This document shows, in pieces, positions 1 through 64,000 of a DNA stretch of 64,000 nucleotides. The stretch covers positions 33,931 to 97,930 of the forward strand of contig JAJKFJ010022716.1 of NCBI GenBank assembly GCA_027382625.1. Reading direction: 5' to 3'. The DNA comes from Tetmemena sp. SeJ-2015 (lineage: Eukaryota > Ciliophora > Spirotrichea > Sporadotrichida > Oxytrichidae). The translations under genes and the position numbers were made by a program. Under the pieces are notes generated by a model. It had not been told where the DNA came from, did no database searches, and saw nothing but the letters and a program-made list of their open reading frames with translations. The number at the start of each line of letters is the position of its first letter. The first letter of the stretch is position 1.

Positions 1-449
1 TTATGAAATGACTTTTCATTCGCCTGTTGCATTAATGATTTTAGTAATCTTACTTTTTTTTTTATTTTCTTTAATTTATAATTTTATTTTAAAAAATATT
101 TTTTGGGTGATTTTTTTGATAAGTCTCTGAGAGCCAGAAGGTGATTTCCATTTAAGAAAAATATTTTTTTTTGGAAGACTTTCATAATGGCTCTAGAGAA
201 AGAAATAATAAGTTTGAAATCTTTTCCTATTGAGCAATTATATAGAGATAATTTTTAGCGAGGGAAAAAATTTAAGAATCAAAAAAATTTTTTAAATCAA
301 AAAATTTGAAAAGGATGTAGGAAAAATATTTTCTAAAACGAAAAGAAATTATTTGAAATTTTATTTGAAATAAATTATGAACTTCTCTCGATTTATCTAA
401 AGTTATTACTTCTAAAGTTAAATCATCTATATATTTGAGTAAAAGAAAT

Positions 450-481
450 GGCGGATTATCCGCCATGGCGGAAAATCCGCC
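450..481. repeat. 32-bp GGCGG palindromic repeat, copy 1
   Basis: A 32-bp near-perfect palindrome built from GGCGGAT and ATCCGCC modules around a central CCATGG, in otherwise about 85% AT sequence. The same unit recurs at 624-655, and both copies are preceded by GAAAT. Each unit could fold into a GC-rich cruciform. It may be a miniature element or protein-binding site. Confidence 0.7.
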
Positions 482-623
482 CTTTTAAAGTAGCAAAGAT
501 GAAAGTTTGAACTAATTTTAAAAATGTTTTATCGTCCGATAATTTATTTACAATTTCAACAATATTAAAAATATTTTAAAAAAGGAAAAACAATGAAATT
601 CTTTAATTAAAGATTGATGAAAT

Positions 624-655
624 GGCGGATTTTCCGCCATGGCGGATTATCCGCC
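624..655. repeat. 32-bp GGCGG palindromic repeat, copy 2
   Basis: Second copy of the palindrome at 450-481. It matches the first copy directly with a few changes in the two AT cores, and its reverse complement with about one mismatch. The two copies bracket about 140 bp of AT-rich DNA. Confidence 0.7.
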
Positions 656-1139
656 ACTTTAAAATGATTATTTGGATTAATTGAAACTTTAAGTAGGCAA
701 AAATATTTGAAATAAAATTTAATGATATTGAATGTTTTATTTTTCTTCTTGTTGTTAAAGAATGGTTTAGAAATTATTTATCTCCTTGTAGAAACTTTCT
801 TTATAATAAACTATTTGAATTAAGACTTAAAATTTTAAATAATAATCTTTGGGCAGAGGGGGAGAAATAGATTAAAAAAAAAATGCATAAAAAATATTTA
901 AAAGTCAAAATTCGAATAGGGGGATTTTTTGAAAAAAAATTTAAATTTTAAATTTTTAAAAAAAAAAAAATATTATTGAATTAAATTTTTACTTAGCCCG
1001 ATTTAATTCCTGCATTTAAAATATATTCTTGCTTGTTTATTACTGTTGCCTAAGCAGAGAAAAATTTTAATTAAATTATTAATTAGATTATAAAGAGATC
1101 GACCTTGGATTAATTAAACTTTTGATTACCTTCTTATTT

Positions 1140-1602
1140 CTTACAAATTTTACTAAATCTCGATATCATGAAGATTCCAAAGATGTGAAGGAAACTTACA
1201 AGAGCGTCAGTGATAACTTCCTGAATAATCAGTTAAGCGCTATATAAAAACCATCGATCGATTAGGTGGGAGCAAGATAATCTTTCAGTCTAACTCAAAA
1301 CAATGCTAACCTTGTAGGCTCGATAAATGATGGCTCAAAAACTGAGCGCCCAACTATGAATAGCAATTTGAATCAAAAGACTGGCATGAATAAGTCTAGC
1401 TTAAAATGTTTACTAATTTATTGTTCATAGCACTTTGGATGAAATGATGGATCTTTTGAAATATAACAAAGAAATAGATAAGAGAATTGTAGGCTCTATG
1501 AGAGCAGATCATGTTCAAGAGAACACTAAGAAGGTGTTCTATGGTGGCAAAGAAGATAGGCTCTCTTCTCTGCAGTATAGTGCTAGGCAGCTCTTACACT
1601 GA
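1140..1602 (+). CDS. 3' end of an unrecognised gene
   Basis: A coding run under the TAA/TAG = Gln code: hydrophilic, Ser/Asn/Gln-rich, starting before 1164 (YHEDSKDVKETYK) and ending with KEDRLSSLQYSARQLLH and a TGA at 1600-1602. A frame break near 1405-1435 (between NKSSLK and TLDEMMDLLKYN) is most likely a short IES. The upstream part of the gene is not visible in the AT-rich DNA to the left, so this is a partial gene or a single MDS block. No domain recognised. Confidence 0.5.
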
Positions 1603-2105
1603 TATATTTTAAGATATCACATTTGAGTTAGATTATTAAAATTCTTTAAGATTATCATTGGTACTTAAACTGTATCTTGGAGTGTGATTTAAAGCTTTAC
1701 AAAAATTATTTTATTTGGAAAAAGAAGCAAGTATTCGTAATCAAGGCTTATAGATGACCCGTGTTACCAACAAGACTACGAATTATAGGATTTGAATAGA
1801 GGTCTAATCTTTGTTAATTAGATAGAATATTTTTGAATATTATAGCCTTCTAATTATTAACAATCGCAATCAATTTTTCCCAGCCCTCACTGTTCGTTAT
1901 AAACATAGATCCACACAATTATAATTGAAAATATAGATTTCAATTTTTATTTGATCGGTTTACTCGTTGCTAATAATAACCTGTGGGATTTCTGAGATAT
2001 TTGCTAGGGTCTCAGAATTTCACCAAAAAACTCTCATCTTAAATTGTCTAAATTTAAATTTAAAGAGGAAGCTTAAATAGATGGTAGGGTGGGAATAAAA
2101 CCTTG
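1603..2105. other. Non-coding stretch, possible stray MDS
   Basis: Mostly AT-rich. A short frame near 1680-1790 (plus strand) is open under the ciliate code, but I could not link it to a neighbour. No repeat or RNA gene seen. Confidence 0.4.
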
Positions 2106-2902
2106 GGGGGGCCTTTCCTCGTCATCCATTTTTTTCATGAAAATACGAAAAATCTCTATCTGGGCTAAAAATAGCACCGATTCTTTAGTACAAATTCAAA
2201 TCCAGAGAGCCTATCCTGGTCATATTTTTTAATTTAATATTTTTTGGAATAGATTCATAGAAAATTAATGTTTAAATATTTAGATTGTAAAAGAATGGCA
2301 ATTTAACTAGAAAAATTGAAGCTTTAATAAGTAAAAGATATTTTATGTAATAATTAATTCATGGATCTCTTATAAATATTATCTTAGCCTCCGAGTCCTA
2401 TTTATAATTTAGAGCTCTCATTAAATTAAGATAATCTTAAAATTAATAACTAAGTCTATTTATATTTATTTAAATAAATTTGTTCCTTTTATGGATTATA
2501 AATAATGGAAATCTATTTATTCTATTTCTTTCCCGAATATCTTATAATTGAATATAATTGCCTTTACTCTTAAATTATTTATAGAATTTTTATTGAATTG
2601 CCCTCCCGATTAATTTTTTTTTAAAAATCATTTTCTTTATTTAATAACTAATTTATTGAAAGAGAATGGTCTTACTTAATAAAAATAAAATTAATCATAG
2701 CATTAAGTAGCCTTAAAAAATAATTTTTTGTGATTATCTTTCGACAAATATTAGCTAATTTGTTTAATTAAAAAACATGACCAGGATAGGCTCTCTGTAT
2801 TTGAATTAGTACTAAATAATCGGTGTTTTTAGCTGATTTTAGGCCAGATAGTGATTTTTCGTATTTTAATGAAAAAAATGGATGACGAGAAAAGGGCCCC
2901 CC
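2106..2902. mobile_element. 797-bp TIR element (MITE-like) with 9-bp target duplication
   Basis: Two copies of a roughly 125-135 bp sequence lie in inverted orientation at the two ends (2106-2232 and about 2768-2902). They share blocks such as CTCGTCATCCATTTTTTTCA and AGAGCCTATCCTGGTCAT, with scattered differences and small indels. The termini are GGGGGGCC and GGGCCCCCC. Immediately outside both ends is the 9-bp direct repeat AAAACCTTG (2097-2105 and 2903-2911), a clean target-site duplication. The interior is AT-rich with no transposase ORF, so this is a non-autonomous element. A 9-bp duplication is usual for Mutator-like elements, but I cannot assign a superfamily. Confidence 0.85.
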
Positions 2903-2944
2903 AAAACCTTGAACAGGCAAAAATAAGTTCATAAATAACATTAT

Positions 2945-3795
2945 AAAATTATTTATAAGCAAAATCTATTTTCGACAAGATTTTTTGTAAAGATCGAGTT
3001 GACCTATTTTTTTTGCAAGCCGCCTCTTCTTTCTCACCTTTATAAATTATGAATGAATAAGTAAAACTTTTAATTTTTCCCTTAATTTAGAGATTAAGAG
3101 GATAGGAAATAAATTACATCTGAATTCTTTTATTATGATACTAATTGCATGATAAATTGGTTAATGAATATTAAATAATGTAGCAACTCTGACAAAGACC
3201 TTTGGAGTAGTGAGGATTATCTTTGTGAGAACATCTGAAAGCGGGCTTTGTCCGGCCACGTTTATGATAGCACAGATAGCACATACCCTGAAATATTCCC
3301 TCTTGGGATTCTAAACTCACTTTATAAGGTATATAAATATTTCAATTAACATAAATTCTGGATTATACTCTACTCAAACATTTTATTCTTCTTGATGAAG
3401 TAAAATAACGTTTTATAATTGGTATAAGATTGAACTATTCTATTTTGTTAATTATTTTGGCAATATTACTTTATAATAATCCTTACTTTTGCATAATGAA
3501 AATATTATTGCATATAGTTTAATTTGATAATGTTTCTCATGTGTGTGTTCGCAGTTTATTATGACTTTGCATCCCTTGCGTCTCTTGTTAATATCGCTTT
3601 CAGGATTTGAGGGGGCTTTGAAGCTTTTAATCTCTCTAATTAAATCTATTTCTTTAGTAGAGTGATTAAGTTTTAACGCCTGCTCTTGCTTAAGAGACTA
3701 CGACGCAGTATTCAAATAGTCACCACCTAAACAGTTCTGGTGCGTGTCCCTAACACCTTCAAAATTTCCACACCCTAGTTCTTTTCTACCTTGAT
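2945..3795 (-). CDS. Cys/His-cluster protein (CxxCYHKxGR repeats)
   Basis: The minus strand encodes a double cysteine/histidine motif. The first half (3545-3795) is Lys-rich and ends in CKVIINCEHTHEKH. After an IES it continues as GMCYLCYHKRGRTKPAFRC, SHKDNPHYSKGLCQSCY. The pattern C-x(6)-C...H...H, CxxCY, GR, C-x-H, KGxCxxCY resembles a metal-binding module I associate with many ciliate proteins of unknown function. Two IESs are resolved: about 226 bp with pointer TGA (plus strand) at 3299-3527, and a short one near 3140-3170. The C-terminal tail continues basic (KEEAACKKNRSTRSLQKIL) toward 2960. Both gene ends are uncertain. The transposon at 2106-2902 lies just downstream, possibly inside the tail. 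Confidence 0.65.
3299..3527. other. IES, pointer TGA (plus strand)
   Basis: Direct repeat TGA at 3299-3301 and 3525-3527. Removing one copy plus the 223-bp AT-rich interior joins EKHY to QGMCYLCYH and restores the Cys/His motif spacing. Confidence 0.65.
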
Positions 3796-4402
3796 TAAAC
3801 AAAAACAATACTACAAATAATAATGAAGAAAATAGCTTATAAGTTTATCTAAAAATTGCTAGGCTGAAGAAATAAATAGTGTAGGGGTCTTAAAAAGATT
3901 TTTAAAAATAATTGATATAAGTAATCCTTTCTATTTAATAAAAATAAATAAATTTAGTTAACCCAAATAAATTAGAATAAAGATTATAAATTGAAAACTC
4001 ATTTATGAAAAATAGTTTTATATAAGAACTGCCGAACTAATTATCTATCTTCTGGAACATATTCATGTCATTTTCATATAAAATATAAAAGACTTTATAG
4101 AAAAGGCATTTATAAATTTTATCTTATGACGCATGAGGTCGGGATCGTATTGACATTAAATATGCTTAAATTTTAATATAATTGTGTGAAGTTATTTATT
4201 GTGTGTTTTTAATAGTTTGTTGGTATTAGGAGTCGAACTAAATCGCATAATTTTATAATATTTGGGGTTATTAAAAGCTAGAACTCGGCTCTCCTACAAA
4301 GTTCCCAACTCCACCTATTTAATATAAAATTTGAATTCTTTTGTTAATGATCGATTTGGGACTAGTTCTAAAAATTAGAAACTAAACTGCTAGATTGCTA
4401 AA
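3796..4402. other. AT-rich spacer
   Basis: About 600 bp of AT-rich DNA; I see no supported gene. It could hold the missing 5' MDS of the Cys/His-cluster gene on the minus strand. Confidence 0.4.
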
Positions 4403-4885
4403 ATGTCTAGGGAGTATAGCTATAAATATAGTTTATGCCGCAATGGGGCTGACTGTAAAGTCCTCCTGCTTGAATCTGAGGTAATATTTAAGCTTGGCCG
4501 AAGCCATGCATCTTCCCACCACCAGATGTGTTCATAAAAAATATCAAATAAATAAGGTTCGAAGAAAATGTAGGCATAAAAGTGCTTGATTATAATAATT
4601 AAGGATTTGATCCTTGAACTCTAAAGAAATAATCATATGCAAGGCTTGAAATTAATTTACTCTCGTCTATTAAGATGAATCGAGAGATGAAACCATTTCA
4701 TAAAATAAATATTGAGAGTACAAATTAAAGATTGCTAATTTAAGGAGGTTGATAAACCTGAAGCAATCCTTATGAAGTCTGGACGTAAGAGAGAAGTGCT
4801 CCCTAAGAAACTGTCTGCGATTATGGTAAATATCCATCGCTCATGCTCGAGACACCTAATATGCCGCTTGGGCTGTTAAAATTTT
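4403..4885 (+). CDS. Unrecognised ORF, Cys/His-containing
   Basis: An ATG at 4403 opens a frame without TGA for about 90 codons: MSREYSYKYSLCRNGADCKV, then EVIFKLGRSHASSHHQMC, then a Lys/Gln-rich helical stretch. After a frame break near 4680 a second run (KPEAILMKSGRKREVLPKKL) follows to about 4880. The Cys and clustered His residues could bind metal, but no family is certain. The end is undefined. Confidence 0.4.
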
Positions 4886-5656
4886 GCATTCAAATAATTA
4901 ATCATTATATCTCTCACTTAAAAAGATAAGTAAATTAAATTATCCCTCAGAATTAATAATTTGTATAATAAAATATTTTTATTTATGGTAAGATTTGCAT
5001 AAGATTCGTATTAATCAAGGAGAGCGAGAGTGTGTTTTTAAAGGTTTTATTATATTAGGGTGATTAATTCTTATGTTTATAGATTAAAATTGAGCACAGC
5101 TTAGTTATATCTGATTGTGTAAAATATTCTCTCAGTCTTGTTATTTCTACTAAACAATATAATTAAAGCGTACAAAATTAGCGAAGACTGTTACGAATTA
5201 AATCCTTTCTTTAAATAGGGGAATTAAAAAATATATTAAATAAATCGATGATATTTTTTTAATTCTATTTAGCAGCTAAATTAATCGTATTTTATAATTT
5301 ATCTTTTTTCTCTTAATAAATGATATAAATATAGGAATAGCATTTTATTCAATTCTTTAATCACTCTTTTTTGTTTCTTTAAAAAATTATTTGATTAGAC
5401 AAAATTTGTTTATTATTCTAAGTTTAATTCAAAATCAGAGGATTTAAGATCTTTAGATAATAAGAAATTATTTTTAAAACAAATTGCCCCATTAAAAATA
5501 ATTCACGAATTCCATTTTGATTTATCTTTAAAGCCCCAGCATACTAAGTTAAATTATAATTACGAATGATTTAATTTCCTAAGCAATTTTTCTGTTTCTC
5601 ACTTAGATCTCCCTTTACATCTCTATGAATGAGAATAGGGTGAGAATCGTGGATCC
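4885..5656. other. AT-rich spacer
   Basis: Low-GC DNA with many stops in all frames and no recognisable repeat or RNA gene. Confidence 0.5.
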
Positions 5657-6230
5657 ATGGCAGTGAATCTAAGATATTCTTCTAAACAGCTGCGTGGCAG
5701 CATGCTATCTATCAATTATCCTAAACTCTCAGAGAAAATATTATCCAGAGATGCTCCTTAGATTAATTTTTTCAGATTTTTTCGTCAAAATAATCCCTCC
5801 CACTCTTTCACAGCTTGCATTAGCTAAATTGATACTGAATCTACAAGATGATGAAATAACTGGGGTCGAGGATTTAGATACATCCTTTAGAATCAAGATG
5901 AAATAATCTAAGGGTACTGTATGTCTCTGGTGATGATTGAAATAAGTTAGAAATTGAAAGGGAAATCGATCAGTTTAGATTTTAAAAATCTCTCAATAAA
6001 ATTCTTCAAGTCTTGAGGGAGGTACCCCACTATTTATTTTTAGCCAAAGCATATAGTTAGGAGCGCTAGAGTGAAGTCTGCGGTGGAGGGGTGAGGCAAA
6101 AATAATTTTATCTGGCGGCCAGTCTTGTAACCTTATAAAAAGCAAGCTAAATTAGTTAGTTTAGCGGCGGCGAGCCAATTAAATTGCTTAATTAGTTTAA
6201 TTTTATCTTTTAACTCCCCCTTCGATTAAA
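5657..6230 (+). CDS. Unrecognised plus-strand coding segments
   Basis: ATG at 5657 starts a frame MAVNLRYSSKQLRGSMLSIN, followed by blocks in other frames: ITGVEDLDTSFRIKMK near 5855-5910 and a long helical stretch NKLEIEREIDQFRFQKSLNK near 5938-6000, continuing to about 6230. The frame changes imply two or more IESs that I could not place exactly. The segment lies just upstream of the gene starting at 6262 on the same strand and may be part of it. No domain recognised. Confidence 0.4.
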
Positions 6231-6261
6231 AAGCTATAGTAATTTATTAAGACCGGAACAC

Positions 6262-7466
6262 ATGCTAGACTACACACTAAATTCAATAAACATGCAAGAT
6301 ACAAAATATGCATAATTTTAAATTCATCTTCTTCGTACTCTAACCATTAGGATGAAAATGAAGATAGCCGCTAATCTCCTTCATCTCACATCCTCAGCTA
6401 AAAGAAGCAGTACAGTGTCACTACTGATGACTCACGCAAGTTAAATTTTAGTACAAATTTTAATTGTCTCGCAAGAGATTCATCGAACTCTGGAACGCAG
6501 GCTCTATCACAATCAAATAGGTAAGCTCGATTTTCCCAACCCAACCTCTGGACTTTGTCTTATCATTTTTCGTAGGCTGCCATTGCCAGCGGCATCAACT
6601 ATAGCACAATGCTTATACATTTATGAGATTTCTACTTTCATTTATATATGATCACAGCAAAGTCAATTGTTAAACTTTCCAAACTTGAGGGCAGAATAGA
6701 AAAGAAAAAGAAGAGAGTCAGCAAGCGCATGAGGAAAGAGAAGGAAGAGCTTGAAATTCTCCTCCAATTCTCCCTCAGAAAGCAAAGACTTGAAATTTAC
6801 TGATAGTATAATTCATCATTCATTAGAATTATTTGAGTTGCCAGGCCCTCAGACTCAAACCAATTGCGACTTTAGCTTTATGTAAAGAAAAGGGCTACCT
6901 CTGTCTCAGGACCCCAAAGAAAAGCAACTGGTCGAAAAAGCTTGCAGCAGATAGCTTGTGGGCCTAACTTCAGATTTCTTGAGCTTCTCGCAACAACTTC
7001 ACCAAAGTCTATTATAAAATATCGCTTCCCTTTATTTCATAAGAGTGACTTTTAATTTAGCAATAGAGAGACAGGAAAAAATATAGATAAACTAAGAACT
7101 CATGGCTCAAAAGCAAACTATGAGCTCAATTAGCAATAGTTCTTTAGAACAGGACATAAAGTACAGTGGAATATTTTTATCATAGCATTTAAAATTTAAC
7201 TCTAGATATTTGATGGACTGAGAGCAATGGAACTGAGAAACCTCTCGTTCCAATAATTATAATAATTTTAGGAGCTCGTAAAAAACAAGGAGTCTTCTAT
7301 CTCCTCTGCAAGTACCTACTGGACTAATACCCCCGCTGAATACGACGAGTCGAGTCTCGTAGTAAGACGCAGTGCACTTTTTTAGAGTCTAATGGATTTC
7401 TCGTTAGACGAAAATTAAGCAATGAGGGAGAAGGGGTCTAGCAACCTCCACGCCCTTTATGCTTGA
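6262..7466 (+). CDS. Coiled-coil hypothetical protein
   Basis: Start ATG at 6262 (MLDYTLNSINMQDTKYAQ), stop TGA at 7464-7466. The product has a Ser-rich N-terminus, a basic coiled-coil (KLEGRIEKKKKRVSKRMRKE), then ELPGPQTQTNCDF and a polar C-terminus (ELVKNKESSISSASTYWTNT). At least three IESs interrupt it. Two are exact: pointer CACA at 6605/6653 and pointer TTGA at 6790/6833. Removing the second eliminates an in-frame TGA. A third break lies near 7160-7270 (repeat TGGAA). No known family recognised; cytosolic by composition. Confidence 0.6.
6605..6656. other. IES, pointer CACA
   Basis: CACA at 6605-6608 and 6653-6656. Excision of 48 bp joins INYST to AKSIVKLSKLEGR in frame. Confidence 0.7.
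6790..6836. other. IES, pointer TTGA
   Basis: TTGA at 6790-6793 and 6833-6836. Excision of 43 bp removes an in-frame TGA and joins RKQRLE to LPGPQTQTN. Confidence 0.7.
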
Positions 7467-7966
7467 TTCCACTACATTGACATTTAAACACTCTACTAAT
7501 AAAATATACTCCACTTTAATTAGGACCATCGCAATCACTTTATTATATCAGATACTCTTTAGGCATTATACCCTAAAATAAAATACAAAATGTAAATTAT
7601 AATTAAGATAAAATAGCTCTGGAGGTTAATTTTGAATTTAAGCTCTTACTTATTGAGGCTATTATTTTTGAAATTAAAGATTTTTATATCTAGCAAAGAT
7701 GGGATATATTTATTTAAACCCATATATACTTTAGAATCTCATGATATTAAATTTAGTATTTAATTTTCAAAAACTTAAATTAGTAAGTTATTTGCTCTCA
7801 ACTCTTGCTATTAATTAATCTCTTTTCTATCCACACATAAATAATATAATGCTTTAAATTTGTTGTATCCTCCTCGTTTGGGATGTTGGAAATTATCCCT
7901 TCTTCTCAGTAGGATTTTGTGGATTATCATATTATTTAAGAATGTATTAAATTCTGTAATTTAAAA
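7467..7966. other. AT-rich intergenic stretch
   Basis: No supported gene. Short open frames near 7860-7930 on either strand could not be connected to neighbours. Confidence 0.4.
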
Positions 7967-8160
7967 CACTATTTGAACAGTTTAGAAGAAATTAGGATTA
8001 AATATCTAGATGATTAAATTGTCATTACTCCTCTCCAGAGTGGTACTTATGATTTTTGTGAGTGGCTATATCCATTCTAGGATCCTTTTCCAGTGCGCCG
8101 AAATAATCCATGTTCTTCAAGCGCAGCTTTGGATTCTACTATCACTAAATTAGAAGCATT
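7967..8160 (+). CDS. Partial coding segment, unknown
   Basis: A plus-strand frame HYLNSLEEIRIKYLDDQIVI followed by CEWLYPFQDPFPVRRNNP and ALDSTITKLEAL is open under the ciliate code and has ordinary amino-acid composition. It runs toward the 3' end of the opposing TBC gene; where it really ends is unclear. Upstream exons not found. Confidence 0.35.
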
Positions 8161-8174
8161 AAAACATATAAATT

Positions 8175-11100
8175 TCAAGTATTTTTCAAAGTTGGAGGAT
8201 ATTATAATTTGGAGTGGAGCTTTTCTTTTTCTATTTCTACATCGTGGTCTGAGATGAACTTGCTCTTTTCGAAATTAGAGAGTGAGAGATTCTTTAACTT
8301 GTCTATCCTACTCTTCTAATTCGTGGGACCTTGCAAATAAGTTGGCTGTGGGTATGCCTGCTAGGTTTAGCTTGTATACTAGGAAGTTTACTTCAAAATA
8401 TCTCAAGAAGGGAAAAGATAATTAAGATAGAAACTTTTAACATGAAATATCTTCTGAAGAAATTTATTGAGAACTCGTATTGTGATAATTACAAAAGGTG
8501 AATTAAAATTGTGGTTGATCGAATGTATTGCATTCGTTCTATTGCTGTTGGACTTCAGCCTATCGTCAAAGCTCCGTTAGTGGTTGTTTTAAGGCAAAAT
8601 ACCTTGACCATCACTAGTCTCCACCAAGGGCTAGCTCAAAGTCTTCTGATCTTTGAAGTCGTTGTTAGACATAGAGTTTATATTTTAAAGTGGACCCAGA
8701 TTAAGCTTCATGCTTTCCTTTTTAAAGCCTGATACTGTGCCCTTTACGTTTTATTTCGAAGATGATCAATTATTATTCAAAATAGTCACTTTAAAAGTTT
8801 TTAAAGATCCATGATGGCTCTTATGCTTCTCTATCAAGTTTACGTCAGATCTAGAATGATCTATCATAGCAAGAGAAGTCTTATTCACAGAACTCAAGTT
8901 TCTCAGTTTATTGGAGAAGGTGAAGCTTTATTTCCCGCCCTATCCTTCTATATCTCCAATTGGCTTGTTAGTAGGGGATATTTATTGAGAGAGACTGAGT
9001 TTTTCATTAAAGTTTCTCGGTTTGAATCTATTCAAGAGCTTTTGAGGCTCCTCAACTACAAATTTCCTAAAGCCCTAAAATGCACCTCCCTTATCTTGAA
9101 GATTATTATTAGGCATGTCCTCGTCTGATTACCCTGCATGCGTTTCTTGCACGCTGTTTAACTTTTATCTTAGGAACAAGAGCCTTTTAGCTAGCAGTAA
9201 ATCTGCAGCCTTTGTTGCATTATCTGCCTCTATATCTATAATATCCTATTCCTTACCAAACATTCTCTGGTTCGGAACTTAGTTAGCGGGAGAGGTTAAG
9301 CTCAGTTGCTGCCCGATGTTTAGATTGGATTAAGTTTGGTTTAGAGAAACACGGGGCTGAGCCACATTAATCTTAGATCTTCGCTTTCCCTTGTCTTTTG
9401 GATTTGGTAGCTAGCCACTCAGTCCTAGGAAGTCTTTTGCATCATCAAATTCTTCTTTCGCTACCTTAAATTAATTAAACAATATTAATACTCGTATCTA
9501 TCCTTCTTATTCTTCTGGAGCACCTGTTAAGTGAGAATATTTTGGTGTATGGAAAAAATGAGCTTGTTAACTATGTCTCTTATCAACATAGTTTCATTAA
9601 GCCTCATGGATTCCTCTATATTCATCCGCTATTCTAAAGTGAAGAGCTTAGCCTCTTTGATTTCATTGGGCCTTACTACGTTTCTATTCCAGGACTAGAA
9701 GGCATCATGCACTTCTATGAACTAGTTTTTCATCTGATTGAGTGAGTCTTCATAACTCCTGAAGAAGTTGGTGCAGCATTCAATATTAAGTATATAGGTC
9801 TGAAAATAAGAGATTGCAGATATCTTTGATCTTTGAAATCTTGGCTTTGGTCTTTCCATTAAGCGCTTTCATTCTTTCATTGACTGTGTCTTTATATTCC
9901 TCTACCTGTCTCGACTACTGATCAAGTTCAGTCCTCAGCACTTGTTGCAACTAATCCCTCGTATAGTCAATTTAGTCATAGATTTGATGTTTGGCTACTT
10001 CAACTGTCTGCATCATGTTATCCTTGAGGTCAAACATCTTCTTATCGTTTTCCTTGATGAATTAGTCGTGCTTTGCCTTGTAGGTATCCAGTCTAGATTC
10101 TAGTTTCTCATGCATGCTCGTCACTCTGTATTGCACCTTTTCAAATCGGCCGTTTACTAAGTCTTGAAAACCCTTGTTGTCATCTAACTCCCTCAGAATC
10201 ACTTTCTGCTTATCTCTCAACATCGTAATAGCATCATGATCTAAGATATATAAAATGAAAAACACATACATTTTCAAATCTGACTCTAGCACTTTGTAAT
10301 AGTCTCTGACGTGATTCTGAAAATCCTGCTTCGTCACATTTATCAAGCTCTTCAAAGACTCATTAACATCGCCCTGGTCTTTCAGTCCTTGTTTGAAATC
10401 CCCAATCTGAGTATTTATTTCAGACTTTATCTTTATAAAGAACTCTTGGTGGTCCCAGAAAGACTCCCTGAACTTAGAAATGTGCAACAGAGAATAGAAT
10501 AAGTCCCTAATCTGAGAGATTGAAAACTATCTTGGCTCAGATAAGATGTGTGCTTCCTTCTGCATATGACTCTCGTGGTTTAAGAATCGACGCGACTCAT
10601 ACTCTACTCTTTTGAGCTCTTTATCCTCCTTTACAAAAGATTTAAATCTTGAATTGAATTGTCTATAAATGATTTATGAAAAGTCTCAACTAGACCCTGC
10701 TGTGCTTTTTGGAAGTAAGTTAGCTTTTCGTCTTAAATTTTAGCCTTATGATCATCAAGATTTTACTTAAGCTCATTGATTTGCTGTTGCAAATAAGAGA
10801 TCGAGCCCTCTCGCTCTGACTTTTCTTAATAGACCAAATTCTCTACCTCCTCAATATTTTTAGTTAGACTCTCTCGCAGTTGCTAAGTTGTCTCCTCACT
10901 GCATTTCTCTTTATAGTGCTTTGTAAGTTATTCCATGTGCTTTGCTAAGTGGATGCAGTAACGAGGTACTATCCAGGGGATGTTGTCCCACTCTGTCTTA
11001 TCGTAATGCACATCTTCAAAGACCAAGGGGTCTTTTATTCTTTCACTCAGGTAGTTGTTTATGATTAAACAGATATAAAGATAAAAATCAAAATTAAAAG

Positions 11101-14100
11101 ATTTCAGTCTGACTGTTTGGTCTGTGCATTTTTCAAGCAATTTATTTATAAAATTCTAAAAAAGTTACTCAAACTTGGGTTCAGCTTTCGAAAATAAGAA
11201 AGATTCAAATTTCAAATTGACTAACTACTATATTTATTTGTAACAGAGGAGGAGGCCTTGAAATACTGTTAGGTCTTTTTATTAAATATCGGAAGTAATA
11301 AAATAACAGTGCTTGAGAATGCTTGATTTTAAATTTACCTGAAGTACTTTATCTTTGAGGCAAATTGTGCTTAGAGTATTCAATGAGGCAAGCCTTTTAC
11401 AAAATCAATGATCGTATCTGAATTGATGCCATCTCTGTTTCTGTTCTCCTACTCCTCCCTTTACCTGAGAAGAGCTTGGATGTTAAGTTTGTTAGACTCC
11501 GTCAAATAATCACTTTCCTAGCCTCTAATTAGAGAGTTGTTCGACACTTAATCTCCAGTCTAATCATCTAGGTGTGGCATCTAAAGCCTTGCCTTATGTT
11601 CCTCAACTTCTCCATGAATCCTATTTGCAACATTCGGACTCTAATCATATTCGAGCTTCTCCTCTTCTATATCATACTCTCTACGACCAGTGTGGTTTCT
11701 TTCAGTCCGACTTGTATTCACACTTCCCCTTTCGTCTCCACCTTAAACCTTACTTTGAGTAAGCTAGCTCTTTCTCATATTACTTCTTGCTCTCTCTAAC
11801 TAAGGCTGTGCACTTTGATTTTACTTGGAAAGAGATAGCTCCCTTTCAATGAGGGCTGGATTTGGACCAGCAAATCGCTCTATCATCATTAATTCTTAAC
11901 TGTCTTCGAGTTTGTTATTAACTGAAGTGTCTTCTCTTTGATTAGAGTAGCTGATATTGTTGTTCATCATCTACTAACTCATCCTTGCTCCTCTGTTGTA
12001 GAGAGCCTCCTCATCATCTAGATCTGCAATATCCTCTAATGACTCTTCCCTCACACCATCAGTAGAATTCTATTGCTACCTCTACTCTTTTAGACGCTTG
12101 ATAAGATGATGATGAGCTTGTTAGTAGATGTTATAATTCTTCTAAGTAACTTTAGGATTCTTCACCTTCTCTTTGTAGCTAATTATACTTCTTTGTTGAA
12201 CTTAAGCAGGCAGATTAGAGCCTGAATTTGAAAGGTTAAGCTAATGAAGCTGAGCGGAGGAAGAGGATACTCTTATTAAGTCTCGTTTAAATTTCTCACT
12301 CTCTGCTTCGTGGATGGATTGAGTGATTGAGAAGTTTTCGCTTGAGTTTTTATTTGTAAGAGACATATTAAAATCCCTATTTATGCTACTTCCAAAGACC
12401 ATGTAGTTCCTATTTTGATGTATAGGTGGCAATTTGTTGTCATCTGCAGCTTAGTTTAAAGACTGATGAATAGATATACTATCTACTCTATGACCAAGGT
12501 TTCTCGTACTGTGGACTTTACTCTTCATGGATTTACGACTTTGATCTTCGTAAGTGACTATTTAAGGATGATACTTCTATTCGAGCTTTGCAGAGCCAGA
12601 GACATCAATCATCATACCTCCACTAGAGCTACCTCCTACTGGATGAACAGAGCTTTAAGCCTGCTGATCTTCTTGCAAGTCAACGCTTTAGTTTTCAAGA
12701 TCTTCCATCATTATCTTCTCTTCCTCAAGTGCTGGCAAAGTGTTATTAAGTCTCTAGACTTGCGAATCTTGGTCCTCAGGGCTTTGCATTTGATATTTCT
12801 GCTACCTGATTCTCCTCATTTACTGCGCACTTTGATTCATATCTATTTCGCTCTATTGCTGTCGCTCAAAACTTTCAATCGCTTGCTGCCTGATGATTCC
12901 TAACCCAATCTTGCCACTCTCTTTATTCTTTTTTGGACTCTGTAATGATTTATATTGAGCCTTTAGTTCGTCAATCCAGTCTTCATTCAGCTTAACTTTG
13001 AAACTTTCATTTATTATCTACTCAGTGGGTGGAAATTATTAAATTAAGGAAGTAGCTTAGCATTAGGCTGATCCTCATCCTTGAAAGATTTAAAGTAGTC
13101 GTTTACTCCTTGGATGTCTAGTTGCAATAAGTCTGATTGGATCAATCTCAAAATAGCTATGCTCACTTGGAAGACATATCTTGTTCCATAGATTAGAATA
13201 TTATCCCACACTCGGATACAGAGCCCCAGTGGAAAGCTGTACAAGAAGAGCGATTAAAACCATTTCTAAAGCCAGAGAAGGTTGGGGATCGATATCTCGG
13301 AGAAATGAGCATGAAGAACAGGCAATTCATACTGGAAAATTTGATCAAAAATATAGAAGTACTGTTACAGGAGTCAATTATCATATAGTTGAACTGCATT
13401 TTATATGAGGAGAGGAAACTCTTTTTTGTAAAAGCCCCTTATGCCTTCGATTTTACTGCTGTTTTAATTTGGCTTGGAGGTATTAGTGAGTGACGCAAAG
13501 AACCAAAAAGCTTCTTTTTCATTTCCTCCATTCATCAGAAGAATGAAACCCACGAGGAAGTTCATGCTTTGACAGTAGCCAACTTTGTCGTTGTAAATTG
13601 AAAAAGCTTGTAGGACATTCATGAGCTGCTTCTGTCCAACGTTTCCATACTTAGCCTTGTCGAAAAATGGTAAGATTGGAAACGTCCGATCAATAAATAA
13701 ATTCAATAAAGAAATACAAAAGTAACTGCTATCAAGGTCTTTCATGATGTCATGCATCCAAATACTTTTAATTCCTTTCACTAATAACTCTTCATAGAGA
13801 CCCTTCACAGGTTTAAGCCTTCTTGCGCTAACTAATTTCCATGCTAGCCACCTATATTGGTGAGGTGGGCCTTTGCTCAGTCTGTTAAGAAATACGCCTT
13901 TATAAAAATAACCTTTACCATATGAGTTTGAATATTAAGCCAGGATAAGTTTCATAGTAATTGCTTAGTCCTACTTTCGCAATTTTAGAGAATTCAATCG
14001 CGTCAAGTGGAGATTTGTTGCGTTTAATGATTACTTTGTTGACGAGATCCTCATCCAATCCATAGGTAATCATCTTAAACCATTTCTCCATCCTACTCTG

Positions 14101-14420
14101 CTTAGTTACATTCAGTTTTATTCAAGACTGACTGCATATCTTTAAATTTTAATTCCTTTAGACACTGATAGGCATAGTTTTGATGAGTTCGTCGATTTGA
14201 AAGTAAACTCCCAGCCTGGCTTCTTCATGCTCTGGGGGCTTAACAATCATGTCGCTGCCCATTTATATTGAAGCCCATCGCTGCCTACAACTAAAGAACC
14301 CTCCTTCTAATCTTCATCGAAAGATAGGTCTTTCTTGGTGGGGCGCTTTATGATAGTGGGGTTCGGCTGCTTCTAATATTTCTTTCCTTTGCAGTTCAGA
14401 GAACCACATGCAGTTCCCAT
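8175..14420 (-). CDS. Large TBC-domain (Rab GTPase-activating) protein
   Basis: Reading on the minus strand from ATG 14418-14420 to TGA 8175-8177 through at least seven IESs gives one very long protein. The N-terminus MGTACGSLNC carries a Gly2 and Cys5 typical of myristoylation/palmitoylation. The TBC domain follows (about 14000-13050): GVFLNRLSKGPPHQYRWLAW, then the arginine finger IMKDLDRTFP (IxxDxxR), then the glutamine finger VGYCQSMNFL (YxQ). Both catalytic residues are present, so GAP activity toward a Rab is expected. Downstream are Gln/Asn-rich linkers and long coiled coils, including a block around 11200-10700 (FEQLFQNFINKLLEKC; PRYCIHLAKHMEQLTK) that could be BAR-like, which is inference. 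The C-terminus is basic and Ser-rich. IES removal is needed to create the arginine finger. Some frame links at 14100-14200 and 8400-8500 remain unresolved. Confidence 0.8.
11292..11346. other. IES in TBC gene, pointer GAAGTA
   Basis: GAAGTA at 11292-11297 and 11341-11346 (TACTTC on the coding strand). Excision of 49 bp joins RQSTS to DIQQKDLTVFQGLL and opens a continuous frame into FEQLFQNFINKLLEKC. Confidence 0.8.
11356..11391. other. IES in TBC gene, pointer TGAGGCAA
   Basis: 8-bp direct repeat TGAGGCAA at 11356-11363 and 11384-11391. The 28-bp excision removes an in-frame TGA (coding strand) and joins FVKGLP to QRQSTS. Confidence 0.85.
13031..13051. other. 17-bp IES in TBC gene, pointer GGAA
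   Basis: GGAA at 13031-13034 and 13048-13051. Excision of only 17 bp joins NAKLLP to PTEQIINESFKVKL across the end of the TBC domain. Without it the frame runs into TGA. Confidence 0.8.
13689..13735. other. IES splitting the TBC arginine finger, pointer ATCAA
   Basis: ATCAA at 13689-13693 and 13731-13735. Removing 42 bp turns DLD...DRTFP into the canonical IMKDLDRTFP. The segment has no GT-AG ends, so it is not a spliceosomal intron. Confidence 0.9.
14252..14285. other. IES in TBC gene, pointer TCGCTGCC
   Basis: 8-bp repeat TCGCTGCC at 14252-14259 and 14278-14285. Excision of 26 bp joins SLVVGSD to MIVKPPEHEEA and removes an in-frame TGA. Confidence 0.85.
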
Positions 14421-14783
14421 TTTTCACTAGCTGACCTTTTAATATCCTCCCTATAAATATATGAAGTATTTGCTTAAACTTGTTTATTTGAGGAATATAA
14501 TATTTATCATTTAAGTAATTGCCATAATAATCAGCTATATTTGATTGTTGCTCACACTTCCCCTTGCTTTAATAATTGAATTTAATTAATATTTTCGCTT
14601 TAATGTTGTCAGAAAACAAAATCACAACCTACTATCTTCAAATATATCAATTAGTCTATACATAATATAGGTGTGCTAATTTTCTATCTTGGTAAGAACC
14701 ACTCTGCAAGTTCTAAAAATAATCAAGCACCTTCTACTTCTAACAAAACTAATGCGTAATAAGCAAACTTAGGACCAAGCGAG
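14421..14783. other. Spacer between TBC and RCC1 genes
   Basis: AT-rich spacer between the start of the TBC gene and the end of the RCC1 gene upstream of it. No gene or repeat seen. Confidence 0.5.
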
Positions 14784-16509
14784 TCAAAAGGCAGCACACC
14801 TCATAAAACCACGCTCGTTGTCAAAATTGAAAAGTAGATGGATAGCGTTTAGGTCTTCACATACAAATTCTCAAGCATACTCAAGAACTTAGCTCTCCTC
14901 GTTGTTATATGCCTCCTGCTTATTAAGATCTAACTATACTTTATTAAATGACGAAGTTTTTGAATTATAGATTTTATTGTTAGCTATAATAAGAGACTTT
15001 GTTGAGAGTTAGATAAATTTAACGGACCTGGTGCAGCGATATAAGTTGAGTTCCCTCGTTTACCTCCAACCTTTCTACTATTTAATCTTAAAGTCAGGCT
15101 TATATTTAAAAGTTGCAATATATTATTGAGCAATACTTTGCAATAATAGCCTACTTGTGTTAGATGGTGCTTGGGCGTAAAGTAGTGTAGGCTAAGCTCA
15201 TAGTGATAAAAGACCTCGGAATTTAAATCGAAAGCCAAACTTTAGGAGGCAAGCAAGTGAGGCGGTTTATTGACATTTCGAGAGTGCGAGACATAGTCAT
15301 TAACGAGGTAATATAAGGATCGATTTTAACTATTTCTAGTACCTGACCTTCTTCAGCATTGGACAATACTTGGCTATCATTGTAGAAAAGGAAAAGAAGT
15401 TGCTCCTCCCTTTCCCAGTAAGTTCTCTTTACTTTGATATGTCTATGTATTTTTAACTCTATCGCTAACAATTCTTTAAAGGACTTCCAACTAAGGCTAA
15501 AAGAGTTAGTGCCAATCTATTAAGAGGTAAAGCAACTACTCGCAGACCAAAGACGAAGTTGATTACCAAAACGGGATAAATTTGTTTATATTCGCTTCAG
15601 TATTCCCATTTAAAAACCCCTTAATTTCACAAAGAAATACTATCATAAATTAAGAGCGTTTCTTTAATGAAATCAACTTAATGTTCATACGAGATTAACT
15701 TGTGCATAAGAGTTCTCTGCACCACACGCTACAAAATTCACCCTACCATTTTTTATAGTAAAATATCTTACCTTCCATTTATTGTCTCGATCAAGGTAGG
15801 CACTCCCACATACTCCTACCTAAGTGAGGGAATTACTGTGTCATAGCTTTTGCTGCCACTCTCTGGAGTCGTATCCAATTCCTTGTCAAGTTTTCTTACT
15901 GCATCGTTGTGACTAATTGAGCTGTATTTGGATTGCCCCCCCCCAAATTATAGAAATTATACACTTTTTAACTTAATATACGACCCGTCAGTGAAATCCT
16001 GAATGGTTTCTCCTATGATTTATTGATCTTAACTCCCAGCATTTTAACCACTGGCTGAGGGTAAGGCGTGAATAAGCCATAGAGACTATTCTTGCCCCCA
16101 CTCATCTCTTCTTGAGATTGATAAATAGACTGAATGACAAAATAGATAATCTCTTATATTAATTTGATCTGTGTCTCTCTGAGTCCACACATATTTCATC
16201 TCTTGGTAGAATTGCTTGTTGTGAATCAAGTTCTTTATCTTATGGGAGAGTCCTAGCTTTCCATAGTTTGCGCATCCCCATGAGTACAACAGAGTGAGTA
16301 ATTTAAATGAGGAGTTTACAAATGTAAAAGAGTGCCCTCACTGATTGAGCACTTGAAAGTTACTTAGCTTATTTATGTGAAGTGCTTGTCATCCCTCTTA
16401 AAAGCTTACTGAATGAATTCTTGTTTGTCCTCTGCTTATAAAAAAGTTTAGTTTGAAGATAAAACGATTGGCAATTACTTTAATTTCTATCATAGTCGCA
16501 TTTAGGCAT
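14784..16509 (-). CDS. RCC1-repeat protein B
   Basis: Minus strand, probable start ATG 16507-16509 (MPKCDYDRNQSNCQSF), stop TGA 14784-14786 after HLLFNFDNERGFMRCAAF. The clearest RCC1 blade is YSWGCANYGKLGLSHK at about 16290-16240; weaker blades follow (VNFVACGAENSYA near 15740). After the propeller come helical segments (YWEREEQLLFLFYNDSQVL; EIVKIDPYITSLM). RCC1 propellers act as GEFs or as binding scaffolds; the partner is unknown here. Several IESs interrupt the frame, for example near 16290-16330, where excision gives GHSFYSWGC. A run of nine C (plus strand) near 15936-15944 lies in a low-confidence stretch. The start and internal joins are inferred. Confidence 0.55.
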
Positions 16510-16582
16510 GGTTTACAAGATTTCCTGTTTTTTTATAAAATTTAAATTTTTAGTTCCCAAAAGATAAGGATATTTTTAAGAT

Positions 16583-18021
16583 TCAAACAGTCCTACCTTG
16601 TTTTACAAACAGCACTTTGTTGTTTGGGAAGATGCCCTGGTACTTCTTCTATTTCAGGAGAGCTTTGGGCTTAACCTCGTCTATCTTTAAATGAAATATA
16701 TAAATATATTTGGCACTATCTCTTCCTATGGAGTGTAGTTCTTCTCCTTCTTAATAAAGTCGTCCTCTTCTTCTGACTCTTCAGAGGATGATCCAGAGCT
16801 GTCGCTATCGTCGCTTCCATCTTCATTGGAGCCATCCTCGTCTGAGCCGTCTTCATTACTGTCGTCGCTTCCTGAGCCGGAACCAGAGTCGCTGCTCTTC
16901 TCCTCCTCTGAGTCATCATCGTTGTCCTCATCATCATCGGACCCCCTGTTCTTTCTCCCCTTCCTCTTGCTCTTCTTAGACTTTTTGGATTTCTTTTTCT
17001 TCTTCTTTCTGCTTCCCTCTTCGTCACTGTTGTCACTGTTATCCTCCGCACCTGAATCTCTCTCCAAATAGGGTAATAAATATTTTAAATTCTCCTAATC
17101 ACTGTTGTCGTCATCCGAGTCATCACCTCTTCTCTTAGACTTAGCCTTCTTCTTGCCCTTCTTCCTTTTCTTGTCATCGTCCTCCTCTTCCGAAGAGTCT
17201 CCTTTGTTGCTGCTCCTCTGATTAGTAGGCTGGCTGGAAGGCCTACTTAGGAAAGAGCCTCGTTTCTAGTCGACAGCTGCCACTCTGCTGTCTTGCATTT
17301 TTAGAGTGCCAGCTACTGATCGTTTGTCATCTACTCCCAGCGACTGGTCCTCCTCAGTCAGCTCGTACTCCTCATCCAACTCAGCAATTGGAGGAGGGAT
17401 CTTAGCCGCTATGTCCTTGAAGTGGGTCTTCTTCTAGTTAAGTCCGTCCACGAAGATCTTGATGATTTGCTCAGGGGTGTTAGCCTTGGCCACCTCCTTC
17501 TTATACATGTCTTCATCCTCTGAGTCCTTCCGCTTCTTCTTGCTCTTCCTCTTCTTGTCCTTCCTCTTCCGCTTCTTCTTCTTTCCGCTGTCTTCCTCGT
17601 CATCGTCGTCTGAATCGTCTCCTCTGCGTTTCCTAGATTCCCCATCACTTCCTGACTTATCAGAGTCTTTCTCCTCTTCGTCATCGTCCTCATCCTTCTC
17701 CTCATCGTCGTCATCGTCATCCTGCTCCTCGTCTTCCTCCTAGTCCTCCTCATCTTCTTCAGCCTCCTGGTCGCTCTCTTCCTCCCCATCCGAGTTGAGG
17801 GTCTTCTTCTTCTATTTGCGTTTCTTCTTGAGCTTAGGGTACTTGGTGATCACTGATACGTAGGGAACGTCAAAGTCATTTAAGAAGCCAATGGCCTCAC
17901 CATTCATGGCATAGAGAGCATCCCTCACATCTTTAAGAGTCTTGAGATTGGTCTCATCATAAACGTGGATCGAGTGCATTGAAACTATAGCATATTTAAG
18001 ACTATTAAATGAGCTCACCAT
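16583..18021 (-). CDS. Lys/Asp/Glu/Ser-rich acidic protein
   Basis: Minus strand, ATG 18019-18021, TGA 16583-16585. A folded-looking N-terminus of about 65 residues (DVRDALYAMNGEAIGFLNDF; VPYVSVITKYPKL) is followed by alternating KKKRKQKKK-type basic clusters and long Asp/Glu/Ser tracts, with a short conserved-looking island (PEQIIKIFVDGLN, KIPPPIAELDEEYELTEED) in the middle and a C-terminus ALLKQKKYQGIFPNNKVLFV. The composition suggests a nuclear, nucleic-acid or chromatin-associated protein, which is inference. At least two IESs (near 17090 and 16700). It lies between two RCC1 genes on the same strand; its ATG overlaps the stop of RCC1 gene A. Confidence 0.7.
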
Positions 18022-19755
18022 TTTGTTTCAAATCTGTCAACTCGAACTCTAACAATATAGACCTTCCAACTTAAAGAATATAATAAACACTACAAAATTA
18101 ACTGCTAGAGTATGGTCGTGGCTTGTCACTACTTATGAGAAATTTAAAGTCTGCTACTCTTCTAGAACAATAGGTTTGTCTACTATCCTATGCAAATAAT
18201 CAGGATAGGAGGAATCCAATCACTTACTTCTATACTTTATCATGAGCTAGTCCAAGTCTGTTCCATCCCCAGAAAAAGATATCCCCGTTCTAAGATTTAG
18301 CATAGATGTGCCTCCTTCCAACTATCACTCCTTCTATTTGAGTAGAGTATGTAGAAGATAGATAATTAATTTTTAACATTTAAAAATTATAGATGAGAAA
18401 AGTCAACTTTTTGAATGGCTCTAGAGTATTTGACGCAGTCAGTTTCCAATACACTCTTGATGTAGCCTTTTTCCAAGCTAATTCCAAGTTATCCATACTG
18501 AGCAAGTCCAAAAGTATATACCTCCCCATTAGTAGAAACCACGTAAGAGCAGTATTCTCCACATGTTATGGACTTGATCTAGATCTCGTTTGAATGAATG
18601 GAGAAGTAGGGTATTATTTTTGGCTGCAGGCAGTAGTAAAGTTTCTTCTTAGTCAAGGGATGCAGTTAGTAATCTAGGTGAGACTTCTCCAAGATTCCTA
18701 GCTAGCCAAATCGATTGTTGCCAAAAGAGTGAAGTGCTCCATACTCATCTAATAACAAGGCATGATCATACCCCAAAGATATCTACTTAACTTGAGCGTC
18801 AAGCATCAACTATCTAAAAAATGATATCCTATTTTTTTCCAATTTGAGAAGAATACCCCAAGGGGGTTCATTAAAAATAAATTGGGGTATCTTTAAATAT
18901 TTAACTTTCAATAAAGTAGGGTTCTAAAATTAACCTTCTCTCAAAGCTCACAAACTTCCATACCTCAAAATAATATTGATAAATCATTGGAACTTCTAGT
19001 TGCTCTATGGTATCTGACTTTTGCCCATAATATTTATGGACTGCTGCCATTCTACGAGCAAGTCTTAAATTTGGATAAGCTGCTTTGGAGTTTCATGGAC
19101 AGCAGGTTAGTTGCTTTACTGCTCTCCCTTGGATTTGATATTTATGAGCTGCTGCAGTATCTAGTCCTGTCTCTTCTTAATTTGCTCTGCTGTGCTAATG
19201 TGTCGATTATAGAATTTTTCAAGTTCCTTTTTTAGGATAAGACCCAGCTGTAACTGCTCATTTGATCCCCAAACAAGAACAGCCTGATCAAAACTTTCAA
19301 ATAATAAATAGAGAGATTGCTAGGAAAAAAATTTTTCAAAGAGGTTAACAAATCTGAGTATGTTCAAATTTTCAATCAGAGTGTCTTTCACATGCTCTTG
19401 GGAGAGTTTAACACTTTGATAGGAGTTCCATTTAAAGAGACGCTCCTTTTTATCTTCAATAGTTTCAAGTTCTCCATCATACCTCCTAGTCTGGGAATTG
19501 CTCTTAGAAAATGGAGAAGAGAATCTCTAAATGAATAAGTGTAAACAGAAAAAACATGAATCCAGAAGAGCTTGGAGATTTTTCATTGGGAGAGGAGTAT
19601 TTCTTTTTAAGCGCAACAGAGTTAGGTCTCTCTCCCATAACTGCCTCTACTGCTATCTATGGCTGTTTTTGTCTTTCGCTTTACTGATTTTACCTAGACT
19701 GTGTCTTCATCTGCCTGATGTGTTCTTCGATCTTGCCTTCGAACAAACTCAGCAT
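18015..19755 (-). CDS. RCC1-repeat protein A
   Basis: Minus strand. Start ATG 19753-19755 (MLSLFEGKIEEHIRQMKTQS), stop TGA 18015-18017. After a polar N-terminus come RCC1 blades: AVLVWGSNEQLQLGL (about 19270), ISLGYDHALLLDEYGALHSF with GNNRFGQLGI (about 18780-18700), CGEYCSYVVSTNGEVYTFGL with AQYGQLGIG (about 18560-18480), VGRRHIYAKSQNGDIFFWGW (about 18330-18270) and VVTSHDHTLAV. A seven-blade propeller is plausible. A Gln-rich helical insertion sits in the first blade. Several IESs break the frame; removing one with pointer AGTT near 18045-18085 gives the C-terminus DRFETKW. The stop overlaps the ATG of the next gene. Divergently transcribed from the gene at 19788. Confidence 0.7.
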
Positions 19756-19787
19756 CAACCTTAAATAAAAAATTTGTACTATAATAT

Positions 19788-20206
19788 GTGCATCATAGCT
19801 TTGACTTCATCGTCAAGAATCTGCCTATGCTTGAAGAGAGCAATATGAGGGAACAGTTTGCTCATGACAGTGAGGCAAGTGCGTGCCATAATGATTATCT
19901 CAGATATATTCAGCGACTGCTGCTCTCTGAAAGTGAAAATCAGAATAAGCAGATTCACCTTGTGCTCTATCAACTCTGAGTTGCGAGTTAACTGATGAGC
20001 TTTGTGAGGAGAGCCTTCAGCCTAAACGTTATGACTTGAGAGCTCGTTTGATTTAGGGCGATGGTAAGGTGAGTGGATAGAGGGCTCATTTTCATCAAGA
20101 GTATAGTGAAGTGAGCCCTAGTGCCCCTGTGAAATTGAATTTTAGATCTAATCATCGCAATCATCTCTAACTTTTATTTTAACTTATGATTATTCATACT
20201 TAATGA
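19788..20206 (+). CDS. Small hypothetical protein
   Basis: ATG at 19788 (MHHSFDFIVKNLPMLEESNM), then HNDYLRYIQRLLLSESENQN. A frame change near 19955 leads into ALSTLSCELTDELCEESLQP and RYDLRARLIQGDGKVSGQRA, then stop TGA 20204-20206. The frame change implies a short IES that I could not place exactly. Starts only 32 bp from the divergent RCC1 gene A. No family recognised. The opposite strand is also partly open, so the first 150 bp is less certain. Confidence 0.5.
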
Positions 20207-20265
20207 ATCATCAGGCTTTCCAAAGTGAGCAAGTATAACCAGCGCTGTGTAAAATTCTATCATGT

Positions 20266-20669
20266 TCATTATTCCTAGAAAAATAAGAGATAATAATCTT
20301 CAATTAATTCAACTGATTAGTTTTGTAATACTTGTGTGTCGTAGTCAGTGTTATTGACGCAGAGCAAGTTGAATATCTCTTTGACTTGGTCTTTCTCTAG
20401 TTTGGGAAAGTACTTCTAGCAAAAGCGTTTGAACTGCCTCTTCTGCAGAATGAAGGTGAACACCAGTTCACTTTAGCAGGCTTGCTTGTATTGAGTGTAT
20501 AGCTACTAAGGCGATTGAAAGTGATACTCCAATAGTAGTTTAACATATAAATATAATTATTCACCACTCGTTTAAAAGTAGCTTTCAAGCTTTCGGGCAT
20601 GCCTGCTATGATGCTGTGTTTGTCATTGAGGGAGTGCTAATGACAGAGTATTTCAAATTTATTTCCCAT
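20266..20669 (-). CDS. Small hypothetical protein
   Basis: Minus strand, ATG 20667-20669 (MGNKFEILCHQHSLNDKHS), TGA 20266-20268. After one IES (about 20500-20560, not exactly placed) the protein continues as SELVFTFILQKRQFKRFCQK and YFPKLEKDQVKEIFNLLCV. Mixed helical, about 110 residues, no signal peptide or membrane segment. It could be a small helical adaptor; no family assigned. Confidence 0.6.
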
Positions 20670-20886
20670 TTTGGATTTAAATTTACCTTATGCGCTTATT
20701 TCTCAATACTCAACTCTAACATTAAAATGCTTGGGTGATGATGCTCCATTTCCAAAGAGACAAAGTTAAATCTAGTTTATAAATTTACGTAATTAAAATG
20801 TTCAAATCCGCACCGCACTTCATTCCTTTAATTATTTTAAAATAGTAATGAGATCTCATATTATAATAAAAATATTTTATAGATGT

Positions 20887-21928
20887 ATGAAAATAATTCA
20901 GTTTTAAATAAATTTATATTATTTATAAACTTCATATTGCTGAAAATTTCAATAAGCTTTTCTCTACTTCTGGTGATAACTTAGTCAGTGTTTGCCTCAT
21001 CAGTTGGCCAAAGACTGAGCTAAGCATTTGTGGATACTATACAGAGAATCCAAACTCCCAATGAAGAGCCATATCCGACATTAGATTACTCTTTAAAGAG
21101 AGGACTTGAGGGCGCAGAACAAACCAAGGAAGAGACTTACACCCAAAATCTTACAAATCAGACAGATTTGTAAACTAAGGATGGTTCTCAGATTCATGCA
21201 GAAGCTGAATAAAGTGCTGAAGAGAGAAACCGTACTGCACTAGTCAAGGGAATCTACGACCAGCTTACACACCAAATCAAAAACTCACTTATCAACTTCA
21301 AATATTTCATGCTAAGAGTTCATTTCAAATAAAATAGAATTGACTTGACTGAAATAGAGATCGCTAGCGTTTAAAATTTATCAAGTGCGCAAAGTCCTTC
21401 AGTACAAAAAGACTCCAGCACCAATCAAGCAAAATAAACTTCAGTCTCTAATAGAGTGGCCCTCAGCATCCAAAAGCTTATCATTATAATAGGCTGCTGT
21501 AATAATACAAATTATTTGTATAATGATTGCTTGATGGTATTCATCATCCTGCTGATCTTGGGCTTTTTGATTGCAGTCTAAACTAGAAGGCACTTCCAGA
21601 AGAAGCGTCTCTAAAGCATTCTAAAGCAGATTCAACCAAGCAATTAAGTGAGTGGACTGCCTCAATCTGTTCCCTACCAATAATTTAGTTACAACAATCT
21701 GCCCGAATAAGCTATCGATGAATATATTATAATAAGAGTTATTCTAATGACAGTGGAATGAGAAGCTATGAAGCGATGTATGGAGATGGAACTTAAATCC
21801 ATCAAGGAATCCCTATCTCACTTAGTCAACTTGAGAGGAGAAGATAGGCATAGAGGGAAATTGAAATGTACGCTTTCAACCCCTAACATATCGATATCGA
21901 CATCCCCAATCATGAACTTGTGGATTGA
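20887..21928 (+). CDS. Type I membrane protein with signal peptide
   Basis: ATG at 20887; an IES interrupts the gene after the second codon, and its removal creates a textbook signal peptide MKISISFSLLLVITQSVFAS. An ectodomain of about 180 residues follows (RIQTPNEEPYPTLDYSLKRG; TALVKGIYDQLTHQIKNSLI), then a transmembrane helix (CLMVFIILLILGFLIAV) and a basic, Gln-rich cytoplasmic tail (TRRHFQKKRLQ ... ERRRQAQREIEMYAFNP), with stop TGA 21926-21928. IESs: pointer TGAAAAT 20888/20941; probable TGCT 21495/21528; and a 2- or 5-bp frame discrepancy at about 21720-21735 (see findings). Probable surface or endomembrane protein of unknown function. Confidence 0.8.
20888..20947. other. IES within signal-peptide codons, pointer TGAAAAT
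   Basis: TGAAAAT at 20888-20894 and 20941-20947. The 53-bp excision joins ATG AAA AT to T TCA ATA AGC, producing the signal peptide. Confidence 0.9.
21495..21531. other. Probable IES, pointer TGCT
   Basis: TGCT at 21495-21498 and 21528-21531. Excision of 33 bp keeps the frame and makes the membrane helix continuous (IIGCLMVFIILLILGFLIAV). Because the segment is a multiple of three without a stop, retention cannot be excluded. Confidence 0.55.
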
Positions 21929-22044
21929 AAACTGATAATATATAAGCATTGATCGAATGGCAGAGAGAAAGTTATTCAGTAAAGAAAGTGTAATAGTAAC
22001 AACCTTTGAAATATCACTTAAAATTGAGTCTCTTTAATCTTATC

Positions 22045-22429
22045 TCATTAGTCTAAATTCCAACTCTGGCGAATTAGGAGGTAATAATTCTTGAATAACA
22101 TATCAGAGATGTATGGACCTTTGAGTTTGTTAGCTCGCTTATCCACTTTCACTTATAAGTATCTCAGCCCTCTATCTTTGCTTCTTTGTGACTGCACCCT
22201 CTTCTTCTTTTTGATAATGCTTCTGAGCGAATATCCTTTCTAGAAAACGTTATCTCTCCTCTTTTATTCTCTCTGTCTTCTATCTAACCCTTTCGAAGTC
22301 ATTGCCCAGAAGTAGTTTGTCCTCTTTAATTTCTCTATCAAAGATAGACTTAGGCTTCTGAGCTACTTCAATCAATCTCTCTAGGTGCTTCTCCCTCTCT
22401 TGGATTTCCTTCTTCTTGGTTACACTCAT
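22045..22429 (-). CDS. Basic coiled-coil protein or C-terminal part of the next gene
   Basis: Minus strand, ATG 22427-22429: MSVTKKKEIQEREKHLERLI, EVAQKPKSIFDREIKEDKLL, then KTERIKEERQRFLERIFAQK. After a frame change near 22140 it ends DKRANKLKGPYISDMLFKNY with TGA 22045-22047. Highly charged helix of about 120 residues. Its ATG overlaps the TGA of the upstream gene (ATGA), so it may be a separate gene or, more simply, the C-terminal MDS of that gene joined after an IES I could not place. Confidence 0.6.
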
Positions 22430-24007
22430 TCCAAAATGGATTGAAAAGTAAGATAATGAAGTAAGCTAGCAAATATAAGGTGATGGACTTAAGGAGGCTG
22501 ATAGTGCCTTGAAGTCTTGATACCCTCAGTTTGATAAAGCTGATCTGTAAACTTGTCTAGGAAGTCATTGATGTTCTTTTTATTGAAAGACCTGAACAAG
22601 AATCTTAAATTACAATCGCATAAGTCTTTTAACAATATTAGAATGCAGTTGAGTCGAGTGGCCTTCCTCCTTTGGCAGATTATTTAGAGGCCTTGCTTGG
22701 AGAGTAGTTCTTTAAATTAGAATATCTCTGGGGGCTAGAACTAAGACCACCATCAACTTTCATGCTACTTGACTTTGGGGAGTACTCAAGTTTAGCATGA
22801 GTTTTAATTAGTGGGGTGGGAATGTTAACTGCTAAGAAATTTTAAGACTGGTGATTCCTCTATGTTTAATTAAAAAGTTACAGACATTTCTTATCTTGGA
22901 AGGGAGTTCATATTTTAGATGGCTGCATCTAGACTCTCTATGTTAAGAGTAGGAAGGGATCTCATGGAAATAGATTTTTACATCTTGCGCTCTGAATTAT
23001 CAGTGTAAATATGAAGAGGAGTCTTAGTTGAGTTTTGGTGACTGCTGTCTAATCTATCTATCATGGGCAGTTTCAACTCTTTCAAGTTTATATTTGATCT
23101 TGAGGACTATCCTCATAATAAGAAAAATATTTAGAGCTGAAAATTGCATGAACTCCTTTTTATTAACAAATTTAAAATTCATTTTAATTTTAAATGTTTT
23201 GCTTCAATAGTTTTATAAGCCCTTGCTTGGATCAAATGTAGTGGCATCTAGATATATCTAGCTGTTTTAAACTTTGGCATGATTGATTCTCTTTACCTGT
23301 GGGTCAGCCATTGGGAGCACCTTCTTAGCTATTATGGACAGATTCTAAACTATACTTATCAATTACTTATATATGACAATAATGAGAATCAGTTAGTCGT
23401 CTGTCCTCTCTCTGTGATGAATCTGCCTCCTGATTTAATCAATCTCATCCTTGAGTTGAGTCTTTACAAATTAACTCTCATCTATCTTATCAAGTTCCAC
23501 GATCTTCTTCCTTTACTCCTCAGCCATAGAACGTTTCTTCTTCCTTACTTTACTCTTTGTCTAGTCGATTATCAACTTCACTATCTCTGGCACTTCAATT
23601 GGCACTAGAGTCTTGCAACGCTTTTTAGACTCCCCTACTACGTTCATCTTAGTGAGGATAGTATCTTGATCTTTGAGCATGCGATCTATCACTCTCACAG
23701 TCTGCTCGTTGTACTTGAACAGCCTATCTCCACCAAATAAATAATTAGTTTAATATAAAGCGTGTGATTTACTGATTCCACCAATTGCAGACGCTCTTTT
23801 CTTGCCCTCCGATACTTAAAAGGTCTTTGCGTTTCTCGAATATGAAATGATCTTCTTCTTTCTTAGATGTGGGTTGGTGGAGTAGCCAGTGTTACCACCT
23901 GAGGTTTCATTTTCCATGAGCTGCCTGAAACTCAAAATAGGAGGCGCTCTTTGTAAGTTAGAAATGTGCTGCTCTGAATCATAATTTCGTTGATTAAATG
24001 GTTTCAT
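22426..24007 (-). CDS. Coiled-coil hypothetical protein
   Basis: Minus strand, ATG 24005-24007 (MKPFNQRNYDSEQHISNLQR). A basic, Ser/Gly-rich N-terminus (NTGYSTNPHLRKKKIISYSR) leads to FGGDRLFKYNEQTVRVIDRM and a long heptad-rich helix (KIVELDKIDESQFVKTQLKD; IDQIRRQIHHRERTDDQ), then Ser-rich regions (MRSLPTLNIESLDAAIQNMN) and IKTSRHYQPP near the end. At least four IESs interrupt it (about 23730, 23150-23220, 22815-22850, 22600-22640). Stop TGA at 22426-22428 if read through. Function unknown; the composition suits a cytoskeletal or basal-body protein, which is inference. Confidence 0.65.
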
Positions 24008-24388
24008 TATATGGCAAGAATAAAGATAAGTATCAATCATTCATGTGAGATGTTGAAAGAATTGCACTTGGCTGCTGAAGAGAGTTAGCTCGCTGGATTA
24101 TGGAACTTTGATTTAGAAACAATTCCTTCGTGGTATTCTACTCACTTTATATTATAAAAATGAAATTATGAATCTCTTGAAGTTAAGCTTAGTAAGGAAT
24201 TCTAATGCAGGATCATATTTTAAAGGTCTATTTTGGATTTTCTAATTGGTGTCACTCCAATTGAATCCTCGTCTCCCTTCATTGATTATCTTAATATGAA
24301 TTAATTTATCATAATCATTTTTTAAAGTTCTAATTTATAAGTTAAGAAATTAAGTTCGCTTATAATAGACACACACACTCCTAATTTT
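24008..24388. other. AT-rich spacer
   Basis: AT-rich spacer between the genes at 22426-24007 and 24389-25143. No supported gene. Confidence 0.5.
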
Positions 24389-25143
24389 TCATATACTCAA
24401 ATTAAGAGCTGAACCAAAAAAGCGCTCACTAAAATTGAACAATTATTAAAGCATAATGATTTAGTAAATTGTGAGAGAAGCTAGGTGTGCAAAAGCTGAG
24501 GAGTATTAGACTGTAATGGTTTGCGATTGCGTAGTGTCTAGATTAACGAACGTCACTGTAACAGTTGAGTCCCTCCAAGTGATATAGCCAAAGGGATTTA
24601 TTTGTGCCTTGATGTCATTCTCAGTGCTGGGAGTTGTGGTATTCATCATATATGCTTTCATGTTTGAACCAGCGTTGTTGCTCATATAAATATAATGAAC
24701 ACTACAAATAAAGCTGAGATAGAGGGAGCAGATTGAATCAGTTTTGCAGGTGAATTTCATAGTACACTTAGAGCCAATTGCAATTGCTGAAGAAGTAGTC
24801 AGTTGAGAGCCGTCCGTGCTGATAGTGAAGGCATAGGTTGAGAGGCACTGATCTGCTCCGCACCCGCTCATGAAGTCACTTACTAGGGCGGTACACGTTG
24901 CTCCAAAAATATTCTCAAAGTGCATATTTCAAATTATATTGCCAAAGTAGAGTCATAGCACCTCTTTACAGTGCCTGCGCAATAGGTGTAACTCTCGTTT
25001 GCAGTTAGACAGCCAAGGCAGTTGTTATTAAAGCTACTTATTTCAGTTACTGCTCCTACTTAGTTCATGCTAGTATGTAAGATCACTAGCAAAAGTGAGA
25101 GCAATACAAATGAAGAGGAGCTAGCTAATTTTAGAATTTTCAT
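24389..25143 (-). CDS. Secreted cysteine-rich surface-type protein
   Basis: Minus strand, ATG 25141-25143. A clear signal peptide (MKILKLASSSSFVLLSLLLV) is followed by a Cys-rich region NNCLGCLTANESYTYC, GTVKRCYDSTLAI, then ATCTALVSDFMSGCGADQCL and a Ser/Thr-rich beta-type region (KCTMKFTCKTDSICS; WRDSTVTVTFVNLDTTQSQ). Regular cysteines and Thr/Ser content suggest an extracellular or GPI/surface protein. A 14-bp IES with pointer CAAA (24916/24930) must be removed to keep the frame. The C-terminal 35 codons before the TGA at 24389 are less certain. No family named. Confidence 0.7.
24916..24933. other. 14-bp IES, pointer CAAA
   Basis: CAAA at 24916-24919 and 24930-24933 (TTTG on the coding strand). 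Removing 14 bp joins STLAIQFE to NIFGATCTALV. Among the shortest IESs in the window. Confidence 0.7.
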
Positions 25144-25277
25144 TGATTTTTATCTGAAATTATATAACTCAAAGCGTTCCAATTTTTTTATATATCCCTC
25201 CATGCTTATTATGTTATGATGATAAATTTAATTAAATACTTATAGTAATACCACTTATAATTGTATATTAACAGCAC

Positions 25278-28200
25278 TCATATTCTTCTCTTCATTTGCT
25301 AATTGGCCTTCCGATTCTACTTGGCTGCAAACTTCTTCTTAACGTGAGCGGCTACATACTAGTCAAACATCTCTCTGTTCAACTTAGGCTTGCCATCATT
25401 ATCCACCTTTATTTTAAAATATAATATCATAGTCCAAACACTCATTCCACAACTCTGCCTTAGCTTGAGAAGCAGGGAACAGTTCAATATAATCTAACAG
25501 CTTACTATATATAATTGAATCTTGGTTGGTGAGCACTTGCTTCTGCCTAACAAGAGAAAGCCAAATCTTGTACTCGACCTTGTGATTAAATTTGAAGCTC
25601 TTAGGATAGTCTTTGATCTTGTCCTTATACAACTTATGGCCGCCATAAGTTCCAGCTAATAGCAATCCCAACTTTTCCTTGACAGCCCTAATTTCATGCC
25701 CATTGGAGATTATCATGTTAACAACTTGCCTTATATCTCCTCTTCCATTCACGAATGAACCCAACACCAGTACAGCTGCAGCAAAGTACTTATCAGGAGT
25801 GGAGATGAAAACCTCAGCCTACTCGCTTGAAACATTACCCTGTAACCTTACTCTGATAGCTGTCTCTCTGCCGGCGAATTCATTCTTCAAATTGCTTCCA
25901 AGGATCTTAGTTAGATATGCTTGAGAGTCCTCAGTAGTGAGGATAGGAATGTAGTTCTTGCCCTCGATGGCTTCTCTTCTATGGTGGTTTTTGGGTTGCA
26001 TCAAGTTTTGCAAGAACATAGCGAGCAATACGTCCTAGTTATTCTCAATCAAAGGGATGGCTTCTAGCGAGTCGATCTTCTAATCTGAGTAGCCGAGTAA
26101 TTGAGCTGTCAAAAGGAGATCGCGACTTTTCTTGTTGAAGTGCTTTACTGAGTTGTCAATTAATTTTCTGCACTGGCTCTCTGGAGTTTATAATTGCTGC
26201 TTCCAAGGCATTAAGCCAACTAGTTGATTTGCCTTAGCGATGAGATCGATTCTCTTTCATTTAATTCAAATAACTCACTTATTCTCTGCATCCCACCTTT
26301 CTCAGCGTCGCCTTGCTTGCTCTCCTCCTGCTTTTCTCCTTCTTACTTTAATGAAAGCATTTAAAATAGCAGTTGGAATTTAAACTTTGGAGCTCCTTTG
26401 GCATCTGCAGATCTGAATGCCTCTGCTTGACTCTTGAACTTGGCAAGCTTGTCACTTTCAGTGGCCTGATTATCTCCTCCCTTAAAATCAAACTCTATCT
26501 CCTTTTCCTTGTGCACCATCACTTCGTTAACAGCTCAATTATAACTACTAAATGTGGCAATATATTTATTTTACAGCCTCATTATAGCCTGGATACAAGA
26601 ACTTGAGAATCTGAGTCTTCTCTAATGGCTGAGTGCCGTCCTTAAGGCATCTGCGGATGTGCTCCTCGAATGCAAACCTGATCAGTGTTTGGATCTTAGC
26701 CTGATCTAGTTGATTCTCATCACCGCCAAAGTACTGATGATAATTCTCTATCTCAGTCAGCACATACAGCTGAGATAGCAAAACAGGCAGATTTAATAAC
26801 AAAGCGTAGAAGTAACGTATTAAACAGGGATTGAAGGAACGATGTCAGCAGTTCTGGCCTCAGGTTTGTTTAAGAAGCTAAGCACCATCTCGATGACCTA
26901 GCGGCGGTGCTCCTCGTTGAAGCTCATCATGTTCTTGCAGGTTTCGAGTACAATGGCCTTGATCTGCTCGAATATCTCCTTCTATTCAGTGTCAGCTTTT
27001 TCAATAGCCTTAAGCAACACAAGGTAGGGGATCGTGAAATACTAAGAAGAAGCGTAGCCCATGATGTCTAAAGTGCACAAAAATCCATAAACAGGAGGAG
27101 CCTTTCTTCTTGCGAAGTCCCAATCAATCTCAAATTTAAATGGAAAATTTTGGCTAATTTATAACCTATTCAAAAAATTTATGCTATTGCTTAAAATTTA
27201 TGAATGCTCCTTGAAGAGATAGACTGGCAAGACTCCAGTTATTTGTTCTCTGCCGAGTCCCATAGCAAGGTTTCCCTGGTTGGACTTATCAAAGCCTCCA
27301 TGAGCCTAGTCGTTTCTCTTAATTTGGAAAGCAGAGGAGTCGAGGAAGCTATCAGCAGTCATGAAAGTAGGAATGATGTCCTTTATCAACAATTTAGTGG
27401 GGTCTGCAATAGCAGCCTCTGATCTTCCAACATCAAGTCCAAGACACATGCAGTCTCCTGCCTCCATTGCCTCTATCACGTCATTGCAAGAGAGAGGGCA
27501 GCTGCCTACTAAGTCAATCACAGACTTTATCATAAATTGCAATTTCTGAATAAGAGTATAACTTGTACTTCTCTCTCAGATCAGCGAAGTTTATCTTCTT
27601 CTTGAGATCAGCGAGATAAATTGCAACATTCTTTATTTAATTATATTTGAGCTGCTTGTCAAGCTTCTTGTAGTTCTGCTCGTTCTTGATTGCTCTCTCG
27701 TCTAACTTCTAACATCAAATAAGTAGTATTCATTAGCATTTTTAAAGACTTCTTCTGGAGTCCTCGCTTTCTGACGGCTTTGTAGGCCATATCATTCAAC
27801 TGAGCAATCTGGGCGTTGTTCATACTCTTGCCTACAGCTTTAAATTCATTGCACAATATAAAATGGAAGCTCCTCTCAAAACCTCAAGGATAGTGAAGGT
27901 CTTGGCCTTGCAATCTGAAATCTCCTCCATGATTTCCTTTCTCATATCTCTGTCCTTAATCTCTCTCAAATTCAAAGCATTTATTTAAATAATCTTCATG
28001 GCTAGCTCCAAGTAGCCATCAATCTGCCTGTCAAGCTCTTGCACCTCTGCGTGGACTTCTTGAGAGCTCCTTGCGCCTGAGAAGTTTTAGACCTCCTGAA
28101 TGTAGTTGAAGATCTACTTGTTGGCAAGTTGCACCTAAGCCTTTACAACTATCTTAAAGAACTTAAAATTCAAGAAATCTCTGGAGCAGGGCTAACTACT

Positions 28201-29326
28201 AGCTCAACCTTCAAATTGAGATTGAGTGTTGCTCCATTGGATACTTCCATGTGAGCTTACATATCCTCCAAAGCATTAGACTTGAGAATGGTAGTTGTCT
28301 GTAGGTAGGCCATTTAGAGTCCCTACTTAGGTGGTTTCTGCTTTATCTCTCCAGTTTGCTCATCTTCCTCATCATCGCTATCTGCAACGATATCCACATA
28401 AAGATAAGATCTCTATGATTATCCTTGTCAAGGATCAGCTTCTCCTCATACTCTCCCCTGATGGAGTTCAGCTTTATTCTAAGCCCGTCTAAGCTCTGAG
28501 TCATAGAGAGTGATTGCTGAAGAGCATTTTGAATTTGCTCGTTGGTGTTACCGTAAGAAGTGTCCACATAGAAGAAGTTGCCTAGCTCAGAGCCTGACTA
28601 TGCGATCTGATTCATGAAGGGAGCATCGTGGCCTGAGGTAAAGCCTATCATTAAGTAACGGCTCACAACCCGTCTATCTTGTAGTTTCTATATAGCAAAG
28701 TAGATAACTAGATGTGATCAATATTTCTTATTAAGGCTCTAAAGTGCTTAGATTGAAGCTTAAAAATTAAAATCGGAGGAAAATAAAGCTGGCTTGCTAT
28801 CAGCCTAGCCGTCAGTGAAGAAAATGATTGAGATATCCCTTAGAGTGTCAATTTGGCCTTGGTTGGCTATGGCATCAAAAACTCCCACGAAGTTAGTTCC
28901 ACCTCCTGCACTCTGACGACTGCAGTATTTGTCATAATCCTCCTTAGTCTTAGGAGAGCAGACGTCTGAGGATGACTGGAAGTATATTACCATCACTCTT
29001 TCATATTCAGCGCTAGAAAATATCTGCTCACCAAGCATCTTAGTCCCTTGCTGTAAAGCAGTGAAAGCTGATCCTGACATTGATCCACTCTTGTCCAGAC
29101 ACAATACTAGCAGTCTTATATTGATATAGAGATTGAAACAATACTTATTAAATCTTCCCTCGGAGGGATTCTTTGCTTTTTGTCCTGGGGCGTTTCCTGT
29201 TAGTTCGTTGTAGTAAGAGTCAGAAATCTGAGAAGAAAGCTGAGCATATATATAATCATCCCTTAGTGGGAAGTACCTCAAATTGAGGTCGATTCCTGAG
29301 TTGGAACTTTGAGATAAACTCTCCAT
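25278..29326 (-). CDS. Large von Willebrand A-domain protein
   Basis: Minus strand, ATG 29324-29326, TGA 25278-25280, about 1,200 residues once IESs are removed. The N-terminus (YFPLRDDYIYAQLSSQISDS) leads to a vWA domain with an intact MIDAS: LCLDKSGSMSGSAF (DxSxS), GGGTNFVGVF, and IIFFTDGQ, then RYLMIGFTSGHDAPFM. Middle and C-terminal regions contain a conserved block DCMCLGLDVGRSEAAIADPT, LAMGLGREQITGVLPVYLF, KEHWDFARRKAPPVYGF and a helical C-terminus. The TAG in TDGQ is a direct demonstration of TAG = Gln. At least eight IESs; two placed exactly (27122/27203 and 28685/28724). Intracellular vWA proteins of this type usually act in protein complexes; the specific role is unknown. Confidence 0.8.
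27122..27205. other. IES in vWA gene, pointer AAT
   Basis: AAT at 27122-27124 and 27203-27205. Excision of 81 bp recreates LFKEHWDFARRKAPP. The in-frame unspliced reading inserts about 27 unrelated AT-coded residues. Confidence 0.8.
28685..28728. other. IES in vWA domain, pointer TTTCT
   Basis: TTTCT at 28685-28689 and 28724-28728. Excision of 39 bp removes an in-frame TGA and joins LQSLNKK to LQDRRVVSRYLMIGF. Confidence 0.85.
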
Positions 29327-29592
29327 TAAATGGCTTTAATGCAGTTAAGATTGCAAATCTTTTTGAAAGTATAACTACCTGATCAAAGAGCAGCTTAAAT
29401 AATTTAATGAGCCAATACAAATTAATAAAATCACACTTTTTCTAATTTGAATACTGATCGTGTGCATCCTCCAAAATAGCATCAGTAAGAACAATAGAAG
29501 AAAGAGATTAATCTCCAATTAACGCAACATCTATTTTTCCGACAAGAAAATACAAATAGCCAGTATATTGTAAATCCTGCTTGGGGATTGCA

Positions 29593-32500
29593 TCAAGTGA
29601 AGTTCTTAATCATGGTCTTCGTTCTGCTTCTCTGAGATTGTGCCTGAGAAGCCTAACTGGTGAGAGTCGTCTCGATATGGCCTGTATCTAGTACGTATCT
29701 TCTACTCTTGAGCATTTACCTCGCCATCTTAAAATTTTCTAAACAAAAAAATAGTTAGAAGTTTTCTTATCAATAACATTCTAATCTTACTAGTCTTTAT
29801 ATAGAAATGAATCAGCAGATTCACCAAATAAGCTGGTAGGAGGTGCTTAGATTCCATTTCAGTTGTTTGAACCTTGAGATCTAGCTGATCAAGTACAGAG
29901 TCAAATGCCTGTTTAGCTAGTTCCATTGAACCAGCACACATATAAGCAGCACTCATGTTTATAGTTTGGAGTACTTTAGGACTCAGCCCTTAATTAGGAG
30001 TGTCATTTCTTATTTGAGAGGCCAGGTTATCGAACTTCAGTTTGATTTCTGATTCTGGCATCTATCCGTCCTACTTCAAGCAATCTAGAGCTTGCTAGGT
30101 CTGTCCCATCATACAGTAGGCTTCAGCCAGGTACTGATTTGTAATGAATCTGGTTGTGGCATTTGGATTTAAATTTCTAAGTATGCTGTTTCCTGTCTTG
30201 ATAGCTCCCATATAATCATTTTACAGCAACTATACGTAGCACAGACTTAGCATAGCATTCTTCTTCAAAATCTCGTATCTCTTGTCCCTAAAATAATCAG
30301 GAAATAATAAAATCTTACACTTGCATAGAAACCTCCTGCTTAAAAGTAAGATAGTCACTCTGAGTTTGAGGATATTCAGTTAATAGATTGATGTCGTCTA
30401 GTTCTTCAGGCTTGACTTCAATTTGAAGTTCATCCTCCTCATTTGAATCCTTTTAATTAACGCCCTTGGTCTTAAACTTAGAAGCCGACTTAGGAGGACT
30501 GATTTATTTGATAAACTAGTTCCTCAGTATTTATCTTATGTAGAGTGAGTAGTTGGATTCATTTTGCTTAATTTCTTCAATGGCCATGAGTGCATTTTGG
30601 AAATACATAGCTGCGCTTTGCAAGCTCATAGACTCGGGAGGAAGTGTAAGGATGGTAGTAGCTTGCTTCTGCTACTAAGCCAACTTCTCCTTCTTTTATT
30701 GTGACTTGTTGGGCTTTTGTTGATGACCAGAGCCTGAGAGTTACTTATTGATCTCCATTTGCTGTTGCTTGAGCTTTTCAATGCTTTGACTCTCATACTT
30801 AGCCATTTTATCCTCCATTGCTTGAATGGGATCACCTGCTTGAGTTAGAATAAAGCGCTTGTGTCTCACCTCTGAAGTAGGCTTGGAGTAATTAGGCTCA
30901 CCAAACCCTAAAGTTTTATAGAACACATCTGATTGATACTCGTTTGCTAGTTGCTCCTAGGAGATTTGCTGATTGAGATTCAATGAAGCTTAGCCCATGT
31001 AATACCAAAGCTATAAATTTAAAGTCTCATACGATTTAATAAGTTAGCTTTGGAAGATGTTTCAGAACATGGGATGCCTTTTCAAAGCATCTGAAGGCCT
31101 CTTCGTATCTCTGGACTTTTAAAAGAGCGATGCCGTAATTGTAGAGGATCTCTGAGGTTTTCTAAGTATTTAAGTGGCTGATGGAGTCGTTGGGATTTTC
31201 ACATTTATTTTCCACCTTGGGCTAACCAGTTTAACTCTTGTCAATAAATTTGAGGGCCTTTGAGAAATAGAAAATGGCCAGGTTATACTTCTGCAGTTTT
31301 AGATGAACTACACCCAGGTTGTTGAAGTAGTAGTGAGGGAAGGAGTTCTAACTTTTTTGATAAACTGCGTCTGATTTAGATAGGTCATCTGTAAGCTTTT
31401 AATAGGCGCATGAAGGATGAGTGTCGTTGCTCGCTTTCTCATCTAAAGTGAGAGTCTTGAGGCATTTCTGATAATTTCCTTCTTTCAAATATATCTGTGC
31501 CTTGAGATTATTAATCATACCTAGGTGTTGAACCATGGCCAGGATATTTATTTGAGATTTAACTTTCACTGGATCTTAGCCATATTAGTCCTTAAGAACT
31601 CCTGCTTCTCTGATCTTCTGCTGAGCTGCTTGGATATCCCCTTGCAGAATTAAGAACAGCGCAGTAAAGCTAGAGAGTAGGAACCTGTACTCATGCTGGT
31701 TCACATTTTTGGGAGAGACTCCATTTTTTCTGATGCAGGATGCGTTAATGATACAGAAGACTTTACAAAATAATTTAGAAGCTATTCTTAGCAAGCACCT
31801 ATTCATCTAAACGTTCCTCATTCTCCTCCTCAAAGCCTTCAGTGTTCTATGTGCTAAAGCTATGGCTATGCGATTTTATCTCTTCCTGATCTAGAATTTT
31901 AATTTTCTTCTTCCTTTCAATCTGTTGATGGAATTCCTTGAACTTCACTTTAAGGAAGTAAATAATGGGCCAAGCTGAGACACTTTGCTTGAGTTCAAAG
32001 AGAATCTGAAGCATCAAGAAAAGACTCTTTATCATCAGGAAGTCCTCCACTCTGTCAAAATTCTTCATTAGTTCGATTAAGTAGCTCATTGATCTTCCAT
32101 ACTGTTGAAGTTAATAGCAAGTTGCTGCGATGTTATAGAGCAAGATAGGATTAATTTCCTCGGACTTATTGTTGCTTTGGATCTGGTCTGATTGAGATTC
32201 AAAGATTTGCCCTAGCAGTTGAACTGAATAAGATCCTTAATCTAGCTGTGGAATGTATGAACTGAGACCAGTTCTCACATTAGATTGACCTGGGACGTTC
32301 TGGCTTTTATAAGTGGCTGCATTATTTTGCTAAGATGAAGGCTACTGCTCTGGTGCTCCAGGTTAGTTTAAGAATGGAATCATCTAGAAAGTGCTTGGAA
32401 CTTTACTTATCTGAACCATTTCTTGAGCTAAAAGTATCATTTCATTAAGATACTTCTGAGGGAATTTGCACTTGTCTGCGTAGTGCTAAGTGGTCAGGCT

Positions 32501-32768
32501 ATTAACTTGGTAAGCTAGGATCTCTCTTTTATCCTCGACTAATAAATAATTTATAACTTTGAGATTCTTGATATCTTTCTCTTTCTCCATTATCAGTTGT
32601 TTGAAGCATTCCAATTGCCTATATTTAATTATATTTAAACTCGATATAGGTTTACTTCTAAGCCTCTTTGAAGTTTGCCTTAGAGTAGGATTCAAATGCC
32701 TTGCTTGCTATATCTTCTCTACTTCCTTGCTTGATGAGGGGAGATGGCGGCGATTGCGATTGCTGCAT
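29593..32768 (-). CDS. CNOT10: CCR4-NOT complex subunit 10 homologue (TPR protein)
   Basis: Minus strand, ATG 32766-32768 (MQQSQSPPSPLIKQGSREDI), TGA 29593-29595. TPR-like helices occur throughout: LLYNIAATCYQLQQYGRSM, YFNNLGVVHLKLQKYNLAIF followed by YFSKALKF, ILYNYGIALLKVQRYEEAF, and the C-terminal MSAAYMCAGSMELAKQAFD and LLPAYLVNLLIHFYIKTSK. The order and wording of these repeats match CNOT10, a scaffold subunit of the deadenylase complex that controls mRNA decay. A Gln/Lys-rich linker (about 30900-30600) separates the halves. IESs occur near 32640, 31800, 31040 and 29726-29789; the last joins the C-terminus KMARQMLKSRRYVLDTGHIE. Length and layout fit the family. Confidence 0.85.
29726..29789. 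other. IES in CNOT10, pointer ATCTTA
   Basis: ATCTTA at 29726-29731 and 29784-29789. Excision of 58 bp joins HFYIKTSK to MARQMLKSRRYV in frame. Confidence 0.85.
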
Positions 32769-32883
32769 ATTTTGCTCCGATGTATAGAATTATTATATTA
32801 TATTTGCTATATTCAATTTAAATAAGCGAATAGGATTAACTGTCTAAGAGTAGCTGAATGCATTCAAGAATAATAAATTAGTG

Positions 32884-33661
32884 TCAATATTTGCGAGCTA
32901 GTCTCATAGCTATTGTGGTAATCCAAGATCCAGTCTGATAAATCGAGTATCCAAGAGCATCTTACTTCTTTAGTTCGTCTAATTTCACAAGTTTATTGGC
33001 TTTTTCAAATTGTTCATAGCTGTTATTCCTTATTTCGATGATTTTCTTTTTGAGATCTTCATCGTGGATTTCCCTTTCATTTATGATTCTCAGCTATTCA
33101 TCATTCTCGTCCTAAGACAAAAGAATAAACATCTCTCCCTTAACTTACCTGTATTCCTTTCTCAATTGCAAAGAGCATGACATTTGTGTACTTTTCTCCC
33201 AAAATCAGGGAAGGTGCTACACTCATTAGACCTAATAGTTTTCCAACTGGAACTAGAGCAGACGGCCTTGCTCTTTCATCTGGCATCTAATCCTCAATAA
33301 CACTCAGATCTTTCTCTTGATTAGCCATTAAGTCCTAAATGAAAGGTCATGAATCAATCTTTTATCTTACATCCATGAATTTTTCGTCTTCTTTTCTCTG
33401 AGTGAATGAGTTGGTGTAGAAGTCTATATTTTCTGTGACTGCCTTTGTCGTCTATCTCGCCAAGTGATTTGACCTGAGAATTTATTGCTTGATCTCATCA
33501 ATAGTGGGCTCTACTTGCATATCTGGCGGTGATAAGTAGTTCGTTATTTGCTCTGAGATCTCAACACTTTGCCCAAGAGCATCATAAATTAGGTTACTCA
33601 CAAAGCTTGAAGTCTTATGTTCCGATTGACTGGACGAGGAAGAAGAAAAATGCCTCTGCAT
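32884..33661 (-). CDS. COQ7: COQ7-like (demethoxyubiquinone hydroxylase family) protein, ligand-altered
   Basis: Minus strand, ATG 33659-33661, TGA 32884-32886. A Ser/Arg-rich N-terminus (MQRHFSSSSSSQSE) may be a mitochondrial presequence. The core aligns by eye with COQ7: ILRSNHLARQTTKAV, NQEKDLSVIEDQM, RARPSALVPVGKLLGL, LFAIEKGI, INEREIHDED, and a C-terminal YSIYQTGSWITTIAMRLARK. The family uses a di-iron centre with ligands in DHAGE, EKxH, VEE and ExxH motifs. Here the first Glu reads Arg, the EKxH His reads Leu, and the last His site reads Ile with a His next to it. Activity as a di-iron hydroxylase is therefore doubtful. IES pointer TCC at 33333/33372 and another near 33120. Confidence 0.7.
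33333..33374. other. IES in COQ7-like gene, pointer TCC
   Basis: TCC at 33333-33335 and 33372-33374. Excision of 39 bp removes in-frame TGAs and joins EDEKFMD to LMANQEKD. Confidence 0.8.
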
Positions 33662-33818
33662 TCCTTAAGAATAGAGAATAGATCTCGAAAATGTCCATTT
33701 GCAAGTTTTAGCAATCATTTTATGGTTAAAAATTTAATTCAAATAAGCACAATCTAACAAGCCTAAGTGATAAATTTAAGTGTATTTTAAGAAATAATTG
33801 TTTTAGAGTATGCAAAAT

Positions 33819-35613
33819 TCATTCTAAGATTCTATCGTACCATTTCTCCTCGCTGTATAAATAAGCTTACACCTCTCTGTTATTGAAAAGACGCTTGACT
33901 ATCCCCTCAACACATTTACGAGCTGATTCACTTCTCTCAAATTTTATGTAAATCTTGCCTGCTCCCTCATTCACTTAGTACTGCCCAGACCTTTAAACTT
34001 GCATATGAATAGGAAGTCTGTTTCTGTGGCTTAGATGGTTGGGTTTGGGAATAATTATCTGTCTTATCTTTCCAAATTTCTCACACTCATCCCTCACATC
34101 ATCCTCCACTTCATAAAAGTCTTGCTTGGATTTCATATTTTCTAACACTAGAAGATTGTTCAAGATTACTACTCTGCTGTTCAAAATCTCCTTAATCTAC
34201 TTTTCAGTGTAGCTCGAGCCGCTGCTGCCGCCTGTGTACACTAGATTTTACAGGTTTTAAGTACCATTAGTTCCTTAGTCAAATCCACTTTATGTTTGAG
34301 AGTTCAGGTGACCAAAGATTTAGTTCGCTTGGCCGTTCGCCAATCTTCTCACTTGCAGCTTATTTTCCTTTACAAGTAAATCTTAGAAACCATTCAAAGC
34401 CTTTTTGGTGAGTTCCTCATTTTCATATTCACAATAACACACAAGTTGATTAGCTAGAGACTTCAAATAGTGATTCTTATAGCAGCCAAACATTTTCAAG
34501 AGCTTTGCCAAAGATGGAGATAGAATTTGATTTTGAACTGAAGCTGCAACTTGACTCATATGACTTGTGGGTGCTGATTCATTCACAGCCTCTGCAGGCA
34601 ATAAAAGGTGCTCATACTGTTTTGGAATGTTGCTTATTTCGATGCAATTACTCAAAGCTTAGCTTAGAATAAGAACCTATGACCCAGAAGAAGTAGGGAC
34701 AGCCAGTTGTATAGTTCCATTTCCCATTTGATTCTGGATTCTAGTCTTTCCCACTTTAAGTGGCTAAAAATATATAGTTAATACACAGGTTAAAATATTC
34801 TTACATGTCCAAGTATAGCAATCTAGTTTAGATTATGACCAGCCATGCACTCTTCGACAGTTCTAAATTCGACAAAAGCATAATGACCATCTTAGCTAAT
34901 CCAAGCAGAGAGCACTGGCAATCCTGGTTTGATGTTCAGCTTCATAACATTTAGAGCTATATTAAGCAGCTCTACAAGCTTTTGATGAGTGATTGTGGGA
35001 GGTAAGTTTCCAACATAGAGTTATCTCTCATGCTTGGGGCCTATTGGAATTTCTCCAGCTGCCTCTCTCTTTGCTTGCATTTCGATTTGCTCAGAGCATT
35101 GCTTTAGCAAATCTGAAGCTGATAAGTCGGCACTGCTACTTCCATAGTCTCGATAAGATGAGGAATAGTAATAATCTCTGTCTCTATCTCTATATCCCGA
35201 ATAGCTACCTCCGCTGCCGTAGGAATATTGCTAAAATAAATTGATATTCTTACAAAAAATTAAATTGATTCATCAATAGTTTGATGAGTAGTAGTTTCCA
35301 CCAGCACCTCCAACTTGATTAGAAAAAGGGTTGTCATAAAAATTTTGCTATAAGAGCTGCTAGTCATAGTTTATAGTTTGCTGATCGAATGGATTATTTG
35401 GTGCCACAGGCAAACTTTAATCCTTGCTAGCGCTCAACTACTCTCGTGAAGGAGAGTTACTATAAAATAGTTGGTGAACTAAAGTTGTTACCTGACTGAG
35501 CGAGACCTTGTAGAGTCATTCAATGTTTTATTTAAAATTTAAGTCTCGGATATAGAAGGAGCAGCTGATACAGGCTTTGAGGTTACAACAGGTGGCCTTT
35601 TTCTCGGATCCAT
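33819..35613 (-). CDS. U2AF2: U2AF large subunit (splicing factor)
   Basis: Minus strand, ATG 35611-35613 (MDPRKRPPVVTSKPVSA), TGA 33819-33821. A Tyr/Arg/Ser-rich N-terminus (YSGYRDRDRDYYYSSSSRD) stands in for an RS region. RRM1: RQLYVGNLPPTITHQKLVEL with YAFVEFRTVEECMAGHNL. RRM2 region around 34655-34380. C-terminal UHM-type RRM: SRVVILNNLLVLENMKS, EDDVRDECEKFGKIRQIIIP and GKIYIKFERSESARKCVEG, closely following the U2AF65 UHM pattern. It binds the polypyrimidine tract and SF1 at 3' splice sites in the nucleus. Several IESs or introns interrupt it (about 35260, 34760, 34240, 33980). Family assignment is firm; internal joins were not all placed. Confidence 0.85.
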
Positions 35614-35833
35614 GCTCAATAAATTTTAGAACAAAAATAAAGATCTATTTTAAAATGAAATGACTAAGAGAATAAGTAATATTGTTAAATTAAAGTTTTT
35701 GTTAATATAGCTAAATGACCAAAATTTAGAGCGGATTAAAATTACAAGTTACTCTATTACAATCTTAAAATTTTAAAAGTCTAATATTAATAATTAAATT
35801 TTATACTTTTTGATTTGACTTTGAGTTTGCTGC

Positions 35834-37237
35834 ATGTTCCGCGACATCACCACTTGCTTTGAGAATTAAGATGATGCTTAGAGCCTCAAGGTAATACAAA
35901 GTTAAAAGCTCATAGTTAAGTATAGAACTTGACTAAATATTTGCTTGAGAGAGGCATCAAATAAAATTCTAAATGTTATATTTGACGAATATCTAAATTA
36001 AATTATCATTAGTCAATTTGAGGACAAGGACCACTATTTGAAAAGAAGAGAGTCTGCTGAGATAGCTGCTGTGATTGAGCCAACTAAGCAGTTTTATCTC
36101 TACCACCCTGAGAGAGTTTTAGGCCAGCCAGCTTTGCTAGGTCTTAACTCTCGCTACTAACCTTTGGCCAACAAGAAGAAAACTCAGGTTTCTATAAAAT
36201 ATTATATCCCTTTCATTTCAATATTTCTGCTGCTCTTGAGACGCTTGAATCTCTAGAATTCTTTGAGTTTGAGAAAAGCATTCATGACCAGAAATCAAAA
36301 GAGAGTTCTTCACATCTTCCTCGTCCTAGATGAGTGCTTCATGATCAAGAGTTGCAAGGAAGTTGTGAGAGTCATCCCTGAACAGATTCAAGACTCTAGG
36401 CTCTCTCAAACTCTTGAGAACAACAAACCTTCTGCAGCTAAGTCTCCTCCTCTCGCTTGCTCTCCAATAGCTGCAGACAACTGCAAAGATTCAGATTTGT
36501 AAATGAGAGGCTCCACCTTTGAGGTTGCATTGCCACTTCCTACTACAGAGTTAGCCTCAGCAGCCAAACCGCAGATTTCTTCTTCTACAAAGAGAGAGTT
36601 TGTGCAATCCTAATTTAGCATTGTTTTGTGTTATTCAATGGGACTACAGAGTGCGCGGAGAGTACTTCTACACCAGACCCTACTTTGATGACTTTGTGAA
36701 GTTTCTCCTTACTTCGAACAAGACCACACCAGAGCTTTCCACCTTTGCTCCTTCACCTAACTTCACGGTGAAGCTTTCTCTTTGTCTGAACTCTGAAAGG
36801 AAAAGAGTTCTAATTTTATTTAACTGATTTATAGTTCTTGGGATGGCTTTCTAGATGTTTCAAAACCGCAAGCTGAGAGAGTTCAAAGGACAAGTAGTTT
36901 CAATCCACGATGAAACTGAGTTAACCCTTTTATAAGGTGATTCTTTTTTTCTCTCTTTGATGAGTTTGAGCTATCAACTGATAGACTGATCCTTCCAAGA
37001 GAAGTCCTTCAGAAGAAAGGCTCTGACTACAGAGTTATGATCATCAGTTCAACAGAGTAGTCAGATGTGAGTATCGAGCCTTTGGATTTGCAGAGTTTGC
37101 TTTTGAGATCTGGTGGTGACAACTAGCTAACTTCTGAGGGCTCAAGTGCGAGTAACTAACTTTAAAAAGACTTCTTTGAGGAAATCGCTGAGATCAAAGT
37201 CAGAACTCATAAGGTTATAAGGCAATTTATGGCCTGA
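35834..37237 (+). CDS. Unrecognised conserved-looking protein
   Basis: ATG at 35834 (MFRDITTCFENQDDAQSLKV), TGA 37235-37237. Blocks in order: NKILNVIFDEYLNQIIISQF, KQFYLYHPERVLGQPALLGL, ETLESLEFFEFEK, VLDECFMIKSCKEVVRVIPE, YRVRGEYFYTRPYFDDFVKF, TFAPSPNFTVKLSL, FDEFELSTDRLILPREVLQK, GSDYRVMIISSTEQSDV. The frame changes at least four times, consistent with IESs at about 35910-35950, 36195, 36290-36320, 36640 and 36830-36960. The pair VLDEC and YTRPYFDDFVKF is faintly reminiscent of FCP/CTD-type phosphatases, but the DxDxT motif is not visible, so I do not assign it. Confidence 0.55.
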
Positions 37238-37366
37238 TGACTCTAACTATTTGAATATTATATCTACGGCAATTAATGGCTGCTTCTTGGATTTTGGCTA
37301 AATAATTTGGAAAAACTTTGAATTTTTACCTTCCTCAAATTTGAATTACAATCATTTATATAATAA

Positions 37367-38742
37367 TCAAAAGTATCTCTAATTCATTCTCAGGTCGTTG
37401 CTTGTACCTGAGAAATTAGCAGTATTGTAATTTGCTCTGTCCGTTTGTCCAAAGTCAGACAAATTATTTCTAGCGAATACTCCCACTCTGTTGTTGTTGT
37501 CACTTGTGTCCTGGTTTCTGTTATTGTTGAACTCATAAGTACTATCTCCAAAGTTTTAATTAGGGAATCTGTCAATCCTAAATTCTTCCTCACTCTCCTC
37601 ATATAAGTAGAACTTGCTCGACGACGATGAGGAATTCCTAGCAGGTTCTTGCTTTGCCTTGTTGTTCTTTTTAGATTATATTAAAACACACACTCTTTAA
37701 AGCTCAATAAATAAAATTATTATCCATAGTCTTTCAAGTTGACAAAAGAGCCAAGGTCTTCTTGATACATCTAGTCATAGTGATCAACTCTCAAAAGCTT
37801 TCTTATTTCATAGCTCTAAAGGCACTGCAGATACTCTTCTTGCAAAAAGTACAAAGCGAAGTCAGTTGTAGTTATTTAGGGATTAGCTAAAGTGGATGCT
37901 GTCTCCTTAACCAACTGCTCAGCATCTTCTTTATCTAGGATAATTGTAAATCTAAAGGCAAATAAGATTAACTTTGATAGCTATTTTGATTTATAGTTTA
38001 TAGATCTTATCTATTCTTAAGTCATAGTAGTCCACCTTTATTTGGATTTCGAGTTATAGCTTTCCTTCAAGTATTTACTAAAGACTCATGCCAATTTGGG
38101 AAACTCTAAATGTTTTAAATGCTGCATCTATCGCTGACCTATTGCTAATAATAGTTTGCTTTGTCTCTTTCAGTTACTCGTAAACCTAAGTGCCTGCCAG
38201 TTTAGACTATTTTAAAGTATTCATTAAATGAATTGACTCATAGTTTGGTAGTGATACCAAATCGTTGAAGGCTCTCTTGTACTCTTAGAGTATTTCTCTT
38301 TCATTCCAAATTTGCTAGTCATCAAGTTCTCCAGGAGTTTCATTAAAGTCATTATGGGAAATCTCGTTATTCAGCTTCAGTTTATCCACACTTTCTATGC
38401 TTTTATCGACATCAATCGATTTATTGTTCTACACGTTTCTCGAAATGTAGATTATCTCCTCATAACAACTAAATAATAATAAGCACCACACTTCATTAAA
38501 AAAATATTCCTCTTTGAGGTATATGTTAAAGCCCATGTCGCTGATCAAATCAATCTTATCAATCTAGACTGTTACCTCCTGAATAAGAAACTTAATTGCT
38601 CTCTTTACTCTGCTTCTCGCTATCTTTTCATTCTACTCAACTACTTAAAGGCACAGAGCTCTGGATTGGCATTATATTATTTTAGGCTGCAGGTGTTCCT
38701 TTATACCCAGGAAGATTAGCATTTCGAAGTTTATTGGCTCAT
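37367..38742 (-). CDS. Hypothetical protein, acidic helical
   Basis: Minus strand from a possible ATG at 38740-38742 to TGA 37367-37369. A long open run reads VKRAIKFLIQEVTVQIDKID, LISDMGFNIYLKEEYFFNEV, LREREILQEYKRAF-like helices (NEREILQEYKRAFNDLVSLP), QSKLAGTQVYEQLKETKQTI, then TIILDKEDAEQLVKETASTL, YFLQEEYLQCLQSYEIRKLL and an Asn-rich C-terminus (FGDSTYEFNNNRNQDTSDNN). IESs lie near 37960-38060 and 37680. The N-terminal frame is ambiguous: a second open frame starts MSQQTSKCQSSWVQRNTC. It could alternatively be the C-terminal half of the membrane protein gene immediately upstream. Confidence 0.5.
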
Positions 38743-38869
38743 TTTGAAGTTATAACAAAAATATATAGTTTTTTTTTTTAGAGACTTTTGATATTTCCAA
38801 TATCTAAATTATATTTCATCTATTCGGCTTGTCTTAATCAATTTATAAAATAATGTATATAGCATGTAA

Positions 38870-39997
38870 GTTTATAAAATTATGTTTAAAGTTTGTATGT
38901 GAGTTTTGTGGAGATCTCCTCTTGGATTTGCTGAAATTATTGAGCCTACTCCTAGAGTGATGACCTTTGCTCGACTTGAAGTAGCTGCATCTAGTTTTGG
39001 TTCAACCTCAGTATTAAAGCAAGCTAAAAAATACTTATAGCTAATAAAGTACTTAAATAACTTCTTCGAGGGAGCGATTGATTCTTTGAACTGGCCTATC
39101 ATTTATGTTGGAGACTATTTGAAACACGAGCTTTCCATCCTGCACTTTGAAAGAAGCCAGTTTACAAGTTAGTTCATATCTCTCGTTCACTTCATTTACA
39201 CTCTACTGAATTTTCTGCTTATTAGAAATAGATTGGGATCGGTTGGCCTTGCTGCTGTTCCATCCAAAAAATTTAGCTGTTAGCACGGGAGACTTACTAT
39301 TTTCCTGCCTTGGCTTCTTATCAGGTGTTGTCAGTAGTTTTCCCGATAACTAGTTGTTGTTATTTCCATAGCTAAATTTAGAGAAATTTGACCAATCCTT
39401 ATCTGGAATGAGCGAGGTAGTTAGCTTCTTAAAGCGCTTGGAATAGGGAAAATCTTTGGGGCAAGTAACAATCACTAAAAGGAAAATAAGTTGGATGCAT
39501 GCTTCGAAGATGAAAAGCTTATTCTACTCTAAGTTAGCGATTTATTCTCCTTCCAAGTAATCAAGCAAAACATACCGAATAAGTTGGTAGAGTGAGGATG
39601 CTACTAAAGTAATATGGAATGGGAAGTGGAAAGACCAATCGTGATGTAGAGCTCTTTTTAAATCGAAGATCAAGAGTGGACCGTAAGTTATCCACACTAG
39701 AAGCTCAACAACTATCATTAGAATTTCAGCGAACCCGCCGATCTGATACTTTACGAACTCATAAGAATTTGTAATAGCTAGCATGTAACTTAGTAAGAAC
39801 TTGAGCTTAGTATACCACTTTAACCTCCATTTAAGATTGAAAGTGCCCACGTTTTCGAATTTTAAGTACCTTTTAATTCCTAAGGTGCCATATATGATGT
39901 AGGGGAGCATCTTTATAAAGAGATTCAAATAGAATGGGTCAACAAGTTCATTAGAGTTCTCTGTCATTATTTCTTGATTTAGGAACAATAAAACCAT
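38870..39997 (-). CDS. Multi-pass membrane protein N-terminal region
   Basis: Minus strand, ATG 39995-39997 (or the internal MTENSNELVDPF). An uninterrupted run holds about five hydrophobic segments: FYLNLFIKMLPYIIYGTLGI, WYTKLKFLLSYMLAI, FAEILMIVVELLVWITYG, FHFPFHITLVASSLYQLI and IFEACIQLIFLLVIV. The layout recalls the N-terminal TMD0 of ABCC transporters. A hydrophilic region follows (PDKKPRQENSKSPVLTAKFF), then FKVQDGKLVFQIVSNINDR, a beta-rich block that could be PX-like. No ABC core is seen, so family and 3' end are open. Confidence 0.55.
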
Positions 39998-40074
39998 ATT
40001 CTATTTTATTTTTTCTTAATTTTACTTCGAGAGAGATGTCAACTGAGAATGATAAATTGTAAGAGCAAGAAATA

Positions 40075-40658
40075 AAATTTATGTACTTCTTTTTAAAGTG
40101 TCAATAGTCTTTCATAATTCTCTTGAAATGAACCCTCGCAGAAATTGCATTTGAGATCTCTATCACGAGTGGTATGATTCTAAGAGAGATGAGATTATAT
40201 AAAGTTTCAAAGACTTACCCTCCAACGATCCAGACCTTCCAAAGTTCTTTGTAGTGAGAGCTGTTTAGAGAAAATAGGGAACACGAGACAATTCCAAAAA
40301 TGTGAAATGCAATTTGAAGAAGGTTCAGCTTGTCAAAGAACAAGGTCATTCCTGTGAACATTATAGCGAACTTATTTTATAATATTCCCTTATAAATATA
40401 TTTTTATTTACTCAAGTACCACGCAGATAATGAAAACAACCGCGATGCCAGTCACATACTGATTGGCTTGTTTATATTCATCGGAGGTGTCAGGTAGTGT
40501 TTTCAAAATTCCACTGTAGATAAACTCGTTCTATACGCTTACTTTAATAACTCAGAGATCTTTCTTACCTTGGTCTCAAGGACGATAGCCAAGAGAATGA
40601 TTTGAATGCAAATCAGTAAAAACTTAGTAGGTTGCAGTACTCCTGCTATGTTGCTCAT
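40075..40658 (-). CDS. TMEM107: TMEM107 homologue (ciliary transition-zone membrane protein)
   Basis: Minus strand, ATG 40656-40658. The protein starts MSNIAGVLQPTKFLLICIQI with a first membrane helix, then ETKNEFIYSGILKTLPDTSD EYKQ, a second helix (YVTGIAVVFIICVVLE), MFTGMTLFFDKLNLLQIAFH with a third helix, and WIVGGQVFETLYNLISLRII as the fourth. Four helices, the short loop with EY and the MFxG motif after helix 2 match TMEM107, a component of the MKS module of the ciliary gate. A 38-nt GT-AG intron (40531-40568) and one short IES with a 2-bp pointer (about 40345-40425) interrupt it. The exact C-terminus is uncertain. Divergent from the gene at 40791. Confidence 0.75.
40531..40568 (-). other. 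38-nt GT-AG intron in TMEM107
   Basis: On the coding strand the segment begins GTAAGA and ends TATAG between ACC AAG and AAC GAG. It has canonical splice ends and no direct-repeat pointer, unlike the IESs. Removal joins ETK to NEFIYSG. Confidence 0.75.
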
Positions 40659-40790
40659 TTTGAATTTAAATTAAACTTAATTATTTTAATTACCCCAGTG
40701 GGTTTTAAGTTTATTCTCGCTTGTCTCCTCTTAATTATAAGTCTCGAAGGCTTATAATGTCTAATTATATTAAAAAGGCTAAAAAAAGAA

Positions 40791-43400
40791 ATGCAAAGCA
40801 ACAACTTGACCTTCGAAAATATGGACTCGTAACTGGCTGCAGTAAATGACTAAGATGGACTGCCTGCAAACTCCACTAACTTAGAAAACGATATACTGAG
40901 ATACTTATTAGATTGAATTTATATTTTTAGTTGAGAAAAATTGTAGAAGGAGCGGATGGGTAAATTGAGGAGAATGAACAGGAAGAGGAGGAAGACTTGG
41001 AGAGTAAAGATCAAGAACTCAAAGCCTACAAGTAATTAGTCAGAAGACTGGGCTTGAAGGAGAAAGAAATTCATGATCTCTACGTCACAAATATCATTTG
41101 CTTTAACTTACTCTCGATTTAAATGAGACTAAGATAAAAGGCCTGTTTGCAGATCACTCTTCAATAAAGGTTGAAGACTTAATTATCTTCAAAGAAAAGG
41201 TAGGAGATATTTTGGGACACGAACTAGATGATTTCTTAATCTACATAGTCAATCATATCTCACCAAAGTGTAAGCCTTTTCACTATGCTTTGATATATGA
41301 ATTTAGAGAAATGCCTAAGGAAAGTGAGCTACGAAAAGCTGAAGAGCGAGTTTATGAAATGGCTGGAGTGGAGCTACAAAGAAAGGAACAAGGACAAAGA
41401 TGTTCTAGAAAGAGAGAGGTAAGAAGAAATTCAAAGAGTCAGTGAACTCAAGTAAAGAAAAATGGAGTAAGCTGAGAAAGACGACTGGAGAAAGAGAATT
41501 CAGTTTTTCAAATTTAAATTTTCTTTATCATAGAATGTCTCTGGATATTTTGAGTTTCAAACTAGACAAACACAAGTAAAAAATAGAGGAAATGTTTAAG
41601 CACCATGCAACTGTAGAGTCAGGCTTTAAGATAAAGATAAAACAGCTAAAGTAACTTTTCAAAGATGTCGCGTACCTTGGTGGAATAGTCTTTAGCACCT
41701 TAAAAGAATTTAAAAGCACTAAAGAGTATGCAGGCTTTAAAGAGAGTTCTAAAGCATTCTTGAAGTTGTTCAAGAAGTATATATGGACTTAAATACACCA
41801 GCAATAAGTGGCCATCTAAAGAGTTTAGGCCCAAGCTGAATCTAAAAACCAAGAAAAGTCTAAAAGTAAAGCAGTAAGATTTAAGAGTACAAAAGAAGAA
41901 GCTTAATCTAATATCAAGAAGATAATCAAGGCAACCACTGAGGAAGGTCATTATGATAAAAGAGAGGAAACTGCACAGCGAGTATTCTTTGACGATGATC
42001 TCTTCAAGTTACAAAAATCAGATTTGATCATAGATATGGAGGCTTTTACAAACTCACTGCTAAGTTTTGTACAAGAGAAGAAAGTTGTGGCGATAGATTT
42101 AAATAGTGAATACACTAAATTCTTGAAGAAGAAAGAGAAGGAAAGAGCACTGCAGAAGCAAAAAACTTTAGAGATAAATTAAGTTTTAAAATATTAAACA
42201 TTATCGGCTAAAAACGACGTTAATAGTAACAGCATAGTAAGCTTGGATGAAGATAATAAAGCTAAAGAGAAGAAGGGGGAAGATATAATCGCATAACTAC
42301 GGAGGACTATTCTAGAATAGGAAGAAATCTTAAAAAGTTCAAGCGATGAGCAGTAGAATCAGAGACTTGAGAGATTGATTGACTAAATGAAGAAAGAGCT
42401 TGTCCTCATGATCAAATCCAATGCGCAGGGAAGTTTAAAAAGCACGACAAACACTCCAGCCAGAGATTTTGATGATAAACTTAGCATGAAACTCGGCTCT
42501 GAAGGAAAGAGCTTTACTAACAATAACTTCGAAGATGAAATGGAGAATATCAATCTTGCAAAGAGGGCAAAAGCTCTCAATCAAATCTTTAAAATTTACT
42601 CACGGTAACACATCCCTTATAATGAAACTGAGTTTGATCAAATTAAGGAAATCAGCAGCAGGATTATCTTAGGTGACTTCTTGAAGTTTTGCAAAGATTT
42701 CGAAATCAATAAGCATATTGGTATGAAGAAGGAGATTTTGACTAGACTTTTCCATAAGGCAGGATATTGCCACAAGCCTTTGCTTTTCGAGGAGTGGATC
42801 AAAGCACTTTCACTAATTGGCGAGGAGATAAATAAGCAGTAGATAATCATTACTGAGAAAGAACTAAAGGATGTAGAGCAGAAGATTCAACAAGCACGCG
42901 AGGAAATAGCTAAGAGAGAGGAGGATCATAAGAGACATTTAGCTTTTAAAAGGGATCAGAACAACTCTTACCAACTATTCCCAGAAGAGGAGAAACGAGA
43001 TCTCAAAAGAAATGAGAACACCTTAACCATAAAGAGAGATGAACTAGTCTCAGAGATCAAGAAACTGAGGGCCAAAACTATGGAATAAACAACAGAGGAG
43101 CTTTATAGGTACATGGAAGTAGATCATATGCAAGCATATCAAAAGAAGGTTAAGGGCTTCCATTTGCCCTTCTTTTTGCATGAAAAGATGGACAGATTAT
43201 CTGAAAATGATCTTGGCAAAGGGTATAAGGTCAGGTTTAAGAAGATTCCTTTCTCTGAGGTCAAGAAAGTAGTGCAAGAAATTAGGGAGAAACGAGAAAA
43301 GGATAAATTTGAAAAGATGATGGTGTAGAATGAGGAATACATCCGCAAAATGAAATTCATTCAAAAGACACACGATCGATTGAGGCAAAACTGCAATTGA
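40791..43400 (+). CDS. Large coiled-coil protein, possibly cytoskeletal
   Basis: ATG at 40791 (MQSNNLTFENMDSQLAAVND), TGA 43398-43400, about 800 residues. An acidic N-terminus (GQIEENEQEEEEDLESKDQE) leads to long charged helices, then a very long continuous run from about 41950 to the stop: FDDDLFKLQKSDLIIDMEAF, QLRRTILEQEEILKSSSDEQ, a folded segment LGDFLKFCKDFEINKHIGMK with FHKAGYCHKPLLFEEWIKAL (an EF-hand-like helical pair without obvious calcium loops), then coiled coil to KMKFIQKTHDRLRQNCN. An IES with pointer TGAGA is exact at 40897/40932; others are near 41130, 41500-41530 and 41640-41760. Its 3' end overlaps the opposing gene by about 40 bp. Confidence 0.7.
40897..40936. other. IES, pointer TGAGA
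   Basis: TGAGA at 40897-40901 and 40932-40936. Excision of 35 bp removes an in-frame TGA and joins NDILR to KIVEGADG. Confidence 0.85.
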
Positions 43401-45520
43401 TCTAAGAGAATTCTCTCTGAATATCGAGATACAATTATGAACTTATAGATGAAAAAGCCGCTCACAATAATCAACAGAATGAAAAAGATAGTGAAGAGGA
43501 CAACTGCAACAGTGTATTTGTCTTTATACTCCAAATCCATAACTTGCTCATCAACCTTATACTCGTTTTGATAAATGGTGTTATTTTGCCAGTTGCTCAC
43601 GTTTGAATTCAAAATACTTTGCTGCAGCTTGAGCACCTCATCATTTCTGCAGGTGCTGGTCATGACCATATTGAAGACATTGATTTAAGCCCCTGTAAGA
43701 TTGAATCCATCTTAATCTTTCTAGGCAAGAATTGTTGAAAAGTCTAATACAAGAACAGCATAGTCAGCGAGGTCTTACTCAAGTTATATAAATAAATGTT
43801 AATATGAATAAGTGGGGACATCATTGATGAAGATATCACAAGTGAAACATCTTGACAGACACCAGAAGTAGAAAGGTCAAAATATCCTTAGTTGGAGAGG
43901 GAAACAGAAAGATCACTGGTGGCGATATAAACGAGAACAGGCCATGTAGTTTGATTTTGCATGCCTGGGGTAGAGAAGGAACCGCACACTTCTAAATCGT
44001 AGTTAGCGTAAGCTGAAACAGTTTCTAGGTTAGTAATTATCATGCCCACATTATCATTTTATAGAGTAGAAAAATCAGCTGTGAATTTGATATCATCATA
44101 ATTCCCTCTTTGGAACTCCATGCCAGAGATTTGCTAGGTTTATTGGCCTTTCATTATAGACCAATCAGCTGGGCTTTAACTCAACAAGTTGGAATTAATT
44201 TGGAGATAAAGTGAGCCACCTGTGCTGCTTGGTGAATAGAAAGCTTGGGATTTATGGAAAACGGATGCAGTATTGCTAAGATTTGACCATTTTGGTGCAT
44301 CTACAAGATCATAGGCAGTGAATAGTTGTAGAGATGATTCAGTAAAGTTAGTTTCTATTTAAAATGAAATTAGATTTAATTTAGTTTGAGCTCTGATAGT
44401 TTCGTTTAAATTATAAACTTTGTAGCTGAAAAAGTCTGAGCTGTAAACAAAAGACAAATTTATTCATCTCAATAATTAAGGAAACAGTAGTATTGTCATA
44501 GAGAGGTGCATCACCAGGGTCAGTGTTCTCCCCATTTCCATTTCTATCACCAGCACCAGGAGTGTTAATCCAGGTGAGCACATTTGCATCTAGCCAGGTG
44601 CCTATATGTACGTTGAACTTCTCAGGGAACTAAGAAAGAGTCAAGTTGAAGGCCATGTCGGTTGAGTTTGAGTAAATTGTGGAGTTGAATACTTGGGCGT
44701 AGACTGAGCTGTTCTGGCCGAAATATATAGAGAGATCGGAACTGGACTTTCGGATTTTGAAGCTCATTGGGCCATCTTCTAAAGAATTTGAGTCGTTCTT
44801 TCCAGTAAACTAATTCAATTCAATTAGGTGTATAGATTATACATGCTTTAAAGTTAAGGTTGGTGAGAGGCAGTGGAATAATAAAAGGCAAGTACTAGCC
44901 ATCATCCGAGCCTGACATGAATAAGGTCACATTTTGAGGACCCATAGTGTAGTTATCGAACACCAATTAGATGTATTATCATACTTGATAAATAAGCAAG
45001 AAATTTTATCGAATTATTTACCTTAAAAGATTACGATTTTTCCTAGGTCTTTTAAATTTTTCTATTAAAAATTATAATTTCAACCAGTAAAATTTTTATC
45101 ATTATTTGGTAATAGTTTTTTGGGGAATCTCCATCATCTGCAAGTCCAAAAACTTTTTATTATCCAAAAATTTCTAATTTAATCTTAAATCTGTCATTTG
45201 GCCATTGATGAGAGAAGGTTGGATTATAAATTCAAATTCTCCTTCTGTGTATTAGTCGTTAGAGATCAATAAACTTCCAGAGCCCAGTGCCCCACAGTTC
45301 AAAGTTGGCATCTTTTATTGAGAAGTCAGCTCCAACTGCAGTCCTATCAACAAAATTTATCCATAAGCTTAAAATTATAATTTATTGAAATTGCTGAGAG
45401 GGAAGCTATTCGTGTGAGTGGTGCAGATGATCTGCTTGGTAGGTACTTCATCATCATCGTAAAGAATATCGGAATTTAATTCAAATTCTTAGCAAATAAT
45501 ATTATTTATAGATCCTAACC
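43361..45520 (-). CDS. Large surface protein with one C-terminal transmembrane helix
   Basis: Minus strand, stop TGA 43361-43363. Coding blocks from the right: NFVDRTAVGADFSIKDANFE, LWGTGLWKFIDL; YTMGPQNVTLFMSGSDDGQY; SFKIRKSSSDLSIYFGQNSS, QFPEKFNVHIGTWLDANVLT; and finally QQSILNSNVSNWQNNTIYQN followed by a membrane helix (YTVAVVLFTIFFILLIIVSG) and a short basic tail. Abundant Asn-x-Ser/Thr sites and beta-type composition suggest a glycosylated extracellular region. The N-terminus and signal peptide were not found; the 5' boundary with the next minus-strand gene is uncertain. Many IESs, for example about 44440-44470 and 44810-44870. Confidence 0.55.
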
Positions 45521-45559
45521 AGTCCTATGAATTTATACACGCTAATTCATATAACTTCT

Positions 45560-46815
45560 ATTAACTTTGATTAAGATAAGTTAGTGAGTGAAATAAATAA
45601 TTGGCACTTAGCTTGCAAACTATTCCATCATCTCCTGAGGACATTCATTCCCTTTTGAATTTGTCTCTCGTGCATCTTCATAATGCCCTCCATTTTCTAT
45701 ATTAAATTACTCTTTAAATTTATGTCTTACATTCTTGTTTTATTAGTCATACTAGTTTGCTTTAAGTAGGGTGCCTTGGGAAGCGTTTCTTCCTAGATTT
45801 TGGCTGTTCATTATAGCATTAGCCTGATAATTCTATTACTAAATTAGTGAAAGCTGCTTTCCTGGGATCTATCCATTGAGAAAAATAATTACTATAAATC
45901 CTTCGTACCTATTCATAGCTGATTTAACTCCTGCAGCCTTATATTTAGGGTTAACCAGTTGAGGTTATCCATAGTTTATCAACTATCCCTATGAGTACTG
46001 CTAACTCAAATGCATATTCCCTTGCCCATTCATAAGTCCACTCAATTCGTTCGCTTACTTAGACCCTTTCACACTCAGAGGCTGTAGAGACCCCAAACTT
46101 TTATTCTTAGACAAGGTCTAGCTACTTTTCCTACCAGCTTAATTTCTATGCTGAGACCTGTTGTTATTTTAATTATTTTGGAAGTCATAAGAATCATCCA
46201 ACACCAATTGGTTTTGAGGTTAAGATCTTTTATTCTTGAGACTCAGAATCTTCTCTTGGAACTCGTTTATCAAGTGGCTGCTCTTCCTCTGCTTCTTGCC
46301 TTGAGCTTATTTCTTATCTGCTTTGCTATCCTCGATCTAAGTAGGAGGAGCTTTGAATTCCTCTGGTCTGGGTAATCGCTTTCTAGTGAACTCATCGAGT
46401 TATTCTCCATCAGCGTCTGAGTCGTAAGAGTTAGAGTTGTCCATAATCAAGTGTGCGATTTCATCTTGAGAGTTCTTCTACTGCACTAAATCCATTGGGT
46501 TAAACTGCTGCTTCTTATCTCCCGCCTCATTGAAGTCTTGATAATGCATTTTAGTAAGAATATCAAGAGTGACTTTCAGATTTCTACCCTAGTCCATAGG
46601 AGCTCCTTGCTTCGTGTTCTTTATCTCTAAATAGCTGAAAGGGTTTCCCATGGCTTAAGCCAAGCTAGGTTTTGAGGAATTGTTGTTTCTAAGGTCTTAG
46701 GAGGAGTTAACATCTGGACTGTTGTTGGATAATCCCTTGGACTGTAACACTTTCCTCTCCTCTACTATCTTCCTTAACTTTTCTTGCCTCAATCTATTAT
46801 CAAAGGCATAAAGAT
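45560..46815 (-). CDS. Asn/Gln/Ser-rich hypothetical protein
   Basis: On the minus strand one frame is free of TGA for over 1.1 kb: DNRLRQEKLRKIVEERKVLQ, MGNPFSYLEIKNTKQGAPMD, NLKVTLDILTKMHYQDFNEA, FTRKRLPRPEEFKAPPTQIE, then Gln/Asn-rich sequence (QNNQNNNRSQHRNQAG) to FASQVPIIYFTHQL. The beginning near 46815 lacks a clear ATG, so a 5' MDS may be missing, and the 3' boundary is uncertain. The composition suggests a disordered regulatory or RNA-associated protein. Head-to-head with the plus-strand gene at 46817. Confidence 0.6.
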
Positions 46816-46816
46816 A

Positions 46817-47698
46817 TGTGAGTGGAAATAGATAAGTTCATAAGGACAAGGAAGGTGCTATAGTCTGAAACTAAAGCTTTGCAAGCATTTGAAGTGCAAG
46901 TGAAGCACAGGCGCTTGCAACTTGACGAGCAGGAGAAACTTATAGCTTCCAATGAGGAGCAAATGAAACAAGATAGGATTAAGAGTTAACAAATGATGGC
47001 CATGAGACCTGCCAATGATCCTAGGAGAGTTAGAGCTATTAATAAGTTTTAATTTAAATTTCTATTTTACTAAGCTCATTAGGATGACGATGATGAGCAG
47101 GCATTGCAAGCAATATACGATGTAGACGGCGCTATTAGGAACTTCAATCACAACAACGGTAGAAATGTGCAAAGTGCTGCCAAGGAGAATGTGCTCAAGC
47201 AATCAAACTACAACTCAAAGAAGAAGAACAAGGATATTGACTTTGAGTTTAAAAGCAATTTTAGTGTCTGATTTAATAAGACGTGGAGGATGCAGATGAA
47301 AACGATAGTGGAATTGACATGTCAGGGGATGAGTCAAACCACACTGAGGTAGACAGACACACCAATCTCTCGGACACCATGTAGAGCAAACAGATTACTA
47401 ACCACCTGCGCGATTCTCAAAACCAACAGCAGTTAAAGTAGCAACAGCCTAAACAGGGATAGGCTCAGAGCAGGCCAAGTGATGTCCCGTCTCAGCAGTC
47501 AAACATTAAACAGCATTAAGATATAAATGATTATTTTATATAGTTAGCAAGAGGGTCCCAAGAGTGACCATAAGAGCGGAGTTAAAAACCATAACTCACA
47601 ATATTTCAAGTTTAAAATTTATTTTAATTTCACCAGGCCCCGATGACGATGAGGAAGAAGAGCAGGATGGAGAGGAAGAGGAATGGGAAGAGTATTGA
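46817..47698 (+). CDS. Acidic, Gln-rich hypothetical protein
   Basis: Plus strand, stop TGA 47696-47698. A coiled-coil N-terminus (RRLQLDEQEKLIASNEEQMK) is followed, after an AT-rich insertion at about 47045-47085, by DDDDEQALQAIYDVDGAIRN, then DVEDADENDSGIDMSGDESN, a Gln-rich stretch (QNQQQLKQQQPKQGQAQS) and an acidic tail (DDDEEEEQDGEEEEWEEY). Further IESs lie near 47260-47285, 47530-47555 and 47600-47640. The start codon is not evident; it may lie in a separate MDS. No family recognised. Confidence 0.6.
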
Positions 47699-48025
47699 AT
47701 ATCCTACTAAATATAAAATTTCAATTTATGAGCTTATAACTCTTGCCATTATAACATAAAATATTTCCCATATTAAGTCAATTTTATTTCCCTGTTTTTA
47801 GATTGGCCATTAAGAAATTATAGATACAAAATATTTATTAAGATTAAAAAATACTAATTTAAAACATGTTTTGAGGATCATAAATATATTTTATATAAAT
47901 GAAGTCAAAATTGTAATTTATAATTATCATAAGATTTAAAATTTCATATTGTTAGGGAAAAATAAAGGGAAGTTAAAATTAAATAAACTGAATCTTTGAA
48001 ATTTTTTTGAAGCAAATTATTTCGG
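47699..48025. other. AT-rich spacer
   Basis: About 330 bp of very AT-rich DNA; no gene, repeat or RNA recognised. Confidence 0.6.
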
Positions 48026-50767
48026 ATGGAAAGCCTCAGAAAAAAGAAAAATACAGTGAAGATATAATTCTACTATGGAGCTTAGAGAGGACACCCTAAA
48101 TGCAAATACTATGAGACTGAGCTGCTTAAATTTTAATATATGATCTTAGTCACAAACAAGCATCTCTTTGCCCCAATCTTAGTAACACCTCTGCCTACAG
48201 ACGGCTCTGTACCTGATCAGATAGGCTTTAACTTTCTTCCTCTCTATCATTTAAATTTTATGAAATATGTTAAAGGAATTTATATTTATTAAAGAAATTG
48301 AATTTAGATATCTTGAAATTAAAATTAGTAAATATTTGTGATATATCAAGATACTTAGAATGATAGTGGCGATGAAAAATCCCTGAAATTTAAAGTCGAA
48401 ATGGAACGAAATGTAAGGGACATATTTTATGCTTTCATCAATAAATAGTAAGTAAAGAAAAGTAAAATTTAGGGAATATAAATAATAATCATTTTCAAAA
48501 CCAGCACTTATTCAGTACTAGTTAATAAATCGTATTACTATCCTATGTAACATCAATAAATAAAAAATTGTCTCTGTCCTACTACTACTATTAAACGTAT
48601 TTTAAGAGTAAGTGAAATTTTATTTATCAATTTTAATTCATTAACCATGAAAAATACAAAACTTATGAAGTTTTGAGTTATAAATTACATTTTAAGGACT
48701 CCTACGACAGTGATAGCCAAGAAGAGGATGATTTTTAAGTCTAAGGCTACAACTAGAAATGCTACTACTACGAATCCGAAAGCAGTGAAGAAGAGGAAGA
48801 GAAATTTATATTATATTTAGAGAAGATAAGCAAAGAGTGGAACACTAAAACATTTTCCTCAAGATTCAAACAACCAAATAATTATTAAAAAAAATATCAT
48901 AAAAATATTACCAAAAAAGAAACCAAATTAGAATTTGATTACTTTTTAAGCAAGTTCATAATATAAACTATTTTAATAGAACCGACAAGGGATCATAATC
49001 CTCCTAACATAATACAAGAAAGCTTTATAGTAATTTAATTTAGCGCTACTGTATTTGCTAAACTGATTAGTTATCTCACTCTAGACAAAGGGGAGCAAAA
49101 AGAAAAGATTTTAGAGTAATTCACTATCCAAGAAATTAAAACTCTCGAAAGGCTTTTGAAGGAAAATAAATTGCAAACTAACTTCAAGCATCTCAACAAT
49201 ATTTATAAATTATGAATTATCTTAGTTATTACAATTAATATAGCTGAAAGTTACCTCGAGGGTAAAAAGTTGCTTGTTCTCTTTAACGTTAATGTATATA
49301 TCTTAATGGCACTCTCATGCTGAGAACAAAATCCAAGATTCCTTGCGATAGGTATCCAGACTTCGTTAAAAATAAAAGGTTCCACTACTACAGGCCTTAC
49401 ATTGATGAAAAAATAATTATGTTTTTTAATTTGAGTAAATGAATTTCTAATATTCTCAAGCACCCGAGAGTGACTTTCGCTATATACTCTTCTATTACTC
49501 ACCGTAATATAGAGATTGTAATTTTTATTTAGCCAATCATTGACTTAGTATTTGGAAGGTCTAAACTGGCTCCATATGCGGACAAGTTGACAAGGATCTT
49601 CGATTAAGATTACAATCGAAATTTAAATATATTTAAGTTTTTATAATTAAAGATTTCAATAAGCCAGATCCACAAAAAGATGAGCCTTGGGAGACAAAGC
49701 GATCACTTGAACTTATATTTGCAAGTGAAGATATCTCATTAACCAAATGTTTTATTTTAATAGGATATCATCTTGAATAGTACTTTATTAATTAAGTATT
49801 TGGGGAAGGAATTTTCACGATGATTTAATAGATATTAAAATATGAAGAATTTAAATATCGAGGAGGAGGGCTTTGGTTTTTAAAATACGCTTATAATAGA
49901 TTGCGAACCTAGGAAGGTGAGGGACTACCCCCTTAACTCAGTCATCATACCAGAATACACTGAATTTAATTTTGCAATATTTTTAAAATTAAAAGGGGTT
50001 TAATTTAAGGCCTTACTTAACTATCTATTGTTTGAATACAATGCTAAAACCTTCATTTTTAAAATATCTGCTTTATAGGCTTTTTTTTATTATTACATAA
50101 TAGGAATAGGATATTTTATTTTGCTTTTTCTTTATTTAACATTTAAAGTTATTAAGAATAATTCTCAAAACATTATTTTAAAATTGACCATTTTTTCCTT
50201 GTAAAAATTAACATTTCCTTAACCAATTGATCTATATATTTTTATGAAAGTGACCTTAAAAATGGGAGCAAAGATAAAAGCACAGGAATTCTAAAAAATC
50301 TTGGAAATTATCTACAATAATTATTTGACAACTGTGGAGATGACATCCAACAATATCTCAAATAGAATCCACAAAATATAAAAAATTAAACTTAATTCCT
50401 TTGCTATTATCCAGAGTATACTATCTAAAATTAACCTACACAAAAGGTTGCAAAATTAATTATGTATAAATAAATTGCAGCTCAGAAAGTTTTCGCTAGT
50501 AATTGGAGGACATTTTAATAAATAGACCAACAACCAAAGAAACAAAGTACATAAGTTTAAGTCCAAAGTTAGTATGGTTGGGATGCCTAAAAATATATGA
50601 TACCTGATTATAATTTATAATTTTCTTTAAAATTATAAAGTTAAAATTAAAAAAATAAAATTAAAAAATATAAATAGAGGTTTTAGCCAATTCTTTAATA
50701 GCTAAAATTATAAATGCTCTAAATATTATTTAATAACTTTAAATATAAAAAATTAAAAAGCGATTGA
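48026..50767 (+). CDS. AT-rich acidic hypothetical protein
   Basis: ATG at 48026 (MESLRKKKNTVKIQFYYGAQ) opens a series of plus-strand blocks: GHPKCKYYETELLKF, SGDEKSLKFKVEMERNVRDI, an acidic stretch DSYDSDSQEEDDFQ, a 170-codon open run including FIVIQFSATVFAKLISYLTL and LEQFTIQEIKTLERLLKENK, FNKPDPQKDEPWETKRSLEL, and a C-terminal NLGNYLQQLFDNCGDDIQQY. Base composition is far more AT-rich than other genes here, with heavy use of AAA, AAT and TAA/TAG glutamines. Five or more frame changes indicate IESs. It may be an ordinary gene of low expression or a decaying germline copy. The last in-frame TGA is at 50765-50767. No domain recognised. Confidence 0.5.
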
Positions 50768-50779
50768 GTTTATCTCGCT

Positions 50780-52192
50780 ATGAGTTCCCATAGTGCTTCA
50801 AACCCTAACCTGGACGATTCATTCTCCAGTTAGAACAACAGCTCCGTCAATAATTCAGTTTACAGTTCCCAGAAAGGCAGCTAACACGGCCTGTCAAGGA
50901 ACTAAACAAAAACTATCAGATGGAAAGCTGAACATACTCTGAGAAACCTTCTTCAGAGACTAGACAAAATGATTGAGCACATCCAATCGGAGAGAAACTA
51001 TAGACTCCCCATTAAATACCAAATCCTAGAAACAATATACTAGGAAACCTGGAACTCCTTAATCAAAGAACCCATTCCCGAGCTAGCAGCAATGCTAATG
51101 ATTATCTCGGAAGATAGGACTTTCGTAGATGAATACATCATTGAAAACGAAGCCTAATCGTTCTTTATGGGTGCTATCTGGAAAATCGCCATAGTGACTA
51201 ACATTAGCTTGAAATTCCACGAACGGGACAAAATCCAAACCATTAGAGAGGCGGACCCATCCACCACAATCTAATCCAAAGGTAACCTAATCATAGCACC
51301 TCAACCTACCATGAGAGAAACCTAAACCTAAACGGAATATGATGAATGGATCAGACGAAGAGCAAAACAGAATGCTTCCGCAAAGAAACCTGATCCTAAA
51401 CCTCCACTATCAAATAGGACCTCATCCTCATAGGTAGTACCCCCCCCTAGGTAATAACAGAAAACACGACAAAATTAAAATCTTATTAAAGTGGATCCAA
51501 TTAAACCTTAGTAATTAAATATCAATATCCAAGTATAAAATTAAGGTTCCAAACCTAAGGGAAATATTAATAATTAATAATAAACCAAACAAATCCACTA
51601 ACCTAAAAGACATCAACCAAGAATGGATGTTAGGATGAAAGAACCTCCTAGAGGAAGAGCAATGCCCAGAAGTGACTGGGAAAGATACTTAGTTTAGGTG
51701 GAAGATGTAATCCACGTTGAATTCAAATTTGGAAACTCCACATCGTACGATGATGCCACTAGACAAGGTGGCACCCTGAACAACAACCTCATCCAAATAT
51801 GCAACAAAGCTAAACAGACAGTTGACATTTGGGATGATATGGCCTTCAAAGGCAAATTCTTCAGATAGGATGATCACACCATGACAATCCAAGCCTCGCT
51901 AAGAGTAGCGGACGGCTTTGGATTCAGAATACTACAGCTTATCAATAAGGATCTCCACAAAAACTTCTCCACAGGAGCCCAAGCGGGCCTTCTTAAATAC
52001 AGAACTAGAATATAATCTAACAAATTCCTCAACAAGGTTGGGGAAAACAAAGATGGAGAAATACTTGTCTCAAACAAACCCAGAAGAAATGGAAGAAGAA
52101 ACTCTGGAAGAAGACCAAGATCCAACGGACCCAGAAACAAACAGAGAAGACCCAACAACAAGGAAGACAAAAGAGAAGACTACAGAAAGTGA
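50780..52192 (+). CDS. Uninterrupted 470-aa ORF, possible germline-limited or transposon gene
   Basis: A single frame with ATG 50780-50782 and TGA 52190-52192 runs 471 codons without any IES, in contrast to its neighbours. N-terminus Ser/Asn-rich (MSSHSASNPNLDDSFSSQNN), then a helical domain (WKAEHTLRNLLQRLDKMIEH; LIKEPIPELAAMLMIISEDR), a Pro/Gln linker, a second folded region (RYLVQVEDVIHVEFKFGNST; GFGFRILQLINKDLHKNF) and a strongly basic Arg/Asn/Gly C-terminus (RRNGRRNSGRRPRSNG) likely to bind nucleic acid. Codon choice is richer in C (AAC, CCC, TCC, GAC). The architecture is Gag/ORF1-like, which is inference; no reverse transcriptase or transposase lies alongside. A long TTA repeat follows within 130 bp. 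Confidence 0.75.
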
Positions 52193-52317
52193 ATGCTTGA
52201 GTGATTAGTTTAAACCATACTTAGAGTTAACACAGAAGTGAGCTTGATGTCTAATTTATTATTATTAACACGGAATGATGTTAATAATGCTTTATTATAT
52301 TATTATATTATATTCAT

Positions 52318-53037
<720 letters not shown>

Positions 53038-53040
53038 AAA

Positions 53041-54371
53041 ATGCTCTTCCATTTTTAAATTTTTATATAATATTTTTTAAATAAAAATGAGCTATACTTT
53101 TGAAGAAATTTTGTTGCAATTTTTTAAACAATAATTATTTATTACATTTGGAATAGCTAAAAATTCTAAAATTGTTTATTTATGTTAATTAATATTGAAT
53201 ATCTATATTTAACTTGGAGGATAAAAAAGTATTATGCTTTTTTAGAAATAATAATCTCTATAGGTTTGATTAGTGAGATTATTCTCTATAAAGTTAAGCA
53301 CGCTTTAATCTACTTCTATAATTAAATATTTTAGAAAATTAGTAGCCCACTATTTTAAGACCATGCATTCTCAAACTTATTATCTTTTAATACTGAGTGC
53401 TTTAGTGTAATTTAAATAATTTTATTTTAAATATTTTAATGGCAGCTTTTCACAGAGCTTATCTTTAGTTATTCAGCATTTAAGGCAAATATTAGTTAAC
53501 TCTTTAAATTATCAACTCAAAATTGTATTTCTCTATTTTTAATTTAGCAATATTTAAACTGGATCTAAAAGCCGATCTAAGTATCGGTACAACAACAGCA
53601 ATAATAACGACGAAAATTGGGCCTCCACTAACTTAATGCCTCTCACTTCTCATAAAGATTTCTATTCTATTTATAAGTAAAATTATTTATTAAAATAAAG
53701 GGTAATTAAAATTAAAACTTCTGATTAAAAATTAAGACTACAAACTAGGAAAAATCTCCGAATAAAGATTGGAAATATTCACTGTTTACCATTTAAAATT
53801 AAATCATATTAGGAAAACTAATTAAGTATTTTTAAATTGCAATATTCTCTATGTTATTTTAGTCAATATATGATAAAGATTCTTGTTGCTTTAAATTGCA
53901 CTTTTAAAATATAGATAAAAACAATTTTAAATATGCGCAACTCAAAACTTTTGGTTGCATTAATACTTAATTTTAAATCATTATATGTTTAAATTATTTG
54001 ATTTCGATGCTAGCAGATAAAAGCTAGCCAGTTCTAAGGCAGACAGTTTTAAACTCAGTAAAATCAACTTCCACGAGCAATTTAGTTTTTCTCGTATTTT
54101 TTTCAAGAGCCTCAAAAGAGCACAGTCAATAAAAAATATTTATAATTTCATATACTTTCAACAAACATTTATAAAATTAAATTCAAATGTAGAAACTCTA
54201 AAACCTTTTCGTATTTTATAATCCATATTGAGATATTTTAACTAAAATTTGAGTTGTATTTTGTATAATAAAAGATAACTGAGTGAGCATAATACCTAGT
54301 AATATTCTGAGTAATTTAGCTCTCCTCACTATAACCCCATCCCTAACAAATATAATATCTCAATTAAATTG
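53041..54371. other. AT-rich stretch with one likely coding block
   Basis: Mostly AT-rich. A plus-strand block at about 53555-53690 (SKSRSKYRYNNSNNNDENWA, STNLMPLTSHKDFYSIYK) reads as protein under the ciliate code. It could be an MDS of the cyclin gene or of the upstream gene. Nothing else is supported. Confidence 0.45.
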
Positions 54372-57300
54372 ATGGATGATCAGAGGAGGAAAACTGTAAA
54401 CAACTAAGGAGTGACTGCTACTAACTTCATGCGCAGGAGAAAGGAGCAGCAGCAGACTCAGCCATCAGAGAAAAGAAATAGCCTTTTTAAACCCCACAGC
54501 AAACCCAGAGAACTAGATCTTGAGAGTATAAACATATAATTGAATATTTAAGTTAGGGCACTAACAATTAAACTAACTCCACTTTTAATGATTCCAAATT
54601 TTCATCCAACATTCACATATATGCTAATTTTTAATTACAGATCATCCCCTGAGAGAAAAGGCTCCTCTAAGCTTAATATAGTTTAATAGGCCAGAGCTGA
54701 AAGTGCACTATCTGACGCACTGCAGAAATCTTACTCAAAAGGAAACTAAATCCTCCAACATCTCATATAAATTACCAAAATAATTTTAAATCAAATTAAT
54801 TGCTCTCGGTTGTTCATTTAACTCTCACTCAAACTATCAAAATTCACAAGGCAGCAATCATAGATAAATGTAAATATTTGAGCAATAATTCGCTCTTGCC
54901 ACCCTATCCTCGCAAAAGTCATAATGTACTCCTTGCCGACTAGAATAGATTCCCTAACAGCGGCTCCTAAAATATAAATTATTTATCTTCTTCATTGCTA
55001 TATAAATATGGATACCCTTTTAACTCCGGACGGAGTCAATAACGGGATTCCTCAAATTTTATTAAAAAACCTAACTTATATTTAAATTAGGCACAAGTCT
55101 TACCTCCAAACCCCCAAATCTAAAATCAGCACTTTCAAAGTTGTGCAAAGCAAGAGAGCTAAACCTAAGTCGCTCGAACAAGTGATTGTAGACCTTATGA
55201 CTACTGACTATAAAGTAAAATCGGGCCCTGAGTCCCCCACCGCACGTGCGGTACCGGATCCGCACGTGAGGTACCAGCACCGCACGAGAACCCGGGACCG
55301 CACATACTTTAAAAAAATTTGGTGGTTTTGGGCATTAGCTTCACCCCCAAATGTTTCAAACCCCCTTTTCCCAAAGTTTTTAAGCAGCCCTTAAATTTTC
55401 CCGGCCCAAAATTTAATAAAAAAGCAAAATACATTATTGAGGGAAAAAAGCTTATATCTTAGATTGTGACGCGGTACCAAATTCGGTTTGGGTTTGAGAG
55501 GAGATCAAAAGCATTTATTCAATATTCTAAAAGCTTTGGTTTAATCCTAAGGAGGCTATATATTATAGTAATTCGGCTTAGAATAGTGAAATGTAATTTA
55601 TTGAAGGATAAACAGGTTTTCTAAGTTGAGAAGAACAATTATAAAAATCCAAAAGATACTAACTACTTACCACTAGGTGTAATAATTATGTTTAAATATT
55701 GCGACGGTATGTTTTTTTTTAATACTATTTTGTTGTCTCTTTGATAGTATTTTGTGCTCGACCACTTGTATTATTCTGATGTTACCTGGCATCTGAGAGT
55801 TTCAGGATATATACTAGGAGGACTAGGTCTTTTTTCGCCTCTAATACTAACACTCAACCATAAAGGCTTTCATGCTTATCGTTATCTACTCACAGTTACG
55901 GAGTTTAATGAGGTTGCCATAGAAGGACCGCTTGAGTTTTTTAGTCCTCACGGGTATCCCACGGCCCTTGCGAGTCGCAGCTACTGGACATATTTTTTTC
56001 ACTGGGGAGAGGTTTTAATGTTTCCGGGAAAAACTTTCGGGGGTTCTCTCTTTAAAATCCGTTTAAATTTAAAAAAATTCAAAAAAAATTTCAAAAGTCA
56101 ATCTTTTAAAGGAGAATTGATAAAGAAATTTGTGGAGTTAATCTTCTTGTTTAGAAATTATTTATGCAAAACTATGTTCCTTTTTTTAATAATTCAAATT
56201 ATTTTATAGGGTTTTAAAAAATTTTAATGGGTCGCTTAACTCAACTCAATCTGATATTTAAAGCCATTATTTAAGCGTTTTACATTTAAATATGGTTGAG
56301 ATTAAATTAAAATTAGGGGTTTTGATTAAAATAATAAATTTAAGGAGGTCAACCCTTTTTGGCATTTTTTAAAACATAAAATTTAATCCCTGATTTTTTA
56401 GCTTGTTCGATGCCCCATCGAAAAATTTTAAAAAGTTTTTTCTTTCTCATCTCAAAAACCAACATTACCCGAGAGATTTTATACTTAAAAAAGTTACGAA
56501 TTTATTCCATTTTTAAATTTTAATTTTCTTATTTCATTTTCTTTTTAATTTTAAATTCTTTAGTTTTTTACCATTTTTTTAATAAAAAAAAACATTTTAT
56601 AAATTTTTTTTTTTTAAAATTTTTACTTAATTTTAAATTTTTTAAAAAAGGAAAAAAAATGGGAGAATAACTTTCGAAAATTGGGAAAAAGCAACATTTT
56701 TAAATTTTGAGCATAAATTCACTAATTATTACATACGTTTTCCCAAAAAAAAAACCCAAAAAAAAAACTCCAATTTGTTAGAATAAAATTTTTAAAACTT
56801 ATTTTTTAAAAAAAAGCCTAGCTAACTTTAAATTTGCTCCCTTTAAATGTTTTAAATTTCCAAAAACCTTTGCTAGTGTTGATTCCCATTTGCACCCCTT
56901 TTTTTAAATAGGCCTTTCCCTTTTGAGATTTATTTGAGGAAGAATTGACTTGAATTTTTGGGCCCGGGGAAAATACCAAAAAAAAGAGAAAAAATAAAAG
57001 AATGATAGAAACTAAAGGAATGTTTTATTTTAAAGAGAGAGAGAGAGTTGAGCAAAAATTTTGTTTTTTAGTTTAAAAAAAAATTTTAAAATTAAAAACC
57101 AACCCCTCTATTATTCCTCCCGGGAAATTTTGTTTACTAATGCTTTAAAATTACTCTATTTTGTTTTATTTTTCTAAAATTAAAAGATTAGTTTTCATTA
57201 TTTTTGTATACTCAAAACCCCTTTAATTTAATAAAGTTTCTAGTCATCAACTGAAAAAAAAAACAATTTTTGAGGGATTGGATACTTTTTTAGTATTTTA

Positions 57301-60034
57301 TTATAAAATTCCCAAAGCTTTTTGGGGGAAACATAAAAAATCCCTTATTAATAAAAGATTTTATAAAATTTGAATATTTAAGTTAATAATACATTGTTTT
57401 ACCCTCAGTGTTTAATTTTAGATTTTATATCTTATGATTGCTCTTTGTAGTCTCTAAAAATAAAGGGAATTAAAGGGCTCCCGGCATATAAAAGATATAC
57501 AAAGACGCAACAGCCAAGGCCTTTGCGTCTTTGTCTACCAGCCGAATAGGGAACTAATCATGTGGCACCTCCGCTACCTCACACTCTGCGCAGAAGCCCC
57601 CATCCAGCTTATGCGTATCTTCAAAAAATAGCCTAAAAGGTTAAAAAATAAAATAGAGTAGCGTCGATCCGAGAGCCTGACTCTCTCCAGCTGCATGACT
57701 AAGTGTATGCCCATAGATTATGTCCATTCATGCCTATAAGGATCAGGAGGATGAACGGGAGACTACTCACCTTTCATTAACTCTCAAATAAGCTGCTACG
57801 ATCACATTCTCCTCATGGCTTAGGCTTCCTTAATATCTTGCCGCATTTAAGCACTCACTTTCTAGCCAACGAAGTACCAAATCTGAGAGCCTTGAAGGAA
57901 TGGGCGACCGGTGCCTAGTGCGAGTCGGATGCGTACTTAAATTAACTTTCTAATAAAATACTTGCTATACAAATAATATTAAGAGATCTTTGATAACTCC
58001 TTAATTATATAAGAAATAAAACTTGAAGATAAGTTTAAATAGCAAATCTTCAGAGTTTCTGCACAATAAGCCTTACAACTAATTTTCTCATTCGGATTAA
58101 ATAATTTATCATCTCTAAGTGATAAATTCAACTTGGCACGGTTTAAGTATTAGTCACCTACTCTTCCAAATCATCCCAAGCGAATTTGGTACCGCTCACA
58201 AGTCTAAGATATAAGCTTTCCATCATAGTGTATTTTGCTTATTATTAAATTTGGGCCAGAATATTTAAGGCTGCTTAAGCTTTGAAGAGCATTTGAAACA
58301 TGGCGGTGCAAGCTAATGCAACACCACCAAATTTTTAAAGTATGTGCGGTCCCGGGTTCTCGTGCGGTGCTGGTACCTCACGTGCGGATCCGGTACCGCA
58401 CGTGCGGTGGGGGACTCAGGGCCCGTAAAATCTTACTTTCCGCCCTCCTCTAAAATTTCAGACTTATTGTTTTTATTTGACGAGGCTCAGTAATAAATCA
58501 CAGAGGAAGATTCCTCGGAGTTTGAGGAATAATTTTAAATTTTCATTATAAATTGTCTTTCGGAAAGCTTCACCACTGGTTTAACTAAAGTAACTTTGAA
58601 AATAACTAATGAATTAGAATTAAATTTTGTATTAACTTTTTTGCCCACGGCTAAATATGACCAGACCATAAAGAGCAAATAAAGTTCAGTAAATATTTTT
58701 TAAATTAAGAGATATTTAAATAAGGTTTAAGATATCGAAACTTCCTACCAATCCTTTGGAATTCCTCCTAAATATAGAGCCAAGCATATAAAAAAAATAT
58801 GTTGTATGCCTTTGTATATTTTTAGCTAATAGACTGGTATGTTTAGGTGTTCAGGGTTTTTAAAAAGAGCCAAGATAAAACTTTCTTCCAAGCAGTTAGT
58901 CTCTTGGACAGGTATGTGGTTTAAAGCGTAGATATTTTGAATTGTAATCTATACTTTAATATCGTTTTTCGTTTTGAATGATCCTGAAAAATCGGTAGAA
59001 GAAGGATAGGAAGAGATAGACTTCCACTTAGCGGGCTTGACTTGCCTCTGGATCAGCTCTAAGCTCGAAGATGTCAAGCCTATTTTCATGCGTCAGTTAC
59101 TTAAGGATGCATTTTTATTTATGCGGGCCATGGTAAATTAGATTTACTTTATATTGGAGCAGCATATTTATATTACTATGAATGAATACTCTCAGCAGCA
59201 AGTGTTGGATATGGAGTTGAGAATATATAAAGTGCTCCGATGGAGGGTCAACGAGATCACTCCCTATGAGGCAACCATGATCAATCTCAAAAAATTTCTC
59301 TTTGTCGATCTCAAAGTCAAATATCTAATAAATATGTTTAGTGAGCTTTCGAATATTGTAACAAATTGGATGAAGAACAAACGATAGAAGTTGAGAATAT
59401 CATAACTGCTTTGTGCTACGCAAGCGCCATTAATTTGAAGATTTCAGCAGTCAATAAGGAGGTTATGAGCTGCGCTTTGATTAATTTAGGACTATAGCTG
59501 CTAGCATAGAAATATTCATCTCCCTCACCACCATCTAAAGAGGAATAAATCACTGGCCTAACAACAAGTAAATTAGTTATACATATTCATTTATACTTTA
59601 AACAGAGAGTAAAGCCAATTTAAAAAGCAAAGATGCTGAATCTCAAACTCTATAGCTCAATAAGGTTAAAGCTGCGATGAAAAAATTCGCTTGGGACCTA
59701 AATATCACTCATTTAAAAATATATAATCCTTCATCATATAATTTAAATTTGTAAATAGTTAAAATTCCTCCCTTCCTCATACTGTGGAAAAGAAGATGAG
59801 TATAAATAGGAGTATTTTACTAATATTTAATATGAATGAGGGGAATAATAAATAATTTACTTAACTACTAGGGCAAATACAGACTGGGGAATAACCTCTA
59901 AATCTCTTTCCCACTACTCATCGAAATTCACGATCTCGCCCTCTCACTTAAAGAAAGCTAGTGAGCAACTTAGCCCAACAGATTAGCAAAATTAAACTGA
60001 AAGTCATTGTCCGAACACCTCTAATGATAATTGA
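54372..60034 (+). CDS. Cyclin, interrupted by IESs and a 3.2-kb transposon
   Basis: ATG at 54372 (MDDQRRKTVNNQGVTATNFM), TGA 60032-60034. A basic, Ser-rich N-terminal region of about 200 residues ends in SLEQVIVDLMTTDYKVKS, where the transposon is inserted, and resumes as YFPPSSKISDLLFLFDEAQQ. The cyclin box follows: LIDWYVQVFRVFKKSQDKTF, FQAVSLLDRYV, HLAGLTCLWISSKLEDVKPI, then YSQQQVLDMELRIYKVLRWR and TALCYASAINLKISA from the second fold. This matches the CDK-binding cyclin fold (A/B/E-like). The C-terminus is Ser-rich (WGITSKSLSHYSSKFTIS). At least seven ordinary IESs interrupt it (for example about 54540-54640, 54765-54870, 58530-58800, 58920-58985, 59115-59150). It should activate a CDK; the subclass cannot be fixed by eye. 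Confidence 0.85.
55754..56209 (+). CDS. Open frame inside the transposon, unknown
   Basis: 151 codons without any stop even by the standard code (ATG 55754): a hydrophobic start (VSGYILGGLGLFSPLILTLN), then ALASRSYWTYFFHWGEVLMF and a Lys/Phe-rich AT-coded tail. GC content over the first 300 bp is above the surroundings. It could be part of an element-encoded protein or captured sequence; the Lys-rich tail looks like read-through. No homology recognised. Confidence 0.3.
   Translation: MLDHLYYSDVTWHLRVSGYILGGLGLFSPLILTLNHKGFHAYRYLLTVTEFNEVAIEGPLEFFSPHGYPTALASRSYWTYFFHWGEVLMFPGKTFGGSLFKIRLNLKKFKKNFKSQSFKGELIKKFVELIFLFRNYLCKTMFLFLIIQIIL
57480..57935 (-). pseudogene. GC-richer coding-like island inside the transposon
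   Basis: About 450 bp with much higher GC than the surrounding element. The minus strand reads DTHKLDGGFCAECEVAEVPH, PIRLVDKDAKALAVASLY and, upstream in other frames, ERVRLSDRRYSILFF and TGRPFLQGSQIWYFVGQKVS. The frame changes several times. It may be a broken transposase or a captured gene fragment; the Cys pair (CAEC) could be part of a zinc motif. Unassigned. Confidence 0.35.
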
Positions 60035-60654
60035 AGGACACTAATATTGCTAAACTAGAAATATTGAAACATAGTATTTAAGTTATATATTGATTATGTA
60101 ATATTATCGTTCACAAAATCATAAAATAGAAAATATGAGGAAGTCCCTCTATATAGTATACAAATTGAATTTAGATAAATTTGTTAGCCTTGTAAATTAT
60201 ATAACTCAATATAATAAGAGGAGGAGTTATAAATCCTCATTAGTAAAGCAGCATCTAGGATTTTTATATATAATTCACATAATTTATTATAAATTTATCT
60301 TTATCTCCTATTTTTAGACCATTAGAAAAAGACTACCGAAAGATTGAGATATATAAATTTGGAAATGTAATTTGCAAATTTATGGAAATTAAATAGGACA
60401 CTATGATAAGCTGATTTCTCAAACCTCTCATCCTTGGCTGATAAAGAGAACTTGAAGAAACCTAGCTCCTTCATAGATAAACATATTCGCACAAAATCTA
60501 ATTGAATTACCATAAAAATTTCATTAGACTTTATATTATGGTGAGATTTGAGTTGGACTATCTGGCACACTGATGTTATAATTAGCTTAGAAAGAATTCA
60601 CTACTGCATCATTCAAATGTCATCAGTGCGAGAGAGGGTCCCTCTTCAAGTTAT
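60035..60654. other. AT-rich spacer with weak open frames
   Basis: Between the cyclin stop and the 60-aa protein gene. A minus-strand frame around 60430-60540 (FVRICLSMKELGFFKFSLSA) is open but unsupported by context. No repeat or RNA gene seen. Confidence 0.4.
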
Positions 60655-60837
60655 TCAGAGTTCACCTCTTGCGACCTTTCTGTCGAAGTCGATCTTGCCG
60701 AAGTACTTGTTGTAGGTAGTTCTAATCTGGTATTGTCTGACAGCTGCCAAGGTTCCACCCAATAGGATGTAGGCGTGAGCTGGCTTGTCAACGATGAAGT
60801 TGATCACCTTCTTCTAGAGAGCACCTCCTCCGGACAT
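60655..60837 (-). CDS. 60-aa one-helix membrane protein, highly expressed type
   Basis: Minus strand, ATG 60835-60837 (MSGGGALQKKVINFIVDKPA), TGA 60655-60657, no IES. One hydrophobic segment (HAYILLGGTLAAVRQYQI) is followed by a basic amphipathic tail (TTYNKYFGKIDFDRKVARGE). Codons are strongly C-ending (ATC, TTC, AAC, AAG, GTC), unlike neighbours, which suggests high expression. Size, single helix and composition resemble small inner-mitochondrial-membrane subunits of respiratory complexes or ATP synthase; this is inference. Confidence 0.75.
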
Positions 60838-60980
60838 TCTTTCTCTTAATTATTATTTATTAAAATTATAATTCTCAACCCCAACCTGCAAATAATTAAT
60901 CGCTCTACCTTTAAAATATTAGGTTTGATTAATCACTACTCACACACTCACAATATCATTTGAATATTAATCTTAGAGAC

Positions 60981-63451
60981 TCAGAATGAATTAGGTTGGC
61001 GAGAGCTCTAGCCAGCTCCCCCAATAGTGTCTTATTTTTTATCTGCTTCTTCTAGAATGTCTAAAAGCATATCATAGCACATGCTCTTTATTTGATTTAC
61101 TATTTCCACCTACTTAGATTTATCCGACACCAAAGATTGCAATTTAGAAGGAAGAGCATGTTAGTTCTTCTAAAAGTAAGGATTCATCAGCTGAACGATC
61201 TACTTATTTGAAAACTGGGACTGTGTTGAACTTGAAGGGATTGAAGTAGATTAAGTAGAGAGGTGCTTAGAATGATTCTAACTCGTCTGCTGAGAGGGGT
61301 TCAAAGGCTAAGCATAGGGCTAAAGCTATCTAAGCGGTAACATTCCAGAGGGACTATGATTTTGCCTGCTGAAGTTTTGAAGGGGACTCGGGGATCGCGA
61401 TCTCACAATATCTTCAGAATCAAATTTATAAGAGATAATAGACAAGATTTAATTATCAAACTAAGTTCTCTGTTCATACAATTTATGGAGAACAACTTTG
61501 CTCTTTTATATTTCTAGTCTAGCATTATTAAGCAAGTACTGCTGCAGTTTCTTATTTTCTATTTTTCTCTCTACAATAGTAACTATCTTCCAATGATTAA
61601 AGGAAACCTAGTGATGTCTAATTAAGGACTTCTGATTTATCTCTTTCAACCTAGTAAAGATCTTGAGGAATTTCATTTGCTCTCGATAGCTTTAGTCTTT
61701 TACCTTTGTCTCAGCTTAGAGAGCATACATTTCAGTATCTGTTTTCCAAATCCTAAGTGCTTCTCTTAAAGGCCCTGCTACTCTTTTCATAATAAGTATA
61801 AGAGCTTGACTGACTTATGCATTTTGCACCCTTATTGCTCTCTAATGGTCTGAATTTAAAGCATAAAAGTGCCCTCCATTAGTTTTGATGGTCTCTTGTA
61901 ACTACTGCTGATTGTCAAAATTCATGTTCTACTTGTTAGTGACCTACCTGTAATTAGATTATCTCCGAGAGGATAGATCGTTAATGTATTGGTTTTCATT
62001 TGCAAATTGAATGCTGTTTTCACTCTGAAGTCTCATGAGGCGTCCGAAGTCTTTATTAGGTGAGTGTAAGATTTGCTCAAACAGATCATACTGATAAGGA
62101 AGTTATTCCAAATCAGCTGATGGGTTGGTAAAGTTGTAATCTAATAGCAAAGCATTTAAACTTACTTAAATCCATGTTGCTAGTCCTACCCTTAGTCTTA
62201 TTATTTATCAACCCTTGCTTCTTCTAATTAGAGATAGTTTCTTGCTCATCTTCATCACATATGTTCTCAGTGTTAGAGCTCTGATTCAAAATCTGCTATC
62301 TGTAATCTTTAGATTACTGTCTGCGGTGGTTACTAAAATCTTAGTCACCTTCTTTGAAATTAATGTAGCTTTAGAGATACTTAGAAAATTGAATTCTCAT
62401 TTTCCAGTTCACAAAAGAATTGGCAAGTCTTCTTGATTTGTACCTAAAAAGGCAACCAATAGCCTTTCTCATTACAAGCTCTCTATCTCTTAGAAATTCA
62501 CTCTCGCTATGAGTAATAGAGTTGCTCTGCAATTCGTTTACCCATCTCGTCTAGGCTATAATCTAAACTGAGCTCCTTCTTGCGAGAGAAAAGAAACGCC
62601 ATCTCTCAAAGTAAGTCCTAGCTCTATCTTTATTATGATGCTTCATCCAAGAGAGAATCATTTACATCGCCCTACCTTACTTCATTAATTGATCAGAGAG
62701 CAAATAAGGAGTTGAATAATTTTACAGTTGCTATTGCAAGGCTTAAAAGGGATTAGATTAAACAGTGTTGGGCTTAACTGACTGAGATTATGATATGTTA
62801 AGAGGGTGGGAAATGTTGTTTAATTCATTTCTGAAGCTTTAATTAGTTAAATTCTATTGAAAGCTGGAATCATTTCCGAACTATAAAGTAGAATCCTCAT
62901 GAGGATAAGATTGGTCTTGACGATTAAGAGTCCCTAATTGTCTGTTTGATTTAGGTGGCTTTTAATTTTGATTGATAATTATATTTGCTAAAGAATCCTC
63001 TCCTTCATCTGGTTCTTGATGTTTCAACTGTGTTTTAGCTCTCTTTAAGCTGAGAGAAGACTGTTTATTCTTTGGCTATAATTTCCGAGTCTTGGATTTC
63101 TTCAGTCCAAGTTCATTACTTGAATTTTTCTTCTGTACCTTTAAATTAATCAAGTCCTATTACTACTAAGGCTAATTTATCATTGAATACCTTCCTCCAA
63201 AAGGACTTAGCTTCTGATTCGCTGCTTATTTTTTCTCCAGGCTTTTTTGGAATAGAACTTGAATTCCCTCATTGATTTTCATCTTTTCGCTCCCTTCTTC
63301 ACTCATTTAAGATGTGAGTCCCACATTTCTAGACTTTATTATGCTAGTTCTTTAGCTCGGCTAATTTGAATTCTCTCTCTTAGTAGACTTAGAAGCACGC
63401 TTTGAGCCCTTCAAGGATTTCTTCCCTTTCTTTTTTATTGTAGGAACCCAT
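60981..63451 (-). CDS. Long coiled-coil hypothetical protein
   Basis: Minus strand, ATG 63449-63451 (MGSYNKKEREEILEGLKACF, a possible N-myristoylation site), TGA 60981-60983. Blocks: FKLAELKNQHNKVQKCGTHI, EKISSESEAKSFWRKVFNDK, a Ser/Lys-rich middle, DRARTYFERWRFFSLARRSS, repeated W-containing helices (ALRIWKTDTEMYALQAETKV; RHHQVSFNHWKIVTIVERKI) and the C-terminus NKQIVQLMNPYFQKNQHALP ... DMLLDILEEADKK. The RxxFxxW and W-spaced helices resemble SFI1/centrin-binding-type repeats seen in basal-body proteins, which is inference. Several IESs (about 63310, 63270, 62150-62210, 61940). Confidence 0.65.
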
Positions 63452-63811
63452 TTGAAATGAAATTTTTATGAAATCAAATTAAATATACTATTTAATTTGG
63501 GAAAGTTAATTCTTCAAAAATATTGCTTACCTACCGCGGCTGAATAATCCTTTGATCAACAAAATATTAATCCTATATGTCCTGATCACAAATAATATTA
63601 GCCTCTGACTCTTAATATACTATAATATTGTACGATTAGAAAAGTTTGATCGCAGTTATGGAAAATAAATAAGAGCGATTTCGAGCTTATGCCCAATATT
63701 ATATAATTATTACCAATGCTTAAAACCCCAAAACCTGTGATTTTATATTCAGTGTAGTTATAGTGATTATTAGAGTGCTTGTACTTATATCTAATTAGGT
63801 CTTATGCATAT
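63452..63811. other. AT-rich spacer
   Basis: No supported gene; AT-rich sequence upstream of the coiled-coil gene. Confidence 0.5.
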
Positions 63812-64000
63812 ATGGCTCAAGCCTACATCATCATCCTATGCATGCATCACACGTAGCCTAAGCGTATAGTCTGCTCCCACTTCCTCATGCTGATCGTCCA
63901 CATCTGTCTGATCTCTGTCTCAGTCATCGCGCTCATGATCTCTCCGACTCTTTTCACCAGTTGCTGCCTACAAGCTCAACTCAGATGCATCTTACTTGTT
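63812..64000 (+). CDS. Partial hydrophobic ORF at window end
   Basis: An ATG at 63812 opens a frame to the end of the window without TGA: MAQAYIIILCMHHTQPKR, then two hydrophobic stretches (FLMLIVHICLISVSVIALMI). GC content rises sharply here. The minus strand also reads as hydrophilic protein over part of it (SRRDHERDD; TDVDDQHEEVGADYTLRLRV), so the strand is uncertain. Truncated by the window end. Confidence 0.35.

Follow-up and report, generated by a model that had tools for sequence, protein, structure and literature searches.

How a transposon insertion turns into an IES is the question raised by the locus described here. The idea that IESs originate from transposon insertions is an old one, and the transposon-derived cases known to us involve duplications of 2-4 bp and relatives of Tc1/mariner or piggyBac elements. 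At stake is whether the host removes any insertion that leaves a repeat behind, or only those of transposons matched to its own machinery. In Tetmemena sp. SeJ-2015, a transposon that is probably of a different superfamily sits inside the coding sequence of a cyclin. The window, by which we mean the whole 64,000-nucleotide stretch of contig JAJKFJ010022716.1 that was analysed, we take to be ciliate germline DNA in which TAA and TAG encode glutamine, given the long frames seen under code 6.

The element and its cyclin host

The element occupies positions 55223-58424 (3202 bp, GC 0.33) and lies within the cyclin reading frame, as the preliminary description of this DNA had proposed. It is bounded on both sides by an exact 8-bp target-site duplication, GTAAAATC, at 55215-55222 on the left and 58425-58432 on the right, again in agreement with that description; random 8-mers drawn from the two flanks matched by chance in 9 of 76350 cases (about 1.2e-4). 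Its terminal inverted repeats are perfect over 93 bp, the left one starting with GGGCCCTGAGTCCCCCACCGCACG (55223-55315, forward strand) and the right one reading on the opposite strand (58332-58424). A repeat finder matched the arms over 94 nt, of which 93 are within the element, and reported an inner arm pair with 82% complementarity. The outer 100 bp had been called nearly identical at the two ends; the ends do match, with the exact identity spanning 93 bp. Near each end are 20-bp tandem subterminal repeats, arranged around CCGCACGTG on the left (55239-55286, forward strand) and in mirror image on the right (58361-58409, reverse strand), which are likely to be transposase-binding sites.

The interior of the element is AT-rich. 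A Pfam scan of six long frames of the interior, translated with the ciliate code, detected no transposase domain and gave only matches below the curated cut-offs. One interior segment, 57455-57963, is a dispersed repeat that also matches loci without the rest of the element, with 73-76% identity at places where the remaining element gave no match; it is GC-richer than its surroundings and may be a nested or captured repeat. Across the whole window, Rfam gave no matches at gathering thresholds, a tRNA scan found none, and a search of a phage collection in near mode returned no matches.

The cyclin coding stretch to the left of the insertion (55089-55222, forward strand, code 6) is presumably destined for the macronucleus. 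Once the element and one copy of GTAAAATC are taken out, the flanks join as DYKVKSYFPPSSKISDLLFLFDEAQ in a single frame, in which the right-hand coding stretch (58433-58529, forward strand) carries on the frame of the left, and the joined frame runs through TTDYKVKSYFPPSSKISDLLFLFDEAQ. The element is thus bounded by direct repeats and its removal keeps the coding frame continuous, which gives the duplication the form of a pointer, as had been suggested. The accompanying expectation of an uninterrupted cyclin after deletion holds across the insertion site and fails farther downstream, where short AT-rich stretches break the frame of the window copy.

The two best-defined of these stretches are candidate short IESs. 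Deletion of a 41-bp segment with the pointer AGC (58783-58823, forward strand) restores the cyclin motif RAKLIDW, and a segment of 37 bp (58935-58971, forward strand) has a pointer, TTTTGAAT, that is also 8 bp long. A third removed stretch, 42 bp with TAACTTT, is less certain and is neutral with respect to frame. With all three deleted, the window yields one continuous cyclin product that matches Cyclin_N at 3.1e-17 with a score of 62.9 bits; taken separately, two of the pieces score 36.6 and 19.6 bits and the third has no match. The cyclin box lies in the downstream coding stretch (58980-59370, forward strand; Cyclin_N). Cyclins E1, B1 and A2 are the closest solved structures to the product, and a search for homologues in a large protein database gave 409 candidates, none of them at E<=0.001. 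Spliceosomal introns were also considered for the short interruptions and were rejected, since the two best-defined ones, when bounded so as to restore the protein, do not start with a 5' GT; they look like IESs instead.

A transposon family with Merlin-type ends

The outermost 22 bases of the element occur at 75 sites in the 146-Mb assembly when up to two mismatches are allowed (53 exact, 5 with one mismatch, 17 with two), and the reversed pattern, used as a control, occurs at none. Twenty-nine loci around such matches were combined with the window to give 30 sequences, 17 of which have paired ends in a 16-nt scan; exclusion of L024 as a duplicate of L022 leaves 16 two-ended elements. Exact 8-bp duplications flank 11 of these 16. 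The duplications of L019 and L026 are one base off and that of L033 two bases off, while L014 and L022 have no target duplication. In the 11 elements with exact duplications, agreement between the flanks peaks at 8 bp relative to neighbouring lengths.

The identical ends of the window copy had been read as a sign of either a recent insertion or a conserved excision sequence. The outermost 22 bp are exact at 53 of the 75 sites, which is what would be expected of a transposase-binding end. The perfect inverted stretch varies from 0 to 232 bp across the 16 two-ended copies; end identity alone is not diagnostic of a recent insertion, and the case for recency therefore depends on the empty second copy discussed below. 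Interiors related to that of the window element (the best 40 of 640 candidate matches) are mostly 70-87% identical over the longer matches, the best being a partial match of 93% on contig C2112, so the window copy is unlike a member of a very recent burst here.

Among the two-ended copies, a location in coding sequence has been established for the cyclin insertion only. Codon-usage scores computed at the 16 junctions include -0.3 for the window and +2.7 for L027, where random sites have a median of -1.8 and an upper quartile of 1.9, and the cyclin insertion does not stand out among them. The two-ended copy at L029 (3265-5434 of that locus) has an exact GTTATTTC duplication and appears to be flanked by coding stretches in different frames, perhaps placing it within a pre-existing IES; a search for an empty second germline copy of L029 found none, both matches being its own flanks. 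At L014, the frame to the right of the element (3770 onward) resembles the C-terminal part of what we take to be an EF2-like GTPase.

Several features point to the superfamily of these elements. Merlin transposons are characterised, in the accessible portion of a 2021 survey, by terminal inverted repeats of 24-462 bp, GG ends and duplications of 8 or 9 bp (PMC8101967). The window element, with perfect repeats of 93 bp that start with GGG and an exact 8-bp duplication, falls within these ranges. No DDE_Tnp_IS1595 domain was found in those of its long frames that were scanned, six in number, which makes it non-autonomous at best. A relative with the same terminus, L030 (4814 bp, flanked by an exact duplication of TATAACTC), has three degenerate stretches of coding sequence; joined, these match DDE_Tnp_IS1595 at E=4.6e-8, above the curated cut-off. 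Two of the three pieces were tried singly, one giving 0.041 and the other no match to the family, and by our reading the first acidic residue of the triad is absent from this copy. Joined related pieces from two more loci match the same family at 4.2e-9 (L039) and 1.6e-12 (L040). At L039, 5.5 kb of sequence beyond the left end did not contain a right end, and no terminus was seen at L040, either by eye in the first 600 bases or in a 3.8-kb self-comparison for inverted repeats. When the assembly was searched with the DDE_Tnp_IS1595 family itself, 14 matches reached E<=1 and 12 of these exceeded the cut-off; L030, L039 and L040 are not among them, their pieces having surfaced only with L030 as the query. 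Further Merlin-bearing loci lie on contigs C2013, C3534, C4005 and C1757.

On the strength of the L030 pieces, the GG ends and the 8-bp duplications, we assign the window element to the Merlin superfamily as a non-autonomous transposon, with moderate to high confidence. It seems improbable that it is instead a member of hAT or P, which also make duplications of 8 bp, and that the Merlin pieces of L030 are nested there. Such nesting would fit the degenerate state of these pieces, their presence in L030 only among the two-ended copies and the absence of a recognised transposase from the window element. Against it, a related terminus with many subterminal CCGCAC repeats also occurs at the second Merlin locus, L039, on one side and about 1.4 kb away from the Merlin pieces there, and the ends of the window element begin with GG, as described for Merlin (PMC8101967). 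Duplications made by hAT elements have the form nTnnnnAn; of the 11 exact duplications, a single one fits it. Two further classes do not describe the element. MITEs are short, a few hundred bp, and the window element has 3202 bp in a set of two-ended copies that spans 2170-4814 bp (n=16). TBEs have 3-bp ANT duplications and telomere-repeat termini, in place of which we find an 8-bp duplication and ends reading GGGCCCTGAGTCC.

An empty second germline copy and the proposed fate of the insertion

A protein search of the assembly identified a second copy of the cyclin on contig C972 (locus L038), the next best match being only 56% identical. At the insertion point L038 reads GACTATAAAGTAAAATCTTACTTTCC, with a single GTAAAATC and no element. 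The junction foreseen in the preliminary description was thus found, though in a second germline copy and not in the macronuclear nanochromosome that it had named. The C4A4 telomeric pattern, at 21 sites in 3 contigs of the assembly, is rarer than its reversed control (28 sites, 4 + 24) and so carries no information on the organism.

The C972 copy is colinear with the window, its identity being 95.1% on the upstream side of the insertion point and 93.5% on the downstream side, and it retains short IES-like interruptions of the cyclin; both features mark it as germline DNA and not as a somatic or processed copy. These interruptions measure 42, 29 and 42 bp in C972 and 41, 37 and 42 bp in the window, and the first two diverge clearly more between the copies than does the coding DNA. 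At the junction, the frame of C972 equals that reconstructed for the window, with one replacement close by. The same three removals leave the insertion-site part of C972 out of frame with its cyclin box, which implies at least one further interruption between the two; length differences occur in the alignment of the two copies near 58530-58540 and 58694-58800. A comparison over 231 + 546 bp of coding sequence found differences between the copies at 8 silent sites out of 157 and at 6 replacement sites out of 620 (pN/pS 0.19, p=0.0025), which argues that the cyclin was under selection during most of their separation. Four silent differences and one replacement fall in 55131-55178 and 58467-58517.

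Identity between C972 and the window varies along the locus, from 89-93% over 47000-50715 to 93-95% around the cyclin and 99% overall over 59400-63673, where the first 400 bases are lower. Judged from coordinates, C972 lacks about 2.3 kb relative to window positions 50715-54489. It may be either an allele or a recent duplicate of the window copy. Contig C5124 was considered as a second allele and set aside: it is 99% identical over 47000-52200, its homology ends at 52211, short of the insertion site, and its matches beyond that point are microsatellite only.

Other repeats were observed in the surrounding DNA. A repeat of about 105 bp at 48448-48551 has copies of 93-97% identity elsewhere and is apparently missing at the equivalent place in C972. 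A 474-aa frame at 50768-52192 has no Pfam match, and this region has no match in C972; the frame is multicopy: besides C5124 at 99%, some 20 places among the best 40 of 885 candidates carry it in part or in full, with DNA identities of 72-95%. Degenerate copies of it (66-73%) lie within a subfamily of GGGCCC elements (L031, L032, L033, L037), as if captured. Behind this gene, a (TTA)n array extends over about 740 bp (52292-53034) and is perhaps the tail of a retroelement; the homology to C5124 stops just ahead of the array. A dispersed repeat begins within 63427-63900 and has 38 further places at 82-99% identity among the best 40 of 136 candidates; several copies are 98-99% identical, and it was perhaps recently active.

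The overall explanation that we favour, with a probability of roughly 0.78, is the insertion of a Merlin element on one of two germline copies of the cyclin combined with its somatic deletion through a GTAAAATC pointer. Its insertion into the cyclin coding segment of one germline copy, with duplication of the 8-bp target, is directly seen or well supported; a transposase from another copy would have mobilised the non-autonomous element. With a chance near even, the element would be deleted from the new macronucleus together with other germline-limited DNA, the pair of GTAAAATC serving as the pointer for in-frame rejoining. We propose that the cutting would be done by the elimination machinery of the host, probably Tc1/mariner-type transposases, and not by the element itself, in which no transposase was recognised. 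DDE_3 (Tc1/mariner-type) domains are abundant in the assembly (150 of 150 scored, the best of 921 candidates, matched), as would fit a TBE-like host system; a search for piggyBac domains gave no matches, its control likewise matching nowhere. Guidance of rejoining by RNA is familiar from work on Oxytricha, and here RNA from the old macronucleus may guide the cutting, with the empty copy providing a contiguous template for exact rejoining.

With a second cyclin copy present, the cell is not obliged to excise the element and could tolerate a failed excision, and a tolerated null copy is the main rival to somatic excision. The inserted copy would then be a null allele or duplicate that undergoes no precise excision and makes no working cyclin, with C972 supplying the gene, a possibility that we take seriously without favouring it. 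It draws on the element-free second copy and on the L029 element, which apparently lies in non-coding gene DNA where precision is unneeded. The coding segments of the two copies differ mainly at silent sites, which speaks against a null copy, although a recent insertion would look the same; moreover, such ciliates as a rule remove their germline transposons, as described for Oxytricha (PMC3731211).

The empty site itself could have other origins. It is quite unlikely that the insertion is older than it appears and that C972 once carried the element and lost it from the germline, whether through gene conversion or by being precisely excised. The uneven identity along the locus (89-95% against 99%) indicates that recombination or conversion may have occurred, but conversion would require a third, empty copy, and the next cyclin in the assembly is the distant one noted above (56%). 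DNA transposons rarely leave the germline precisely, with a single copy of the duplication remaining. An assembly chimera is hardly credible: the draft state of the assembly, with 5213 contigs, is the only point for it, and the exact duplication, the perfect ends, the family of 16 distinct two-ended copies in the set of loci examined and the precise empty site on the independent contig C972 all stand against it.

A broader form of the somatic-deletion account is that Merlin elements are a live source of new IESs in a spirotrich-like ciliate, the host taking the 8-bp duplication as a pointer at once and removing the element in frame. We hold this tentatively, at somewhat less than an even chance. 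If it is true, the empty germline copy would preserve the 'invade' step of IES birth within one genome, and an 8-bp duplication would be accepted though the transposase that made it is unrelated to the Tc1/mariner and piggyBac systems. An insertion from another superfamily in coding DNA, for which one assembly provides both the empty site and dozens of related ends, offers a clean system in which to test whether the host removes any insertion with a usable repeat or only those of matched transposons.

Comparison with known systems

The element shares with Merlin (IS1595/IS1016-related) transposons its inverted repeats starting with GG, its 8-bp duplications and a relative bearing DDE_Tnp_IS1595 pieces. 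It differs in being a non-autonomous element of 3.2 kb with an AT-rich interior lacking a recognised transposase, in its GC-rich 20-bp subterminal repeats and in its placement in a ciliate coding segment. The 2021 survey, in the part available, reports Merlin matches in 24 of 33 ciliate genomes, with termini and duplications for few alveolate sequences (PMC8101967), and the accessible parts of the open-licence literature on Merlin and ciliates or Oxytricha yielded no report of a Merlin element inserted into coding sequence of a ciliate.

Oxytricha TBEs are likewise germline transposons in coding DNA, from which they are precisely removed at a duplicated target so that loss of the element and one duplication restores the frame, as set out in the portion of that study available (PMC3731211). 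They are Tc1/mariner elements with 3-bp ANT duplications and telomere-repeat ends, whereas the window element has an 8-bp duplication and GGGCCC ends and is known as germline sequence. In Blepharisma, the BogoMITEs and mobile IESs are also transposon-derived germline DNA, partly non-autonomous and reported within IESs; nine copies of a Tc1-type family there are reported to be IESs with boundaries at the transposon duplications, and the transposase domains of this genome include the Merlin type (PMC9942856, in the sections accessible). BogoMITEs are short, of pogo/Tigger type and flanked by TAA/TTA duplications, in contrast to a 3.2-kb element of Merlin type with an 8-bp duplication, seen in germline sequence alone. 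The kind of event is thus already known; the Tetmemena cyclin adds a transposon assigned to Merlin, a target site of 8 bp and a germline copy in which that site is empty.
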